This document shows positions 1 to 64,000 of a DNA stretch of 64,000 nucleotides, in pieces (within the stretch, counting starts at the first letter, position 1; each line of letters starts with the position of its first letter). The DNA lies in the NCBI RefSeq assembly GCF_012849375.1, contig NZ_CP051684.1, positions 4,154,001 through 4,218,000 of the forward strand, in the 5' to 3' direction. The stretch comes from Duganella dendranthematis (GTDB lineage Bacteria; Pseudomonadota; Gammaproteobacteria; Burkholderiales; Burkholderiaceae_D). The notes below the pieces were generated by a model. The model was not told where the DNA came from, searched no databases, and saw only the letters and a list, made by a program, of their open reading frames with translations. Position numbers and translations under genes: made by a program.

Positions 1-410
1 TGCGCGTGGGCTTTGCGATTGCGCAGCCGGCGCTGACGGATCTGCTGAACCGCGTGCGCCAGCCGTTCAACGTCAACTCGCTGGCGCAGGCTGCGGCCAT
101 CGCGGCGCTGAACGACAAGGACTTCCTGCAGAAGGGTGCAGAGAACAACACCGCCGGCTACCAGCAATACGTGGCGGCGTTCGACAAGCTGGGACTGCAG
201 TACGTGCCGTCGTTCGGTAACTTTGTGCTGGTCAAGGTCGGCGACGACGCCGGCGCCGGCGCGCGCGTGAATCTGTCGTTGCTGAAGCAGGGCGTGATCG
301 TGCGTCCGGTAGGCGGCTATGGCTTGCCGGAGTGGCTGCGCGTGTCCATCGGCCTGCCGGAAGAGAACGAAGCTTTCATCGAGGCGCTGACGGTCGCGTT
401 GGCGGAGTAA
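1..410 (+). CDS. hisC: Histidinol-phosphate aminotransferase, C-terminal part (cut by window start)
   Basis: The open frame enters from the left edge (first full codon at base 3) and ends at TAA 408-410, giving about 135 C-terminal residues of a PLP-dependent class I/II aminotransferase. The opening residues (RVGFAIAQPAL) match the region just after the PLP lysine in HisC-type enzymes, and the end carries the GYGLPEWLRVSIGLPEEN stretch with the substrate-carboxylate-binding Arg typical of the fold. HisC homologues in this position (before tyrA-aroA) are common in Burkholderiales and may serve histidine or aromatic amino acid transamination. The next gene starts on the base after its stop, so the two are surely co-transcribed. 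The lysine-bearing N-terminal part is outside the window. Confidence 0.88.
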   Translation, partial: RVGFAIAQPALTDLLNRVRQPFNVNSLAQAAAIAALNDKDFLQKGAENNTAGYQQYVAAFDKLGLQYVPSFGNFVLVKVGDDAGAGARVNLSLLKQGVIVRPVGGYGLPEWLRVSIGLPEENEAFIEALTVALAE

Positions 411-1325
411 ATGCTGAACAAAGTCGTTATATTTGGCGTAGGCCTGATTGGCGGTTCGTTTGCGCTGGCGCTGAAAAAAGCCGGTGCGGTGCGCCAGGTT
501 GTCGGCGTCGGCCGCTCGGCGGCGTCGATGGCGCGGGCGCTGGAGCTGGGCATCATCGACAGCATCGGCGTCACTGGCGAACCATCGCTGGCCGCTGCGC
601 TGCATGGCGCCGACCTGGTGCTGCTGGCCGCGCCGGTGGCGCAAACCGCAGCGATCCTGGCGACGATTGCGCCACATCTGGCGGCAGGCGCCATCGTCAC
701 GGACGCCGGCAGCACCAAGTCGGACGTGGTGGCTGCCGCGCGCCAGGCGCTGGGTGACAAAGTCGCGCAGTTTGTGCCCGGCCATCCGATTGCCGGCCGC
801 GAGACCAATGGTCCCGACGCCGCCATCGACCATCTGTACATCGGCAAGAAAGTGGTGCTGACTGCGCTGGCAGAAAACAGCGAGGCGGATATTGAGCGCG
901 TGGCCGCTGCGTGGCGTGCCTGCGGTGCCCTGATCCATCGCCTGACGCCCGAAGAGCATGACAAGGTGTTTGCGGCGGTGAGTCATCTGCCGCATTTGCT
1001 GGCGTACGCGCTGGTGGACGATGTGGCCAACAAGCCGCATGCGGATTTGCTGTTCCAGTACGCCGCCAGCGGCTTCCGCGATTTCACGCGCATCGCCGGC
1101 TCGTCGCCGGAGATGTGGCGCGACATCAGCCTGGCCAACCAGCCGGCCTTATTGGCGGAGCTGGACGCGTACATGGCACAATTGACGCAGTTGCGCGCGC
1201 ACCTGGCTGCCCACGACGGAGCCGCGCTGGAGCGTGTTTACAGCAACGCTCAGCATGCGCGTCACCAATGGATCACGGCGATAGAAGCCGCCGAGGCGCC
1301 GCAGTCGCCGGATAAAGCAGGATAA
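411..1325 (+). CDS. tyrA: Prephenate dehydrogenase
   Basis: 304 aa cytosolic enzyme that oxidatively decarboxylates prephenate to 4-hydroxyphenylpyruvate in tyrosine synthesis. The N-terminal Rossmann fold shows the NAD(P)-binding glycine motif GVGLIGGS at residues 9-16. GHPIAGRE near residue 125 and SHLPHLLAYAL near residue 190 are the conserved TyrA substrate and catalytic blocks. Length fits a monofunctional TyrA with no chorismate mutase or ACT domain. ATG follows directly after the hisC stop (TAAATG), so translation is probably coupled. A hairpin repeat separates it from aroA. Arogenate specificity cannot be excluded from sequence. Confidence 0.93.
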   Translation: MLNKVVIFGVGLIGGSFALALKKAGAVRQVVGVGRSAASMARALELGIIDSIGVTGEPSLAAALHGADLVLLAAPVAQTAAILATIAPHLAAGAIVTDAGSTKSDVVAAARQALGDKVAQFVPGHPIAGRETNGPDAAIDHLYIGKKVVLTALAENSEADIERVAAAWRACGALIHRLTPEEHDKVFAAVSHLPHLLAYALVDDVANKPHADLLFQYAASGFRDFTRIAGSSPEMWRDISLANQPALLAELDAYMAQLTQLRAHLAAHDGAALERVYSNAQHARHQWITAIEAAEAPQSPDKAG

Positions 1326-1338
1326 AGAAGTTAGCCGC

Positions 1339-1411
1339 CGTCGCTCCCGCGCAGGCGGGAGCCTACAGAACGCGCGCTCAGCATGGATTCCCGCACGCGC
1401 GGGAATGACGG
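1339..1411. repeat. REP/dRS3-like composite repeat, copy 1
   Basis: Two imperfect palindromic units of the TCCCGC...GCGGGA type (about 1342-1362 and 1385-1411) are joined by a linker containing agaacg...gctcagcatgg. The second unit has the ATTCCC-N-GGGAAT core typical of Neisseria dRS3 and of REP sequences in many proteobacteria. Similar pairs occur at 7100-7164 and 52148-52228. It lies in the tyrA-aroA gap and would form stable hairpins in the transcript. Confidence 0.8.
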
Positions 1412-1432
1412 TGCTGGCGCTAAAGGAACAAT

Positions 1433-2746
1433 ATGACTCACGAATACCTCGACCTGCAAACGGTCGCCCACGTTGAAGGCACGGTGCGCTTGCCGGGTTC
1501 GAAATCCATCTCCAACCGCATCTTGCTGTTGTCGGCGCTGTCGCAAGGGCAGGTCGCCATCGTCGATCTGCTGGCGTCGGACGACACCGCCGTCATGCTG
1601 GCCGCCCTGCGCTCGCTCGGCGTGCAATGGACCGAAGAGCAGACCGCCACCGGCACCATCCACCACGTGACCGGCGTGGCCGGCGTGCTGCCGAATAAAT
1701 CGGCCGATCTGTTCATGGGCAACGCCGGCACTGCGATCCGTCCGCTGACCGCCGCGCTGGCCGTGATCGGCGGCGACTACACGCTGCATGGCGTGCCGCG
1801 CATGCACGAGCGTCCGATCGGCGATCTGGTCGATGCGCTCAACGCCGCCGGCACCAACGTCGAATACACCGGCAACCCAGGCTTCCCGCCGCTGCACATC
1901 AAGCAGGGCAAGATCACCACCCAGCGCCTGTCGGTGCGCGGCGATGTGTCGAGTCAGTTCCTGACCGCGCTGTTGATGGTGGCGCCGTTGATGGCCAAGG
2001 ACCACGCGATCACCATCGACGTTATCGGCGAGCTGATTTCCAAGCCGTACATCGAAATCACGCTGAACCTGATCCGCCGCTTCGGCGTGCAGGTGGCGCA
2101 GGATGGCTGGGCATCGTTCACCATCCAGCCCGGCCAGGTCTACCAGTCGCCCGGCACCATCCACGTTGAGGGCGATGCGTCGTCAGCGTCTTACTTCCTG
2201 GCGGCCGGCGCGATCGGCGGCGGTCCGGTGCGGGTCGAGGGCGTGGGCAATAACTCGATCCAGGGCGACGTCCGCTTCGCCGCCGCGCTGGCGCAGATGG
2301 GGGCGCAGATCACCATGGGCGACAACTGGATCGAGGCCAGCGCCAACGGCCCGCTGAAGGCCATCGACGCCGACTTCAATCACATTCCCGATGCCGCCAT
2401 GACCATCGCCATCGCCGCGCTGTATGCGGACGGCCCGTCGACGCTGCGCAATATCGCCAGCTGGCGCGTCAAGGAAACCGACCGCATCGCCGCCATGGCG
2501 ACCGAGTTGCGCAAGGTCGGCGCCATCGTGGAAGAGGGCGCGGACTACATCAAGGTCACGCCGCCGGCCGCGCTGTCGCCTGCTACCATTGACACTTACG
2601 ACGACCACCGCATGGCGATGTGCTTCTCGCTGGTGTCGCTGGACGGCGCTGCCCGCAAGGGGGCGTTGACCCGCATCAACGATCCGAAATGCGTGAACAA
2701 GACGTTTCCTGAATATTTCACCGCGTTTGCGAAAATTGCAAAATAA
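1433..2746 (+). CDS. aroA: 3-phosphoshikimate 1-carboxyvinyltransferase (EPSP synthase)
   Basis: 437 aa; transfers enolpyruvate from PEP to shikimate-3-phosphate, the sixth shikimate-pathway step. The [10 protein letters not shown] motif (residues 20-29, substrate-binding Lys24), [14 protein letters not shown] (near residue 97), [10 protein letters not shown], the [13 protein letters not shown] block (near 170) and the C-terminal [14 protein letters not shown] motif are all intact. Length is that of standard bacterial class I AroA. AAGGAACA lies just before the ATG. It sits 5 bp before cmk, in the usual tyrA-aroA-cmk-rpsA order. Confidence 0.97.
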
Positions 2747-2751
2747 CTGAT

Positions 2752-3420
2752 ATGCCAACTTCCCAGATTCCAGTCATCACCATCGACGGCCCGACCGCTT
2801 CCGGCAAGGGCACGGTCGCTCACCGCGTTGCCGACCAGCTCGGCTTCCATTATCTGGATTCCGGTGCGCTGTACCGCCTGACCGCGTTGTCGGCGCTGCG
2901 CCGTGCCACCGACCTGGCCGACGAGCACGCGCTGGCCAAGCTGGCCGAGCACCTGCATTGCAGTTTCCAGGGCGGCGACATCATTTTGTCGCATGAAAAC
3001 GTCACCGACGCGATCCGGGCGGAAGAGGTCGGCAACACGGCCTCCAAGATCGCGACCTTCCCGGCCGTGCGCCATGCGCTGACGGGGCTGCAACTGGGTT
3101 TTCGCAAGGCGCCGGGGCTGGTCGCCGACGGCCGCGACATGGGCTCGGTGATCTTTCCGCACGCCCAGTTGAAGGTGTTTTTGACGGCGTCCGTTGCGGC
3201 GCGCGCGGGGCGCCGTTATAAGCAATTGATAGACAAGGGTTTTTCTGCTAATATGGAAGACCTCCTGATGGATTTGCAGGCCCGCGACGACCGTGATACG
3301 AAACGGAGCATCGCGCCGCTGGTCCCGGCGGAGGGGGCTTACGTGCTCGATACCTCGGAAATGAACGCTGATGAAGCGGTCGCCCAGGTCTTGAAATGGT
3401 ATGCCGGTAGCACCAAGTAG
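2752..3420 (+). CDS. cmk: Cytidylate kinase
   Basis: 222 aa; phosphorylates CMP/dCMP with ATP. The N-terminal P-loop is [12 protein letters not shown] (residues 11-22), followed by the YLDSGALYR nucleoside-binding block near residue 35 and a [13 protein letters not shown] motif near residue 125 characteristic of Cmk. [14 protein letters not shown] lid residues follow (here [11 protein letters not shown]). It begins 5 bp after the aroA stop, so it belongs to the same operon. The 3' part of the gene also appears to carry a promoter for rpsA. Confidence 0.96.
3226..3254 (+). promoter_or_regulatory. Candidate sigma70 promoter for rpsA inside cmk
   Basis: TTGATA (3226-3231), a 17-bp spacer and TAATAT (3249-3254), the latter preceded by TG one base upstream (extended -10). 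It lies within the cmk coding sequence about 230 bp before the rpsA start. In E. coli, rpsA also has promoters within the upstream cmk gene, so the position makes sense. Inferred from motif only. Confidence 0.45.
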
Positions 3421-3487
3421 TACCTTTTATTAACCTAACCCAGTTGAAGGCGCATACCGCGTACCTTACTGGTAACCTGGAAATACA

Positions 3488-5173
3488 ATGTCTAATATGG
3501 AAAGTTTTGCAGCCCTCTTCGAGGAATCCCTGTCGCGTCAAGACATGCGTTCGGGCGAAGTTATTTCGGCTGAAGTCGTTCGTCTGGATCACAACTTCGT
3601 GATCGTCAACGCAGGCCTGAAATCGGAAGCTTTCATCCCTGTTGAAGAATTCAAAAATGACCAAGGCGAACTGGAAGTCAAAGTAGGTGACTTCGTTTCC
3701 GTGGCCATCGAATCGCTGGAAAATGGTTTCGGCGATACCATCCTGTCGCGCGACAAAGCCAAGCGTCTGGCTTCGTGGCTGGCACTGGAAAAAGCAATGG
3801 AATCGGGCGAGATCGTCGTCGGTACCGTGAACGGCAAAGTCAAGGGCGGTCTGACCGTTCTGACCAACGGCATCCGTGCCTTCCTGCCAGGTTCGCTGGT
3901 CGACACCCGTCCGGTCAAAGACACCACCCCATTCGAAGGCAAGACCCTCGAATTCAAAGTTATCAAACTGGACCGCAAGCGTAACAACGTGGTTCTGTCG
4001 CGTCGCGCCGTCATCGAAGCTTCGATGGGCGAAGAGCGTCAGAAACTGATGGAAACGCTGAAAGAAGGCACCGTGGTAACCGGCGTCGTGAAAAACATCA
4101 CCGACTACGGCGCGTTCGTGGATCTGGGCGGCATCGACGGCCTGCTGCACATCACCGACCTGGCATGGCGTCGTGTGCGTCACCCATCGGAAGTGCTGAC
4201 CGTTGGCCAGGAAATCACCGCCAAGGTCCTGAAGTACGATCAAGAGAAAAACCGTGTTTCGCTGGGCGTGAAACAACTGGGCGACGATCCTTGGACCGGT
4301 CTGTCCCGTCGTTACCCACAAGGCACCCGTCTGTTCGGTAAAGTGACGAACCTGACCGACTACGGCGCGTTCGTAGAAGTCGAGCAAGGCATCGAAGGCC
4401 TGGTACACGTTTCCGAAATGGACTGGACCAACAAGAACGTCGCTCCAAACAAAGTTGTCCAACTGGGCGACGAAGTAGAAGTGATGGTTCTGGAAATCGA
4501 CGAAGAGCGTCGTCGTATTTCGCTGGGCATGAAACAGTGCAAAGCCAATCCATGGGACGACTTCGGCGTGACCCATAAGAAAGGTGACAAAGTCCGCGGC
4601 GCGATCAAATCGATCACCGACTTCGGCGTGTTCATCGGTCTGGCTGGCAACATCGACGGCCTGGTGCACCTGTCCGACCTGTCGTGGACCGAGTCCGGCG
4701 AAGAAGCCGTACGCAAGTTCAAGAAAGGTGACGAACTGGAAGCCATCGTTCTGGCCATCGACGTTGAGCGTGAGCGCGTGTCCCTGGGCGTTAAGCAACT
4801 GGAAGGCGATCCATTCAACAACTACGCCGCCATGAACGACAAAGGTTCGCTGGTGACCGGTACCGTTAAATCGGTTGAGCCTAAAGGCGCCGTGATCCAA
4901 CTGTCGGAAGAAGTTGAAGGCTACCTGCGCGCTTCGGAAATCTCGCGTGACCGCGTGGAAGATGCTGGCACCCACCTGAAAGTCGGCGACTCCGTCGAAG
5001 CTCTGGTGATCAACATCGACCGTAAAGCACGTTCGATCCAGCTGTCGATCAAAGCGAAAGACTCGGCTGACACCGCTGAAGCGATGAAATCGATCGCTTC
5101 GGACAGCAGCGCCGCTTCGGGCACCACCAGCCTGGGCGCACTGCTGAAAGCCAAGCTGGACAACAAGAACTAA
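3488..5173 (+). CDS. rpsA: 30S ribosomal protein S1
   Basis: 561 aa; mRNA-binding protein of the small subunit needed for initiation on structured mRNAs. Six S1/OB-fold repeats are visible, roughly residues 20-86, 104-170, 191-259, 276-346, 363-433 and 450-519. Repeats 3-6 show the typical [12 protein letters not shown]...GLLHI pattern. Codon choice changes sharply here (CGT, GTT, CCA, AAA favoured over the GC-rich synonyms used by neighbours), as expected of a very highly expressed gene. A 67-bp leader separates it from cmk. Unambiguous. Confidence 0.98.
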
Positions 5174-5183
5174 GAACTAGTCG

Positions 5184-5489
5184 ATGACTAAGTCCGAACT
5201 GATCAACCGCCTGGCTGAGCGTTATTCTCAGCTGGTGGCCAAGGATGCGGAATATGCCGTCAAGACCATTCTAGATGCGATGACCAACGCTTTGTCGACT
5301 GGTCAACGCATCGAGATCCGCGGTTTTGGCAGCTTTGCCCTCAACAGCCGGCCACCGCGCATCGGACGCAATCCGAAGTCGGGCGATAAAGTGATGGTGC
5401 CCGAGAAAAGGGTGCCTCACTTCAAACCGGGCAAGCAGTTGCGTGAACGGGTTGACGCGATGGTCGGGCAACCGATCATCGAGGACTGA
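5184..5489 (+). CDS. ihfB: Integration host factor, beta subunit
   Basis: 101 aa DNA-bending protein of the HU/IHF family. N-terminal dimerisation helices begin [17 protein letters not shown], and the beta-arm region reads [26 protein letters not shown] with the intercalating proline (RPPRIGRNP) that distinguishes IHF. It lies 10 bp after rpsA, the same linkage as in E. coli, which supports IhfB rather than HU. It is followed by a clear terminator. The window also contains an array of IHF-like sites between xseA and exbB. Confidence 0.96.
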
Positions 5490-5508
5490 AGCATTCCATA
5501 GTTAAGTA

Positions 5509-5541
5509 AAAGCGGCGTCCGATGGATGCCGCTTTTTTTTT
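5509..5541 (+). terminator. Rho-independent terminator after ihfB
   Basis: A 10-bp stem (AGCGGCGTCC 5511-5520 pairing with GGATGCCGCT 5524-5533, one G-U pair), a 3-nt loop, and a run of nine T. Confidence 0.9.
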
Positions 5542-5597
5542 GTTGCCCGAGGTGCGATACTGGCACCCTCGTACACCACTCCACAGGACAACGGCTG

Positions 5598-5900
5598 ATG
5601 AAATTCATCTCCACCCTTATTGGTTTTGTCATCTTCATCCTGTTTTTTGGCTTCGCGCTGAAGAACACGCAGGAAGTCGACCTGCATTTGTTCCTGCACT
5701 ATGAGCTGCGCGGCCCGCTGGTGCTGATGCTGCTCGGTTTCTTCGTGTCCGGCGCCGCGCTGGGTGTGTTGGCGCTGACGCCGACCGTGTTCCGCCACCG
5801 CCGCGAAACCAATAAACACAAAACCACCATCAACACGCTGCAAAGCTCGGCCCAGCAGGTTACCCGCCAGCCGCAGCCCGACAGCGTCACTACCGAATAA
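5598..5900 (+). CDS. lapA: LapA-type (DUF1049) inner-membrane protein
   Basis: 100 aa. Start chosen at ATG 5598 because it follows a ACAGGACAA Shine-Dalgarno-like stretch and opens directly into the first membrane helix (MKFISTLIGFVIFILFFGFAL). A second helix (LVLMLLGFFVSGAALGVLAL) follows residue 40, then a basic, soluble cytoplasmic tail. This is the DUF1049/LapA layout. In Enterobacteria LapA works with LapB in LPS assembly and LpxC turnover, and lapB follows here after 24 bp. An upstream in-frame extension to 5526 would run into the ihfB terminator and is unlikely. Confidence 0.88.
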   Translation: MKFISTLIGFVIFILFFGFALKNTQEVDLHLFLHYELRGPLVLMLLGFFVSGAALGVLALTPTVFRHRRETNKHKTTINTLQSSAQQVTRQPQPDSVTTE

Positions 5901-5924
5901 CAGCACTCGCACAATCACAAGCAC

Positions 5925-7100
5925 ATGGAATTTGAACTCTGGTGGTTACTGGGCATCCCGGTCTTCTTCGCCCTCGGATGGCTGGCGGCACGCGTCGATA
6001 TACGTCAATTGATTTCGGAGTCGCGCACGCTGCCGCGCGGCTATTACAAGGGCCTGAACTTCCTGCTCAACGACCAGCAGGACAAGGCGGTCGACGCCTT
6101 CATCGAAATTATGCAGCTGGACCCGGAATCGGCCGACATGCACTTCGCCCTGGGCAGCTTGTTCCGCCGCCGTGGCGAGACCGAACGCGCCATCCGCGTG
6201 CACCAGAATCTGCTGGCGCGTCCCGACCTGCCGCAGCTGCAGCAGGAGCAGGCGCAGTATGAACTGGGCATGGATTACCTGAAGGCCGGCCTGCTGGACC
6301 GCGCCGAAGAAACCTTCAACACCATGCTGCAAGGGCAGTACGGCGTGCAGGCGCGCCGCGCGCTGCTGGAGATCTTCCAGCGCGAGAAGGAATGGCCGCG
6401 CGCCATCGAAGCGGCCATCGGTCTGCAGGAAGCCGGCGCCGGTTCGCGCCAGAAGCAGATCGCGCAGTTCTACTGCGAGCTGGCGCAGGACGCGCTGGTG
6501 CACCTGCATCCGGAACAGGCGCTGGAGCTGCTGGAGAAGTCGCTGCAGGCCGACCGCGTCAACGTCCGCGCCACCATGCTGACCGGCGACGCGCAGCTGG
6601 TGCAGGGCGACGTCGAAGGCGCGCTGATGACCTGGCGCCGCGTCGAGCAAATCAGCGTGCCGCACGTAGCGCTGGTGGCGCAGCGGCTGATGGACGGCTA
6701 CCGCAAGGTCGGCCGCCCGCAGGAAGGCGTCAACCTGCTGAAGTCTTATCTGGAACAGGCCTCGTCGATCGATCTGATCGAGGTGGTCTACAAGGCGGTG
6801 CTGGAGCTGGACGGCATGGACGCAGCCAAGCAGCTGATTTCGAATGAGCTGCGCCGCACGCCGACGCTGCTGGGCCTCGACAAGCTGCTCGAAGCGCGCC
6901 TGATGGATGCGCCGCCGAACCTGGTATCGGAGCTGTCGATGGTGAAGAACCTGGTGCACAGCTATACGCAGAAACTGGCGCGCTATCAGTGCAGCCATTG
7001 CGGTTTCAAGGCGCGCCAGTTCTACTGGCAGTGCCCTGGCTGCAGCCGCTGGGAGACCTACCCGCCGCGCCGCACCGAAGAATTAAATGTTATGAACTGA
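5925..7100 (+). CDS. lapB: LPS assembly protein LapB (YciM)
   Basis: 391 aa. An N-terminal membrane anchor (residues 3-19, [18 protein letters not shown]) is followed by a tetratricopeptide-repeat region (about residues 45-330), then a C-terminal rubredoxin-like knuckle with C356-x2-C359 and C370-x2-C373. This is the diagnostic LapB architecture: TPR plus metal-binding tail facing the cytoplasm, linking LPS synthesis to LpxC degradation by FtsH. Length matches E. coli LapB. It is adjacent to lapA and upstream of sugar-nucleotide genes (ugd, hldA), consistent with an envelope role. Confidence 0.94.
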
Positions 7101-7164
7101 CGTCATTCCCGCGCACGCGGGAATCCATGCTCTGTATGGGTTCCCGCCGACGCGGGAACGACGG
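7100..7164. repeat. REP/dRS3-like composite repeat, copy 2
   Basis: Two palindromic units, 7101-7127 (CATTCCCGCGCACGCGGGAA core) and 7137-7164 (GTTCCCGCCGACGCGGGAAC core), in inverted arrangement. They fill the lapB-ugd gap almost completely, ending 20 bp before the ugd start. Same family as 1339-1411 and 52148-52228. Confidence 0.82.
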
Positions 7165-7183
7165 TGACGAAAGACTGCAAACT

Positions 7184-8551
7184 ATGAAAATCACGATTAT
7201 CGGCACCGGCTACGTCGGCCTGGTCACCGGCGCCTGCCTGGCGGAGCTGGGCAACGATGTGTTTTGCCTGGACCTCGACCAGCGCAAAATCGACCTGCTC
7301 AACAGCGGCGGCATCCCGATCCACGAACCGGGCCTGGCGGAAGTCGTGGCGCGCAACCGTGCCGCCGGCCGCATCCAGTTCTCGACCGACGTCGCCGCTT
7401 CGGTGGCGCACGGCGATGTGCAGTTCATCGCAGTCGGCACGCCGCCCGACGAAGATGGCTCGGCCGACCTGCAATATGTGCTGGCGGCCGCGCGCAACAT
7501 CGGCCAGCACATGACCGGCTTCAAGGTCATCGTCGACAAGTCCACCGTGCCGGTCGGCACCGGCGACCGCGTCAAGGCGGCGCTGCAAGAGGCGCTGACC
7601 GCGCGCGGCGTCGCTGCCACCTTCTCGGTGGTGTCGAATCCGGAATTCCTGAAAGAGGGCGCGGCGGTCGAGGACTTCATGCGTCCGGACCGCATCGTCA
7701 TCGGCCATGACAAAACGCCGGAAGGCCAAAAAGCTGCGGCGATGATGAAGAAGCTGTACGCGCCATTCAACCGCAATCACGAACGCACCTTCTGGATGGA
7801 CGTGCGCTCGGCCGAATTCACCAAGTACGCCGCCAACTCGATGCTGGCCACGCGCATCTCGTTCATGAACGAACTGGCCAACCTGGCCGACCGCGTCGGC
7901 GTCGATATCGAAGCGGTGCGTCACGGCATCGGCTCCGATCCGCGCATCGGCCACAGCTTCCTGTACGCCGGCGCTGGTTATGGCGGTTCCTGCTTCCCGA
8001 AAGACGTGCAGGCGCTGGAGCGCACGGCGCGCCAGTACGATCAGGATCTGCTGATCCTGCGCGCGGTGGAAGCGGTCAATGACAAGCAGAAGCTGGTGCT
8101 GGGCCAGAAGGTCGTCAAGCGCTTCGGCGAAGACCTGAGCGGCCATCATTTCGCCATCTGGGGCCTGGCCTTCAAGCCGAATACCGATGACATGCGCGAA
8201 GCGCCGGCACGCGTGCTGGTGCGCCAGCTGCTGGACGCCGGCGCCACGGTGGCGGTATACGATCCGGTGGCGATGGAAGAAGCCAAACGCGTACTGGCGC
8301 TGGACCTGAGCGCGGACGAACTGGCGCGCGTGCGCTTTGCCAGCAGTCCGATCGACGCGCTGAGCGGCGCCGAGGCGCTGGTGATCGTCACCGAGTGGAA
8401 GGCGTTCCGCAGCCCCGACTTCGTCAAGATCAAGACGCTGCTCAAGCATGCGGTGATTTTCGACGGCCGCAACCTGTTCGCACCGGAAGCCATGGTGGAA
8501 GCGGGCTTTGAATACCACGGCATCGGCCGTTCCATCCTGACCCGCAGCTGA
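7184..8551 (+). CDS. ugd: UDP-glucose 6-dehydrogenase
   Basis: 455 aa; oxidises UDP-glucose to UDP-glucuronate using two NAD+. Start at ATG 7184, which opens with the Rossmann motif [23 protein letters not shown]; longer in-frame extension would enter lapB and the repeat. The NPEFLKEG block (near residue 150), catalytic cysteine C270 in [10 protein letters not shown], and the C-terminal [15 protein letters not shown] and FDGRNL motifs are intact. There is no strong Shine-Dalgarno, and a REP-like hairpin lies immediately upstream. The product feeds polysaccharide or lipid A modification; hldA follows after 12 bp. Confidence 0.95.
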
Positions 8552-8563
8552 ACGAGGCGTAAT

Positions 8564-9487
8564 GTGACGACGAATCTGGATAAAGTACGCATCCTGGTGG
8601 TGGGCGACGTCATGCTGGACCGTTACTGGTTCGGTGATGTCAGCCGCATTTCGCCGGAAGCACCGGTGCCGGTGGTGCGCATTGCCCGCCGCGAAGCGCG
8701 TCTCGGCGGCGCCGCCAACGTGGCGCGCAATGCCGCCGCGCTGGGCGCGCAGGCCGGCCTGTTGGGCATTGTCGGCGCCGACGAGGCGGGCGACGAAGTG
8801 CAGCAGCTGCTGGAAGGCGGCGGCATTCGCAGCTACCTGAAACGCGACGCGGCGATTTCCACCATCATCAAGCTGCGCGTGATCGGCCGCCAGCAGCAGA
8901 TGGTGCGCATCGACTTCGAGGAAGCGCCAACCGACACCGTCTTGCGCGACAAGCTGGAACAGTTCAAGACGCTGCTGCCGGACTACGACGTGATCGTGCT
9001 GTCGGACTATGCCAAGGGCAGCCTGGTGGCAGTGGCCGACATGATCGCCGCCGCGCGCGCCGCCGGCAAGGTGGTGATGGTCGATCCGAAGGGCGACGAT
9101 TTTACCCGCTACGCCGGCGCCACGGTGCTGACGCCGAACAAATCGGAATTCAAGCTGATTGCCGGTTCGTGGAACACCGAAGAGCAGCTGACCGCCAAGG
9201 CGCAAGCCATGCGCAAGGAGCTGAAGCTGGACGCGCTGCTGCTGACCCGCTCGGAAGAGGGCATGACGCTGTACACCGATGGCGCGCAGTTCCACATGCC
9301 GGCGCAGGCGCGCGAAGTGTTCGACGTCTCCGGCGCCGGCGACACCGTGATCGCCACCATGGCCTGCATGCTGGGCACGGGCGCAGGCTGGCAGGAGGCG
9401 GTGGAAACCGCCAACCGCGCGGGCGGCATCGTGGTCGGCAAGCTGGGCACGGCCACCGTCACGCGCGAGGAATTGTTCGCGTCCTGA
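8564..9487 (+). CDS. hldA: D-glycero-beta-D-manno-heptose-7-phosphate kinase
   Basis: 307 aa PfkB/ribokinase-fold kinase corresponding to the N-terminal domain of HldE (RfaE). It makes heptose 1,7-bisphosphate for LPS inner-core ADP-heptose. VVGDVMLDRYWFGDVSRISPEAPVPV at the N-terminus and DVSGAGDTVIATMA near residue 255 (anion hole and catalytic Asp) are typical. No C-terminal nucleotidyltransferase domain is present, so this is the split (HldA) form; a separate hldC should exist elsewhere. The start is GTG 8564. It lies 12 bp after ugd, in an envelope-sugar cluster. Confidence 0.92.
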   Translation: MTTNLDKVRILVVGDVMLDRYWFGDVSRISPEAPVPVVRIARREARLGGAANVARNAAALGAQAGLLGIVGADEAGDEVQQLLEGGGIRSYLKRDAAISTIIKLRVIGRQQQMVRIDFEEAPTDTVLRDKLEQFKTLLPDYDVIVLSDYAKGSLVAVADMIAAARAAGKVVMVDPKGDDFTRYAGATVLTPNKSEFKLIAGSWNTEEQLTAKAQAMRKELKLDALLLTRSEEGMTLYTDGAQFHMPAQAREVFDVSGAGDTVIATMACMLGTGAGWQEAVETANRAGGIVVGKLGTATVTREELFAS

Positions 9488-9502
9488 TCGGTCTGGCAGT
9501 CA

Positions 9503-9540
9503 AGGCCCCGCAGCGGTGAGAACCGTGCGGGGCTTTTTTC
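9503..9540 (+). terminator. Rho-independent terminator after hldA
   Basis: GCCCCGCAGCGGT (9505-9517) pairs with ACCGTGCGGGGC with one bulged G, followed by six T. Confidence 0.85.
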
Positions 9541-9586
9541 TATTTGATGTGATAATTATTTGCCAACATCAAGAGGAGAGCAGGCG

Positions 9587-10453
9587 ATGGGCCGTTTTGG
9601 GATATTGCTGCTGTGGGCCTTGCTGGCGCAGCAGGCGCTAGCCGACACCGTGCAGGAGCGCACGATTGCGTCCGCCACCTCGCCGCATCAGACCTACCGT
9701 AGCGGCAAGCCGGTGACGGTGCACTACGCGCGGCTGGATGGCTACGCCAACCTGGGCGACGGCAACGATGCGCTGCTCACCTCGCTGAAACAGAGTGTGC
9801 AGGATTGCGCCAGGCACAATCCGTCCGCCAAGCCGGTGACGGAATGGCCCGTGCTGATGTGGCCGCACCGGCAGGAAGTCTACGCCACCGCCAACCGCCG
9901 CATTGAATATGAAACGGGCGCCACCTTTCTGGTGCATCCGGGCGATTGCACGCTGATGAGCGAAGTGGTGTCGAATGCGACGCTGCGCTCGTCCGGCCGC
10001 ATTTGCATGATCGACCTGGTGAAGAAAATCGCCAAGGGCGACTGCGGCCGCAACGGCCAGGCCGATGCGCCGATCCCGCCCAAGCCGACCCAGAGCCTGG
10101 AGCAGATCATGAAGCGCATGGCGCAAAATCCCGCCATGGCCGCGCAGGTGAAGATCATGGAAAGCGTCACGGCGACCCGCACCGGCGAACGGCGCGTGAT
10201 CAAGGGCGCTAGCTGCGATGTCTGGCGCCAGAAGATGGGCACGCTGGGCAGCGACTCCACCTATTGTATGTCGAGCGGCGGATCGTTCATTCCCGCCCAG
10301 GCGTTCGAGGTGGGCGGCATGGGTGGATTGATGCTGGACAACGACAATCCCAGGAGCTGGCGCATGCATGCGACCGATGTCAAGATCGACACCCAGGTCA
10401 ACGACGCCGTGTTCACGCCGTATATGGCGGGCGGCTATACGTTTGAAAAATAA
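9587..10453 (+). CDS. Secreted protein of unknown function
   Basis: 288 aa. Start at ATG 9587, preceded by a strong AGAGGAGAG Shine-Dalgarno; residues 1-19 (MGRFGILLLWALLAQQALA) form a clear Sec signal peptide with an A-x-A-like cleavage site. The mature part is soluble, with about five cysteines and no repeats or membrane helices, so a periplasmic location with disulphides is plausible. I do not recognise the family. It stands alone between the hldA terminator and the helix-hairpin-helix gene. Confidence 0.75.
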   Translation: MGRFGILLLWALLAQQALADTVQERTIASATSPHQTYRSGKPVTVHYARLDGYANLGDGNDALLTSLKQSVQDCARHNPSAKPVTEWPVLMWPHRQEVYATANRRIEYETGATFLVHPGDCTLMSEVVSNATLRSSGRICMIDLVKKIAKGDCGRNGQADAPIPPKPTQSLEQIMKRMAQNPAMAAQVKIMESVTATRTGERRVIKGASCDVWRQKMGTLGSDSTYCMSSGGSFIPAQAFEVGGMGGLMLDNDNPRSWRMHATDVKIDTQVNDAVFTPYMAGGYTFEK

Positions 10454-10558
10454 GCGGCTTGATCTGGCTCAGGCGGGCGCGTCAACGCTGGCGTGGCGCT
10501 GCCGTTATGGTCGGTGCAAGCTGCGATGGTCGCGCTTGCAGATAACCAAGGAGACATC

Positions 10559-10879
10559 ATGATCAAGCAACTGATACTGGCGGTGGCCGCGCTGGCGGCC
10601 AGCATCACGCTGGCCTGGGCCCAGGTCGACGTCAACAAGGCCGACGAGGCCGCGCTGGACAGCATCCGCGGTCTGGGACCGGCCAAGACCAAGGCCATCC
10701 TGGAAGAGCGCAAGAAAGGCGAATTCAAGGACTGGGCCGACTTTGAGCAGCGCGTCAAAGGCGTCGGCGAGAAGAGCGCCATCCGCCTGTCGGAAGCTGG
10801 CTTGCAGGTGAATGGCAAATCGAAGGACGGCGCCCCGGCCAAGGCCGCCACCAGCGCCCCCGCCAAGTCTACCAAGTAA
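10559..10879 (+). CDS. ComEA-like helix-hairpin-helix protein
   Basis: 106 aa. Start at ATG 10559 behind AAGGAGACATC. A signal peptide (IKQLILAVAALAASITLAWA) is followed by a single ComEA-type (HhH)2 domain at about residues 23-85: VNKADEAALDSIRGLGPAKTKAI then VKGVGEKSAIRLSEAG. The last 20 residues are Ala/Lys/Pro-rich. Proteins of this form bind dsDNA in the periplasm during natural transformation in other bacteria, but many single-copy versions have no tested role. No competence genes adjoin it here. Confidence 0.85.
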   Translation: MIKQLILAVAALAASITLAWAQVDVNKADEAALDSIRGLGPAKTKAILEERKKGEFKDWADFEQRVKGVGEKSAIRLSEAGLQVNGKSKDGAPAKAATSAPAKSTK

Positions 10880-10934
10880 CAGCCAGGCCGCGCACCGGAT
10901 GACGCCGGGCGCGGCACATGAGATGATGCGGGCT

Positions 10935-12245
10935 ATGAAAATCTCCCGCATCCTCCACGCCGGCTACGTCTTTGAAAGCGGCGCCACGCAGATCCTGTTC
11001 GATCCGGTGTTTGAAAATCCGTTCAGCCGGAATTGCCACGCGTTTCCGGACGCGCGCTTCGACCTGGCGCAGGTGCGCCAGCTGCGGCCGGACGCGGTTT
11101 TCATCTCCCACTTCCACGACGACCACTGCTCGATGGAGAGCCTGGACCTGCTGGACCGCGCCACGCCGATTTACCTGTACTGCGTATTCGACGAACTGTT
11201 CGCGATGATACGCGCGCTAGGCTTTGCCGACGTGCAGCCGCTGGCGGTGGATACGCCGGTCAGCATTGGCGCCTTCGAAGTAATCCCACGCCGCGCGCTG
11301 GACGCCGATGTCGACTCCATGTTCCAGATCCGCGCCGAAGGCCTGAATGTGCTGAACGTGGTCGATGCCTGGATGGACCCGGAAACGCTGGAACAGCTCA
11401 AGCCCTACGCACCGTGGGACATGGTGCTATGGCCGTTCCAGACCATGCGCGAAGTCGACGTGATCGCGCCGTCGCGCGCTGCACGCGGGCCGGTGGCGCT
11501 GCCGGAAGAATGGCCGCAGCAGTTGCAAACGCTGGCGCCGCGCTACGTGGTGCCGAGTTCCTGCCAGTTCCAGCAGGAACCCTGGTCGTGGTACAACCGC
11601 GCGATGTTCCCGATCACCTACCAGCGCTTTGCGCAGGAAGTGGGCGAGTGGCTGCCGTCGGCGCAGGTGGTGCGGCTGAATCCCTCGGTGTCGGTGCTGC
11701 TGACGGCGGATGGGCTGACGCCAGCCGCGCCGCTGCCATGGGTGCTGCCGGTGGGCGATCAGGACATCGATTTTCATTACGACGAAAACATCGTGCCGCC
11801 CGCCACCGCCGACATCGCGCGCCACTTCGCGCCGCTGACGGCGGAGCAGGCCGCGCAGGCGTTGGAGTTCTGCCGCACCGACCTGATAGAACGCTATGAA
11901 GAAATGGAGCTGCCGGACGACAGCTACTTCGCCACGCCGTGCGTTTGGCAGCTGGCGGTCTACGATCACGCGGGCGGCGTAGAGCAGTTCCGCTACCGCG
12001 TGCGTGGCGACAGCATCGCGCTGGTTGGCGACGAAGAGGCGCCGACTTGGACCACCGAAATTCCACTGGCAAAGCTGTACGCCGGGCTGGCGCTGGGCGA
12101 GTCGCTGACATCGATGTACATGCGTATCAACGGCGCACCGGAAGATGCCGACATCGTCGATGATCCGCTGATCCGCTGCCTCTTCAACGACGCCATCGGC
12201 GCATATCAAGCCGCGCAGCTGCGGCGTTTGGGAATCACAGTATGA
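10935..12245 (+). CDS. Metallo-beta-lactamase-fold hydrolase
   Basis: 436 aa starting at ATG 10935 (ATG 10923 would add four residues). The N-terminal half is a metallo-beta-lactamase domain: HAGYVFESGATQILFDPVF opening, then the metal-binding signature SHFHDDHCS near residue 60. The C-terminal portion (after about residue 250) is acidic and not recognised. Proteins of this class range from nucleases to lactonases and UlaG-like sugar-acid hydrolases, so the substrate is unknown. Its stop overlaps the start of the polysaccharide deacetylase gene (ATGA), implying a shared transcript and possibly a shared pathway. Confidence 0.8.
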   Translation: MKISRILHAGYVFESGATQILFDPVFENPFSRNCHAFPDARFDLAQVRQLRPDAVFISHFHDDHCSMESLDLLDRATPIYLYCVFDELFAMIRALGFADVQPLAVDTPVSIGAFEVIPRRALDADVDSMFQIRAEGLNVLNVVDAWMDPETLEQLKPYAPWDMVLWPFQTMREVDVIAPSRAARGPVALPEEWPQQLQTLAPRYVVPSSCQFQQEPWSWYNRAMFPITYQRFAQEVGEWLPSAQVVRLNPSVSVLLTADGLTPAAPLPWVLPVGDQDIDFHYDENIVPPATADIARHFAPLTAEQAAQALEFCRTDLIERYEEMELPDDSYFATPCVWQLAVYDHAGGVEQFRYRVRGDSIALVGDEEAPTWTTEIPLAKLYAGLALGESLTSMYMRINGAPEDADIVDDPLIRCLFNDAIGAYQAAQLRRLGITV

Positions 12246-13165
12246 AGAAGATGCTTCGCCTGCTGGCGTTATATGCCGCCACCGCGCTCACGGCGCCCGC
12301 GCACGCGCAATCGGTCGCCTTCACGTTCGACGACGGCCCTCGGCTGGAAGAGACGCCGCTGCTGTCACCGCAACAGCGCAACCAGTCTTTGCTGGATGCG
12401 CTTGCGGCGCACAAGGTATCGGCGGCGCTGTTCGTCACCTGTGGCTTTGGCGCCGACAAGCCGGCCGGCTACGCGCTGGCGCAGGCCTGGGGCAGGGCGG
12501 GGCACGCGATCGGCAACCACACCATGACGCACCTGGACCTGAACAGCACCGACGTCACGCTGGCGCAGTACCAGCAGGAGATCACCGACTGCGACCGCAT
12601 CACCTCCACGCTGCCGGGCTATCAGAAATGGTTCCGCTTCACCTTCCTGCGCGAAGGGAAGACGCCCGAGAAGCTGCAGGGCATGCGCACCTTCCTCCAG
12701 CAGACCGGCTACCGCAACGGCTACGTCAGCCTGGACACCAGCGACTGGCGGCTGGACGAAAAATTGAACGAGGTACTGCGCGCCAACCCCAAAGCCGACC
12801 TGACGCCGATCCGGCAAGCCTACCTGTCGCACCTGCGCCAGCGCGCCGATGCCTACCGCGCCATGTCACGCCAGCTGGTCGGGCGCGACATCCCGCAAGT
12901 GCTCCTGTTGCACCACAACCTGATCAACGCGCTGTGGCTGAAAGACGCGATCCAGCAATTCAAGGACATGGGCTGGACCATCATCACGCCAGCGGAGGCG
13001 TTTGCCGACCCGATCTACCAGCAGCCTCCGGAACAGCAGCGCGGCGGCCAAAGCCTGCTGTGGTCCATCGCCCGCAGCAAAAACCAGCGCAAATTCCCCG
13101 GCTGGGAGCGCCTGGTCGACGACGGCGATTTCGAAATTGACGCGCTCAAAGCGCAAGGCCTCTAA
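12242..13165 (+). CDS. Secreted polysaccharide deacetylase family protein (CE4/NodB)
   Basis: 307 aa. The signal peptide ends near AHAQ at residues 20-23. NodB motif 1 is FTFDDGPR (about 27-34), with catalytic and metal-binding aspartates. Motif 2 is GNHTMTHLDL (about 91-100), the H-x3-H zinc site. The later SLDTSDWRLD and LLLHHN segments correspond to motifs 3-5. It likely removes acetyl groups from a glycan (peptidoglycan or exopolysaccharide) in the periplasm. The ATG overlaps the preceding stop (ATGA), so it is translationally coupled to the metallo-hydrolase. Confidence 0.87.
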   Translation: MKKMLRLLALYAATALTAPAHAQSVAFTFDDGPRLEETPLLSPQQRNQSLLDALAAHKVSAALFVTCGFGADKPAGYALAQAWGRAGHAIGNHTMTHLDLNSTDVTLAQYQQEITDCDRITSTLPGYQKWFRFTFLREGKTPEKLQGMRTFLQQTGYRNGYVSLDTSDWRLDEKLNEVLRANPKADLTPIRQAYLSHLRQRADAYRAMSRQLVGRDIPQVLLLHHNLINALWLKDAIQQFKDMGWTIITPAEAFADPIYQQPPEQQRGGQSLLWSIARSKNQRKFPGWERLVDDGDFEIDALKAQGL

Positions 13166-13181
13166 TCATTGCGATGGTCAC

Positions 13182-14534
13182 ATGAGCATATTGAAAAGCC
13201 TCACCGGCGCGCTGTCGTCTTACCAGCGGCATCTCAATGAGGTGTTGCAGCTGATCGCGAGTTCGGACTCGGTTCCGTTGCTGGTCGAATATTCCCGTGA
13301 TGGTTCTGGCTATGTTCGCGAGGCGGTGCTGGCGCGCTGCGTGGCGTTGGCGCGGCCAGAGTTGCTGGCGGTGGTGGCGGAACGCCTCAACGACTGGGTG
13401 CCGCAAGTGCGTAGCGCCGCGCGAACCGCTTTGGTGGCGCTGCTGCCGTTTGTGCCTGCACCGCAATTGATGGCGGCGCTTCCTGCGATACTGCGTTTGC
13501 ACAGCGGCGGCAGGGGAGACTATGCCGCCTGGCTGGAAGAATTTGAGCAGATACTGTTGCAGTCGGTGACGGTCGACGACATCCGCGCAGCGGCGACCGG
13601 CAACGATCTCCAGGCTGCGCGTGCCGCAGTGCATTTGCTCGACAAGCACGCCTTGCTCGAACCGGCGGCCGTGATTGAACTCATCGTGCACCGAAGCGAC
13701 GACATCGTACTCGCCCTGCACGGTGCGGACATGTGCAGGCGATTGCCGCTGGCGCAGCGGGAAGCGCTGTATCGGGTCGCGTCGCATTCGCACTTCGGCG
13801 CCGTCCGGACGTTGGCCATGCGGGCGTTGCTGAGTACCCTCGGTGACGATCGCCTCGAAATTGCCATCGCCGCGCTGATGGACAAGCAGTCATCCGTCCG
13901 CCACACCGCAGCGCATTACCTGGTCGCGCAGGGCTTCGACGTGGCTGCGCACTATCGAGGCTTGCTGGAGCAAGGCGACGCCACGGTCAAGCGTCTGCAA
14001 ATGAGCCTGATCATGCTTGCCGCCTTGCGCGACGTGGCCAGCCTGGAGCTGGTGCAGTCGTTTGTGCATAGCGCGTACCCTGCGCTTCGCCTGACGGCAT
14101 TGTCGGCCTGGTTCAAACTGGCGGAGCGTGACAAGGATGCGATTGCGCTGACCGCGATGCACGATGCGTCGCCGCGCGTGCGCAAGTTTGCCGTGCAACT
14201 GGTGCTGCGGCACGGCGCATACATTCCGTTCTCCGCCATTCTCCAGCAACTTGCCGTCAGCGAGGACGTGGTGCTGGTGATGCAGCTGGCCGAAACCAAC
14301 CGCTGGAACTGGCTGGAATGCGCCGCGCGCGTCTGCTTGCAGCGCGGCGTGGAAGAAGCGCGCCGGCTGGGCCTGGAGAGCGCGTTTGTGAAGTGGTTCG
14401 CCAGCCCGCAGTGGCTGAATAATTCAGACCACGAGCAGCGCGTGTTCCTGCTATCGGAGCCGGTGATGTCGGCCTTCGGCCAATTGCTCCTGCCGAAGCA
14501 GTTGGCGCTGCTCCGGCAGGAGTTAATGCGCTAG
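13182..14534 (+). CDS. HEAT-repeat protein, function unknown
   Basis: 450 aa from ATG 13182 (MSILKSLTGALSSYQRHLNEV). Repeated two-helix units with the HEAT/PBS-lyase look (REAVLARCVALARPELLAVVAERLNDWVPQVR..., VRTLAMRALLSTLGDDRLEIAI..., VRHTAAHYLVAQG..., VRKFAVQLVLRHG...) run from about residue 40 to 370. There is no signal peptide or membrane helix, so it is cytosolic and probably a protein-binding scaffold. It starts 16 bp after the deacetylase. Its stop abuts the stop of the convergent nucleotidyltransferase gene with no spacer. Confidence 0.75.
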   Translation: MSILKSLTGALSSYQRHLNEVLQLIASSDSVPLLVEYSRDGSGYVREAVLARCVALARPELLAVVAERLNDWVPQVRSAARTALVALLPFVPAPQLMAALPAILRLHSGGRGDYAAWLEEFEQILLQSVTVDDIRAAATGNDLQAARAAVHLLDKHALLEPAAVIELIVHRSDDIVLALHGADMCRRLPLAQREALYRVASHSHFGAVRTLAMRALLSTLGDDRLEIAIAALMDKQSSVRHTAAHYLVAQGFDVAAHYRGLLEQGDATVKRLQMSLIMLAALRDVASLELVQSFVHSAYPALRLTALSAWFKLAERDKDAIALTAMHDASPRVRKFAVQLVLRHGAYIPFSAILQQLAVSEDVVLVMQLAETNRWNWLECAARVCLQRGVEEARRLGLESAFVKWFASPQWLNNSDHEQRVFLLSEPVMSAFGQLLLPKQLALLRQELMR

Positions 14535-15128
14535 TCAGGCCCACTGAGACGCATCCATGATCGAAAGCATAGGCCAGCGCTCAATTAATCTTTTCGACGT
14601 TATACGTTGCATGAAGACGTCGGCACTTGCTCGCGTGGCGTTGTGTCGAACCTTTAAGTCAAACAAATCCTGGAGGCCATGCGGCGCAATCGCCTCGATG
14701 GTATCGTCCGCGTTGAGATTAACGCCGACACAGGTGGCGTACTCCGGCCACGTTGCAATCCCATCTTCCAGTGAGCGCAGCGGCGGCACAATTTGGCCGT
14801 GCGCTTTCAAGAACCATTGATGGATCAAAGCCTGGTTCGTCACCTCCCAGCGAACGGAGGGGGATATGGCGAGGAGTCGCCTGGTGAGTTTCTCATCTTG
14901 CTTTTCGTCGGCGGTATTGTCGTAATACGTCACGTCAACATCATCGTAGCGGGAAGGTTGGCTGAATCCATGCAGATGGTCCCACACCAGTCCCCTCACG
15001 ACTCCGGCGCCAATACACCAGGATTGCAGATGAAGACTTCTTACCGCTGCCAGCAGCGCCATCAATGTTGAAGAAGAACGCACCAATCGGATCAGGCGTT
15101 CTTCCAGTTCTTGGTCATGGTCGCTCAT
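14535..15128 (-). CDS. Nucleotidyltransferase-family protein (DUF925 type)
   Basis: 197 aa. The motif CIGAGVVRGLVWDHLHG (about residues 37-53), then RYDDVDVTYYD with the D-x-D pair near residues 63-65, fits the nucleotidyltransferase-fold DUF925 family. Its members are widespread but biochemically undefined. It starts 6 bp after the stop of the FAD oxidoreductase on the same strand, without an evident Shine-Dalgarno, so coupling is likely. It converges with the HEAT-repeat gene end to end. Confidence 0.78.
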   Translation of the reverse strand: MSDHDQELEERLIRLVRSSSTLMALLAAVRSLHLQSWCIGAGVVRGLVWDHLHGFSQPSRYDDVDVTYYDNTADEKQDEKLTRRLLAISPSVRWEVTNQALIHQWFLKAHGQIVPPLRSLEDGIATWPEYATCVGVNLNADDTIEAIAPHGLQDLFDLKVRHNATRASADVFMQRITSKRLIERWPMLSIMDASQWA

Positions 15129-15134
15129 CCGGTG

Positions 15135-16904
15135 TTACTGCGCTACCTTGTCAGCCGGCAGGTTGGCCAGGAACTGGTGGATCTGCGCCACCACCGCCGC
15201 GCCTTCGCCCACCGCTGCTGCGACACGCTTGGTGGACGACGCGCGCACGTCGCCGATGGCGAATACGCCCGGCACGCTGGTCTCCAGCGCGGCGCGCGAT
15301 GGCAGGTCGCGCGGATAGACGCCGTTGGCGAAGTTGGCCTTGCACTGCGACTTGGTGACGTCGAAGCCGGTGCGAATAAAACCATGCGCATCGACATCCA
15401 CGCCACAATCGCCCAGCCAGCCGGTATTCGGATCGGCACCGATGAACAAAAACACGCGGCAAACGTCGTAATCGCATTCTTGCCCGCTCTTCGCATTGCG
15501 CGTGCGCACTTGCTTCAGGCCGTCTTCGTCACCCTCCAGCGCGACGATTTCAGTCGTCGTGTGCAGCGAGATATTCGGCGTGGCGGCGATGCGGTCGATC
15601 AGGTAGCTGGACATGGTGGACGACAGGCTGTCCTTGCGGATCAGCATGTGTACCTTCTTGGCATAGCCCGCCAGGAACACCGCCGCCTGTCCAGCCGAGT
15701 TGCCGCCACCGACCAGGATGATTTCTTCCGTCTTGCACAGCTTGGCCTCGACCGGCGACGCCCAGTAGTACACGCCATTGCCCTCGAACTGCTTGAGGTT
15801 GGCCAGCGACGGCCGGCGGTAGCGCGCGCCGCACGATAGCACCACGGTCTTGGCCTTGAGCATTTGCAGGCTGCCGCACATTTCCACTTGCAGCGGATAG
15901 GTGTCGCACACCAGCCGTCCGGCCGGCGCCGGAATGGCGATCTCGACGCCGAACTTCTGCGCCTGTACGTAAGCGCGTCCAGCCAGCGCGCGGCCGGAAA
16001 CGCCGGTCGGGAAGCCGAGGTAGTTTTCGATGCGCGCACTGGCGCCGGCCTGGCCGCCGTAAGCGCGGGTTTCCAGCGCCAGCACCGACAGGCCTTCCGA
16101 CGCGGCGTACACGGCAGTCGCCAGCCCGGCCGGACCGGCGCCGACCACGATCACGTCCCACACCTTTTCGGTATCCAGTTCCGGCAGCATGCCGAGGCAG
16201 CGGCCGATGTCGACCACGGTCGGATTTCTCTTGACCGCGCCGTCCGGGCACACCACCAGCGGCAGCTCTTCCGACTTCGGTTCGTAATGCTTCATCAGGT
16301 CGGCGGCCTGCTGGTCGTGTTCCGGATCGAGCACCACATGCGGATGGCCGTTGGCCGCCAGGAAAGTTTGCAGCGTGTGAATGCGACCGTGGCCGCGCGG
16401 ACCGACGATGACCGGTCCGCCCGACGCCTGCTCGATCAGGCCAACGCGGCGCAGGATCAGCGCCCGCACGATGCGCTCGCCCAGATCGGCATGCGCCACC
16501 AGCAACTGGCGCAGCGACTCCGACGGCACCACCAGCACTTCGACGTCGCCCACCGCATGGCCGTTGCCCAGCGCCGGCCGGCCCGACAGCTGCGCCACTT
16601 CGCCGCTGAACTGGCCGGGCAGGTGGGTGGTCACATACGAGGTGTTGCCGAGGCCGTCATAGCGGTTGACTTCGATGCCGCCCTTGAGCACCAGCATCAG
16701 GCCGAAACTGGTCTTGCCGGCTTCGAAAATCGTCTCGCGGTCCTTGAAGCACACCACATGGCCGAAGCGGTGCATGTGGCGGATGTCGGACGCACTCAGC
16801 GTCGGGAAAATCTGGTGTGCGCGCTGCTCCAGATCGAGCGTGGTGCGGGGCGTCGGCTCGTCCGGAGTTTCTTCCGGCAGGAGTTCGGAGGGGGAGGTAG
16901 CCAT
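15135..16904 (-). CDS. FAD-dependent oxidoreductase with N-terminal cyclic-nucleotide-binding domain
   Basis: 589 aa from ATG at 16904 (MATSPSELLPEE). Residues about 45-165 form a CNMP/Crp-type beta-roll (FGHVVCFKDRETIFEAGKTSFGLMLVLKGGIEV...PGQFSGEVAQLSGRP). A small linker domain follows. The remainder is a thioredoxin-reductase-like two-dinucleotide-domain flavoprotein: VIVVGAGPAGLATAVYAASEGLSVL, GGQAGASARIENYLGFPTG, then the NAD(P) motif LVGGGNSAGQAAVFLA and a C-terminal GVFAIGDVRA. The redox-active C-x2-C of true TrxB is absent. The electron acceptor is unknown. It is transcribed divergently from cysM and upstream of the nucleotidyltransferase gene. Confidence 0.88.
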   Translation of the reverse strand: MATSPSELLPEETPDEPTPRTTLDLEQRAHQIFPTLSASDIRHMHRFGHVVCFKDRETIFEAGKTSFGLMLVLKGGIEVNRYDGLGNTSYVTTHLPGQFSGEVAQLSGRPALGNGHAVGDVEVLVVPSESLRQLLVAHADLGERIVRALILRRVGLIEQASGGPVIVGPRGHGRIHTLQTFLAANGHPHVVLDPEHDQQAADLMKHYEPKSEELPLVVCPDGAVKRNPTVVDIGRCLGMLPELDTEKVWDVIVVGAGPAGLATAVYAASEGLSVLALETRAYGGQAGASARIENYLGFPTGVSGRALAGRAYVQAQKFGVEIAIPAPAGRLVCDTYPLQVEMCGSLQMLKAKTVVLSCGARYRRPSLANLKQFEGNGVYYWASPVEAKLCKTEEIILVGGGNSAGQAAVFLAGYAKKVHMLIRKDSLSSTMSSYLIDRIAATPNISLHTTTEIVALEGDEDGLKQVRTRNAKSGQECDYDVCRVFLFIGADPNTGWLGDCGVDVDAHGFIRTGFDVTKSQCKANFANGVYPRDLPSRAALETSVPGVFAIGDVRASSTKRVAAAVGEGAAVVAQIHQFLANLPADKVAQ

Positions 16905-17053
16905 GGTGAATCCGGGGATGTGAAGATGGTTGCACAAGTGTTGCCAGTCTAGCCGATGCGGCACCCTCCGTGCAAAGTCTTATGGGGTAGTCGGCCGCTT
17001 TAAGGCAACTCGGCTAAAATGGTTGTTTTGGCGAACCTACACATAATAAGACG

Positions 17054-17956
17054 ATGGCTTACAAGACCCTGCAAGATACGATCGGTAACACGCCGCTGGT
17101 GCAACTGACGCGCCTGCCCGGCGCCGACGCGGCCGCCCGCAACAACATCATCCTCGGCAAGCTGGAAGGCAACAATCCGGCCGGATCGGTCAAGGACCGC
17201 GCTGCGCTGTCGATGCTGATGCGGGCCGAAGAACGCGGCGACATCAAGCCGGGCGATACGCTGATCGAAGCCACCAGCGGCAACACCGGCATTGCGTTGG
17301 CGATGGCGGCCACCATTCGCGGCTACAAGATGTTGCTGCTGATGCCGGAAAACCTCAGCGTCGAGCGCCGCCAGAGCATGGCCGCCTACGGCGCGCAAAT
17401 CATGCTGACGCCGAAAACCGGCGGCATGGAATACGCGCGCGACATGGCCGAGCAGCTGCAAAAAGATGGCAAAGGCATCATCCTCGACCAGTTCGCCAAC
17501 CAGGACAACGCCCGCGCGCACTATGAAGGCACGGGCCCGGAAATCTGGCGCGATACCGATGGACGCGTGACCCACTTCGTCAGCGCCATGGGTACCACCG
17601 GCACCATCATGGGCACCTCGCGTTACCTGAAGGAACAGAATCCGGAGATTCAGATCATCGGCGCCGAGCCGGAAGAGGGTTCGTCGATTCCCGGCATCCG
17701 CAAATGGCCGGAAGCCTACCTGCCGAAAATCTACGACCGTTCGCGCGTCGACCGCGTGGAAGCCGTGTCGCAGGCAGCGGCCGAGCGCATGGCGCGCCGC
17801 ATGGCGGCCGAGGAAGGCATCTTCTGCGGTATTTCAGCGGCCGGCGCCTGCGAGATTGCGCTGCGCATCTCGCAGACGGTGGAGAACGCCACCATCGTGT
17901 TCATCGTCTGCGACCGCGGCGACCGCTATCTGTCCACCGGTGTGTTTCCAGCTTAA
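17054..17956 (+). CDS. cysM: Cysteine synthase B
   Basis: 300 aa PLP enzyme (fold type II) making cysteine from O-acetylserine and sulfide or thiosulfate. PLP lysine K47 lies in NNPAGSVKDRAA; the substrate loop EATSGNTGIALAMAA (about residues 74-88) and the glycine-rich phosphate loop SAMGTTGTIMGTSRYL (about 176-191) are present. The length of 300 and the RKWPEAYLPKIYD segment favour CysM over CysK. A single-gene unit with an approximately 150-bp divergent promoter region. Confidence 0.94.
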   Translation: MAYKTLQDTIGNTPLVQLTRLPGADAAARNNIILGKLEGNNPAGSVKDRAALSMLMRAEERGDIKPGDTLIEATSGNTGIALAMAATIRGYKMLLLMPENLSVERRQSMAAYGAQIMLTPKTGGMEYARDMAEQLQKDGKGIILDQFANQDNARAHYEGTGPEIWRDTDGRVTHFVSAMGTTGTIMGTSRYLKEQNPEIQIIGAEPEEGSSIPGIRKWPEAYLPKIYDRSRVDRVEAVSQAAAERMARRMAAEEGIFCGISAAGACEIALRISQTVENATIVFIVCDRGDRYLSTGVFPA

Positions 17957-17977
17957 AACGCCAGCGTCAACGCAACA

Positions 17978-18013
17978 ACGCCCTCGTCCCTTGCGTAAAG
18001 GGAAGGAGGGCGT
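17978..18013. terminator. Strong hairpin after cysM, possible terminator
   Basis: ACGCCCTC (17978-17985) pairs perfectly with GAGGGCGT (18006-18013), with an inner CCCTT/AAGGG stem. No T-run follows, so classic intrinsic termination is uncertain. Confidence 0.45.
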
Positions 18014-18042
18014 GCTGACAGGACTAAGTAACGCGGGCTGGA

Positions 18043-18387
18043 TTAGCCGTTGTTGCTGCCGCCTGGGGTTTCGCCTTCTTTAGGCTTGAATTGCTTGTCG
18101 CTGATGCGGAACTTGTTGCGGCGGTCGCCCATCAAGTAACGCAGGTCACGGATGCTCAGATCGCTTACTTCGTGCATGCGAATCAGCAGCGACGCACCGA
18201 CCGGCAAGCGGTGGTGACGGATTTTGCTGATCACAGGCGGTGCGACTTCCAGCGCGCGCGACAGCGCTGCGTCGTTTTTCAGGCGCAGGTTCTCGATCAA
18301 CGTATCGAGCAGGCGGTTGGGATTGTATTGCAGCAGATCATCGCCATCCGCATCGTTGTTCATGTCTATGCCGACTTGGTTTGTCAT
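18043..18387 (-). CDS. Small helix-turn-helix (YdaS/Cro-like) protein
   Basis: 114 aa. Start chosen at 18387 because GAAGGAAAAGACGAC precedes that ATG. The central part, NRLLDTLIENLRLKNDAALSRALEVAPPVISKIRH (about 25-60), is a Cro/YdaS-like helix-turn-helix with a recognition helix PPVISKIR, followed by VGASLLIRMHEVSDLSIRDLRYLMG. The C-terminus is Lys/Gly-rich and disordered. It probably binds DNA. Its own upstream region has two identical 11-bp sites, one near its presumed -10, hinting at autoregulation. The target genes are unknown. Confidence 0.75.
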   Translation of the reverse strand: MTNQVGIDMNNDADGDDLLQYNPNRLLDTLIENLRLKNDAALSRALEVAPPVISKIRHHRLPVGASLLIRMHEVSDLSIRDLRYLMGDRRNKFRISDKQFKPKEGETPGGSNNG

Positions 18388-18808
18388 GTCGTCTTTTCCT
18401 TCTGTAAAGTTGTCCTGCAAAGTACAACACTCGGAGCTTTGCTGCGTCAATGTCCATCCTTACCAAGGGAGAATTCACACACGGACACGGATTTCAGGAT
18501 AACAAGTTTCATAATATATACACAATTGTACAACACTCCGCAATCTAATACTCAGCAGCAATACAAAAAAGCTCTTCCCGCAAGGTATTGTTGTCGGTCT
18601 GCAACATTGTGTGAGAATTATACACCGACTTGTGTGATAAGCTCAGTCGTGCACGCTTTGTTTATCGATTAAAGTTAATTGTATAACAATTGCGTTGTAA
18701 AGCAGCTCACTGAACACTGCGAATATCGCGAGTTTGAACAAACTATTGCCAAGTGTCAACAAAACAATACCGCGCATGACCGCACGGTACAAGTCGATTT
18801 ACGCTTGC
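18388..18808. other. AT-rich gene-free stretch between mltB and the HTH gene
   Basis: About 420 bp with clearly lower GC than its surroundings. GTACAACACTC occurs at 18422-18432 and again at 18528-18538. The first copy overlaps a possible minus-strand promoter of the HTH gene (TTGACG, 18-bp spacer, TGTACT). The second lies next to a TATATAT-rich segment. An approximate palindrome, AATTGTATAACAATT, sits near 18680. No convincing open frame was found. Confidence 0.6.
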
Positions 18809-19975
18809 TTACATTCCTGAAGCGCTTGTTGACGTCAAAGGTGTGCCTGCGGCGCCGCTACGCTCCAGCCGTACCGTCCGTCCCAACTCCACCACCGACA
18901 TCGCGTAGAAGTAGCTGCGGTTGTACTGCGTGATGGCAAAGAAGTTGGCGTTGGCCAGCCAGTATTCGGTCGGCTCGGCGCCATTCTGCAAGTCCACCAG
19001 ACCATACAATTGATCCGGCGCCGGCGTGGCGGTGGTGACGCCGGCCGCGTTCAGTTCGCCGTTGCGGTACTTGGCCGTCAACCCCTGGTTCAGCAGGCTG
19101 TCCCAAGCGCGGTTGGGCGACACGGTGGCCGCATACACCGGCGGCCCGGCCAGCTCGCGCTGCCAGCCGTGCGCGGCCAGGAAGGCCGCCACGCTGCCGA
19201 TCGCGTCGCTCGGGGAGTTCAGCAGATCGATGGTGCCGTTGCCGTCGAAGTCCACCGCATATTTCATCAGGCTGCTCGGCATGAATTGCGGCATGCCCAG
19301 CGCGCCAGCAAACGAGCCTTTCAGCGACAGCGGATCGGTGCCGCTCTGGCGCGCGAACAGCAGCGTGGCTTCCAGTTCGCCGCGGAAGAATTCCATCCGC
19401 TCACGGCGCTGCGGCGCTTCTGGATACGAGAACGCCAGTGTGGTGATGGCGTCCAGCACGCGGAAGCGGCCGGTGTTGCGGCCATACACGGTTTCCACGC
19501 CGATGATACCGACGATGATTTCGGCCGGCACGCCGTACAGCGATTCGGCGCGATTCAGCGCCTCGGCATTGTCGTTCCAGAACTTGATGCCGGCGTCGGT
19601 GCGCACCGGATCGATCATCAGCTTGCTGTAGGCTTGCCAGTTCTTCGGTTTGCCGGGCGGCGCCGGCTTGACCAGCTGCACGGCGGCGTCCACATAGCGG
19701 ACTTGATTGATCAGCGTGGTCAGCTCGGCACGGTCGAAGCCGTCGCGGGTGGCGATGTCGTCGAGGAAGGCGCGCACTTCTTTCCAGTCGCCGAAGTTGA
19801 CGAATTCGCCGGTGTAATCGATTGCCGGCACAGCTTTCTTGACGGGCGCTTTCTTGGCTTTCTTCTTGGACTGCATGCTGGGCGGCAGCTTGTAGCCGTA
19901 CTGGTCCACCGGAGCGGCGTGGCTGGCGGCAAGGGTGGCTGCGCTCAGCAGCAGGGCGGTGATCAAGGTCTTCAT
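18809..19975 (-). CDS. mltB: Lytic murein transglycosylase B
   Basis: About 388 aa. The signal peptide MKTLITALLLSAATLAASHA has no lipobox, so the product is a soluble periplasmic form. The catalytic glutamate is in IGVETVYGRNTGRF (about residue 160), and GALGMPQFMPSSLMKYAVDFDGNG is a conserved family-3 lytic transglycosylase block. It cleaves the MurNAc-GlcNAc bond forming 1,6-anhydroMurNAc. The start at 19975 overlaps the tgpA stop as ATGA; an in-frame ATG at 19981 is the alternative. It is the last gene of the moxR-DUF58-tgpA operon. Confidence 0.9.
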   Translation of the reverse strand: MKTLITALLLSAATLAASHAAPVDQYGYKLPPSMQSKKKAKKAPVKKAVPAIDYTGEFVNFGDWKEVRAFLDDIATRDGFDRAELTTLINQVRYVDAAVQLVKPAPPGKPKNWQAYSKLMIDPVRTDAGIKFWNDNAEALNRAESLYGVPAEIIVGIIGVETVYGRNTGRFRVLDAITTLAFSYPEAPQRRERMEFFRGELEATLLFARQSGTDPLSLKGSFAGALGMPQFMPSSLMKYAVDFDGNGTIDLLNSPSDAIGSVAAFLAAHGWQRELAGPPVYAATVSPNRAWDSLLNQGLTAKYRNGELNAAGVTTATPAPDQLYGLVDLQNGAEPTEYWLANANFFAITQYNRSYFYAMSVVELGRTVRLERSGAAGTPLTSTSASGM

Positions 19976-21981
19976 CGGCATAAGGGTAGCAAGGTTGTCA
20001 GCGTCGCCAGCGACGCCGAACGTGATTCGGTCCCGCCGGCGCCATACTTCAGCATACCGTACAGGTGCAAAAACTGCTCCATGGCAGCGTGTTTTTCCGT
20101 GCTGGCGGGCATGGTCCGCAGCCGCGCCGCATAGCTGCGCGGGCCTTCGGACGGCGCCCGGCCGTAGCCGTGGCGTAGCTGCTGCCGGCAGAAGGCCGCG
20201 TACAGCGCCTCCAGCGCATCGACCGGGCGGCGCGCGCGCTGCCAGCGCAGCACGGCCAGCAAGACCGCCACCAGCACCGCACCGAGTGCCGTGCGCCAGT
20301 GGCCGAACATGCTGCTTAGTTCCTCAAGGAAACTCCGCTGCCTATCGGGATTGTAATCCAGTACCCATTGATTCCAAGAATTATTCAGTGCGGCATAGGC
20401 GAATCTGAGTTGCGCCAGCCACGAATCGGGATTGTTTTGCAGGTCCAGCAACGGCGCCAGGCCGAACGGGGCGGGACGCGGCAAGGCGCGCGCCAGGTTG
20501 CGTTCGACCCGTTCGGGGGCGACGGCGGCGGTGGGGTCGACGCGCTGCCAGCCGCCTTGCTGGCTCCAGATCTCGGCCCAGGCGTGGGCGTCGGACTGGC
20601 GCACGGTCAGGTAGCCGTCGACCGGATTGCGTTCGCCGCCCTGGTAGCCGGTGACCACCCGCGCCGGCACGCCCATGGCGCGCATCAGCACCACGTAGGC
20701 GCCGGCGTAGTGTTCGCAAAAGCCGGCGCGGGTAGTGAACAGGAAGTCATCGACCGCGTTGGCGCCGGTGAGTGGCGGTTCCAGCGTGTAGCGATAGTCT
20801 TGCGTGCGGAAGCGGGTCAGCACGGCATTGCTGAGTTGCTGGACCGGCGCGTCGGCGGGGGTGGCGGCGCGCAGTCGCTGCGCCAGCGCCAGCGTGCGCG
20901 GGTTGAAACCGGCCGGCAGTTCCAGCCAGTGCATCATGCGCTGCGGGCTTTCTCCGGCCTGCAGCGTGTAGTCGAGATAGGCCGCCGCGTCGTAGCGCAC
21001 GCGGTGGGTGACCGGCTCGGTGGTGAATTGCTCCATCTCGTCGCTGTCGCGCAGGCGGAAGCCGGGCACGCTGAGATCCGGCGCGGCCAGTTCCAGCAGC
21101 GCCAGCCAGCGCGTGTTGCTGGGCTCCATGGTGGTTTCGTAGCGCACCGGTGCGCCGCGCGCGTGGATCGCCACTTCCAGCCGCTGTAGGCCGCGTTTGC
21201 GCGGCACGCGGGTCCAGGTGCGGCCATCGTAATCTCCCAGCACGATGCTGCGCCAGTACAGCTGCTGCTGTGCCGGCACCGCGCCGGCAAAGCGCACGCG
21301 GAACGCGATGTCGTCCGACTGCGCCAGCGACGACAGCGTGCCCGGTGCCATGCTGTCGTTCAGGCCCGAGCGCGCGCTGTTGGCGTCGCCTGGCAGTCCC
21401 CACAGCGGCCCCTGAATGCGCGGGAAGGCGACAAACAACAGCAGCGCCAGCGGCGCGGCCAGCGCGCCGACCTTGAGCGTGATGCGCAGACGGTGGGCCA
21501 GCGTCGGCACCAGGCTGGTGTACTGAAACGACTGTTGCGCGGTCAATAGCACCAGCAGCGTCAGCACCGTCCACAGCGCGGTCGGCATCGACTGCGAGTA
21601 GAGGAAATTGGTCAGCAGGACGAAGAAACTGAGGAAGGTGACCACGAAGAGGTCGCGTCTGGCGTGCATCTCCAGCAGCTTGAAGGCCAACAGTAGCACC
21701 AGCATGGCGACGCCGACCTCGCGGCCCAGCAGCGTGTGATAGCTGCGGTAGACGCCGGCCATGGCCGCCACCGCGATCGGCACCAGCAGCCAGGTCGGCG
21801 GCATGCGCTTGCCCAGCCAGGTGATGGCCGCGCGCCACAGCAGCGTGGCGCAGGCGAGGGCGCTGATCCACAGCGGCAGATGGGCGAAATGCGGTGCCAG
21901 CACCATCAGCGAGGCGGCCAGTAACAGCAGCGTGTCCGACTTGTCGCGCGTCAGCCGCAACGCCAGCCGCGCGCTGCTCAT
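19972..21981 (-). CDS. TgpA-type transglutaminase-like membrane protein (DUF3488)
   Basis: 669 aa starting at 21981, where the ATG overlaps the DUF58 stop (ATGA). The N-terminal 170 residues hold about six membrane helices. A long periplasmic region contains the transglutaminase core with its full triad: Cys in RAGFCEHYAGAYV, His in SDAHAWAEIW, Asp in WQRVDPTAAV. A last helix (LGAVLVAVLLAVL) precedes a cytosolic DUF4129-like tail. Matches Pseudomonas TgpA, an essential gene there. Its position after MoxR and DUF58 genes is the classic arrangement. Confidence 0.92.
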   Translation of the reverse strand: MSSARLALRLTRDKSDTLLLLAASLMVLAPHFAHLPLWISALACATLLWRAAITWLGKRMPPTWLLVPIAVAAMAGVYRSYHTLLGREVGVAMLVLLLAFKLLEMHARRDLFVVTFLSFFVLLTNFLYSQSMPTALWTVLTLLVLLTAQQSFQYTSLVPTLAHRLRITLKVGALAAPLALLLFVAFPRIQGPLWGLPGDANSARSGLNDSMAPGTLSSLAQSDDIAFRVRFAGAVPAQQQLYWRSIVLGDYDGRTWTRVPRKRGLQRLEVAIHARGAPVRYETTMEPSNTRWLALLELAAPDLSVPGFRLRDSDEMEQFTTEPVTHRVRYDAAAYLDYTLQAGESPQRMMHWLELPAGFNPRTLALAQRLRAATPADAPVQQLSNAVLTRFRTQDYRYTLEPPLTGANAVDDFLFTTRAGFCEHYAGAYVVLMRAMGVPARVVTGYQGGERNPVDGYLTVRQSDAHAWAEIWSQQGGWQRVDPTAAVAPERVERNLARALPRPAPFGLAPLLDLQNNPDSWLAQLRFAYAALNNSWNQWVLDYNPDRQRSFLEELSSMFGHWRTALGAVLVAVLLAVLRWQRARRPVDALEALYAAFCRQQLRHGYGRAPSEGPRSYAARLRTMPASTEKHAAMEQFLHLYGMLKYGAGGTESRSASLATLTTLLPLCR

Positions 21982-22973
21982 CGCTGGCCATCCAGGCCGA
22001 ATAGCGCCAGCGCCTGCAGGCAGGCGGCGCGATGGGCTTCGCCGTGCGCCGGGCCGTAGTCGTGCTGGGCAAGGCGGAAGCGGTAGGGCAGCGCGCGCTG
22101 CTCGGCCTCCATTACCCAGCCGGTCATGCGCGACAGTTTCTGCTCCAGATCCATCTGCAACGGCAGCGCGGCAAAATCGAGCGCCAGTTCTGCCACCGCG
22201 CCGCCTTCGAAATGCTTGGTCACCAGTTGTCCGCCCAGCGCCGGATCGTGGCGCGCAATCTGCCGCCACGCCAGATGCCGCATCGGATCGCCGGCCTGAT
22301 ACGGCCGGATGCCGGCAAAATTATCCAGCCCCACCGTACCATGTCCATCCTCGCTGGCCGCTCCCGACGACGGCAGCGCCACTGCCGGCCATTCCGGCGC
22401 CGGATACACCAGCACCCGCGCGTCCGGCTGCCAGTAGCTCCACGCCTTGAACAACCCAAGCGGAAAGCGCGTCACCAGCCGCACGCGCGGCGCGACCAGC
22501 CAGCCGCGTTGCCGCGCCGGCGCCGACAGACTCACCGCGCTGTCGCCACCCGCCACCACATCGACCGCCTGGCGCGGTTCGCCGTCAGCCTGAAAGCCCA
22601 GCCACACCGCATAACGATCGCGCCGGCTGCGGTTGCGCAGATACAGGTCGAACTGCGCCTCTTCGCCGGCAAACACCGGCGGCGCGCGGCCCGGCGCCAA
22701 TTGCAGCAGCGCCAGGTTGCGGGCGGTGAGCACCATATCGGCCACCGCGCAGGCGCCGGCGAAGAACGTCAGCGCAAAGCCCAGGCCCAGGTTGTAATTC
22801 AGCGCGCCGACCAGCATCACCAGCAGCAGCACGGCAAACATCATGCCGGCGCGGGTCGGCACGATGAACACGCGGCGCATGGTGAGCGTCACCGTGCCCG
22901 GTTCACTGTCGCGCAACTGGAACAGCCACTGGTCGCGGCCTTTTTTGTACAGCGCGTGCAGCACGCCGGCCAT
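21978..22973 (-). CDS. DUF58 domain protein
   Basis: 331 aa. Two N-terminal membrane helices (VPTRAGMMFAVLLLVMLVGALNYNLGLGFALTFFAGACAVADMV, residues about 38-82) are followed by a von Willebrand-like DUF58 region containing the signature DNFAGIRPYQAGDPMRHLAWRQIARHD. It typically teams with MoxR AAA+ ATPases, which may chaperone metal or complex assembly. It begins directly after the moxR stop with no spacer and overlaps tgpA by four bases, so the three are one translational unit. Confidence 0.9.
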   Translation of the reverse strand: MAGVLHALYKKGRDQWLFQLRDSEPGTVTLTMRRVFIVPTRAGMMFAVLLLVMLVGALNYNLGLGFALTFFAGACAVADMVLTARNLALLQLAPGRAPPVFAGEEAQFDLYLRNRSRRDRYAVWLGFQADGEPRQAVDVVAGGDSAVSLSAPARQRGWLVAPRVRLVTRFPLGLFKAWSYWQPDARVLVYPAPEWPAVALPSSGAASEDGHGTVGLDNFAGIRPYQAGDPMRHLAWRQIARHDPALGGQLVTKHFEGGAVAELALDFAALPLQMDLEQKLSRMTGWVMEAEQRALPYRFRLAQHDYGPAHGEAHRAACLQALALFGLDGQR

Positions 22974-23894
22974 TTACACCGGCACCGACGCTTGCAGTTG
23001 CAGCACCAGGTCGCGGCTGGCCAGGGCCACGCCGTGCGCCGATTTCAACGGCCGCAGACGGTGCGCACACACCGGCACCAATACCGCCTGCACATCCTCC
23101 GGCAGCACATGGTCGCGGCCTTCCAGCGCCGCCCACGCGCGCGCCGCCTGTAACAGCGCAATCGCCGCGCGCGGACTCAGTCCCTCCGCGAACATGCCGT
23201 TCTGGCGCGAGGCCGCCGCCAGCGCCTGCACATAATCGATCAGCGAAGCCGACGCGTGAATCTGGCGCAGCGCTTGCTGCGCCTGCATCAGTTCATCCGC
23301 CGTCATCGCCGCCGGCAGGGTTTTCAATAGCGCGCGCCGGTCTTCGCCCATCAGCAGCGCGCGCTCGGCGGCGGCGTCCGGATAGCCTAATGAAAGACAC
23401 ATCAAAAAACGGTCGAGCTGCGACTCGGGCAGCGGGAAGGTGCCGACCTGGTGGGCCGGATTCTGGGTGGCGATGACGAAGAACGGTTCCGGCAGCGCGC
23501 GCGTGACGCCGTCGGCGCTGACCTGCCGTTCCTCCATCGCCTCCAGCAAGCCCGATTGGGTCTTGGGCGTGGCGCGGTTGATTTCGTCGGCCAGCAGAAC
23601 CTGCGTGAAGATCGGCCCCGGATGAAACACAAAGCCATTGCGCTCACGCTCGAAAATCGAAATGCCGTTGACATCGGCCGGCAGCAAATCGCTGGTGAAC
23701 TGGATGCGGTTGAAGCGCAGCCCCAGCGAAATGGCCAGCGCGTGCGCCAGCGTGGTCTTGCCGACACCAGGCACATCCTCGACCAGCAAATGGCCGCCGG
23801 CCAGCAGGCAGGCCAAGGCCTGGCGGATCTGCAAATCCTTGCCGACGATGATGCTGCCCACTTGGCGGGCTACCGCATGCAATTTTGTGGTCAT
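22974..23894 (-). CDS. MoxR-family AAA+ ATPase
   Basis: 306 aa. Walker A LLVEDVPGVGKTTLAHALA (about residues 36-54), Walker B QVLLADEINRATPKTQ (about 99-114) and sensor 1 FFVIATQNP (about 138-146) define a MoxR ATPase, with the C-terminal lid domain intact. The QFTSDLLPADVNGISIFE stretch is typical of the MRP subfamily. It is the first gene of the moxR-DUF58-tgpA-mltB operon and is transcribed away from the HDAC-like gene across an 83-bp gap. Confidence 0.92.
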   Translation of the reverse strand: MTTKLHAVARQVGSIIVGKDLQIRQALACLLAGGHLLVEDVPGVGKTTLAHALAISLGLRFNRIQFTSDLLPADVNGISIFERERNGFVFHPGPIFTQVLLADEINRATPKTQSGLLEAMEERQVSADGVTRALPEPFFVIATQNPAHQVGTFPLPESQLDRFLMCLSLGYPDAAAERALLMGEDRRALLKTLPAAMTADELMQAQQALRQIHASASLIDYVQALAAASRQNGMFAEGLSPRAAIALLQAARAWAALEGRDHVLPEDVQAVLVPVCAHRLRPLKSAHGVALASRDLVLQLQASVPV

Positions 23895-23977
23895 GATATG
23901 TATGGTAGATTAGCGCCTAGAAGCGATTCTATGCGAGAAACCGCTTGTCGCAGCAAAAAAACGAGACACCAAGTCAC

Positions 23978-24904
23978 ATGAGCACAGCCATCTACACCCA
24001 TCCCGACTGCCAGCGCCACGACATGGGCGACTGGCATCCCGAATCGCCGGCACGTTTGCAAGCCATCGCCGACCAGTTGATTGGCTCGCACATCAGCGAC
24101 CTGCTGGATCACCGCGAAGCGCCGCTGGTCGATCCGGCCGACCTGGCGCGCAACCACAGCGCCAACGCCATCGCCATCGTGCGCGACAACGTGCCGGCCG
24201 AAGGCGACACCTATCCGATCGACGGCGACACCTCGCTCAACGCCTGGAGCTGGCGCGCCGCCCAGCGCGCGGCCGGGGCGGCGGTGGCGGCCACCAACGC
24301 GGTTATCGACGGTGAAATCGACAACGCGTTTTGCTCGGTGCGTCCACCCGGTCACCACGCGCGGCCGGTCGAACCGATGGGTTTCTGCCTGTTCAACAAC
24401 GTCGCCATCGCCGCCAAGCACGCGCTGGATGTGCGCGGCCTGCAGCGGGTGGCCATCGTCGATTTCGACGTCCACCACGGCAACGGCACCGAAGAAGCTT
24501 TCAAGAACGAGCCGCGCGCGCTGATGGTTAGCTTCTTCCAGCACCCGTTGTATCCGTACTGCGATCCGCAGCCGATCACCGACCACCAGGTCAACGTGCC
24601 GGTGCCGGCCCACACCAAGGGCGACGTGGTGCGCCAGATCGTGACGGAAAAATGGCTGCCGGCGCTGCATACTTTCCAGCCGGAGATGATCTTCATCTCG
24701 GCCGGCTTCGACGCCCACCGCGAGGACGACATCGGCGGCATGGGGCTGGTGGAGGCGGATTACGCATGGATTACCGAGCAGATGATGGAGGTGGCCAGGC
24801 TGTACGCCAAGGGCCGCATCGTCAGCTGTCTGGAAGGCGGCTACAACCTGTCGGCGCTAGGCCGCAGCGTGGTCGCCCATCTGAAGGCGCTGGCCGAGAT
24901 TTAA
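23978..24904 (+). CDS. Histone deacetylase-like amidohydrolase
   Basis: 308 aa zinc hydrolase of the HDAC/AcuC/acetylpolyamine amidohydrolase superfamily. The active-site histidine pair is in VRPPGHHARP and the zinc-binding Asp/His in DFDVHHGNGTEE; a second zinc Asp is in SAGFDAHRED. The start at ATG 23978 gives MSTAIYTHPDCQRHDMGDWHPESPARL, the usual opening. Substrates could be acetylpolyamines or acetylated proteins; not decidable from sequence. Single gene between divergent moxR and convergent S9 peptidase. Confidence 0.88.
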   Translation: MSTAIYTHPDCQRHDMGDWHPESPARLQAIADQLIGSHISDLLDHREAPLVDPADLARNHSANAIAIVRDNVPAEGDTYPIDGDTSLNAWSWRAAQRAAGAAVAATNAVIDGEIDNAFCSVRPPGHHARPVEPMGFCLFNNVAIAAKHALDVRGLQRVAIVDFDVHHGNGTEEAFKNEPRALMVSFFQHPLYPYCDPQPITDHQVNVPVPAHTKGDVVRQIVTEKWLPALHTFQPEMIFISAGFDAHREDDIGGMGLVEADYAWITEQMMEVARLYAKGRIVSCLEGGYNLSALGRSVVAHLKALAEI

Positions 24905-24920
24905 GCCAGCGCCGGCACCG

Positions 24921-26915
24921 TCAGGGCGCCTGCTTCAGGTTCTTGTCGAGGAAGGCTTCCACCCGCTGCCAGAAGGCGATACGGGTCTCTTCCTTGCTCC
25001 AGCCATGGCCTTCGTTGGGATAGGTGATCAGCTCGACGTTCGGATTACTGCGCTTGACCGCGTCGTAGAAGCGGGTGGCGTGCACGATCGGCACACGCCT
25101 GTCTTCCAGGCCGTGCGCCATCAGCAGCGGCTGTTTCAGTTCAGCGGCGCGCAGCAGCGGCGAATACTGGCGGAAACGGGCGGCGTCGGTGGCGTTGTCG
25201 GGATCGCCGATCAGCGTGCGCATGCCGTACTTCAGGTTCTCCTGCGATGCGTCCGAATAGGTGGTGCTGAACAACAGGTCGATGTCGGTGACGCCGGCCC
25301 ATTCCACGCCGCAGCGGAACACTTCCGGATTCTGGATCAGCCCCATCAGCGTGGCATAGCTGCCATAGCTGGCGCCCATGATGCCGATGCGCTTCGGATC
25401 AGCCCAGCCCTGTTTGACGGCCCACTGCGCGGCGTCCACCAGATCGGTTTGCATGGCCATGCCCCATTGCTTCAGGCCGGCGTTGAAGTGGTCGGCGCCG
25501 AAGCCGGTGCCGCCGCGGAATTCCGGCTGGATCACCACATAGCCGCGCGAGGCCAGGAACTGCGCCTCGCTGTCCCAATCCCAATACGCGCCGCGCACGG
25601 CCGGACCGCCATGCACCAGCACCACGGTCGGACGCGGGCCGCTGGCTTTGCCGGGCGGCAGCGTCACGTAGGCCGGGATGCTGCGGCCGTCGCGCGCCGC
25701 AAAGCGGTGGAGATCGCGCAGGCCCATCTCGGCGGCCTTGATGTCGGGATGGGCGTAGCCCAGGCCATCCATCTTGCCGCTGTCGCGGTGGTAGATGATG
25801 TATTGCGGGGGCTGGCGGTCGGAAGTGGCCACCACCAGCAGCACCGGCGCCGTCAGGCATTCGTCGGCGCAGAACACGCTGTTGTTGGTGGTGGTCAGCA
25901 TACCGTCGATCTTGGCCTGTTCGGCCTTCAGCGCCGGATGCATCCAGTAGGTGGTGCCGGCGTCGGTGTACAGGTGCAGGCCGACCAGGCGGCGGCTGGC
26001 GTAGTCGATCACCGCTTCGCCGCAGTAGTCGAAGCCGGGCACCGAGACGATCGGCTCGGCGTCGATCTTCATCGCCTTCAGGTCGTAGCGGAACAGCGCG
26101 CCGTAGCCCTTGTGGTTGGCTTGGACGTACAGCGTGTCGTCACCGTCGAAGAATTCGGGCGAAAAACCTTTGCCGACGATGCAGTCGTCGTTGTTCAGTT
26201 CGCGCCATTCGCCGCCGAGGTCGGAGCGGTAGGAGGTGGTGCAACGGCCCTTGCGCTGCGAGACCGCCACGCGCGGCACGCCGCGATTGTCGGCCAGCCA
26301 CGTCAATGCCGAGGTCGGCTGCGTGCCTTCCAGGCCGCGCAGCTGGCGCGTGCGGGTGTTCAGGCGGTACAGGCGCGCGTGGTCGGGCGAGGGGTCGATG
26401 TTATTCCAGAAGTATTTCTTCAGCAGGATGTCATCCGAGCCGTCGTGCATGACGTCGAAGAAGGCGTAATCGGAAGTCAGCAGCTTGCTGGCGATGAAGC
26501 TGCCGGTCGCCTCCTGCTGGTGCTGCAGGTTGCCGGTGATCAGATGCGCCAGGTTGCTGCCGTCGCGGTCAGCCGCCATTTCGTCGAGGTTGCCGTTGAA
26601 TTCGATGCGGCGGTTCTTGATGGTGAAGCCGACGCGGTTCTCATTGATCCAGTGGACCGCGATGATCACTTCCTCGTTGGAGGTGCGGATGATGTGTTTG
26701 TACTTGGCCGCGTCGGCCGTTTCGTGCACGGTCAGCACGCTGGCGCCGCCGGGCAGGGTGGTCACCATGGTGACGTAGCCACCTTTCGGCGATAGTTCGA
26801 CGTGGTTGGCTTTCGGCGCCTGGAAAAAATTCTCGGCACTGGGGGCGGCGAGCGCTGGGCCGGCGAGCAAGGCACTGGCCAGCAGCAAGAGGGAGGTCAC
26901 ACAGCGGTGGATCAC
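24921..26915 (-). CDS. S9 family (prolyl oligopeptidase-like) serine peptidase
   Basis: 664 aa. The signal peptide IHRCVTSLLLLASALLAGPALA puts it in the periplasm. The N-terminal beta-propeller-like part extends to about residue 390. The C-terminal alpha/beta hydrolase domain has the nucleophile in GASYGSYATLMG and the catalytic His in YPNEGHGWS; the Asp is in the GLEDRRVP region. It likely cleaves short peptides. The only available start is GTG 26915 with no Shine-Dalgarno, and a long perfect inverted repeat lies 7 bases upstream. It sits downstream of an oligopeptide transporter on the same strand. Confidence 0.88.
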   Translation of the reverse strand: MIHRCVTSLLLLASALLAGPALAAPSAENFFQAPKANHVELSPKGGYVTMVTTLPGGASVLTVHETADAAKYKHIIRTSNEEVIIAVHWINENRVGFTIKNRRIEFNGNLDEMAADRDGSNLAHLITGNLQHQQEATGSFIASKLLTSDYAFFDVMHDGSDDILLKKYFWNNIDPSPDHARLYRLNTRTRQLRGLEGTQPTSALTWLADNRGVPRVAVSQRKGRCTTSYRSDLGGEWRELNNDDCIVGKGFSPEFFDGDDTLYVQANHKGYGALFRYDLKAMKIDAEPIVSVPGFDYCGEAVIDYASRRLVGLHLYTDAGTTYWMHPALKAEQAKIDGMLTTTNNSVFCADECLTAPVLLVVATSDRQPPQYIIYHRDSGKMDGLGYAHPDIKAAEMGLRDLHRFAARDGRSIPAYVTLPPGKASGPRPTVVLVHGGPAVRGAYWDWDSEAQFLASRGYVVIQPEFRGGTGFGADHFNAGLKQWGMAMQTDLVDAAQWAVKQGWADPKRIGIMGASYGSYATLMGLIQNPEVFRCGVEWAGVTDIDLLFSTTYSDASQENLKYGMRTLIGDPDNATDAARFRQYSPLLRAAELKQPLLMAHGLEDRRVPIVHATRFYDAVKRSNPNVELITYPNEGHGWSKEETRIAFWQRVEAFLDKNLKQAP

Positions 26916-26921
26916 GATAAG

Positions 26922-26958
26922 GCCATTTATGATTGGTAATTATGCAATCATAAATGGC
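26922..26958. promoter_or_regulatory. 14-bp perfect inverted repeat in the S9 peptidase leader
   Basis: GCCATTTATGATTG (26922-26935) and CAATCATAAATGGC (26945-26958) are exact reverse complements around a 9-nt loop, directly before the GTG start. No T-run follows. It could be a repressor operator or an RNA hairpin occluding the ribosome. Confidence 0.7.
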
Positions 26959-27001
26959 AACTTATCTATTGGCAACGACTTTTTGCTGCCGGTAAAACGG
27001 C

Positions 27002-28990
27002 TTATTGCTGATGCACTGCCTGGCCGTTCTTGGCCGACCAGCGGTACAGGCTCCAGACGATGGCGGTGCCGACCACCAGCGCGATGGTCATGGTCGTACC
27101 TTCGCTCATGCTGTTGGCGACGGCCAGCGGCTCGCCTTTGCCGGACAGGACGATGAGGCCGGCCAGCGCAACGTTGAACAAGCTCTCGCCAACGATGAAG
27201 CCGGACATCACCAGCACGCCGATGCGCTTGGCCGACTCGCCGCCGGCGCGCTTCTCTACCGCGCGGTCGAATACCCAGCCGGCGACGGCGCCGATCACCA
27301 CCGGGGTGATCACTGCGCTCGGCAGGTAGATCGCCAGGCCCACGCCCAGCGGCGGCAGGCTGTACTTGTCGTTGCTGGATTTTTTCAGCACGAAGTTAAT
27401 CAGCACCAGCGCCAGGCCGATCAGCACGCCGTAGCCCAGCAGTTTCCAGTCCAGGTTGCCGCCGATGACGCCCTTGGCCAACGTCGAAATCAGCAGCGCC
27501 TGTGGCGCGGCCAGCGGCTCGTTGGAGATCGCATCCAGATTCGGCGCGCCGACGAAACCGTTGGCGTGGTTCAGCAGCTCTAGCACCGGTGGCACCACGC
27601 ACGAACCGGCGGCAACGCCGATCAGCAGGCCGACCTGTTGCTTCCATGGGGTAGCGTTGACCAGCTGGCCGGTCTTCAGATCCTGCAGGTTGTCGTTACC
27701 GATCACGGCCACTGCAAGCACCACGGTGGTGACGAACAGCGCGAAGGCGATCAGCGCCTGCGCCACTTCCGGCCCCATCACGCTGCGGCCGACGAAGCCC
27801 ACGCTCAGCGCGGCGCCGAGAATGGTCAGGATGGCGATGCCGGACACCGGCGAATTCGACGAGCCGATCAAGCCCGCCATATAGCCGCAGACAGCGGCGG
27901 CGAAGATACCGGCGATCAGGATATAACCGACGCCCACCGCCACCAGCGGCACGGCCAGCGACATCAGCGGGCCGCCTTGCAGGAAGCTGGCCAGCAGCCA
28001 GCCAGCCGGCACCAGCGCGATCAGCGTCACCAGGCCGACGACGAAGATCGGCATATCCATTTCAGTGCGGTCCAGCACGGCGCCTTCGAGCTTGGCTTTG
28101 CGTGCGGTGTCCATGGCCGATTTCAGGCCGCCCAGGATAGGCTTGGCCAGGCCGGCCAGTGTGATGATGGCGGCAATGCCGATCACGCCGGCGCCGATCA
28201 TGCGCACTTCCTTGGACCACACGCCCAGCGCGTGGCCGGCGGCATCAACGCCAGCGGCGGCCGGCGTCAGAGATGTCATCAGCGGCACTAGCACGCCCCA
28301 GGCGATGATGGTGCCGACGCCCATGGCGACACCGACCGTGATGCCCATCAGGTGGCCGGCGCCGATCAGCGCCAGCGAACTCGATGCACCGATGCCGGTG
28401 GCGCCGGCGCCGGTGCGGAAGTAGATCGACACTTCGGCCGCCAGCAACTTGGCGGCGGCGCCGGCGGCAAACAGCGCCGACGTCAGCGCGCCCCAGATCA
28501 CGGCGCGCAGGCCAGCTTTGCCTTCAGCGGCGCCGGCACGCGAGGCCATGCCGACTTTCAGCACCTCGGCGGCGGCCACGCCTTCCGGATACGGCAGGTT
28601 CGATTGCGACACCAGCGCGCGGCGCAGCGGCACCGTGTACATCACGCCCAGCACGCCGCCGATGGCGCAGGCGCCAAAGGTCGGCCAGAACGGCACGTGA
28701 GCCCACCAGCCGATCATCAACAGGCCGGGCAGCACGAAAATCACCGACGCCAGCGTGCCGGCGGCCGAGGCGATGGTCTGCACGATGTTGTTTTCCTGGA
28801 TGGTGGCATCCTTGAATGCGCTCAGCAGGGCCATCGAGATCACGGCGGCCGGGATCGAGGTGGCGAAGGTCAGGCCGACCTTCAGACCCAGGTAGACCTG
28901 GGCTGCGGTAAATACCAGCGTAATCAGAATGCCCAGAATAATGCCGCGAAGGGTGATTTCCTTCGGGTTGGACGGTGCAGCTATGCTCAT
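27002..28990 (-). CDS. OPT family oligopeptide transporter
   Basis: 662 aa, almost wholly hydrophobic with roughly 14-16 membrane helices. The start at ATG 28990 is preceded by GGAG at a suitable distance; the upstream GTG at 28999 overlaps that site. N-terminal TLRGIILGILITLVFTAAQVYLGLKVGLTFATSIPAAVISMALL and the internal GSSNSPVSGIAI segment are typical of bacterial OPT proteins. These carry oligopeptides or metal-chelate conjugates by proton coupling. The neighbouring periplasmic S9 peptidase suggests peptide use, an inference from context. Confidence 0.92.
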   Translation of the reverse strand: MSIAAPSNPKEITLRGIILGILITLVFTAAQVYLGLKVGLTFATSIPAAVISMALLSAFKDATIQENNIVQTIASAAGTLASVIFVLPGLLMIGWWAHVPFWPTFGACAIGGVLGVMYTVPLRRALVSQSNLPYPEGVAAAEVLKVGMASRAGAAEGKAGLRAVIWGALTSALFAAGAAAKLLAAEVSIYFRTGAGATGIGASSSLALIGAGHLMGITVGVAMGVGTIIAWGVLVPLMTSLTPAAAGVDAAGHALGVWSKEVRMIGAGVIGIAAIITLAGLAKPILGGLKSAMDTARKAKLEGAVLDRTEMDMPIFVVGLVTLIALVPAGWLLASFLQGGPLMSLAVPLVAVGVGYILIAGIFAAAVCGYMAGLIGSSNSPVSGIAILTILGAALSVGFVGRSVMGPEVAQALIAFALFVTTVVLAVAVIGNDNLQDLKTGQLVNATPWKQQVGLLIGVAAGSCVVPPVLELLNHANGFVGAPNLDAISNEPLAAPQALLISTLAKGVIGGNLDWKLLGYGVLIGLALVLINFVLKKSSNDKYSLPPLGVGLAIYLPSAVITPVVIGAVAGWVFDRAVEKRAGGESAKRIGVLVMSGFIVGESLFNVALAGLIVLSGKGEPLAVANSMSEGTTMTIALVVGTAIVWSLYRWSAKNGQAVHQQ

Positions 28991-29112
28991 CTTCAGCACT
29001 CCGGAGTTGTTGTTTGTATAATTTTGAAAGTAAGGCGCCCCATGATAAACGAATACCGGGCTGGTTAGCAGGTAAAATAGCAGGTTGTCAGAACGTTTTT
29101 GAAGGTCAGAGC

Positions 29113-30063
29113 ATGTCGATACAATGGTACCCAGGGCATATGAACGCCGCCAAAAAGAAGGCGGCGGAACAGATGGAAAACACCGATCTGGTGATCGAAG
29201 TGGTCGACGCGCGCCTGCCCGAAGCCAGCACCAATCCGATGGTGGAGGAGCTGCGCAAGTTCCGCCAGCGTCCGTGCCTGAAGATCCTCAACAAGATCGA
29301 CCTCGCCGATCCGGCCGCCACGGCGGCCTGGGTGGCGTACTACAACGCCCAGGAAGGCGTGACCGCGTATGCGATGACCACCAAGAAGCCGGCCGACGTG
29401 GCGCGCATTCCGGACTTGGCCAAGCAGCTGGCGCCGCATCGCGGCGTGCCGACCAAGCCGCTGCGCATCATGATCATGGGGATCCCCAACGTCGGCAAGT
29501 CGACGTTGATGAACGCGCTGCTGAAAAAACGCGTGGCCAAGGTGGGCGACGAGCCGGCCGTGACCAAGCAGCAGCAGAAGCTGTACCTGGACAAGAACAC
29601 GGTGCTGGTCGATACGCCCGGCATGCTGTGGCCGAAGATCGCGCTGCCAAGCGATGGCCTGATGCTGGCAGCCAGCCACGCGATCGGCTCGAATGCGCTG
29701 ATTGAAGAAGAAGTGGCGGAGTTCCTGGCCGGCGAGCTGCTGCTGCACTATCCGGAACTGCTGGTGGCGCGCTATGGCTTTAAAGACATCGAAACGTTTG
29801 ACGCGATCGGCGTGGTGGAAGGCGTCGGCATGAAGCGCGGCTTCCGGCAGAAGGGCGGCGACCTGGATTACGAGAAGGCGTCGCACACCTTCCTGGGCGA
29901 CTACCGCAGCGGCATCCTGGGCCGCATCTCGCTGGAGACGCCGGAGACGCGCCGCGTGCGGCTGGAGCAGCACGACGCTGAAATGGCAGCGAAGGCCGCC
30001 GAAAAAGCCGCCATCGCCGCCGAAAAAGCCAAAGCCGCCGCCAACGGCAAGCGCGGTACGTAA
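29113..30063 (+). CDS. rbgA: Ribosome biogenesis GTPase RbgA (YlqF)
   Basis: 316 aa. The circularly permuted GTPase order is visible: G4 LNKID (about residue 60) precedes G1 GIPNVGKSTLMN (about 122-133), then G2 and G3 DTPGMLWPK. The N-terminus MSIQWYPGHMNAAKK is diagnostic. It acts in late 50S assembly in Bacillus; the proteobacterial version is less studied. The C-terminus ends in an Ala/Lys-rich helical tail probably contacting rRNA. The ATG 29113 follows GAAGGTCAGAGC. Divergent from the OPT gene across about 120 bp. Confidence 0.92.
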   Translation: MSIQWYPGHMNAAKKKAAEQMENTDLVIEVVDARLPEASTNPMVEELRKFRQRPCLKILNKIDLADPAATAAWVAYYNAQEGVTAYAMTTKKPADVARIPDLAKQLAPHRGVPTKPLRIMIMGIPNVGKSTLMNALLKKRVAKVGDEPAVTKQQQKLYLDKNTVLVDTPGMLWPKIALPSDGLMLAASHAIGSNALIEEEVAEFLAGELLLHYPELLVARYGFKDIETFDAIGVVEGVGMKRGFRQKGGDLDYEKASHTFLGDYRSGILGRISLETPETRRVRLEQHDAEMAAKAAEKAAIAAEKAKAAANGKRGT

Positions 30064-30090
30064 TTAGCACCCAACCCGCAGGGCAGAGCA

Positions 30091-30120
30091 GGGGTCTGAC
30101 CCCGTACGGGGTCAGACCCC
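30091..30120. repeat. Perfect 30-bp palindrome (GGGGTCTGACCCC type)
   Basis: GGGGTCTGACCCCGT is followed at once by its exact reverse complement. It lies in the rbgA-dioxygenase gap (both genes converge on it). No T-run follows. A degraded copy of the same length lies inside lpxK at 52906-52935. Confidence 0.85.
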
Positions 30121-30148
30121 GCGTCGGTTCGGGGTGCGGTGCAGAAAT

Positions 30149-30955
30149 TTACGCCGCAGCCTGGCCGAAGCGGAAACTGCTCACGGCCAGGCCGCCCATA
30201 AACGCATCCTCGTGATACGGCATGGCGGCGGCTTCCTGCTCCGCCGCGCCCAGCACCACCATCAACGGTAGCAGATGCTCTTCACGCGGATGCGCCATGC
30301 GCGCAGCCGGCGCTTGTTCCCACTGCATCAACTGCGCCGCCCGCTCCTGCGGCGGCAGCGCCATGGTCTGCTGTAGCCACGCGTCAAACGCGTGCGAAGC
30401 GGACGCCCCGGCCGCATTGAACGCGCGCAGATTGTGAAAACTCAGCCCGCTGCCGATAATCAGCACACCCTGGTCGCGCAACGGCGCCAGCAAGCGGCCG
30501 ATCTCCAGATGCTCCTTCGGATCGAGGCCATAGCGCAGCGACAGCTGCACCACCGGCACATCGGCGTTCGGATAAATCGGATACAGCGCGCTGAAGGTGC
30601 CGTGGTCGAAACCACGCTGGTCATCCAGCACCGCCGTGTGGCCGCCCGCTTCGAGCAGCTCCTTGACCTGCGCCGCCAGCTCCGGCGATCCCGGCGCGGC
30701 GTACTGCACTTCATAGGTATGCGGCGGAAAACCGCCGTAGTCGTAAATCATCGGCGGCTTGGGCGAGGACGACAGCATGAAATCGCGGCCCTCCCAGTGC
30801 GCGGTAATCACCAGCAGCGCTTTCGGCGTGACGCCGATCTGGCGCGGAATATCGCGCAGCGACTCATCCAGTTTGGCGTAAAGATGGCCAACCTGGTCCA
30901 TCATGAAGGGCCATGGGCCGCCGCCGTGGGACAGGAAATAAGTAGGGAGTGTCAT
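30149..30955 (-). CDS. Extradiol ring-cleavage dioxygenase, DODA/YgiD type
   Basis: 268 aa class III extradiol dioxygenase (LigB superfamily). Start at ATG 30955, preceded by AAAGGAACTCCT. The metal ligand and acid-base histidines are visible in YFLSHGGGPWPF (residues about 6-17), ITAHWEGRD (about 51-59), FDHGTFSALYPIYP (about 116-129) and GSGLSFHNL (about 170-178). Relatives open catecholic rings such as DOPA; the physiological substrate of most bacterial members is unknown. Isolated gene, divergent from the btuB riboswitch. Confidence 0.88.
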   Translation of the reverse strand: MTLPTYFLSHGGGPWPFMMDQVGHLYAKLDESLRDIPRQIGVTPKALLVITAHWEGRDFMLSSSPKPPMIYDYGGFPPHTYEVQYAAPGSPELAAQVKELLEAGGHTAVLDDQRGFDHGTFSALYPIYPNADVPVVQLSLRYGLDPKEHLEIGRLLAPLRDQGVLIIGSGLSFHNLRAFNAAGASASHAFDAWLQQTMALPPQERAAQLMQWEQAPAARMAHPREEHLLPLMVVLGAAEQEAAAMPYHEDAFMGGLAVSSFRFGQAAA

Positions 30956-31067
30956 AGGAGTTCCTTTCATCCTTCACTATAAGTACGGCGGCCTCCCGTA
31001 TCAATGGGGTAAATATAGATGGATCGTATCGAAATCCTGAATGATCGATGGCGCGCCTTGTCAGGCG

Positions 31068-31073
31068 TATAAT
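31068..31073 (+). promoter_or_regulatory. Consensus -10 box for the btuB transcript
   Basis: A perfect TATAAT sits about 15 bp before the start of the cobalamin riboswitch. The matching -35 (around 31045) is poor. Confidence 0.5.
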
Positions 31074-31082
31074 GCCGGCTTC

Positions 31083-31240
31083 TGGTGCCCGCCTTGCGCA
31101 AGCAGGTGAGGTTAAACGGGAAACACAAAGCCGCTGTCGCCCTTCGAGCGCCGGCCAAGGTGTGCTGCCCCCGCAACGGTAACGCCGGCGTCATCGCCGT
31201 GCCAGCCCGGATATCGGCCAGATCAGGGGGAGGTCGCAGC
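31083..31240 (+). ncRNA. Cobalamin (adenosylcobalamin) riboswitch
   Basis: Conserved blocks in the right order: AAACGGGAA at 31114-31122, the core GCTGCCCCCGCAACGGTAA at 31164-31182, and the B12-box region GCCAGCCCGGATATCGGCC at 31201-31219. It ends about 65 bp before the btuB start, so it probably works on translation or through a downstream helix in 31245-31300. The btuB start lacks a strong free Shine-Dalgarno, consistent with translational control. The exact 3' boundary is uncertain. Confidence 0.92.
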
Positions 31241-31305
31241 GCGGCTTCCGTACACTTCCAGCTTGCGGGGACGCAGGCGGATGTCTCTTTTGAAAATGAT
31301 AAACC

Positions 31306-33276
31306 ATGAACGCCTCCGTACTTCGCCCGCGCCTGCTGGCCGCCGCTGTTTCCCTGTGCTTCGCCGTACCCTTCGCCGCCCAGGCTGACGATGCCGGCGC
31401 CGGCGCCGGCCTGACGTCGGTTGTCGTCACCGGCGCCCGTTTCGACGCCGAACCGTCGCTGGCGCCGATCGGCGCCACCATCATCAGCGCCGACGAGATC
31501 CGCCGCGCCGGCTCCAGCGACGTCAACGCGGCGATCCGCAAGATCGGCGGCGTGTACGGCCGCCAGAGCCTGGACGGCAGCCCGGATTACGGCCTCGATC
31601 TGCGCGGCTTCGGCACCAACAGCAGCCAGAACATGGTGATCGTGGTGGACGGCGTGCGCCTGTCGGAAAATGAATTGAGCAACGCCATTCTGTCGACCAT
31701 CCCGATCGACACCGTGGAGCGCATCGAAATCCTGCGCGGCGGCGCCAGCGTGTTGTACGGCGACGGCGCCACGGCCGGCGTGATCAACATCGTCACCAAG
31801 CGTCCGGGCCAGTACAGCAGCCGTGGCAGCGTGTTCCTCGAAGGCGGCCAGTTCCACGCGGGCGAGGCGCGCATCTCCGCCGCCCAGGCCTGGAACGGCT
31901 TCGCCGCCGACGCTACACTGGACCACCAGCGCAGCGACAACTACCGCGACAACAATGAATTCAAGCAGACCAACTTTAGCGGCGGCGCGCAGTGGTACGC
32001 CAATGAATTCGACCGCATCGGTTTCCGCTACGAAGGCGCGCGCCAGGACATGCGCTTTGCCGGTTCGCTGACCGAAGCGCAATTTAAGACCAATCCGCGT
32101 CAGACCAACACCCCGGACGACAACGGCTCGCTCGACAGCGACCGCCTGACCGTGTCCGGCCAATACCGCCTGTTCGGCCATGATGTCGCCGCCGATCTGT
32201 CGTACCGCAAGAAGACCGTGGAATCGACCTATGTATTCGGCGGCTTCCCGTCGACCACCACCTACGACAGCAAGCAGCTGCAATTCTCGCCGCGCGTGCG
32301 CAAGCTGGGTGCGATCAACGGCATGGTCAATGAACTGGTGGCCGGCGTCGATTTCATCAAATGGGAACGCACCACGGAGTCCGGCTACTCGGCCGCTGAC
32401 GCCAACCAGAAATCCAAGGCGATCTACCTGCGCGACGAACTGCGCTTCGATCCAGTACACGAAGGTCGCATCTCGGCCGGTGTGCGCCGCGAAATCTTCG
32501 ACAAGGACTTCGTCGACCCGCTGGCCTTCGCCGGCTACAACGTGGTGCAGGGCCTGAACGCGTGGGAGCTGCAAGCCAGCTACATGCCGGTATCGAACCT
32601 GACCGTGTACGGCAAACTGGGACAGAGCTACCGCGTCGCCAACTCGGACGAAAATGCCTACACGCCGGTGTTCAACAAGCCGCTGGCGGCGCAACAGTCG
32701 CATGATGCGGAAGTCGGCGCCAGCTACGCCAACGCCACGCAGAAAGTCACTGCGCGCGTGTTCCGCAACAACCTGACCAACGAGATCTTCTACGATCCGA
32801 CATTGAACGGCTTTGGCGCCAACACCAACCTGGATCCGACCCGTCGCCAGGGCTTCGAGCTGGATGCTGAGCAGCGCATCGCCGCCGCCTGGACCGTCAA
32901 TGGCCACTATCAGCACGTGCAGGCCAAGTTCCGCGAAGGCGCCAACAACGGCCGCGAAATGGTGCTGGTACCGAAGAACGTGCTGACCGCGCGCCTGAGC
33001 TGGACCCCAGGCAGCGGCCAGACCGCCGATGTCGGCGCGCAGTGGGTGGACAAGCAGCGCTACGGTTCGGACTTCGACAACAGCTGCTCGGGCGAGATGC
33101 CGTCGTTCACCACGCTGGACGCCCGCTATGCGCGCAAGTTCGGCCAGTGGGAGTGGGCGGTGTCGGGCCAGAACCTGGCGGACAAGCATTACTTCTCGCA
33201 GGCGTTCAGCTGCAAGGGCGGGATTTATCCAGCCGATGGCCGCCAGTTGAAACTGTCGGCCCGCTATGAGTTTTAA
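31306..33276 (+). CDS. btuB: TonB-dependent vitamin B12 receptor, BtuB-like
   Basis: 656 aa outer-membrane receptor. The signal peptide runs to about residue 26 (AAQA). A TonB-box-like TSVVVTGAR follows, then the plug domain with IRKIGGVYGRQS..., LDLRGFGTNSSQNMVIVVDGVRL and RIEILRGGASVLYGDGATAGVINIVTK. The rest is a 22-strand barrel ending in the OMP-type terminal phenylalanine (LSARYEF). The upstream cobalamin riboswitch argues strongly for a corrinoid cargo. No btuCDF or cobalamin salvage genes are next to it, so it must share an ABC importer elsewhere. Confidence 0.9.
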   Translation: MNASVLRPRLLAAAVSLCFAVPFAAQADDAGAGAGLTSVVVTGARFDAEPSLAPIGATIISADEIRRAGSSDVNAAIRKIGGVYGRQSLDGSPDYGLDLRGFGTNSSQNMVIVVDGVRLSENELSNAILSTIPIDTVERIEILRGGASVLYGDGATAGVINIVTKRPGQYSSRGSVFLEGGQFHAGEARISAAQAWNGFAADATLDHQRSDNYRDNNEFKQTNFSGGAQWYANEFDRIGFRYEGARQDMRFAGSLTEAQFKTNPRQTNTPDDNGSLDSDRLTVSGQYRLFGHDVAADLSYRKKTVESTYVFGGFPSTTTYDSKQLQFSPRVRKLGAINGMVNELVAGVDFIKWERTTESGYSAADANQKSKAIYLRDELRFDPVHEGRISAGVRREIFDKDFVDPLAFAGYNVVQGLNAWELQASYMPVSNLTVYGKLGQSYRVANSDENAYTPVFNKPLAAQQSHDAEVGASYANATQKVTARVFRNNLTNEIFYDPTLNGFGANTNLDPTRRQGFELDAEQRIAAAWTVNGHYQHVQAKFREGANNGREMVLVPKNVLTARLSWTPGSGQTADVGAQWVDKQRYGSDFDNSCSGEMPSFTTLDARYARKFGQWEWAVSGQNLADKHYFSQAFSCKGGIYPADGRQLKLSARYEF

Positions 33277-33384
33277 AACCCGGTTCTAAGCAGGGCTTAA
33301 GGCTGGCTTAATACCCCGGCCAAAGCCTTGGAAAAGTGGTAATCTCCCCGCGTTTGCCACTTATTTCACACTTGAAGGATAGTT

Positions 33385-34047
33385 ATGCGTCTGCTCAATT
33401 TGCTGCGTCCACTGATTGCCACCGTCGCCTTTATGGCCGCTGCCGCCGGCGCATCCGCCGCCGACTTCAAGGATGGCCTGGATTACAACTCGGTCAACGG
33501 CCCGGCGCCGGACACCGGCAAGAAAGTTGAAGTGCTGGAGTTCTTCATGTACCACTGCCCGCACTGCAACGCGCTGGACCCGGACCTGGCAGCGTGGGTC
33601 AAGAAGAACAGCGACAAGATCGTGTTCCGCCGCATGCACATGGGCGACGATCCGCAGGCCAAGGCGTTCTACACGCTGGAGTCGATGAACCTGCTGGGCA
33701 ACGGCATGCATGAGAAAATCCTGCGCGCCATCCACGTCGACCACAACCGCCTCAACACCGATCAGGCTTTGCTGGACTTCGTGGTCAAGAACGGCGTGGA
33801 CAAGGCCAAGTACCTGGAGACCTTCAACTCCTTCGGCGTGCAGACGAAACTGAAACGCGGCCAGCAAGTGGCAAATCAGTATAAACTCGATAGTGTGCCG
33901 GCAGTGGTCATCGACGGCCGTTACACCACCTCGCCAGCCGTGGCAGGCCATGGCCTGACCTCGGCGGCGGCCGCACATACGGCGATGTTTGCGGTGATGG
34001 ATAGCCTGGTGGCGAAGTCGCTGCAGGAACGCGCCGGCAAAAAGTAA
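33385..34047 (+). CDS. dsbA: Thiol:disulfide interchange protein DsbA
   Basis: 220 aa periplasmic oxidase that introduces disulphides into secreted proteins. The signal peptide ends near ASAA (residue 26), and the thioredoxin-fold active site is C58-P-H-C61 in EFFMYHCPHC. The cis-proline loop is DSVPAVVIDGRY. The length is typical. It is followed 22 bp later by a small membrane protein gene, probably co-transcribed. Several secreted proteins in the window carry multiple cysteines that could be its substrates. Confidence 0.95.
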   Translation: MRLLNLLRPLIATVAFMAAAAGASAADFKDGLDYNSVNGPAPDTGKKVEVLEFFMYHCPHCNALDPDLAAWVKKNSDKIVFRRMHMGDDPQAKAFYTLESMNLLGNGMHEKILRAIHVDHNRLNTDQALLDFVVKNGVDKAKYLETFNSFGVQTKLKRGQQVANQYKLDSVPAVVIDGRYTTSPAVAGHGLTSAAAAHTAMFAVMDSLVAKSLQERAGKK

Positions 34048-34069
34048 TCAAGGAAGGACGGGTAGGGCA

Positions 34070-34402
34070 ATGAAATTTCCACGCAACGATCGTGAAGAGG
34101 CCGAGCAGCAGGTCATGAAGATTTACAAGGAATCTTCGCCCGCGCTGGAGACCTTGTTTGAATGGTCCTACATCAACCACGTGGCGTGGAGTCTGGTGAT
34201 TGTGTTCCTGGGCGTGATCCTGTGGATGGGCGTGGCCCTGGTGAACGCCGAGAACCAGCGCAATGCGCTGATCACCAAGCAGTGCCGCGACCCGATCTTC
34301 AAGACCGAGCTGGATAAAAAGTGCCTGCGCAGCGTGCAGTCGCGCGATCACTGGTGGGAACATCTGACGTATGCGATGTCCCACCTCAGCCCTGAGAAGT
34401 AA
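34070..34402 (+). CDS. Small single-span membrane protein, unknown
   Basis: 110 aa with one strong membrane helix (HVAWSLVIVFLGVILWMGVALV, about residues 37-58), charged ends and two cysteines in the likely periplasmic part (QCRDP, KKCLR). AAGGAAGG precedes the ATG by about 10 bp. The preceding dsbA and following SDR (ATG directly after its TAA) are on the same strand with almost no spacing, so the three probably form one transcript. Family not recognised. Confidence 0.7.
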   Translation: MKFPRNDREEAEQQVMKIYKESSPALETLFEWSYINHVAWSLVIVFLGVILWMGVALVNAENQRNALITKQCRDPIFKTELDKKCLRSVQSRDHWWEHLTYAMSHLSPEK

Positions 34403-35149
34403 ATGAAGCCGGTGCTCCTGGTGACCGGCAGCAGCCGTGGCATCGGCGCCGCGACCGCACTGTTGGCCAGCCGGCGCGGTTATGCGGTATGCATCAACTA
34501 CGTCAGCAACGCTGATGCCGCCGAGCGCCTGCGCGCGCAGATCGTGGCGGAGGGCGGCGAGGCCATCGCGGTGCAGGCCGATGTCGGTATCGAGGCCGAT
34601 GTGCTGCGGCTGTTCGCCACCACTGACACGCAACTGGGTCCGCTGACGGCGCTGGTCAACAACGCCGGCGTGCTGGAACAGCAGGGCAAGCTGGCCGATA
34701 TGTCGGCCGAGCGCCTGCAGCGCGTTTTGAATACCAATGTCCTGAGCTACTTCCTGTGCAGCCGCGAGGCGGTGCGGCGCATGTCCACCGCGCGCGGCGG
34801 ACAGGGCGGCGGCATCGTCAACGTCTCGTCCGGCGCGTCGCGCCATGGCGGTGGCAATGTGTACGTCGACTACGCCGCGTCCAAAGGCGCGGTGGATGTG
34901 CTGACGCTCGGCTTGTCCAAGGAAGTCGGCCCGGAAGGCATCCGCGTCAACTGCGTGCGGCCGGGGATTATCTACACCGAGATCCACGCCAGCGGCGGCG
35001 ATGCGGACCGCGTCGACAAGCTGGCCTCCAGCGTGCCGCTGGGACGCGGCGGCCAGCCGGAAGAAATCGCCGAAACCATCCTGTGGCTGCTCAGCGAACA
35101 GTCCTCCTACGTCAGCGGCGCCATCGTCGACGCGGCCGGCGCGCGCTAG
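34403..35149 (+). CDS. SDR-family oxidoreductase
   Basis: 248 aa classical short-chain dehydrogenase. TGSSRGIGAATA (residues 8-19) binds NAD(P); the NNAG motif is in ALVNNAGVLEQ. The catalytic Ser is in NVSSGASRHGG, and Tyr/Lys in YVDYAASKGAVDVL. RPGIIYTEIHASGGD is a familiar stretch in this glucose/ribitol-type subgroup. It starts on the base after the preceding stop. Substrate unknown. Confidence 0.9.
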   Translation: MKPVLLVTGSSRGIGAATALLASRRGYAVCINYVSNADAAERLRAQIVAEGGEAIAVQADVGIEADVLRLFATTDTQLGPLTALVNNAGVLEQQGKLADMSAERLQRVLNTNVLSYFLCSREAVRRMSTARGGQGGGIVNVSSGASRHGGGNVYVDYAASKGAVDVLTLGLSKEVGPEGIRVNCVRPGIIYTEIHASGGDADRVDKLASSVPLGRGGQPEEIAETILWLLSEQSSYVSGAIVDAAGAR

Positions 35150-35251
35150 CGATCTTCAATCACAGCTTGAAAGTGCTTCAAGCGCTGGCCGCATTCCCCG
35201 GCCGCGCGTGCGCGTGCAGAATGGTGCATCCCCTCTACGAAAGGAAGCACC

Positions 35252-35734
35252 ATGAAAGCTCTGATCTTTGCCAGCCTGCTGGCAGCTGGCGCGGCCCACG
35301 CCGACCCCGTGACCGACGCCGCCCGTACCTACGCGGCTTTCTGGAATACCGGCGACCCAGCGCTGGCGCGGCAAGCGCTGTCCTCCGACTTTATCGACCG
35401 CACGCTGCCGGCCGGCCGGGAGCAGGGCGTCAACGGTCCGCTACAAGCTTCAAAAGGATTTCGCGCCGCCGTGCCGGACCTGAAAGCGGAAGCTACCCAT
35501 GTCGTGCCGAATGGCGACCTCGTGTCAGTGCGGCTGCACTTCACCGGCCATTTCACCGGCAAGTTCGGCGAGGTGCAAGGCAAGGGCCAGGCGATCGACT
35601 TCCAGGCCTTCGACCTGTATCACGTGGTGGATGGCCGCATCGCCGAGAACTGGCATCTGGAAGACAACCTGACGCTGTTGCAGCAGATGGGCATCATGCC
35701 AGATCCGCAAAGCGCTGCATCAAAAACGCAATGA
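35252..35734 (+). CDS. Secreted SnoaL/NTF2-like (ester cyclase) protein
   Basis: 160 aa. AAGGAAGCACC precedes the ATG; the signal peptide MKALIFASLLAAGAAHA is followed by a single NTF2-fold SnoaL-like domain (RTYAAFWNTGDPALARQALSSDFIDRT... FDLYHVVDGRIAENWHLED). Such domains bind or cyclise small hydrophobic ligands; a periplasmic version of unknown substrate. Its last 41 bases overlap the 3' end of the convergent LysR gene. Confidence 0.82.
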   Translation: MKALIFASLLAAGAAHADPVTDAARTYAAFWNTGDPALARQALSSDFIDRTLPAGREQGVNGPLQASKGFRAAVPDLKAEATHVVPNGDLVSVRLHFTGHFTGKFGEVQGKGQAIDFQAFDLYHVVDGRIAENWHLEDNLTLLQQMGIMPDPQSAASKTQ

Positions 35735-36593
35735 GCAGGGCGATGCGCGGCGGTTGATAGCGGTTGCGGTGGTAGAGGATATTCAGCGGCGCGCTGTCGG
35801 TGAAATATTCGTCCAGCACCGTCGCCAGCCGTCCGCAGCGCAGGTCGTCGGAAATATCCAGGATCGATTTGTAGGCGTAGCCCTGACCCGCAATCGCCCA
35901 CTTGCGGATAATCTCACCGTCGTTGCTCTGCTGCGTGCGGCGCACGCGTACCGACAGGCGCTCGTCGGCGTCGTCGTTGCTGCAATAGCGCCAGTCCTGC
36001 ATCGGGCCGAGCGCGGTCACCAGCACCAGCGTCGGCAGGTCGGCCAAGTCTTCCGGCAGGACCGGGCCGCCGGTTTGTGCGATCAACGACGGCGCCGCGC
36101 ACACCACGCGCCGGCTTGGCGCCAGCACGCGCGCCACCATTTCGCTGTCGGCCAGTTGGCCGTAGCGCAGCGCCAGGTCGATATCGTCCTGCACCATGTT
36201 CGAGGTGTTGTCGCTCAGCGTCAGCGCGTACTGCACTTCCGGATACTGCGCGCGGAAAGCGTCCAGCATTGGCATCAGCACATTGCGGCCCAGATCCGAT
36301 GGCGCCGAAATTTTCACCATGCCACGCACGCTGGCGGTGCCCGAGTGCAGGCTCGATTCCGCCTCCGCCATCAATGCCATCGCCTGTTCGCTGAAGTGGC
36401 GATACAAAATGCCTTCCTCGGTCAGCCGCAGCTGGCGCGTGGTGCGCTCGAACAGCTTGACCTGCAACGACGCTTCCAGGCGCTGGATGCTGGCGCTGGC
36501 CGCCGCCGGCGACATGCCTTGCTTGCGGCCCGCAGCGGAAAAGCTGCCCAGCTGCGCGGCGTCGAGGAACAGGCGTATCAGGTGGCTATCCAT
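35694..36593 (-). CDS. LysR-family transcriptional regulator
   Basis: 299 aa. N-terminal winged helix-turn-helix MDSHLIRLFLDAAQLGSFSAAGRKQGMSPAAASASIQRLEASL-type (residues 1-60), then a periplasmic-binding-like effector domain. It begins within the last codons of the HlyD gene (8-base overlap), so it is the final gene of the efflux operon. This is unlike the divergent placement of AaeR in Enterobacteria. It probably senses an aromatic or organic acid, by analogy only. Confidence 0.9.
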   Translation of the reverse strand: MDSHLIRLFLDAAQLGSFSAAGRKQGMSPAAASASIQRLEASLQVKLFERTTRQLRLTEEGILYRHFSEQAMALMAEAESSLHSGTASVRGMVKISAPSDLGRNVLMPMLDAFRAQYPEVQYALTLSDNTSNMVQDDIDLALRYGQLADSEMVARVLAPSRRVVCAAPSLIAQTGGPVLPEDLADLPTLVLVTALGPMQDWRYCSNDDADERLSVRVRRTQQSNDGEIIRKWAIAGQGYAYKSILDISDDLRCGRLATVLDEYFTDSAPLNILYHRNRYQPPRIALLIAFLMQRFADLA

Positions 36594-37446
36594 GGATCAC
36601 CACCGTGCAGGTGGTGCCGGCCACCAGGTCGAGGTCTTTCGGCTTGGCGTCGATGTGGATGCGCACCGGCACGCGCTGTGCCAGCCGCACCCAGTTGAAG
36701 GTCGGGTTCACATCGGCCAGCAGTTCGCGGCCCAGGTTCGCATCGCGGTCGGTAATGCCGCGCGCGATGCTTTCGATATGGCCTTGCAGCACGGCCTGGC
36801 CGCTCATCATATGCATTTCCACTTTGTCGTTCACTTTCAGCAGCGGCAGTTTGGTCTCTTCGAAATAGCCTACCACGTAGAACGACGACGCGTTGATCAG
36901 CGCCAGCTTGGCGGCGCCGACGGCGGCGAAGTCGCCCGCATACACATTCAGGTTGGTGACGTAGCCGGTGACCGGCGCCCGCACCACGGTGCGTTCCACA
37001 TTTAGCTGCGCCAGGTCGCGCGCGGAAACGGCGGCCTGGTATTGCGCCGACGCGGTGCCGACTGCCGCCTGCGCGGTCTCCTTGCTTTCGGCCGAGACGA
37101 TCGAGCTGTCGAGGTCCGCGCGGCGTTTAGCCTCGTTGGTGCGGCGGCCTTTTTCCACTTGCTGCGACGCCAGCAGCGCCTTCGACTGCAGCAGCGCGTT
37201 TTCATAGCGCGCCTTGTCGATCACGAACAGTACATCGCCTTTTTGCACTAGCTGATTGTCGTGTACCAGCACCTCGGTGACGATGCCGGAAACATCGGCG
37301 CTGATGGTGATGACGTCGGCCTTGACGCGGCCGTCGCGGGTCCAGGCCGATTCCATGTAATGGTCCCAGGCGGTGCGGCCAGCAAACAGCGCGGCGCCCA
37401 GCAACAGCATGGTCAGACAAAAACGGAAAATTTTAGATGCGCTCAC
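36586..37446 (-). CDS. HlyD/AaeA-type periplasmic adaptor (membrane fusion protein)
   Basis: 286 aa. One N-terminal membrane anchor (FRFCLTMLLLGAALFAG) is followed by a biotinyl-lipoyl-like half (WTRDGRVKADVITISADVSGIVTEVLVHDNQLVQKGDVLFVID). A coiled-coil hairpin (about 75-140), the second lipoyl half (VVRAPVTGYVTNLNVYAGDFA) and a beta-barrel domain complete it. It closely resembles AaeA/EmrA-type adaptors partnering FUSC pumps. It lies between the DUF1656 gene (28 bp) and the LysR gene. Confidence 0.9.
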   Translation of the reverse strand: MSASKIFRFCLTMLLLGAALFAGRTAWDHYMESAWTRDGRVKADVITISADVSGIVTEVLVHDNQLVQKGDVLFVIDKARYENALLQSKALLASQQVEKGRRTNEAKRRADLDSSIVSAESKETAQAAVGTASAQYQAAVSARDLAQLNVERTVVRAPVTGYVTNLNVYAGDFAAVGAAKLALINASSFYVVGYFEETKLPLLKVNDKVEMHMMSGQAVLQGHIESIARGITDRDANLGRELLADVNPTFNWVRLAQRVPVRIHIDAKPKDLDLVAGTTCTVVIHG

Positions 37447-37474
37447 AGAAGGCTCTCACGGAAAAATGAAGGTG

Positions 37475-37687
37475 TTATTTGTACAGCGTGACCAGCAAGG
37501 TGCTGAAGATGCAAACGAACATGCATAGACGCACCAGCGCCGGGTGCCAGCTGTTGCGGTAGGCGCCGACGTAGCTCAGCGCCGCGTCCAGCACCAGTTG
37601 CAGCACCGCGCTGAGGAGGAATACCGGCAGCACGCCGGGCAGCAGCACGCCGAAAAAATCGACTTCACGCGGCAGGTGTTGGAACAT
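37475..37687 (-). CDS. DUF1656 (AaeX-type) small inner-membrane protein
   Basis: 70 aa. ATG 37687 is preceded by CAGGAGAACCGC. It begins MFQHLPREVDFFGVLLPG, the DUF1656 hallmark, then two membrane helices (VFLLSAVLQLVLDAAL and LVRLCMFVCIFSTLLVTLY). Such proteins accompany AaeA/AaeB-type pumps in a fixed order. It overlaps the FUSC gene by 23 bases. Confidence 0.88.
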   Translation of the reverse strand: MFQHLPREVDFFGVLLPGVLPVFLLSAVLQLVLDAALSYVGAYRNSWHPALVRLCMFVCIFSTLLVTLYK

Positions 37688-39806
37688 GCGGTTCTCCTGA
37701 AAGCTGGTCCAGCAAGGACGTGTAAATGGAATGCAGATCGGTGAGGGCCATATGCAGCCGCGCGCGGCGCTCGGGATGGGCGTCCGGCAGTGCGGCGCGC
37801 ACCGCCGTCCCGGCTTGTAGCACGGCGTCCAGCGTGGCCTGGCCGGTGGCGGCCGACGGCGTGTCGAGATAGGCGGCCAGCTGGCGCAGCACCGTTTCCA
37901 GGCTGTCGCGCGCAGTGCCGGCATGCGAGGCGGCGATCAGCTGGCGCAGCTCGATGGCGGCGTGACCCAGTTCCAGCAAGGTCAGGCCCTGGCGCACCAC
38001 GGCGCGGGTGGCCGCATCCGGCACCGGACCGGCGGTGGCGTTCAATTGGCTCAGTAAGTCGCGCACGCGGTTGTCGAAGCGGCGCTTGAGGCGGTGCAGG
38101 CGCGCGCGGCACGCATTCTGCGCCTCGCGCCACAAGGCCGCCGCCACGTGGCCGCGATGGCCCATCGTGTGCTCCGGCAGCACCACCTTGAACATCAGGA
38201 AGGCCACCACCACGCCCATGGTCAGCGCCAGTTCGTTGCTGATGAAGGATTCGACGTCGTAGTGCATCAGGTTGGCCGGCACCACCAGCGTGGCGGAGAA
38301 CATGCCCATGCCGATGCCCACGCCGGACCAGCGCGGACTGCTGGTCAGCCACGCGGCCATGGAAAATAGCGGCAGCGCAGCCAGCACCATCGGCCAGTAG
38401 CTGTCGGCCTTGGACACCATGAAGAATTCGGTGACGAAGGCCAGCGGCATGGCGATGAGGAAGCCGATCGCCACCTGCTGCACCAGCGCGGTCGGGCGCG
38501 GCGACGACGACGCCAGTGCGCAGAAAATGGTCGCCATCAGAATGGCGTTGACGGTGGCCGGCCACGCCAGCCAGTACCACATGGCGGCCGTCACCAGCAG
38601 CGTGGCGCCGGCGCGGAAACCGCTGGCGACGATGATGGCGGGCGGCGTCTTGGGCGAATAGGCGCCCGGATCGCTGACCTGCTGGCGCTTCTGCTGCGCC
38701 AGGCTGTGGTACAGCGCGGCGAAATCGGCCAGGTTGCCGGCGAAGCGCTGCAGCAGTTCCATCGCCGTATCGAAGTCGATCTGCTGCGCGCGTTCCAGCT
38801 CGGGGCCGGCGGCCAGTTGGGTGCGCGCGGCGGCGCTGTCGTCGGCCAGCTTGTTGCGCATCTGCGCCAGCCGGGCCGGCGTCAGTTCTTCGCTCATGGC
38901 CTGCGCCAGATGGGCGTACATCGGTTCCACCAGCGCCAGAACCGGGCCTGCGCCGGCGGCGCGCAGGCGGTCGCTCAGGCGATGCAGCGTGTAGAAGGTG
39001 GTCAGCGCCGTCATGAAGGCTGCGTTGAAGGCGTGCAGCTGGCGCGTTTGCGAGCGCGAATGGCCTGCTTCAAAGAAGGCGGCGGCGCGGCCCGATTCCA
39101 GCGCGGCGATATCGGCGGCGAACTTCAGGTGGCTCAGTTCCGCGTCGGCCGGCGTGATACGGTGCTCCAGCACCTGGCGGCAAAAGCCGATGAAGCCGGC
39201 GTAGCGCGCCTGCACGGTGCGCATCACGGCGCCGGAATGACGGCGCGGGAAGAATACGTCGTGCACCACCGCCGAGCAGATGATGCCGAGGCTAACCTCG
39301 GTCACGCGGGTAACGGCCAGCGTGAACACGCCGGACGGCGCATCGACCGACGGCACGGCGATCATCACAGCCGTGTAGCCGGCCAGCACAAAGCTGTAAG
39401 ACTGCTGGTTGCGGTGCATGGCGGCGCCGCCGGTGCACAGCGCCACCCACAGCGCCAGGCCGAGGAACAGCACCGGCGGCGATTGCGGGAACAGCGCCAC
39501 CAGCGCCAGCGCGGCCGAGCAGCCGACCAGCGTGCCGAGAAAACGGTGCAGGGCTTTTTCCAGCACCATGCCGCTGCTGGGCAGGGCCAGGACGACGGTG
39601 GTGGCGAGGGCGGTGTAGGGGGCTTCGAGGCCGAGGCGGAATGACAACCACAAGGCGGCAAACGCGGCCAGCATGGCCTTGGCGACGAACATCCAGCGCT
39701 GGCCGTCCGTGTCGGCCCAGGCGCTGGTTTCGGCTTTGAGCCAGTGGAACGCTCTGCGCGCCGCGCTGTGGTCCGGAGAGGGCGAGGCGGCGGGAGAGGC
39801 GTTCAT
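37665..39806 (-). CDS. FUSC/AaeB-type efflux transporter
   Basis: 713 aa. Two membrane bundles, each with about six helices (residues about 40-190 and 390-530), are separated by and followed by large cytosolic helical regions. This is the fusaric acid resistance/AaeB design. FRLGLEAPYTALATTVVLALPSSGMVLEKALHRFLGTLVG is the conserved N-terminal FUSC block, repeated in weaker form in the second half (WPATVNAILMATIFCALASSS). It probably exports hydroxylated aromatic acids or fusaric-acid-like compounds. 14 bp downstream of the MarR gene. Confidence 0.92.
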   Translation of the reverse strand: MNASPAASPSPDHSAARRAFHWLKAETSAWADTDGQRWMFVAKAMLAAFAALWLSFRLGLEAPYTALATTVVLALPSSGMVLEKALHRFLGTLVGCSAALALVALFPQSPPVLFLGLALWVALCTGGAAMHRNQQSYSFVLAGYTAVMIAVPSVDAPSGVFTLAVTRVTEVSLGIICSAVVHDVFFPRRHSGAVMRTVQARYAGFIGFCRQVLEHRITPADAELSHLKFAADIAALESGRAAAFFEAGHSRSQTRQLHAFNAAFMTALTTFYTLHRLSDRLRAAGAGPVLALVEPMYAHLAQAMSEELTPARLAQMRNKLADDSAAARTQLAAGPELERAQQIDFDTAMELLQRFAGNLADFAALYHSLAQQKRQQVSDPGAYSPKTPPAIIVASGFRAGATLLVTAAMWYWLAWPATVNAILMATIFCALASSSPRPTALVQQVAIGFLIAMPLAFVTEFFMVSKADSYWPMVLAALPLFSMAAWLTSSPRWSGVGIGMGMFSATLVVPANLMHYDVESFISNELALTMGVVVAFLMFKVVLPEHTMGHRGHVAAALWREAQNACRARLHRLKRRFDNRVRDLLSQLNATAGPVPDAATRAVVRQGLTLLELGHAAIELRQLIAASHAGTARDSLETVLRQLAAYLDTPSAATGQATLDAVLQAGTAVRAALPDAHPERRARLHMALTDLHSIYTSLLDQLSGEPHVPTPAA

Positions 39807-39820
39807 GTGGTCTGGATTTG

Positions 39821-40318
39821 CTAGGTGAGTGATTCTAAATTATCGAGCTGCCGCTTCAGCAGGCTTTCCAACAGTTTGACTTCTTCCGCGCTGTAGCCGT
39901 CATAGGCGCGGGTGGTGGTGCTCCAGACTTCCGGCAGCACTTTCTCGGCCAGCGCGCGGCCGGCGTCCGTCAGCGAGATCATCACGCAACGGCGGTCGCC
40001 CGGCCGGTTGCCGCGCGTGATCAGGCCCTGGGCTTCCAGGTCATTGCAGACGCGCGTCAGGTTGGCCGGTTTTTCCATGCAAGCCTCACCCAGCGTGGAC
40101 GCGGTCGAGGTCTCATTGTCCGAACCGTATAGCACCGCCAGCACCATGTAGCTGGCGTCTACCAGCTCGTATTTGCGCAGTGCGGCGTTACTTAAATCTT
40201 TCATCCGTTTCTGGATGTGGTAAGTCATGCGCAACAGCCGCATCAACTCCTCAGGGAACTCCGGTATTCGGCCATGGATATTTTTAAGGCGCTTTTTAGT
40301 CGCTTCAAAACTACTCAT
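39821..40318 (-). CDS. MarR-family regulator of the efflux operon
   Basis: 165 aa. Start at ATG 40318 preceded by AGGAG (a GTG two codons upstream overlaps that site). Winged helix: STLGEACMEKPANLTRVCNDLEAQGLITRGNRPGDRRCVMISLTDAG (about 75-125), with the MarR wing DRR intact. Located between the outer-membrane channel and the FUSC pump, it most likely represses this operon and is released by the exported phenolic compound, as for other MarR proteins. Confidence 0.9.
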   Translation of the reverse strand: MSSFEATKKRLKNIHGRIPEFPEELMRLLRMTYHIQKRMKDLSNAALRKYELVDASYMVLAVLYGSDNETSTASTLGEACMEKPANLTRVCNDLEAQGLITRGNRPGDRRCVMISLTDAGRALAEKVLPEVWSTTTRAYDGYSAEEVKLLESLLKRQLDNLESLT

Positions 40319-40375
40319 TGCCACTCCTATGATATTTTTCTGTAAAGGACCTGATTGTACTATTTAAAGTGTCAA

Positions 40376-41815
40376 TCAAAAATCCAGTTTAATGCCTCCG
40401 CCCAGCGCCGACATCAATAAAGCGTAATTATCCAGCTGTTTACTCGCCACTTGCGCCATCTGCTGCTGTTCGTTCAACAATGTCAGCTGGGCGTTGATCA
40501 CGTTCAGCGTATCGGTCAGGCCGGCGCGATAGGCCTGCTCGGACAGATGCTGCTGGCGGCGCGCCGATTCCAGCGCGCGTTGCGCCAGCTTATCCTGCTC
40601 TTTGACCGATTCAATTTTCACCACCGCGTTGGCGACGTCCGACATGGCCTGGATCACTGTGGCGTTGTACTGCTCGACCGCGCCGTCGTACACGGCGGTC
40701 TGGTTGCCCAGCTGGCTGCGCAGGCGGCCGCCTTCAAACACCGGCAGGCTGATGGCTGGCGTGATGCCGCGCATGCGCGAGCCGGCGTCGAGGAAGTGGC
40801 CAAAGCCCAGCGACTGCATGCCGACAAATGCCGCCAGGTTGACGTTCGGGTAAAAATCCTTCCTGGCGCCGTCGATGCGGGCGCCGGCCGCTTCCACGCG
40901 CCAGCGCTGCGCCACGATGTCGGGACGGCGGCCGACCAGTTCCGCCGGCAGTGTCGATGGCACGGCGGCGCCGTGGCCTTCCTTGAGGGTCAGCGTCGGC
41001 CGGGCGATCGTGTCACCGTCGCCCGGTCCTTTGCCGATCAGGGCCGCCAGCTGGTTGCGCAGCAGGGCAATAGCTTCGCCGTATTGCTCATGCTCGCGCC
41101 GGCCAGCCGGCAGCGTGGTCTCTATGCTCGTTACATCGATATCGCTGGCCAGACCGGCCGCCTTGCGGCGGCGCGTGATCTCCAGGATGCGCTGGCGCTG
41201 CGCCAGGTTGTCGGCCACGCTGTCCTGCAACGCGTACTCCAGCGACAGCTGGATGTAGCTGCGAACAATCGAGGTCTCCAGCGTCAGGCGCGCCATTTGC
41301 GATTCGGCGGCAGCCATGTGGACGTCGTCCAGCGCAGCGGCCAGCGCATCGCGATTGCGACCCCACAGGTCCAGATCGTAGGAACCGGATAGCGTGGCCG
41401 TGTTCTTCCACGCGTAGTTCCCGGCGAGTGGCGCGGGGATCGTGCTGTGCGCCGAGTACAACTCGCGGTCGGCCGAAGCCGAGGCGTCCACACGCGGCAG
41501 CGTTGCGGCCTTGGCGACGCCGGCCAGTGCTTCGGCCTGACGTACGCGGGCCAGCGTGGCGCGCAGATTCGGGTTATCGCTCAGGGCGGCGTTCACCAGT
41601 TGATTCAACTGCTCGTCGTGCAGCGCTTCCCACCAGCGCTCGTCCGGCCAGGCGATGTTTTCGCTGGCTGCGGCGATGGCCCGGCCCGGATTCAATTCCG
41701 TGGGCTTGAGTTGGGTGGCTTGCGGCTTGATGTTACCCATGTCGGCGCAGCCGGCCAGGACGGCCAGCGCGCAGGCGAGCATGGGAACAGCAAAGCGAGA
41801 CGAGAGCTGGTTCAC
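40376..41815 (-). CDS. Outer-membrane efflux lipoprotein, NodT/OprM family
   Basis: 479 aa. Lipoprotein signal with lipobox LAVLAGC (Cys about 23). Two OEP repeats follow: PDERWWEALHDEQLNQLVNAALSDNPNLRATLARVRQAEA and the second half beginning RPDIVAQRWRVEAAGARIDGARKDFYPNVNL. This makes the trimeric exit duct for the HlyD/FUSC pump encoded downstream. Start is GTG. It follows the DUF4148 gene by 10 bp. Confidence 0.92.
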   Translation of the reverse strand: MNQLSSRFAVPMLACALAVLAGCADMGNIKPQATQLKPTELNPGRAIAAASENIAWPDERWWEALHDEQLNQLVNAALSDNPNLRATLARVRQAEALAGVAKAATLPRVDASASADRELYSAHSTIPAPLAGNYAWKNTATLSGSYDLDLWGRNRDALAAALDDVHMAAAESQMARLTLETSIVRSYIQLSLEYALQDSVADNLAQRQRILEITRRRKAAGLASDIDVTSIETTLPAGRREHEQYGEAIALLRNQLAALIGKGPGDGDTIARPTLTLKEGHGAAVPSTLPAELVGRRPDIVAQRWRVEAAGARIDGARKDFYPNVNLAAFVGMQSLGFGHFLDAGSRMRGITPAISLPVFEGGRLRSQLGNQTAVYDGAVEQYNATVIQAMSDVANAVVKIESVKEQDKLAQRALESARRQQHLSEQAYRAGLTDTLNVINAQLTLLNEQQQMAQVASKQLDNYALLMSALGGGIKLDF

Positions 41816-41825
41816 GGTCGGATGC

Positions 41826-42098
41826 TTAGTGTTTTACAACCTGCTTGCGGGTCTGGGCGACGTCGAAGTCGGCTTCGGTTTCCAGCAGCGTGCCGTTTTT
41901 GCGCGCTTCCAGGTATTCGGCCTGCACTTCGGCGCGGGTTTTGCCGACAGGGGCATCTGCCTTGGCGGCTTTGGCGACTGGTGCAGCCGGTGCAGCCGGT
42001 TCTTCGGCGAAGGCGTTGGTGACCGTGGTCGCGGTGGCGGCGATCGCAAAGGCGGCGGTGGCGGCGGCGCTCAGCAGGTGTTTGATGGTTGTGCTCAT
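41826..42098 (-). CDS. Small periplasmic DUF4148-like protein leading the efflux operon
   Basis: 90 aa. A signal peptide with AFAE cleavage near residue 31 is followed by an Ala/Pro spacer and the short KTRAEVQAEYLEARKNGTLLETEADFD segment typical of DUF4148 proteins of Burkholderiales. Function unknown; helical and charged when mature. It is the first gene of the NodT-MarR-FUSC-DUF1656-HlyD-LysR run. Its presence in the operon is suggestive of stress-induced expression, an inference only. Confidence 0.75.
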   Translation of the reverse strand: MSTTIKHLLSAAATAAFAIAATATTVTNAFAEEPAAPAAPVAKAAKADAPVGKTRAEVQAEYLEARKNGTLLETEADFDVAQTRKQVVKH

Positions 42099-42266
42099 GA
42101 TGTTCTCCGTTTTCGATAAATATAACTATAGAGATGAACATTACATTTGTAAAGTAAAAAATTCCTATGGGCACGATAGTGTTTATGCGCAGCCTTATGC
42201 GATGCGGCGCACCGAACTGGGGCACGAACCGTGTTGTAATGTGATTTTTATGGCAAGGAGGCGATC

Positions 42267-42620
42267 ATGGCTGACAGCACTTTGGACCCGGACAACATTC
42301 CCGCAGGCACCGATCGTGTATTGGGACGAGGCCACGGCACACGCGCCTTGGGCCCGAGCGACAATTCCGACAGCGGCAGCGATGTGACCGGGGAACCGGA
42401 TAGCGAACTCGATAGCGACACCGATGCCGAAGGCACCGGCGAGCGCGGCGGCGTGGGCATGGGCGAAGAAGGCAGCGACATCGGCTTCGACCGGGTCGAG
42501 ACCATGCCGCTGGTGGACGGCGAATTCCACGAGGCCGTGCCGGCAGACGAGGATCTCGAGCGTGACGTGCCGCCGCAGCCGCCGCGCGAAGAGCGGCGCG
42601 ACTGGTCGCGCAGTGACTAA
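42267..42620 (+). CDS. Highly acidic, probably disordered small protein
   Basis: 117 aa, strong Shine-Dalgarno AAGGAGGCGATC before ATG 42267. Very rich in Asp, Glu, Gly and Ser with almost no hydrophobic core; arginines cluster at the end (PPREERRDWSRSD). No signal peptide, membrane helix or known domain. It converges with the LysR gene 3 bp away. The ribosome-binding site and steady codon bias argue that it is real. Confidence 0.7.
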   Translation: MADSTLDPDNIPAGTDRVLGRGHGTRALGPSDNSDSGSDVTGEPDSELDSDTDAEGTGERGGVGMGEEGSDIGFDRVETMPLVDGEFHEAVPADEDLERDVPPQPPREERRDWSRSD

Positions 42621-42623
42621 AAT

Positions 42624-43526
42624 CTAGCTGGCGGCGTCCATCACGTCGCTCAGCCAGTCGACAAACACCCGCACGCGCGGCGACAGCTGGCGTTGTTGTG
42701 GATACAGCACCGACACCGGCATCGGCCGCGGACGCCATTGCGCCAGCACTTCGCGCAAGGCGCCGCTGCGCAGTTGCTGGTCGAGGTGATAGCGCGGCGC
42801 CTGTACCAGGCCCAGGTCATGCGTGCAGCAGGCCGCATACGCCTCGGCGCTGGCAACCGACACCTTGCCCGGCAGGGTGATGCTGCGCTCTTCGCCGTCG
42901 ACGATGAAATCGAACGGGAACAGTTTGCCGGTGCTGGACGAGAAGAAGTTCACCGCCCGGTGGCCTTGCGTCAGCAGGTCGTCCAGTGTGAGCGGCGTGC
43001 CGTATTGTTCAAAATAAGCGGCACTGCCGCAGGTAACTTGCTGCAGGCTGGCGACGCCCCGACCCACCATGCTGGAGTCGCGCAACTCGCCCACGCGGAG
43101 CACGCAGTCAACGCCATCCCGCACCAGGTCGACCAGGCGGTCGCCCATGCCGATTTCCAGTTCCATCTCTGGATAGCGGGCGAAGAATTCCTTCAATCGC
43201 GGCAGCACATAATGCTGCGCCAGCGTCCCCTGTAAATCCACACGCAGCTTGCCGCGCGGCGCCACGCCGCTGTTGCCGAAACCCGCTTCGGTTTCCTCCA
43301 CGTCGGCCAGGATGCGCACGCAGCGCTGGTAGTAAGCCTGGCCGTCCAGCGTGGTGCTGACGTGGCGCGTGGTCCGCTGCAGCAAGCGCACACCCAGCCG
43401 CGCCTCCAGCTGCTTGATGGTGTAGGTGGCGGTGGCGGCGGGTATCTGCAAATCCTCCGCCGCCTTGCTGAAACTTTCCAGCTCGACGATGCGGGTGAAA
43501 ATGCGCATGGCGTTGAAACGGTCCAT
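42624..43526 (-). CDS. LysR-family transcriptional regulator
   Basis: 300 aa; winged helix MDRFNAMRIFTRIVELESFSKAAEDL...LEARLGVRLLQRTTRHVSTT (residues 1-60), then the substrate-binding-like effector domain. The MDR(F)xAMRIF opening is common in the CrgA/YhjC subgroup. It begins right where the aldo/keto reductase gene stops (no spacer), so it may regulate that gene or be co-expressed with it. Confidence 0.92.
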   Translation of the reverse strand: MDRFNAMRIFTRIVELESFSKAAEDLQIPAATATYTIKQLEARLGVRLLQRTTRHVSTTLDGQAYYQRCVRILADVEETEAGFGNSGVAPRGKLRVDLQGTLAQHYVLPRLKEFFARYPEMELEIGMGDRLVDLVRDGVDCVLRVGELRDSSMVGRGVASLQQVTCGSAAYFEQYGTPLTLDDLLTQGHRAVNFFSSSTGKLFPFDFIVDGEERSITLPGKVSVASAEAYAACCTHDLGLVQAPRYHLDQQLRSGALREVLAQWRPRPMPVSVLYPQQRQLSPRVRVFVDWLSDVMDAAS

Positions 43527-44567
43527 TTATTTATGCGACGATGAACCGGCCCACAAGTTGATGGCGCCTTCCTGTGCCTGGGCGTCGATCTGCGCCAGTT
43601 CTTCCGCGCTGAAGGAGAGGTTCTGCAGCGCCGCCACGTTCTCGCGGATTTGCGTGGCGTTGCTGGCGCCGATCAGCGTGGAGGTGATGCGTTCGTCGCG
43701 CAGCACCCAGGCCAGCGCCATTTGTGCCAGCGTCTGGCCGCGCCGCTTGGCGATTTCATTCAAGCCGCGCACCCGTTCCAGATTGGCTTCACTCAGGTGC
43801 GACGGCAGCAGCGAACCGCCGCCCGGACGGTTGACGCGCGCATCGGCCGGCACGCCGTTCAGGTATTTGTCGCTGAGGATGCCCTGCGCCAGCGCGGTGA
43901 AGGTAATGCAGCCGATGCCTTCCTGGCCGAGCGTATCGAGCAGGCCTTCGGTCTCGATCCAGCGGTTCAGCATATTGTAGGAAGGCTGGTGGATCAGGCA
44001 TGGCACCTTCCACTCTTTCAGCAAGCGCGCGGCTTCGGCGGTTTTCTCGGCGGAGTAGGACGACACGCCCACATACAGCGCCTTGCCCTGCTGGACCGCA
44101 TGCGCCAGCGCGCCCATGGTTTCTTCTAGCGGCGTGTCCGGGTCGAAGCGGTGCGAGTAGAAGATATCGACGTAATCGAGGCCCATGCGTTGCAGCGATT
44201 GATCGAGGCTGGCCAGCACGTACTTGCGCGAACCGCCGCCCTGGCCGTAAGGACCGGGCCACATATCCCAGCCCGCCTTGGTGGAGATGATCAGCTCATC
44301 GCGGTAGGGTTTGAAGTCCTGCTTGAAGTGGTGGCCGAAATTGGCTTCGGCGGAGCCGTACGGTGGACCGTAGTTGTTGGCCAGGTCGAAGTGGGTGATG
44401 CCGAGGTCAAACGCCGTGCGCAGCATTTCGCGCTGGGAGGCGAGAGTATTGGTGTCGCCAAAGTTATGCCACAGCCCGAGCGACATCGCCGGCAATTTCA
44501 GCCCGCTGCGGCCGCAGGTGCGGTACAGCATGTCATCGTAACGGTGCGGCGCGGCGAGATAGGTCAT
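43527..44567 (-). CDS. Aldo/keto reductase, YghZ/Gpr (L-glyceraldehyde-3-phosphate reductase) type
   Basis: 346 aa (beta/alpha)8 NADPH-dependent reductase. The catalytic tetrad is visible: Asp in HFDLANNYG, Tyr in NNYGPPYGSAE, Lys in ISTKAGWDMWPGPYG, His in IFYSHRFDPDTP. MLYRTCGRSGLKLPAMSLGLWHNFG and GSRKYVLASLDQSLQRMGLDYVD match the YghZ/Kvbeta-like subfamily, which detoxifies methylglyoxal and related aldehydes. Upstream of and abutting a LysR gene. Confidence 0.9.
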   Translation of the reverse strand: MTYLAAPHRYDDMLYRTCGRSGLKLPAMSLGLWHNFGDTNTLASQREMLRTAFDLGITHFDLANNYGPPYGSAEANFGHHFKQDFKPYRDELIISTKAGWDMWPGPYGQGGGSRKYVLASLDQSLQRMGLDYVDIFYSHRFDPDTPLEETMGALAHAVQQGKALYVGVSSYSAEKTAEAARLLKEWKVPCLIHQPSYNMLNRWIETEGLLDTLGQEGIGCITFTALAQGILSDKYLNGVPADARVNRPGGGSLLPSHLSEANLERVRGLNEIAKRRGQTLAQMALAWVLRDERITSTLIGASNATQIRENVAALQNLSFSAEELAQIDAQAQEGAINLWAGSSSHK

Positions 44568-44618
44568 CGAGGTCTCCGGGTTAGGTTGAGTCCAACGATT
44601 ATAGTCGCGCCGCGCGTT

Positions 44619-45161
44619 TCAATCACTGCTCAGCAGAAAACTGGAGATGTCCTTTAGGAAGTGGCTGCTGTCAGCGGAGATCACCAGCGTGCCGGGTTTG
44701 ATGAGTTGCGGGCTGTCGACTAGCACCAGTTTTCGCACGCGATCTGGATAACGGGACGCGTAGGCGATGGCTAGTTCGCTGCCTTGCGCATAGCCGAGCA
44801 GGTCGATCTGTTCGCGCTTCAGGTAACGGCGCAGCGCTTCGAGGTGATCGGCAGTCGGCTGGTCGCCGCTGGCCGGCATGTCGTAGGCCACCAGCGTGAA
44901 GCGCTGCGACAGCTCGGACGAGCCGGTTTCCCATGGTGGCGACAGCATCACCAGCAGCGGCCCTTCGCCGCTCACCTGGTAATGGGTGGGGATGCCGTTG
45001 AGGCTGACCTGATGGCTGCCCGGCAGTAGCGGCGAGATATACGCGCCGCGCGCCACATCGCCGGCCGGGCCGGCGCCGGTCTGCGCCATGGCGGTGGCGG
45101 TTGTTGCCAGCAGGGCGAGCGTGGCGGCCAGGTATTTCCAGTAACCGAGCGGGTTCATCAT
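44619..45161 (-). pseudogene. Degenerate secreted alpha/beta hydrolase
   Basis: 180 aa with a signal peptide (cleavage near AMAQ, residue 27). The start of an alpha/beta-hydrolase fold (VSLNGIPTHYQVSGEGPLLVMLSPP) and nucleophile-elbow context are present, but the G-x-S-x-G serine is alanine (G123-Y-A125-Q-G127) and the oxyanion HG is replaced. Soon after the elbow helix (LVLVDSPQLI) the sequence jumps to what looks like the final strand and histidine motif (LVISADSSHFLK), so the cap and acid-bearing strand are missing. At about 180 aa it is far shorter than the usual 280-320. The reading frame is intact, so a non-catalytic binding role is possible. A second ATG at 45158 has better Shine-Dalgarno spacing. 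Confidence 0.6.
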
Positions 45162-45170
45162 GTTCTCCCC

Positions 45171-45197
45171 AAAAAAAAGCCCGCATCAAAGCGGGCT
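45171..45197 (-). terminator. Rho-independent terminator of sodB
   Basis: Read on the minus strand: AGCCCGC stem, a 6-nt loop, GCGGGCT, then eight T. Lies between sodB and the degenerate hydrolase. Confidence 0.9.
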
Positions 45198-45220
45198 TCT
45201 CATTACGCTGCCGGCATCGC

Positions 45221-45799
45221 TCAGGCGAAGTTGGCGGCAGCGAAGTCCCAGTTGGCCAGCTTGAAGAAGGTTTCCAGGAATTTCGGACGTGCGTTGCGGT
45301 AGTCGATGTAGTAAGCGTGTTCCCACAGGTCGACGGTGATCAGCGCTTTGGCATCGGTGGTCAGCGGGGTACCGGCGTTCGAGGTGTTGACGATGTCCAG
45401 CGAACCGTCGGCTTTTTTCACCAGCCAGGTCCAGCTCGAACCGAAGTTGCCAACGGCCGACTTGGTGAACTCTTCCTTGAACTTGTCGAACGAACCCCAC
45501 TTGGCGTTGATGGCGTCAGCCAGCGCGCCGTCTGGTGCGCCTTTGCCGGTTGGGGTCAGGCTGTTCCAGAAGAAGGTGTGGTTCCATACCTGGGCCGAAT
45601 TGTTGAAGATGCCGCCCGACGATTTCTTGACGATTTCTTCCAGCGACAGGTTTTCGAACTCGGTACCCTTGATCAGGTTGTTCAGGTTGGTGACATACGT
45701 TTGATGATGCTTACCGTAGTGGTATTCCAGCGTTTCTTGCGAGATGGCCGGCGCCAGGGCGTCGATGGCATATGGCAGAGGTGGCAGAGTATGTTCCAT
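45221..45799 (-). CDS. sodB: Superoxide dismutase, iron type
   Basis: 192 aa. Start at ATG 45799 preceded by AAAGGAAGAACA. Metal ligands match E. coli SodB positions: H27 (EYHYGKHH), H74 (VWNHTFFW), and Asp/His in [12 protein letters not shown] (about 157/161). The [13 protein letters not shown] and FGSSWTWLV segments favour the iron form. No signal peptide, so it is cytosolic. It has its own terminator. xseA and sodB lie near each other in several Burkholderiales, here separated by regulator genes. Confidence 0.95.
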
Positions 45800-45920
45800 T
45801 GTTCTTCCTTTGGTGTGAGTTGGTTTTTGAAAACCGGGTATTTTTGGCGAAACGATCATTATTGTAAAGCGGTTACGCCGTCCCTGCTGAAAACACCCGG
45901 GATTCGTGTGGATACTTTAC

Positions 45921-46988
45921 TTAGCGGCGGCGCGTGGTTTCGCGCACGATCAGCTCCAGCGGCGGCACTTCGCCGCGCGCTTCCTCACCGTTGATGATGC
46001 GCAGCAAGGCCTGGGTGGCGATGCGGCCGATGTCGTACAGCGGCTGGCGGATGGTGGTCAACGGCGGCGTGGTGTACGACGAGCCGGGCAAATCATCGAA
46101 CCCGACCAGCGAAATATCGTCCGGCACGCGGATGCCCTTGCGGTACAGGGCCAGCCGCGCGCCATAGGCGCTCAGGTCATTGGCGGCAAACACGGCGGTA
46201 AATTGCTGATGCGTATCGAACAGGCGGTTCATGGCCAGCATGCCGCTGGCCTCATGGTAATTGCCCTCGACGATCAGGTTCGGATCGACCGCGATGCCGG
46301 CTTCCTGCAGGGCGCGCTGATAGCCGGCCAGGCGCTCGTTCGCGTCGATATTGTTGGCGGGGCCGGAAATGAAGGCGATCTCGCGGTGACCCAGTTCGAT
46401 CAGGTGGTGCACCGCCAGATAGGCGCCGTATTCATTGTCCATCTTGAAGCCGAGCGCGCTGCGGGTATGCAGCGCGCGGCCGGTGGAGACGATCGGCCGC
46501 TGGCCGGAAAACGCCAGCACCGCCTCGTCGCCGATGCGGCCGGACAGTAGGATGATGCCGTCCACCTTGCGCGCCAGCAGCAGGCGGATGCGGTCGGTTT
46601 CTTCTTCCGCATTCCAGTGGCCGCTGACGATCACCGAGGCGTAGCCGGTGCCTTTCAGACCGTCGTCGACGCCGCGCAGTGTTTCGTCAAAGAACGGTGA
46701 TGAGATATCCTGCACCACGATGCCGATGGTCATCGAGCAGCCTTTTTTCAGGCCCTGCGCCATCTGGTTGGGAGCGAAATTCATCTGCGCGATGGCGGCC
46801 AGCACCGCCTGGCGCTTGTCGTCCGATACCTTGGCGGTGCCGTTCAGAATCCGGGAAACCGTACTGGGCGACACTCCCGCCTGGCGTGCAACATCCATCA
46901 AGGTTGATGGGCCGGAGGAGTGGGAAGTGTCTGCCAAAGTATTACCTGTCGATGTAGTTATGAAAACCTTTTCGCAGAAGGTTACCAT
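45921..46988 (-). CDS. LacI-family transcriptional regulator
   Basis: 355 aa. The start at ATG 46988 has CGGAG five bases upstream. HTH TLMDVARQAGVSPSTVSRILNG (about 29-50) with hinge NFAPNQMAQGLKKG, then a ribose-binding-like effector core ending IVRETTRRR. It faces glucokinase across 162 bp, and a textbook LacI-type operator (47071-47084) lies at the glk promoter. It likely controls glk and itself in response to a sugar or sugar phosphate. Confidence 0.93.
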   Translation of the reverse strand: MVTFCEKVFITTSTGNTLADTSHSSGPSTLMDVARQAGVSPSTVSRILNGTAKVSDDKRQAVLAAIAQMNFAPNQMAQGLKKGCSMTIGIVVQDISSPFFDETLRGVDDGLKGTGYASVIVSGHWNAEEETDRIRLLLARKVDGIILLSGRIGDEAVLAFSGQRPIVSTGRALHTRSALGFKMDNEYGAYLAVHHLIELGHREIAFISGPANNIDANERLAGYQRALQEAGIAVDPNLIVEGNYHEASGMLAMNRLFDTHQQFTAVFAANDLSAYGARLALYRKGIRVPDDISLVGFDDLPGSSYTTPPLTTIRQPLYDIGRIATQALLRIINGEEARGEVPPLELIVRETTRRR

Positions 46989-47070
46989 AAATTCTCCGCC
47001 TGTCAGGCAATTTGAATACTCCTGGCAGATTGACTTTCTGCAGGTGGCGGTATTTAATGAAAAAGCGGCT

Positions 47071-47105
47071 TGAAATCGTTTTCATAACAACACGTGACAT
47101 ATAAT
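47071..47105 (+). promoter_or_regulatory. LacI-type operator and -10 box of glk
   Basis: TGAAATCGTTTTCA (47071-47084) fits TGAAA-n-CG-n-TTTCA exactly. TATAAT follows at 47100-47105, about 45 bp before the glk start; the operator overlaps the expected -35. A weaker variant (TGAAAACCTTTTCG) is at 46961-46974 inside the regulator gene. Confidence 0.7.
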
Positions 47106-47150
47106 TAAGCCGCCAGAGCTAGAACAACAAGAGACAGAACGGGAAGAGAC

Positions 47151-48143
47151 ATGAAACGCGATTCATTTTCGCACCTCGCGCACGGCCCGCGCATCCTGGC
47201 CGACATTGGCGGCAGCAGCGCCAGCTTTGGATTGGAAACGGCGCCCAACCAGATCGAAGCAATCTGGATCGCCGAATGCGCCGCCTATCCGACGTTGGGG
47301 GCGGCCATGGTGGCCTATCTGTCGCAGCCGGCCACGGTGGCGGCGGGCGGCTATCAGGCGCGTTTCGCCGGCATCGCCATCGCCAACCCGATCGACGGCG
47401 ACTGGGTCACCATGACCAACCACCACTGGTCGTTCTCGATTGAGGCGGTGTGTTCGCAATTCAGTCTGAAATCGCTGGTGGTGGTGAACGACTTCACCGC
47501 GCTGGCCAGTGCCTTGCCGTACCTGGCGCCGGAGCACAAGCACCAGGTTGGCGGCGGCATCGTCCGCAGCGGCGCAACCATTGGCCTGGTGGGGGCGGAT
47601 GCGGGGCTGGGCGTGTCCGGCCTGGTGCCGGCCGGCGACCGCTGGATCGCCATCGATAGCGAGGGCGGCCACGCCACCTTCGCGCCGATGAACGAGCGCG
47701 AGATCGATATCCTGCGCTATGCGCGGCGCTATCACGAGCATGTATCGAGCGAGCGGCTGGTGTCCGGCATCGGGCTGGCGCTGGTCTACCGCGCGCTGTG
47801 CGAACGGGCGCGGGTTGAGCCGCAGAATCTGGGCACGGCCGAGATCATGGAGCGCGGCGTGCACCGGCTCGATCCGGTGTGCGAGGAGACTCTGCTGGCG
47901 TTCTGCGAGATGCTGGGCACCGTGGCTGGCAACGTCGCGCTGACTCTGGGCGCCAAGGGCGGCATCTACATCGGCGGCCGCACGGTGCTGAAGATGAGCG
48001 AGTTCTTCGAACGCTCAGGCTTCCGCGCGCGCTTCGAGCAGAAGGGCCGCTTTTCCGATTACCTGGCGCATATCCCCACCTACGTCATCACCGAACAATA
48101 TCCCGTGCTGATCGGCATGTCGGCGATGCTGTCGGCAGCTTAG
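47151..48143 (+). CDS. glk: Glucokinase
   Basis: 330 aa ATP-dependent glucose kinase of the proteobacterial Glk family (hexokinase fold). ADIGGSSASFGLE (residues 17-29) is the phosphate-1 motif; VVNDFTALASALPYL (about 105-119) carries the catalytic Asp; GADAGLGVSGLVP and IDSEGGHATFAPMNEREI complete the glucose site. The usual GPGTGLG is GADAGLG and DIGGTNAR is DIGGSSAS here, modest departures. Under the LacI-family repressor next door. Its tail overlaps the convergent secreted-protein gene by 4 bases. Confidence 0.92.
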   Translation: MKRDSFSHLAHGPRILADIGGSSASFGLETAPNQIEAIWIAECAAYPTLGAAMVAYLSQPATVAAGGYQARFAGIAIANPIDGDWVTMTNHHWSFSIEAVCSQFSLKSLVVVNDFTALASALPYLAPEHKHQVGGGIVRSGATIGLVGADAGLGVSGLVPAGDRWIAIDSEGGHATFAPMNEREIDILRYARRYHEHVSSERLVSGIGLALVYRALCERARVEPQNLGTAEIMERGVHRLDPVCEETLLAFCEMLGTVAGNVALTLGAKGGIYIGGRTVLKMSEFFERSGFRARFEQKGRFSDYLAHIPTYVITEQYPVLIGMSAMLSAA

Positions 48144-48649
48144 TCCGACCACTGCTTGAGCGAGGCGGCGATGCGCGCGACAAGCGCATCGTATTGTTCC
48201 CGCTGTGCGCTCTCATATTCCAGCCTGAATTTCGCGCACTGTACGCCGTTGGAGATCAACTTATCGTAGAAGATGCGGGTGCCTATAGTGCCGGATACCA
48301 CCGCTAAAGTTTTGGTCTGCCGGCTGTAGGTGACTTTGAGCGCGCTATTTTGCTGGTGATCGGCCAGGAAGCGCGCCGGCGAGTACAGGCCTTCTCCGCA
48401 ATAGCTGGCCGATGCGGTCAGACGCGCGTCGTTGGCCGGCGAGATGAACACCTGGCCATTGCCCGCATCCGGTTCGCCCTGACCGGCGAACGATGCCGGA
48501 TAATCGACCGAAAAATTATATTTGTTATTAACGTAGCTTAGAAACTTTCCCGCCGCCGAGGTGACGGTGGAATCGCTGTCGTTCTGCGCTGGCTTGGCCG
48601 CCGTCACGAACGGCGACAGCAGGGCTACAGTCAGTATCAATATTTTCAT
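48140..48649 (-). CDS. Secreted protein of unknown function
   Basis: 169 aa. Signal peptide [18 protein letters not shown]; the mature part ([33 protein letters not shown]...) resembles small PsbP/LpqN-like periplasmic domains in its YNFSVDYP opening but I cannot place it firmly. Two cysteines (YCGEG, VQCAKF) could pair. Its start overlaps the xseA stop (ATGA), so it is translated with xseA; the stop overlaps glk in the opposite direction. Confidence 0.72.
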
Positions 48650-50004
48650 TGCGAGGTCTGTACCTTGTCGATGTCGATCTGGGCGCTGCCTTCCGCCAGG
48701 CGCACGGTGACGGTGCTGCCTGGTTTCAGTTGCGACGGCGCGCGCATGACGACGCCTTTGTCGTCGGTGACGATGGCGTAGCCGCGCTCCAGGGTGCGCT
48801 GCGGATTCAACAGTTCCAGCTGCGAGGCCAAGGCCGTTAGCGCGTCGCGCTGCTGGCTGACGCGCGTCTGGATGCTGATCGCTGCCCGATGCTGCAAGCT
48901 GGTCAGCACCGAGCGCGCCGCAGTTACCTCCGGCCTGCGCGCGCCGAGACGGCCGCTCAAACGGTCCAGTTGATGCCGCGCCTGCGACAGTGGTGCGCGG
49001 TTGGCGTGCGTCATTGCCGTGGCCAGTGCGCGCAGCTTGTGGCGCTGCTGTTCGATCTGCGCGCTCGGGTTCAACAGGCGGCGCGTGTAGCCATCCAGCG
49101 TCTGCTCCGCATCGTTGACGGCGCGGCGCATGGCGCGGCGAATATCAATCACGTCGGCCTTCAGCGAGCCGATCCAGTCCGCGCGCGGTGTCACCGCCAG
49201 TTCCGCCGCCGCCGTTGGCGTGGCGGCGCGCAAGTCGGCCGCAAAATCGCAGATCGTAAAATCTGTCTCGTGGCCGACGCCGGAAATCACCGGCATGCGG
49301 CAATTGGCCACCGCGTACGCCACTTCCTCGTCATTGAACGACCACAAATCCTCGATGCTGCCGCCGCCCCGGCACACAATCAGCACATCGCAGTCGGCGC
49401 GCAGCGAGGCCGTATCGATGGCCGCCGCGATCTTCTCTCCCGCCAGCTGGCCCTGCACCGGCGTTGGATACAGCACCACCTGCACATGCGGTGCGCGCCG
49501 TTTCAGCGCGGTCAGCACATCACGCAGCGCCGCCGCCTGCGGACTGGTGACGATGCCCACCGTGCGCGGGAACATCGGTAGCGCGCGCTTGCGGTCCGCA
49601 TGGAACAGGCCGGCCGCATCGAGCTTTTCTTTCAGCCGCTGGAAGGCCTCGAACAGCGAGCCAACCCCGGCGCGGCGGATGCCCTCCACATTGATCTGGT
49701 AATCGCCGCGTGCGCCGTACAGCGTGACCAGCGCGCGCACCTCGACCTTGTCGCCCTCGCGCGGAATGAAGTCGGCATATTGCGCGCGGCCGCGGAACAT
49801 CACGGCGCGCACCTGCGCGCCGGTATCTTTCAGCGTGAAGTACCAGTGGCCCGATGCCGCTTTGGTGAAGTTGGAGACTTCACCCGAGATCCAGGTCAGT
49901 GGAAAAGTGCGTTCCAGCAGCCGCGCCACCGCCTGGTTCAGCGCGCTGACGGTGATGACCGGGGCGCCGGTCGGGGCGGAATCGTTACTGTCGTCGGGCG
50001 TCAT
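48646..50004 (-). CDS. xseA: Exodeoxyribonuclease VII large subunit
   Basis: 452 aa. Start at ATG 50004 (a TTG three codons upstream is possible). N-terminal OB-fold: [44 protein letters not shown] (about 17-62). Catalytic core motifs follow: [75 protein letters not shown] long coiled coil is C-terminal. It degrades ssDNA with XseB, not seen here. Followed by a small secreted-protein gene; its upstream side is the DnaA/IHF-box region. Confidence 0.95.
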
Positions 50005-50126
50005 AAATTTCAAAAGTGGAAACTATCCACACTATGTGAGATTGGTCACACAGCGGTCACAGAGCATCTAAAGCGGTAGGTATTATAGATAAATGCCTGA
50101 TTTTAAAGGGGAAACATTTGTGCCGT

Positions 50127-50216
50127 ATTTGCGTGCACAGAGGAAAAACCCTTACGGATCAAGCACTTTGCCATTACCCATGGTGGTTACACACAAAGTT
50201 ATCCACAAAAGATGTG
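50127..50216 (+). repeat. DnaA/IHF module A
   Basis: ATTTGCG at 50127; IHF-like GATCAAGCACTTT at 50157-50169 (first and last consensus positions differ); perfect DnaA box TTATCCACA at 50199-50207; TGTG at 50213-50216. IHF-to-box offset is 42 bp. Confidence 0.75.
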
Positions 50217-50271
50217 TGAAACTTCAGTGACCGATAGCCTTTTTCTTGTTGTTGATTTTATCATGCTTAAA

Positions 50272-50359
50272 ATTTGCGCACGGAAATTATATTGTGACGA
50301 ATCAATGACTTAAGGTTGGCGATGCACGGTTTCACACACTTTTATCCACAGAATTTGTG
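50272..50359 (+). repeat. DnaA/IHF module B
   Basis: ATTTGCG at 50272; IHF consensus match AATCAATGACTTA at 50300-50312 (all fixed positions); perfect TTATCCACA at 50342-50350; TGTG at 50356-50359. Offset 42 bp. Shares the 15-mer ACGAATCAATGACTT with module C. Confidence 0.82.
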
Positions 50360-50464
50360 CAAAACTCTGTAGTTGTCCCGGATTTGCGTGGGGAAGTGAA
50401 TATCCCGAACGGACAGGTGACAGGCGTTTCCGGCCCATCGGACCCCCACCAAATGCCGTGCTAG

Positions 50465-50554
50465 ATTTTTACGCATGGCAATAAAATTATTACGAATCAA
50501 TGACTTGGATTTGTAACTTGCGCCTTGCTAACAATCTTATCCACATAAAATGTG
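50465..50554 (+). repeat. DnaA/IHF module C
   Basis: ATTTTTACGC at 50465; IHF consensus match AATCAATGACTTG at 50495-50507; perfect TTATCCACA at 50537-50545; TGTG at 50551-50554. Offset 42 bp. Preceded by a very AT-rich stretch (AATAAAATTATTA). Confidence 0.82.
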
Positions 50555-50667
50555 CAGAAGTGCACAGTTGGCGGCGATAGTTGAAAGCGATTGATCGCTT
50601 TCCTGTCCGGGTCGGTGGATAAGCTCGTTTTGGCCCCGAAAACAGGCCGAAAACAGCTCGCTGCTAC

Positions 50668-50757
50668 ATTTTTACTCACGGCAAAAAATCCCTTTGAAAT
50701 CAATGACATTTCTCCTTATGGGACAGCTTGCGCACAATCTTTTCCACAGTTAATGTG
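50668..50757 (+). repeat. DnaA/IHF module D
   Basis: ATTTTTACTC at 50668; IHF-like AATCAATGACATT at 50698-50710 (two mismatches at the 3' end); DnaA box variant TTTTCCACA at 50740-50748; TGTG at 50754-50757. Offset 42 bp. Confidence 0.75.
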
Positions 50758-50798
50758 GGGAAGTGCACAGGCTGTTTTCCCCGCCAAAAGCATGCGTT

Positions 50799-50886
50799 AT
50801 TTTTGCGCAAGGTATAAATAACGTTATAAATCAAATAGTTAGTTAGAGCGGGTGTTCTTTGCTCACAACGTTGTCCACAGAATGTG
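50799..50886 (+). repeat. DnaA/IHF module E
   Basis: ATTTTTGCGC at 50799; IHF consensus match AATCAAATAGTTA at 50829-50841; DnaA box variant TTGTCCACA at 50871-50879; TGTG at 50883-50886. Offset 42 bp. Confidence 0.77.
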
Positions 50887-50920
50887 GGCATAACTGTGAT
50901 TAACTGTGCGCGCCTGCGTG

Positions 50921-51010
50921 ATTTTTAAGCGTAGTAACTATTTCCTTGTGGATCAACCACTTAGGACGTAAGCGATGGTCTTGCACACATCATTGTCCAC
51001 AGAAAATGTT
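50921..51010 (+). repeat. DnaA/IHF module F
   Basis: ATTTTTAAGC at 50921; IHF-like GATCAACCACTTA at 50951-50963 (one mismatch); DnaA box variant TTGTCCACA at 50993-51001; degenerate TGTT at 51007-51010. Offset 42 bp. Ends about 85 bp before exbB. Confidence 0.73.
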
Positions 51011-51096
51011 GAGAACTCCGCCAGACACTTGCTGAGTTTCGCCCAACACGATACATTGCGCCATTCAAGTATCGATTTTCTACACAGGAGTTCGTT

Positions 51097-51702
51097 TTGC
51101 TCGCCATATTCCAAGCTGCAGGTTGGCCTATCTGGTTATTGTTGATTGCTTCCATCGTCGCAACCGCCCTGATCATCGAACGCTTGCTGTATCTGCGCCG
51201 CAGCAAGATCCTGCCGAAGAAGTTGCTGGACGAAGTAGTGCAGGTCTACCGCAGCAACCACATCACTCCCGACATCATCGACAAGCTGGAAAAAAGTTCG
51301 CCGCTGGGCATCGTGCTGTCGTCGGCGTTGCGCAATGTGGACGCGCCGCGCGATGTGATGAAGGAATCCATCGAAGAGGCGGGCAGCGGCGTGGCGCACA
51401 CGCTGGAACGCTTTTTGACCACGCTGGGCACCATCGCCACGCTGGCGCCGCTGATGGGCCTGTTCGGTACGGTGGTCGGCATGATCGAGATCTTCGGTTC
51501 GCAGAACACGGCCGGTTCCAATCCGGCGGCGCTGGCGCACGGCATCTCGGTGGCCTTGTACAACACCGGCTTCGGCCTGGCGATCGCGATGCCGACGCTG
51601 GTGTTCTACCGCCACTTCCGCGCGCTGGTGGATAGCTTCATCATCGACATGGAACAGCAGGCGGTGAAGTTTGTCGACATTGTTCACAGCAAGCGCAAGT
51701 AA
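51097..51702 (+). CDS. exbB: MotA/TolQ/ExbB proton channel family protein
   Basis: 201 aa with three membrane helices (about 9-27, 108-135, 150-172) in the ExbB pattern; the conserved LERFLTTLGTIATLAPLMGLFGTVVGMIEIF block is intact. The start is TTG 51097, fixed by CAGGAG six bases upstream. With ExbD, encoded 9 bp downstream, it powers TonB-dependent or Tol-like transport using the proton gradient; the btuB product in this window is a possible beneficiary. No tonB is adjacent. Confidence 0.92.
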   Translation: MLAIFQAAGWPIWLLLIASIVATALIIERLLYLRRSKILPKKLLDEVVQVYRSNHITPDIIDKLEKSSPLGIVLSSALRNVDAPRDVMKESIEEAGSGVAHTLERFLTTLGTIATLAPLMGLFGTVVGMIEIFGSQNTAGSNPAALAHGISVALYNTGFGLAIAMPTLVFYRHFRALVDSFIIDMEQQAVKFVDIVHSKRK

Positions 51703-51711
51703 GGACGGATC

Positions 51712-52146
51712 ATGAATTTCCGCAAAGGCCAGCGCCGCGAGGATCCGGAGATCAACCTGATCCCGTTTATCGACGTGCTGCTGGTGATCCTGATTTTCCT
51801 GATGGTCAGCACGACCTACAGCAAGTTCACCGAATTGCAGATCACGCTGCCGACTGCCGACGCACAGAAGGCCACCGACAAGCCGTTCGAGCTGAACGTC
51901 ACGGTGGACGCCAAGGGCAACTACACCATCAACGGTGAGCCGGTCTCGTTCCGTGATGTGAACGGCTTTGCGCAAGCGATGCGCGAGGCGGCGAGCAAGG
52001 GCGGCGACGCCGGCAAGTCGCCGGTGGTGATCGTCAATGCCGACCAGTTCGCCATGCATCAGATGGTCATCAATGTGATGGAAGCGGCGCGCATTGCCGG
52101 CTATGAAAAATTGACCTTTGCCGCGCAAACCGGTGGCACGAAATAA
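51712..52146 (+). CDS. exbD: Biopolymer transport protein ExbD
   Basis: 144 aa. AAGGACGGATC precedes ATG. A single N-terminal membrane helix, INLIPFIDVLLVILIFLMVS (about 14-33), contains the essential proton-carrying aspartate; the rest is a periplasmic ExbD/TolR domain. It follows exbB by 9 bp and precedes lpxK, with a REP-like element between. The exbBD-lpxK linkage is standard in Burkholderiales and resembles the msbA-lpxK neighbourhood only loosely. Confidence 0.93.
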   Translation: MNFRKGQRREDPEINLIPFIDVLLVILIFLMVSTTYSKFTELQITLPTADAQKATDKPFELNVTVDAKGNYTINGEPVSFRDVNGFAQAMREAASKGGDAGKSPVVIVNADQFAMHQMVINVMEAARIAGYEKLTFAAQTGGTK

Positions 52147-52147
52147 C

Positions 52148-52228
52148 CGTCATTCCCGCGCAGGCGGGAATCCATAGAACGCTCACCCTGGACGCTCAGC
52201 ATGGGTTCCCGCTTGTGCGGGAACGACG
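52148..52228. repeat. REP/dRS3-like composite repeat, copy 3
   Basis: Unit 52148-52174 (CATTCCCGCGCAGGCGGGAA core) and inverted unit 52201-52228 (GTTCCCGCTTGTGCGGGAAC core), joined by a linker sharing agaacg...gctcagcatgg with copy 1. Fills the exbD-lpxK gap to 15 bp before the lpxK start. Confidence 0.85.
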
Positions 52229-52243
52229 TGCGGGCGAAATCGC

Positions 52244-53344
52244 TTGTCTGATCCTCATCCTTCTTCCCTTGAATCGACGCTGACCCGCAACTGGCTGCGG
52301 CGTGGGCCGCTGGCGTGTGCGTTGTGGCCGGTGTCGCTGCTGTTCCGCGCGCTGAGCGGGCTGAGAGTAGTCTTGTTCAAGGCCGGCGTGCTGAAATCGA
52401 CGCGGTTGCCGGTGCCGGTGGTGGTGGTGGGGAATATCTACATCGGTGGCACCGGCAAGACGCCGTTGACCATCTGGCTGGTGCAGGCGCTGCAGGCGGC
52501 GGGCATGCGGCCAGGGGTGATTTCGCGCGGCTTTGGCAGTTCGGAAGAAGGCGCGCGCGAAGTCACCGCAGCCTCGACGCCGGCGCAGGTGGGCGATGAG
52601 CCCTTGCTGATCAAGCAGCGTACCGGTGCGCCGGTGATGGTGGGACGCGACCGTGCCGCCACCGGGCTGGCGCTGCTGGCCGCGCATCCCGAGGTGAATA
52701 TCCTGCTGACCGACGACGGCTTGCAGCACTACAAGCTGCAACGCGACGTGGAAATCATTCTGTTTGACGGCCGTGGAGCAGGCAATGGCTGGCTGCTGCC
52801 GGCCGGGCCGCTGCGCGAACCGGTCAGCCGCCGGCGCGATTTTACAGTCATTAACACGCCGCAGCTGACCGATACGCTGGTTCGCGCGGTGGACCCCGGC
52901 ACGGCGGGGTCTGAACCGGTGCGGGGTCAGACCCCATATGCGCGGACGGCGGCGATTCAGATGACGCTGGTGGGGGAATACGCCGAGCAACTCCGGGACC
53001 GAACCCAGCGCAAGCCGCTGACAGAACTCGCCGCGCACCCCGAGCTGCGCATCGTCGCCGCCGCCGGTATCGGCAATCCGTCCCGTTTCTTTGGCATGCT
53101 GAAAGGCGCCGGCCTGCACGTCATTGAACTGCCACTGCCCGACCATCACGACTTCCAGGACCGTCCATTTGCCGCACTCAATGCTGACCTGATCTTGATG
53201 ACGGAGAAGGATGCAGTAAAATGTGCGCAAATTGAAGAACTCAGAGACGACCCCCGCTTGTGGGTCGTCCCGGTAACAGCGCGCATCGACCGCGCGCTGG
53301 CCGACCAAATTGTGGAGAAATGTCGTGGACGCTCGATTGCTTGA
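52244..53344 (+). CDS. lpxK: Tetraacyldisaccharide 4'-kinase
   Basis: 366 aa; phosphorylates the lipid A disaccharide precursor at the inner membrane. Walker A in [20 protein letters not shown] (about 60-79); [10 protein letters not shown] and the [12 protein letters not shown] block (about 160-171) are typical. The start appears to be TTG 52244, as no in-frame ATG precedes the conserved [21 protein letters not shown] region; no clear Shine-Dalgarno. Residues about 221-231 ([11 protein letters not shown]) are encoded by an in-frame 30-bp repeat remnant. The Trm112-like gene overlaps its end by 20 bases. Confidence 0.92.
52906..52935. repeat. Degraded copy of the 30-bp palindrome inside lpxK
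   Basis: GGGGTCTGA at the left end and CGGGGTCAGACCCC at the right match the perfect palindrome at 30091-30120 at the same total length. Only the middle of the left arm differs. Thirty bases keep the frame open. Confidence 0.8.
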
Positions 53345-53501
53345 TATCCTGGTATGCCCGGTCTGCAAAGGCCCTCTGGAGTACGATAAAAAAGCCCAGG
53401 AAATGATTTGCAAAGGCGACCGCCTGGCTTATCCGATCCGTGACGGCATCCCCATCATGTGGGCCGACGAGGCGCGCACCTTGCAGGACAAGGCCGAATA
53501 A
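53325..53501 (+). CDS. Trm112-family small zinc-binding protein (YcaR-like)
   Basis: 58 aa. Start at GTG 53325, with TGGAGAAA upstream; it overlaps the lpxK end. [24 protein letters not shown]...[19 protein letters not shown] is the Trm112p/YcaR signature, with C-P-x-C and a further Cys as zinc ligands. It probably activates methyltransferases by analogy with Trm112; bacterial members are poorly defined. The conserved position between lpxK and kdsB is as in E. coli. Confidence 0.92.
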
Positions 53502-53502
53502 C

Positions 53503-54249
53503 GTGTCTTTCATCGTCATCATTCCGGCCCGCCTGGCTTCGACCCGTCTGCCGAACAAGCCGCTGGCCGACCTCGGCGGCAAGCCGATGGTGGTGCGCGT
53601 CGCCGAACGCGCTCAGCAATCCGGCGCGTCGCGCATCATCGTCGCCACCGATCATCCCGACATCCAGGCCGCTTGCCAGCAGCACGGCGTGGAAGTGTGC
53701 ATGACCCGCGCCGACCATCCGTCCGGCACCGACCGCATCGCCGAAGTGGCGCGCGCGCTCAACCTGCCGGCCGACGCTGTCATCGTCAACCTGCAAGGCG
53801 ACGAGCCGCTGATCGACCCGACGCTGCTGCAAGCGGCGGCCGCCCGCATTGGCGCCGAGGTGCCGATGTCGACCTGCGCCCATCCGTTGCACGACGTGGC
53901 CGACGCCTTCAATCCCAACGTGGTGAAGGTGGTGCTGGACAAGGCCGGCCGGGCTTTATATTTCTCGCGCGCGACCATACCGTGGAACCGCGACGCGTTT
54001 GCGCAGTCCAAGGAGACGCTGCCGGCCGGTTACGTGCCGCTGCGTCACATCGGGCTGTACGCCTACCGCAACGACTTCCTGCAAGCCTACCCGGCGCTGC
54101 AAGTGTCGCCGCTGGAATCGATCGAAGCGCTGGAGCAGTTGCGCGTGTTGTGGCACGGTTATCCGATCGCCGTGCACGTGACCGATGCGGCCCCGGCGCC
54201 GGGCGTCGATACGCCGGAAGACCTGGAGCGCGTGCGCCAGTACTATTGA
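53503..54249 (+). CDS. kdsB: 3-deoxy-manno-octulosonate cytidylyltransferase
   Basis: 248 aa; makes CMP-Kdo for LPS. The start is GTG 53503, one base after the previous stop, opening with [28 protein letters not shown]. The CTP-binding loop, [11 protein letters not shown] (metal-binding Asp), [23 protein letters not shown] and RHIGLYAYR are standard KdsB blocks. It completes the lipid A/Kdo group lpxK-Trm112-kdsB. Confidence 0.95.
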
Positions 54250-54416
54250 TTTATATCAAATACCCGTCAGTCGCCCGTCAGCTACCCCTGATATAACTAG
54301 CTTAACTGTGCGATATTCATACGGTATATCGGGGCGTTAGTGGCGTTCAAACTAAGTTTTGTGGTAAGTTTCGTACGATCCGATACTTACTAACCATACC
54401 AATATCTGTTTTTTAG

Positions 54417-55082
<666 letters not shown>

Positions 55083-55094
55083 GCGGTAAAGTAG

Positions 55095-55120
55095 AGCGGA
55101 CCGATGGTCCGCTTTTTTTT
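55095..55120 (+). terminator. Rho-independent terminator after adk
   Basis: AGCGGACC (55095-55102), loop GAT, GGTCCGCT (55106-55113), then eight T in total. Confidence 0.93.
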
Positions 55121-55210
55121 CGCCAGTGCCATCCTGAATTTTTGAAGTTTTGCAGTTCGCACGTGAAGTGTGGTTTGTAGGCTTACTCCAACAAAAATAA
55201 AGGGGACAAT

Positions 55211-57337
55211 ATGGCAACCAGCTTATGGTTTGCAGTGGCCTGCGGCATTCTCGCCGTGGCGTACGGACTCTGGTCGCGCAGCTGGATTTTGCGACAGGAT
55301 GCGGGCAATCCGCGCATGCAGGAAATCGCGCTGGCGATCCAGCAAGGCGCCGCCGCCTATCTGGCGCGCCAATACCGCACCATCGCCATCGTCGGCGTGG
55401 TGCTGCTGATCCTCCTGGGAGTTTTTCGAGACGTCAATACCGCGATCGGTTTCCTGATCGGCGCGGTGCTGTCCGGCGCCTGCGGCTTCATCGGCATGAA
55501 CGTGTCGGTGCGGGCCAATGTGCGCACCGCGCAGGCCGCCACCAAGGGCATGAACGAGGCGCTCGACGTGGCCTTCAAGGGCGGCGCCATCACCGGCATG
55601 CTGGTGGTGGGACTGGGCCTGCTCGGCGTGGTGCTGTTCTATCTGTTCCTGGTGGCGGGGCTGGCGCCCGGCTACGATCTGCACCGGATTATCGAGCCGC
55701 TGATCGGGCTGGCGTTTGGCGCGTCGCTGATTTCGATCTTTGCGCGGCTGGGCGGCGGTATCTTCACCAAGGGCGCCGACGTTGGCGCCGATCTGGTCGG
55801 CAAGGTGGAGGCCGGGATTCCGGAGGACGATCCGCGCAACCCGGCGGTGATTGCCGATAACGTCGGCGACAACGTCGGCGATTGCGCCGGCATGGCGGCC
55901 GACCTGTTTGAAACCTATGTGGTGACCTTGATCGCCACCATGCTGCTCGGCGCGCTGCTGATGGGAGGGGCTGGCACCGCGGCGGTGGTGTATCCGTTGC
56001 TGCTGGGGGCGGTGTCCATCATCGCGTCCATCATCGGCTGCTCGATGGTCAAGGCCAAGCCGGGCAAGAAGATCATGTCGGCGCTGTACACCGGGCTGTG
56101 GTGGGCGGCCGGGCTGTCGCTGATCGGCTTCGTGGTGGTGACCTGGCAGCTGTGGCCGGACCAGACGATGCGCATCCGCATGATCGGCTGCACCGTGGTC
56201 GGCATCGTGCTGACCGGATTGATGGTCTACATCACCGAGTATTACACCGGCACCGACTTTCATCCGGTTAAGCACATCGCACAGGCATCGACCACCGGTC
56301 ACGGCACCAACATCATCGCCGGCCTGGGCGTGTCGATGAAGTCGACCGCGTGGCCGGTGCTGGCGGTGTGCGCAGCGATTCTGGTCTCTTACCAGCTGGG
56401 GCAGCTGTACGGGGTGGCGATTGCCGCCACCTCGATGTTGTCGATGGCCGGTATTGTGGTGGCGCTGGATGCCTACGGTCCGATCACCGATAACGCCGGG
56501 GGCATCGCCGAAATGGCGGGCATGCCGGAATCGGTGCGCGCCATTACCGATCCGCTGGATGCGGTGGGCAATACCACCAAGGCCGTCACCAAGGGCTATG
56601 CGATCGGCTCGGCCGGGCTGGCGGCGCTGGTACTGTTTGCCGATTACACCCACGCGCTGGAATCGGCCGGACGCGCGATCACGTTTGATCTTTCGAATCC
56701 GATGGTCATCGTCGGCCTGATCATCGGCGGCCTGATTCCGTATCTGTTCGGAGCCATGGCGATGGAAGCGGTGGGGCGCGCGGCCGGCGCGGTGGTGGTG
56801 GAGGTGCGCCGCCAGTTCCGCGACATCAAGGGCATCATGGAAGGCACAGCCAAGCCGGAGTACGACAAGGCGGTCGATATGCTGACCGCGTCGGCGATCA
56901 AGGAAATGATCGTGCCGTCGCTGCTGCCGGTGGTGGTGCCGATTCTGGTCGGCATGCTGCTGGGTTCGGCCGCGTTGGGCGGCATGTTGATGGGCACCAT
57001 CGTCACCGGCCTGTTCGTGGCGATTTCCATGACTACCGGCGGCGGCGCCTGGGACAACGCCAAGAAATACATCGAAGACGGCCACCACGGCGGCAAGGGC
57101 TCGGACGCACACAAGGCAGCCGTGACCGGCGACACGGTCGGCGATCCGTACAAGGACACTGCCGGGCCGGCGGTTAATCCGCTGATCAAGATCATCAATA
57201 TCGTGGCCTTGCTGCTGGTGCCGTTGTTGCCTGCGACCGGCTGGCTGGCGGTGTCCGTGCCGGCGCCGATACCAGTGATTGTGCCGGCGCCGAACGAGAT
57301 GCCACCGCCACCACCACCTCCGCCAGCGCCGCAGTAA
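55211..57337 (+). CDS. hppA: Membrane-bound proton-pumping pyrophosphatase, K+-independent type
   Basis: 708 aa with about 16 membrane helices; hydrolyses PPi and pumps protons. Catalytic motifs [48 protein letters not shown] (about 180-228) and the C-terminal [10 protein letters not shown]...[21 protein letters not shown] are complete. Lys457 in GNTTKA indicates the potassium-independent subgroup (Ala there in K+-dependent enzymes). The last 25 residues form an unusual Pro-rich tail, [15 protein letters not shown]. Single gene after the adk terminator. Confidence 0.95.
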
Positions 57338-57407
57338 CGTTACGAATTGTTTCTGTGGCTTCCCTCCAATCGTGCGTCTGCTAATAATAGAGACAGGAGG
57401 GAAGACC

Positions 57408-57848
57408 ATGAGCCTCATCAAACCAGCGGTATTGACCGCCGCATTCCTGCTCGGCATGCTGGTGTGCGAAGTCGCGTGGGCTGACCCCACCACGGACGAG
57501 TACGCCAAACTGCCGGTCTGCACGCTGAACGCCGATGGCACCAAGCTGGCCGTCGAGCCGTGCCGCACCGCGCCGGCCCAGAAACCGATGCCGCGCCGTC
57601 CCGTCCCGCAAACCATCGACCGCATGCCGCAGGCCCAGCGCGTGCAGTCGTTGCCGATGCCGGCTGTGTCGCCGTCGCCTTCGCTGCCGAGCTTGACAGC
57701 ACCTTCGCGCGCCGCCGTGCCCACCACCAGTTGCGACGCTGCGGGCTGTTTCGGTGCGAATGGCGTGCGTTATAACAACGTCGGCAAGGGCGTCATGGGG
57801 CCGTCGGGCAAGGCGTGCACCCGCGCCGGCGGCGCTATCCAGTGCTAG
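57408..57848 (+). CDS. Secreted protein with C-terminal Cys-rich motif
   Basis: 146 aa. ATG 57408 follows GGAGGGAAGACC. Signal peptide to about residue 23 (VAWA), a Pro-rich middle, and a 38-residue end with the pattern C-x4-C-F-G-x-N-G-x-R-Y-N...GPSGKAC-x8-C. I recall very similar short endings on other small secreted Burkholderiales proteins, without an assigned function. Possibly two disulphides. Family not named with confidence. Confidence 0.75.
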   Translation: MSLIKPAVLTAAFLLGMLVCEVAWADPTTDEYAKLPVCTLNADGTKLAVEPCRTAPAQKPMPRRPVPQTIDRMPQAQRVQSLPMPAVSPSPSLPSLTAPSRAAVPTTSCDAAGCFGANGVRYNNVGKGVMGPSGKACTRAGGAIQC

Positions 57849-58065
57849 TGAAATTATGCCTAAAAGCAATTTAAATTGTTTTTGAGATATTTTGATTTTT
57901 TTTGCTTGCATTCTGATAGAATGACTGCAATGCAATTGAAATTGATGCGCTTCAACTAGAGCGCTTCCCTTTGATTCGATCCGCCACGGCCTGATCGGAT
58001 TATCGTCGGCCCAGAAATCGCCGGCAGTCATCAACACTACCTGTCATTTATCGGAGCTTGCGTCT

Positions 58066-58839
58066 ATGCGCATCAAATCTATTCTGTTGTCCCTGTCCGC
58101 TGTCGCTGCGCTGAGCGCGAGCTTCGCCCATGCGTCGACCAACCTGGTCACCAACGGTGATTTCAGCCAGACCACCAACGGCAATAACAACCAGGTCGGC
58201 TACAAAGCGGGCGTGACTGGCGAAACCATGCTAACCGGCTGGACCAGCTACAACGGCAACAACGGCGGCTATAACTTCGTGTTGAACAACACCCAGGCGA
58301 CCACCGACCAATCGGTCAAGTGGCTGAAGAGCAGTTTCACGCCGCTGACCAACGGTGGCAATTTCTTCGCCTCTGATCCGGTCTACCACCCAGGCGTCCT
58401 GTCGCAGACTATCAGCGGCCTGACCAGCGGTGACCTGTACACGCTGACCTTCGATTATGCGCTGGCCCAGCAAGTTGGTTTTACTGGAGCCAACACCAGC
58501 TACTGGAACGTGCTGTTCGGCGATGCAGTGACCGTGAAGCAGCTTGAAACCAACACGGTTTCGGCTGGTACCGCCTCGCAAAGCACCCAGTCGCTGAACA
58601 TCGCCAACGGCGGCTTCAGCGGCTGGCAGAGCGCCAGCATGACCTTTACCGCGAAAAGCGCTAGCCAGGTGCTGTCGTTCTTCGCGGAAGGCACCGCGCC
58701 GGGCGCGCCGCCGTTCCTGTTGCTGGACAACGTCTCGCTGGTCGCTGCCGTGCCAGAGCCATCGACCTGGGGCATGCTGCTGGGCGGTCTGGGCCTGATG
58801 GGTTTCATGGCGCGCCGTCGCGCCGCCAACCGCGCCTGA
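58066..58839 (+). CDS. PEP-CTERM sorting-signal protein
   Basis: 257 aa exported protein. Signal peptide ends near AHAS (residue 23). The body is Asn/Gly/Ser/Thr-rich (NLVTNGDFSQTTNGNNN...), of the DUF642-like NGDFs type; the end is the tripartite PEP-CTERM signal: VPEPSTWGMLLGGLGLMGF then ARRRAANRA. Such proteins are cut by exosortase (EpsH/XrtA) and usually go with exopolysaccharide production. No exosortase lies in this window. A 217-bp AT-rich upstream gap probably holds its promoter. Confidence 0.93.
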   Translation: MRIKSILLSLSAVAALSASFAHASTNLVTNGDFSQTTNGNNNQVGYKAGVTGETMLTGWTSYNGNNGGYNFVLNNTQATTDQSVKWLKSSFTPLTNGGNFFASDPVYHPGVLSQTISGLTSGDLYTLTFDYALAQQVGFTGANTSYWNVLFGDAVTVKQLETNTVSAGTASQSTQSLNIANGGFSGWQSASMTFTAKSASQVLSFFAEGTAPGAPPFLLLDNVSLVAAVPEPSTWGMLLGGLGLMGFMARRRAANRA

Positions 58840-58850
58840 TCAGGCCGTCA

Positions 58851-58875
58851 CCGGCACGCCCTGATGGGGTGCCGG
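58851..58875. other. Hairpin after the PEP-CTERM gene
   Basis: CCGGCAC pairs with GTGCCGG with an inner CCC/GGG and one bulge; no T-run. It covers the first possible ATG (58864) of the next gene. Confidence 0.5.
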
Positions 58876-58884
58876 CCCTGCGCC

Positions 58885-59691
58885 ATGCCTCTCTCCCTGC
58901 ACGAATTTGCCGCTGCCGTCCTGCGCCTGAGCCTTTGGCTGGTGGTGCTGACGGCAGTTTTCGTTCCGCTCGAACGCTGGTTCGGTGTCCGGCACGCGTC
59001 GCGCCCTCGCCGCGAATTGCTCCATAATATCGTCTACTACGTCATCAGCAGCCTGGTGCCGATCGTCGTGCTCAGCGTGCCGACGGCGCTGCTGGCGGTG
59101 GCCGCCCGACATCTGGTGCCGGACGCGCTGACCGCGGCGCTACAGTCGCTGCCGGCGTGGGTGCGGCTGGCGCTGATTTTCGTCGTCGGCGAAACCGGCT
59201 TTTACTGGGGACACCGGCTCAGCCATGAACTGCCGTGGCTGTGGCGTTTCCACGCGCTGCATCACACCACCGAGCACATGAGCTTCCTGGCCAATACCCG
59301 AACCCATCCAGTGGATATGGTGGTGACGCGGCTGTTCGGCCTGACCCCCCTGTACCTGCTGGGCTTGGCTGGTCCGAGCGTGGCGGGCAGCGGTGCGCCG
59401 GTGTTGCTGTTGCTGGTCGGCATGGCGTGGGGCTTTTTCATCCACGCCAATCTGCGCTGGCGGCTCGGTCCGCTGGAATGGCTGGTGGTGACGCCGGCTT
59501 TCCACCACTGGCACCACAGCCGTCACGACCACATCAACCGCAACTACGCGTCCACACTGCCCTTCCTTGACCGGCTGTTTGGCAGCCACTACCTGCCGCG
59601 TCACTGGCCGGCGGAGTACGGCACGGACACGCCGCAGGCACCCACCCTGGGCGGCCAACTGCTCGATCCATTGCTTCCAGCTAAAAAATAA
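58885..59691 (+). CDS. Sterol desaturase/fatty acid hydroxylase family membrane protein
   Basis: 268 aa from ATG 58885 (ATG 58864 sits in a hairpin loop and would add seven residues). About four to five membrane helices. The three di-iron histidine motifs are present: HRLSHELPW (near 115), FHALHHTTEHMS (near 130), and FHHWHHSRHDH (near 210). The family oxidises lipids or carotenoids; the product here is unknown. Downstream of the PEP-CTERM gene by 45 bp. Confidence 0.88.
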   Translation: MPLSLHEFAAAVLRLSLWLVVLTAVFVPLERWFGVRHASRPRRELLHNIVYYVISSLVPIVVLSVPTALLAVAARHLVPDALTAALQSLPAWVRLALIFVVGETGFYWGHRLSHELPWLWRFHALHHTTEHMSFLANTRTHPVDMVVTRLFGLTPLYLLGLAGPSVAGSGAPVLLLLVGMAWGFFIHANLRWRLGPLEWLVVTPAFHHWHHSRHDHINRNYASTLPFLDRLFGSHYLPRHWPAEYGTDTPQAPTLGGQLLDPLLPAKK

Positions 59692-59722
59692 CCTTGCATG
59701 CTTCCGTGCGCCATCTGTGCGC

Positions 59723-59748
59723 TACAATGCTTACGTTTACGTAAACGT
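59723..59748 (+). promoter_or_regulatory. -10 box and 16-bp perfect palindromic operator before the SDR gene
   Basis: TACAAT (59723-59728) followed by ACGTTTACGTAAACGT (59733-59748), which equals its own reverse complement. Placed just past the -10, as for a repressor site. The sequence resembles LiuR-type (MerR family) operators as I remember them; not checked. Confidence 0.65.
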
Positions 59749-59769
59749 CAAATAGAATGGGAGACAGGC

Positions 59770-60528
59770 ATGCAAATTCAAGATAGCGTATTCATCATCA
59801 CCGGCGGCGCTTCGGGGCTGGGTGCAGCCACCGCACGCATGCTGGTGCAGCAGGGCGGCAAAGTAGTGCTGGCCGACGTGCAGGCCGAGACCGGCCAGGC
59901 GCTGGCGGCCGAATTGGGCGGCGTGTTCGTCAAGTGCGACGTCACCTCGGAGGCGGACGGCCAGGCCGTGGTCGCGGCAGCTTTGGCGCAAGGGACGCTG
60001 CGCGGCATCGTCAGCTGCGCCGGCGTTGCACCTGCCGCCAAGACCGTCGGCAAGGAAGGCCCGCATCCGCTGGAACTGTTCCAGCGCGTCATCTCCATCA
60101 ACCTGATCGGCACCTTCAATATGGCGCGGCTGGCGGCTGACGCCATGAGCAAGAACCCGCCGCAAGCCAGTGGCGAACGCGGCGTCATCATCAACACCGC
60201 CTCGGTGGCCGCGTTTGACGGCCAAATCGGCCAGGCCGCCTATGCCTCATCCAAAGCCGCCGTCGCCGGCTTGACCTTGCCGATGGCGCGCGACCTGTCA
60301 CGCAACGGCATCCGCGTGATGACCATCGCGCCGGGCATTTTCGAAACGCCGATGTTGATGGGCATGCCGCAGGAAGTGCAGGACGCGCTGGGCGCCATGG
60401 TGCCGTTCCCGCCGCGCCTGGGAAAGCCGGATGAGTATGCGTTGCTGGCGAAAGCCATCATCGAGAACCCGATGCTGAACGGTGAAACGATTCGGTTGGA
60501 CGGCGCGATCCGCATGCAGCCAAAGTAG
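59770..60528 (+). CDS. SDR oxidoreductase, 3-hydroxyacyl-CoA dehydrogenase type II-like
   Basis: 252 aa. ATG 59770 preceded by [23 protein letters not shown] (about 11-22) binds NAD; catalytic Ser in [11 protein letters not shown], Tyr/Lys in [30 protein letters not shown] and the [14 protein letters not shown] ending are characteristic of the HSD17B10/FadB-like subgroup acting on 2-methyl-3-hydroxybutyryl-CoA or short 3-hydroxyacyl-CoA. The operator upstream fits a role in acyl-CoA or branched-chain catabolism, an inference. Confidence 0.9.
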
Positions 60529-60579
60529 TACACAAATAAAACGATCTAAACGATTTCGTGTAGGATGCAACGTGATAGT

Positions 60580-60610
60580 GCGCGCGGCGCAGGCCGCGCG
60601 CTTTCATTTT
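60580..60610 (+). terminator. GC-rich hairpin between SDR and ggt
   Basis: GCGCGCGGC (60580-60588) pairs perfectly with GCCGCGCGC (60593-60601), then TTTCATTTT. A plausible terminator of the SDR transcript, though the U-tract is interrupted and the ggt Shine-Dalgarno follows immediately. Confidence 0.5.
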
Positions 60611-60619
60611 GGAGAGTCC

Positions 60620-62410
60620 ATGAACCGTATGAAGATCCTGGCGCTGAGCGTCGCAATGATCGGCGCACTCCACGCGCCAGCCCACGCCCAACGCGCCACG
60701 ACCGCTGCCAAGACCGATGCGGCGCCGGAAATCCCCACCGGCTACGCCGACAAGGTCGGCAAGTCCTCGCAAAAATTCATGGTGGCCGCGGCCAACCCGC
60801 TGGCCACGCAAGCCGGCTATCAGGTGCTGAAGCAGGGCGGCGCCGCGATTGACGCCGCCATCGCCGTGCAACTGGTATTGACACTGGTGGAGCCGCAATC
60901 GTCCGGCATCGGCGGCGGTTCGTTCATGGTCTACGCCGACGGCAAGCATGTGCAATCCTACGACGGCCGCGAAACCGCGCCCGCCGCTGCGGACGAACAT
61001 CTGTTCCAGGACAAGGACGGCAAGCCGCTGTCGCGTGAAGCGGGCATCGTCGGCGGCCGTTCGGTCGGTGCCCCGGGCGTGTTGCGCATGCTGGAGCTGG
61101 CGCACAAACAGCACGGCAAACTGCCGTGGAAAACCCTGTTCCAGCCGGCCATCGCGCTGGCGGAGAACGGCTTTGCGGTCAGCCCGCGTTTGAATGCGCT
61201 GATCTCGCACGACAGATTCCTGGCGCGCGATCCGGTAGCGCGCGCTTACTTCTTCGACGCCGACGGCAAGCCGCGCGCGGTCGGCTTTATCCTGACGAAT
61301 CCCGAGCTAGCACGCACGCTGCGTGAAATCGCCGACGGCGGCGCGGACGCTTTCTACAAAGGCCGCATCGCCAACGACATCGCCGCCAAGGTGGCCGCGC
61401 ATCCGACCAATCCGGGCAAGCTGACGGCCGCCGATATCGCCGGCTACCAGGCCAAGGAACGCGCGCCGATCTGCAGCGACTACAAGCAGTGGACCGTGTG
61501 CGGCGCGCCGCCGCCATCGTCGGGCGGCATCGCTATCGCACAGATGCTGGGCATCCTGTCGTACAAGGACATCAGCCCTTACAAGCCGGTCAATGGCCAG
61601 TTGACGGCGGAGGGCATCCACTTGTTCACGGAAGCGGGCCGGCTGGCGTTTGCCGATCGTAACCGCTACGTGGCCGATACCGATTTCATTCCCTTGCCAG
61701 GCAAAGGCGTGAGCGCCATGCTGGATAAGGGCTACCTGAAACAACGCGCGTCGCTGATCGGCCAGCAGTCCATGGGCACCGCGCCATATGGCACGCCTGC
61801 CTCCATGCAGGTCGCATGGGGCACCGACAACGCGATCCAGACGCCATCCACTTCGCACTTTGTGGCGGTGGACAAGTTTGGCGGCGCACTGTCGATGACG
61901 ACGTCGGTGGAAGATGCTTTCGGTTCGCGCCAGATGGTCGATGGCTTCATCCTGAATAACCAGCTGACCGACTTCTCCTTCGATTCGCAGGATGCCGATG
62001 GCCCGATCGCCAATCGCGTACAGGCAGGCAAACGGCCGCGCAGCGCGATGTCGCCGACGCTGGTGTTCGAGAAGGGCACGCAGAAGCTGGTGCTGGCCAC
62101 CGGTTCGCCGGGCGGCTCGGCCATCATCAACTACGTGGCCAAAGTGTTGGTCGGTACGCTGGACTGGGGACTGGATGTGCAGCAGGCTATCAGCCTGCCG
62201 AACATCGGCAGCCGCAATGGCCCTACCGAGCTGGAAGCAGGGCGCGTCAGCCGCGCGGTGGTGGCTGAGCTGAAGGCGCGTGGCCACGATATCCGCGAGT
62301 ATGACCAGAACTCCGGTCTGCAGGGCATTCAGCGCCGCACCGTCAACGGCAAGCAGGAATGGTTCGGCGGCGCCGATCCGCGTCGCGAAGGTGTGGTGTT
62401 GGGCGACTGA
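60620..62410 (+). CDS. ggt: Gamma-glutamyltransferase
   Basis: 596 aa periplasmic Ntn-hydrolase. ATG 60620 follows TTTTGGAGAGTCC; signal peptide to about residue 23 (AHAQ). The autoprocessing nucleophile is Thr411 in TPSTSHFVAVD, splitting the protein into large and small subunits. SSGIGGGSFMVY, YDGRETAP and SPGGSAIINYV are conserved substrate-site motifs. Hydrolyses or transfers the gamma-glutamyl group of glutathione. Unlikely to depend on its neighbours. Confidence 0.94.
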   Translation: MNRMKILALSVAMIGALHAPAHAQRATTAAKTDAAPEIPTGYADKVGKSSQKFMVAAANPLATQAGYQVLKQGGAAIDAAIAVQLVLTLVEPQSSGIGGGSFMVYADGKHVQSYDGRETAPAAADEHLFQDKDGKPLSREAGIVGGRSVGAPGVLRMLELAHKQHGKLPWKTLFQPAIALAENGFAVSPRLNALISHDRFLARDPVARAYFFDADGKPRAVGFILTNPELARTLREIADGGADAFYKGRIANDIAAKVAAHPTNPGKLTAADIAGYQAKERAPICSDYKQWTVCGAPPPSSGGIAIAQMLGILSYKDISPYKPVNGQLTAEGIHLFTEAGRLAFADRNRYVADTDFIPLPGKGVSAMLDKGYLKQRASLIGQQSMGTAPYGTPASMQVAWGTDNAIQTPSTSHFVAVDKFGGALSMTTSVEDAFGSRQMVDGFILNNQLTDFSFDSQDADGPIANRVQAGKRPRSAMSPTLVFEKGTQKLVLATGSPGGSAIINYVAKVLVGTLDWGLDVQQAISLPNIGSRNGPTELEAGRVSRAVVAELKARGHDIREYDQNSGLQGIQRRTVNGKQEWFGGADPRREGVVLGD

Positions 62411-62502
62411 TCTGGCGCAAACAATCATTATTTTAAAAATAAGATTAAGTTTTAATTAAGTAGACTTGGAACCGTCTGTAACCCTGCATTGACGGTGCCA
62501 AG

Positions 62503-64000
62503 ATGAAGTTCCTCGCACTGCTGTTTCTGGCGGAAGCGCTGCTGTTGCAATGGCTCGGCGGCGTGTATGCCAGCGGCTTTGGCGGCCATCCTGACGAGGC
62601 GGCGCATTTCGTCTCGTCGGTGATGGTGCATGATTTTCTGCTCCATCCCGGCGCCGGCCACCCGATGGCTTTTGCGCAGCAGTTTTACCTCCACTATCCC
62701 AAGGTCGCTATCGGTAACTGGCCGCCGCTGCTGCATGGGCTGCTGGCGGTTTGGTATCTGCTGTTTGGCGTGTCGCGCGCGTCCGCACTGGTATTGATGG
62801 CGGTGTTTGCAGCGGCTACGGCGGGTCTGATGGCGGCTGCCGCGCGGCGCTTGCTGTCGCCGGCGGCTGGCGTGTTTGCCGGTGCGGTATATCTGGCGCT
62901 GCCGTTGGTGCAGGAGTGCAGTGCGGTCGTCATGACCGAGCATCTGGTGACGCTGCTGATTCTGGCCAGCACGCTGGCGTTTGCGCGGTTTGCGCGCAGC
63001 CGCACGACGGTTGCTGCGCTGCTGTTCGGCGGCCTGACCTCGGCGGCGATACTCACGCGCGGCAGTGCATGGGCGTTGGCCATCGTGCCGCCGATTGTGA
63101 TTGGGCTGACAGGGGAGTGGCGCCTGCTGACCAACTGGCGGCTTTGGCTGGCGGCGCTGATGGTCGGCGCGCTGTGCGTGCCTTGGTACGTAGCCACGCG
63201 CGGCATGTCGCCCAATGCCATGGTCGGCATCGACGCCACCGCACCCGCCGCGTTCTTCCAACAGGCCATGGCCTACTTTCCCTTAGCAGCCTTGCGCGCG
63301 ATCGGCCTTGCACTGACGCTACTGGCCGCGCTGGGCGTGTGGCACACCATGCTGCGCCGCCAGCCATCGCCACGCCCGGTGGAGTGGCCGGCGCTGGCTG
63401 CCATGGCGATTGGCGTGCTGCTGATCCAGTGCGTGGTCCCCGCCGGCATCGAGCAGCGCTACATGCTGCAACTGCTGCCAGCGCTGGTGCTGTTTGCCGC
63501 CGCCGGCCTGCACTGGCTGACGATGTTCGGCGCGCCGGCTATCGCCTGGAGCGCCGCCACCATCATCGTCCTGCTGTCGATGTTCCACCTACCCGACACC
63601 ATGCGCAACAGCGGCTACGATCAAATCGCCGCCGACCTGGCCAGCCAGCGCACACCAACGCTGCTACTCATCTCCGACGCCCGCGGCGAGGGCAGTATGG
63701 TCGCGGCCATCGCGCTGCGCGACAGCCGTCCGCACTCGCTGGCCCTGCGCGGCAGCAAACTGCTGGTCAGCGAAGACTGGCTGGGCCGCTCCAGCCACCC
63801 GCGCTTCGCCACCGACGACGCCATGCGCGCCATGCTGGACGCCATCCCCGTCAACGCCGTCATGATCGACCACGCCATCGAAGCCAATCAGATCCGCCAC
63901 TACCACCAGCAAATCGAACAACTGCTTAAGGCCGATCCCGAACACTGGCAACGCCACGCGAGCTACGACATCACCCGCTACGGCCAACCGCACTCACACG
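62503..64000 (+). CDS. Membrane glycosyltransferase, GT-C/ArnT-like (cut by window end)
   Basis: An uninterrupted frame from ATG 62503 to the window edge, at least 499 codons. Opens with a short helix, then GGHPDEAAHFVSS, an acidic DE motif in the first periplasmic loop as in GT-C/PMT-type transferases using polyprenyl-phosphate sugars. About eight or more hydrophobic helices follow up to about residue 370, then a soluble C-terminal domain (LASQRTPTLLLISDARGEGSMVAAIALRD...). The upstream 90 bp is AT-rich. Substrate unknown; the C-terminus is missing. Confidence 0.82.
   Translation, partial: MKFLALLFLAEALLLQWLGGVYASGFGGHPDEAAHFVSSVMVHDFLLHPGAGHPMAFAQQFYLHYPKVAIGNWPPLLHGLLAVWYLLFGVSRASALVLMAVFAAATAGLMAAAARRLLSPAAGVFAGAVYLALPLVQECSAVVMTEHLVTLLILASTLAFARFARSRTTVAALLFGGLTSAAILTRGSAWALAIVPPIVIGLTGEWRLLTNWRLWLAALMVGALCVPWYVATRGMSPNAMVGIDATAPAAFFQQAMAYFPLAALRAIGLALTLLAALGVWHTMLRRQPSPRPVEWPALAAMAIGVLLIQCVVPAGIEQRYMLQLLPALVLFAAAGLHWLTMFGAPAIAWSAATIIVLLSMFHLPDTMRNSGYDQIAADLASQRTPTLLLISDARGEGSMVAAIALRDSRPHSLALRGSKLLVSEDWLGRSSHPRFATDDAMRAMLDAIPVNAVMIDHAIEANQIRHYHQQIEQLLKADPEHWQRHASYDITRYGQPHSH

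Follow-up and report, generated by a model that had tools for sequence, protein, structure and literature searches.

The xseA–exbB intergenic region and its six modules

The window, the whole stretch of 64,000 nucleotides analysed here, corresponds to C1:4154001-4218000 of a genome of 6,532,782 bp on a single contig. Within it, a noncoding gap between xseA and a gene for an ExbB/TolQ-family protein accommodates an array of six modules (window 50126-51016; C1:4204126-4205016). The sequence-only reading had described this gap as a gene-free AT-rich kilobase, which is correct, and open reading frames now give its exact limits. The right-hand gene had been named exbB; it belongs to the ExbB/TolQ family, but the exact name is not supported because the score of the best model, TolQ, is below its cut-off. 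The left-hand gene is a clear xseA, and the nearest XseA among those fetched, a set from which records of the genome itself may have been omitted, is that of Duganella levis (96% identity). The features are as follows, IHF-like sites being 13-mers scored out of nine against WATCAANNNNTTR, and box II being the main DnaA box.

48646..50013, minus strand: xseA, exonuclease VII large subunit, left of the array (TIGR00237, 478 bits, cut-off 180)
50014..51096, no strand: xseA–exbB intergenic gap containing the array (1083 bp, GC 0.44; limits from ORFs)
50126..50222, plus strand: module A; IHF-like site 50157-50169 (7/9); box III 50187-50195 TTACACACA; box II 50199-50207 TTATCCACA; inverted box I 50213-50221 TTTCACACA; profile 71.6 bits, E 5.2e-21
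50269..50365, plus strand: module B; IHF-like site 50300-50312 (9/9); box III 50330-50338; box II 50342-50350; inverted box I 50356-50364; profile 63.4 bits, E 1.9e-18
50464..50560, plus strand: module C; IHF-like site 50495-50507 (9/9); box III 50525-50533, weak, TTGCTAACA; box II 50537-50545; inverted box I 50551-50559; profile 71.2 bits, E 7.1e-21
50667..50763, plus strand: module D; IHF-like site 50698-50710 (7/9); box III 50728-50736; box II 50740-50748 TTTTCCACA; inverted box I 50754-50762; profile 58.6 bits, E 6e-17
50798..50894, plus strand: module E; IHF-like site 50829-50841 (9/9); box III 50859-50867; box II 50871-50879 TTGTCCACA; inverted box I 50885-50893; profile 59.2 bits, E 3.9e-17
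50920..51016, plus strand: module F; IHF-like site 50951-50963 (8/9); box III 50981-50989; box II 50993-51001 TTGTCCACA; inverted box I 51007-51015, 2 mismatches; profile 60.6 bits, E 1.4e-17
51097..51702, plus strand: ExbB/TolQ-family protein, right of the array, called exbB below (best model TIGR02796, TolQ, 76.2 bits, cut-off 221 not reached)

The six IHF-site/DnaA-box modules had been proposed with a fixed phase of 42 bp. Every coordinate is correct on re-reading and in a scripted check, and the IHF-like site starts at -42 relative to box II in all six modules, this being the top-scoring offset in each. The site is perfect in modules B, C and E, as had been claimed. The internal order of the module is, however, richer than a single DnaA box followed by a TGTG half-site. 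The main box stands, but a box III starting 12 bp earlier (1-3 mismatches in 6/6 modules) and an inverted box I had been overlooked. Each module consists of a TTGCNCACA-like box, 3 bp, TTATCCACA, 5 bp and an inverted box, giving three DnaA boxes whose starts are spaced by 12 and 14 bp in 6/6 modules. Compared with TT[AT]TNCACA, box III has 1-3 and box I 0-2 mismatches, and in all six modules of the window box I faces the other way from boxes II and III (no more than two mismatches). The TGTG is exact and in place in four of the six modules; in module E it occurs 2 bp early, and module F reads TGTT. Its real identity is the inverted DnaA box.

When 48 modules of relatives, including close ones, were combined into a profile, it recovered six full-length modules in the window (E 5e-21 to 6e-17) and no further match there at E 1 or better. 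When the six flanks were simulated with a Markov-1 model (n = 20,000), the largest number of modules sharing a common offset (at least 7/9) was four, reached once. This simulation, together with the absence of any match for the backwards pattern in the same genome, rules out a chance origin of the phased array.

Conservation of the module in the family

Absence of the module from close relatives had been named as a refutation of the earlier reading. The module is in fact kept in relatives: of 80 related xseA loci searched, 79 carry module matches. exbB lies within 5 kb at 76 of the 80, and 75 of these 76 carry 3-9 box-anchored modules; the xseA–exbB gap of locus L126 has none. The four loci in which exbB was not found within 5 kb were kept out of the gap and module counts and inspected separately, and a module match is still present at xseA in each. 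At L070 the match at xseA is only partial, with a second module about 4.9 kb farther away. Loci L077 and L132 contain kilobase insertions inside the gap, and their modules are still recognisable, some of them kilobases from xseA. This recognisability after insertion points to modules that behave as independent units. Foreign kilobases seem to have entered the gap at L057, L070, L073, L074, L077 and L132, where the array is split or exbB displaced and modules remain. Within 2 kb of xseA at the 80 loci, 429 boxes lie on the plus strand of the window and 11 on the other.

Among 141 genomes of the same family, all have a profile match at E 0.01 or better. The best match reaches 1e-10 or better in 93 of them and is weaker in 48 (counted by hand), so the complete array, although frequent in the family, is not universal. 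The seven relatives in which the position of the array was also mapped (see below) hold between one and seven profile matches (G139, G070, G048 and G123, 7 each; G106, 6; G028, 4; G128, 1). An earlier DNA search had given matches in 46 of 145 genomes.

A logo was derived from 178 non-redundant modules out of 431 taken from the gaps of related loci and from the window; boxes less than 75 bp from the xseA end or less than 45 bp from the exbB end of a gap are omitted from the 431. Relative to the first T of TTATCCACA, it shows TTTTTRNGCA at -71 to -62, an A-rich tract at about -57 to -51, WATCAANNNNTTR at -42, TTGCNCACA at -12, TTATCCACA at 0 and TGTGCAGAA, the inverted box, at +14. Because there is little information at -28 to -18 and past +27, the spacers drift while the sites and their distances stay. 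CACA occurs at -7 in 130 and TGTG at +14 in 155 of the 178 modules, against a median of 2 at other positions where they are present. The inverted 9-mer is found at +14 with up to two mismatches in 174/178, compared with 0 or 1/178 at five slid offsets. The top IHF-like site lies at -42 with at least 7/9 in 145/178, and perfect IHF consensus sites among the 431 modules start at -42 (143) or -41 (19) and nowhere else between -75 and -13.

Two other ways to account for the array have to be weighed. The array could be a sink of strong boxes that merely absorbs DnaA and delays initiation, as box clusters do in other bacteria. It does concentrate 18 box-like sites in 0.9 kb of a genome that has 73 TTWTCCACA in 6.5 Mb, and chromosomal titration has been argued for E. 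coli (PMC12371093). However, titration needs neither a fixed IHF phase nor an inverted box I, both of which look strongly constrained, and a place far from the origin would be a poor one for early titration. We therefore regard a titration sink as unlikely. The array also fills the gap between two divergent genes, and DnaA acts as a gene regulator elsewhere (PMC11317965), so DnaA and IHF could tie transcription of xseA or exbB to the cell cycle. But modules persist away from one gene or the other, at the four loci lacking exbB within 5 kb and at L077 and L132, and similar cores lie beside unrelated genes at priA–hemE and other places, which makes promoter control very improbable indeed.

Position relative to the replication origin

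The array had been described as not adjacent to dnaA, and dnaA indeed lies at 2.04 Mb. The sole other Bac_DnaA match, at 1.70 Mb, is presumably Hda. The gap at dnaA, examined as oriC, contains one TTATCCACA. Sampled GC skew is noisy over 2.06-2.40 Mb and switches near 2.40-2.45 Mb and 5.5-5.7 Mb, and exact parS sites lie at 2462916 and 2462977, about 1.74 Mb from the array. oriC is likely to be the AT-rich DNA with DnaA boxes near 2448.8 and 2451.1 kb.

This probable oriC (C1:2448.7-2451.3 kb; L143 8740-11240) is about 0.41 Mb from dnaA and apparently falls into two AT-rich, box-containing parts separated by a GGDEF gene (650 aa). The surrounding C1:2350602-2489054, about 140 kb round the likely origin, contains fifteen perfect TTATCCACA, several of them apparently intragenic, whereas the background is sparse, with 73 TTWTCCACA in the 6.5 Mb of the genome.

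The skew switch, parS and the AT-rich box-bearing region thus all lie near 2.40-2.46 Mb, and the earlier suggestion of an unrecognised replication origin at the array has to be abandoned. The array is neither at the skew minimum nor near parS, which rules out oriC itself. A second or alternative chromosomal origin would also have DnaA boxes and IHF sites within AT-rich DNA, as the array has. Given the two skew switches, the parS position and a mid-arm place in eight genomes, it retains scarcely any probability.

The array is located at 0.53 of the half-chromosome from parS, and at 0.45-0.57 across the eight genomes. Ten genomes were searched for parS, of which G018 gave none and G001 and G026 had no usable array place; in seven relatives with a mapped position, xseA and exbB were confirmed as the neighbours of the array. 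The corresponding positions in E. coli are 0.41 and 0.66 for the DnaA-reactivating sequences DARS2 and DARS1, at whose cores ADP-DnaA is recharged, and 0.20 for datA. A link between the xseA neighbourhood and Vibrio crtS was dropped, xseA being absent from the main text of PMC3937223 and no paper having been found that contains both words.

Core geometry compared with DnaA sites of E. coli

The core of E. coli DARS2 is TTCTTCACA-N3-CTATCCACA-N5-inverted TTATTCACC and that of DARS1 is TAATACACA-N3-TTATCCACA-N5-inverted TTATCCACT, both with spacings identical to those of the modules. Equal spacing of DARS1 and DARS2, with box I opposed to boxes II and III, has been described (PMC5742627). Eight DnaA-bound regions of E. 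coli, out of 16 listed in a ChIP-seq paper (PMC11317965), were compared as controls. A direct box pair is present in seven of the eight, namely DARS1, DARS2, datA, oriC with mioC, polA, purH and nrdA; the dnaA region has none under the limits used. The inverted box (1 mismatch) accompanies the pair in DARS1 and DARS2 only, the best outside these being at datA with 4 mismatches. Because the direct III–II pair alone is a general DnaA-binding arrangement (PMC11317965), the case for DARS depends on box I; this box is weak in module F, and in module E it is without the exact in-place TGTG. The family profile matches the DARS2 core with 18.5 bits (E 1.9e-4), the DARS1 core with 14.3 bits (E 0.004) and the oriC-side pair, barely under DARS1, with 13.9 bits (E 0.005), so that the profile alone cannot separate DARS1 from oriC, whereas the geometry does.

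The array resembles DARS2, which lies between rppH and mutH, in its three-box core with the same spacings and orientation, in its IHF-like sites, which lie upstream of the core on the same flank, and in its mid-replichore place. It differs in having six cores instead of one, in its neighbouring genes and in the IHF distance: a single forward site at -42 here, against a reversed site at -99 and a forward site at -83 in DARS2. The two DARS2 sites found in our scan are 3 bp apart, in agreement with the 3-bp separation of IBS1 and IBS2 (PMC4245941). Because of this different placement, activation may differ from that of DARS2, which requires Fis sites (PMC4245941), namely FBS2-3. The core geometry is also identical to that of DARS1 in the bioD–uvrB gap, where there is a single core and no IHF-consensus match above 7/9 between -260 and +120 of box II.

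The sequence-only reading had left the choice between a datA-like and a DARS-like DnaA-control locus. Its DARS side is borne out by the three-box geometry, which is that of a DARS core; its datA side fails on the inverted box I. A datA-like site would promote IHF-dependent hydrolysis of DnaA-bound ATP after initiation. Like datA, which is defined by IHF and high-affinity boxes (PMC5742627), the array combines DnaA boxes with IHF sites in noncoding DNA, and its IHF sites lie between successive DnaA boxes. In datA, however, the essential boxes are unidirectional with IHF between boxes 2 and 3 (PMC5742627), there is no inverted box at such a spacing, the profile does not match the region at E 1 or better, and the origin is closer (0.20 against 0.53). 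In the array, in contrast, box I is conserved and inverted, and the fixed distance is the one from IHF to the downstream core. The direction of the boxes rules out identity with datA, and a datA-like activity is very unlikely.

From the arrangement of its sites, the locus is quite probably a series of six DARS-type units in tandem, every one of which has an IHF site of its own. The best reading is that a DARS locus has been multiplied into a tandem array and that IHF has moved next to each core, at a new and fixed position.

Cores elsewhere in the genome and in other families

Scattering of the module through the genome as an ordinary repeat had also been named as a refutation of the earlier reading. 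It is not what the genome shows: at an E threshold of 0.01 there are 12 profile matches, six of which are the array. The core pattern with up to two mismatches occurs 14 times, six being the modules and one an opposite-strand reading within the array, and the backwards-pattern control gives 0. With so few matches of either kind, an ordinary dispersed repeat is ruled out. Among the loci examined in this genome, there is one extra full-length module, an isolated one of the array type at C1:4804202-4804295 (L172 4202-4295; 44 bits), distant from xseA; the others examined are core-only.

In each of four cores outside the array there is a perfect (9/9) reversed IHF site, located at -109 or -110. 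Two DARS2-like cores, at 2245791 and 2246215, occupy the priA–hemE gap (C1:2245791-2246239; L170 9788-10248), 0.22 Mb from parS, one of them with a second such IHF site at -87. Two more, at 6233777 and 6235029 (C1:6233777-6235053; L171 5772-5820 and 7024-7057), have the reversed site at -109, flank a response-regulator/PAS ORF and lie at 0.85 of the half-chromosome from parS. The IHF position in the array is not that of DARS2, whereas it is nearly so at the priA–hemE and 6.23 Mb cores.

The exact pattern CACA-N3-TTNTCCACA-N5-TGTG was found in 186/250 genomes of the order, 194/274 of the class and 87/249 of a phylum sample, three samples that overlap. The backwards control gave 0 in every genome among those listed for order, class and phylum. 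By eye, families f234, f241, f244, f247 and f251 of the phylum sample lack the exact pattern. Family f235, outside the class, also contains it, with up to eight in genome G690.

Loci fetched for the order and the class are the best-listed places only. Among 29 such loci of the order, 16 are at xseA, 7 at priA and/or hemE, and 6 have no match among 14 test proteins; minus five of the own family, the 24 that remain comprise 12 at xseA, 6 at priA and 6 unplaced. Of 28 best-listed loci of the class, 10 adjoin priA, and for 18 there is no match among 12 test proteins. A set of 57 unique cores outside arrays was then assembled, three of them from the genome itself, with the own-family loci L190-L194 omitted. 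A reversed IHF consensus (at least 8/9) lies at -114 to -105 in 34/57 of these cores, or 31/54 without the own genome. Fixed 10-bp bins contain 25 reversed sites at -110, 9 at -120 and at most 6 elsewhere, and a forward site falls in the -50 to -41 bin in 6/57.

The xseA and priA cores of other families of the order and class share the core with the array and have an IHF-like site at a near-fixed distance, usually with one exact core per place. The IHF positions at these and at the own-genome cores indicate that the DARS2-like layout is commoner outside arrays and that the -42 layout is special to the array. The DARS studies consulted concern E. coli. According to a review, however, beta- or gamma-proteobacteria that are E. 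coli-proximal retain the DARS2 layout (PMC5742627), so a DARS in a beta-proteobacterium is not without precedent.

Proposed mechanism

We infer the function of the array from its anatomy alone. In E. coli, DnaA molecules on boxes I and II meet head to head, ADP is released and IHF activates the process (PMC8682772, PMC5742627). By analogy with E. coli, ADP-DnaA would occupy the three boxes of a unit. The molecules on boxes II and I would meet head to head, loosening ADP, and the apo-DnaA released would then take up ATP. IHF would bend the DNA just upstream and fold the conserved TTTTTRNGCA element (-71 to -62) back toward the core, thereby switching the unit on. The constraint on these sequences suggests that each unit is gated by its -42 IHF site and that the TTTTTRNGCA element has a role. 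IHF, alone or with a further partner, may do the work that IHF and Fis do at DARS2; the genome encodes an IhfA above cut-off and a Fis-like protein of 89.9 bits, the cut-off being 99. Several units per locus would raise the recharging capacity and so help to set the start of replication.

Evolution and biological implications

In Oxalobacteraceae, an ancestral single DARS at xseA–exbB, kept across much of the order, may have become a copy-variable battery of IHF-gated units with a new architecture, in which IHF is placed beside the core and Fis is perhaps dispensed with. The number of units would then be an evolvable dial of initiation timing, and the older DARS2-like sites at priA would extend through much of the gamma/beta group. 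We see about equal weight for and against this scenario as a whole. Among the matches listed in the open literature, as titles and abstract openings, there is no description of a DARS array or of a DARS at xseA or priA.

If the array is of the DARS type, the core geometry together with the two addresses would provide a sequence rule by which DARS can be found in many genomes. The relatives would offer a natural series of unit numbers for testing how the dosage of recharging affects initiation. With its naturally fixed IHF–core distance, the unit, some 100 bp long, would be useful for structures of IHF-gated ADP release. Relatives, too, have several copies, which suggests that a dial of replication timing has been multiplied here and had previously gone unnoticed.
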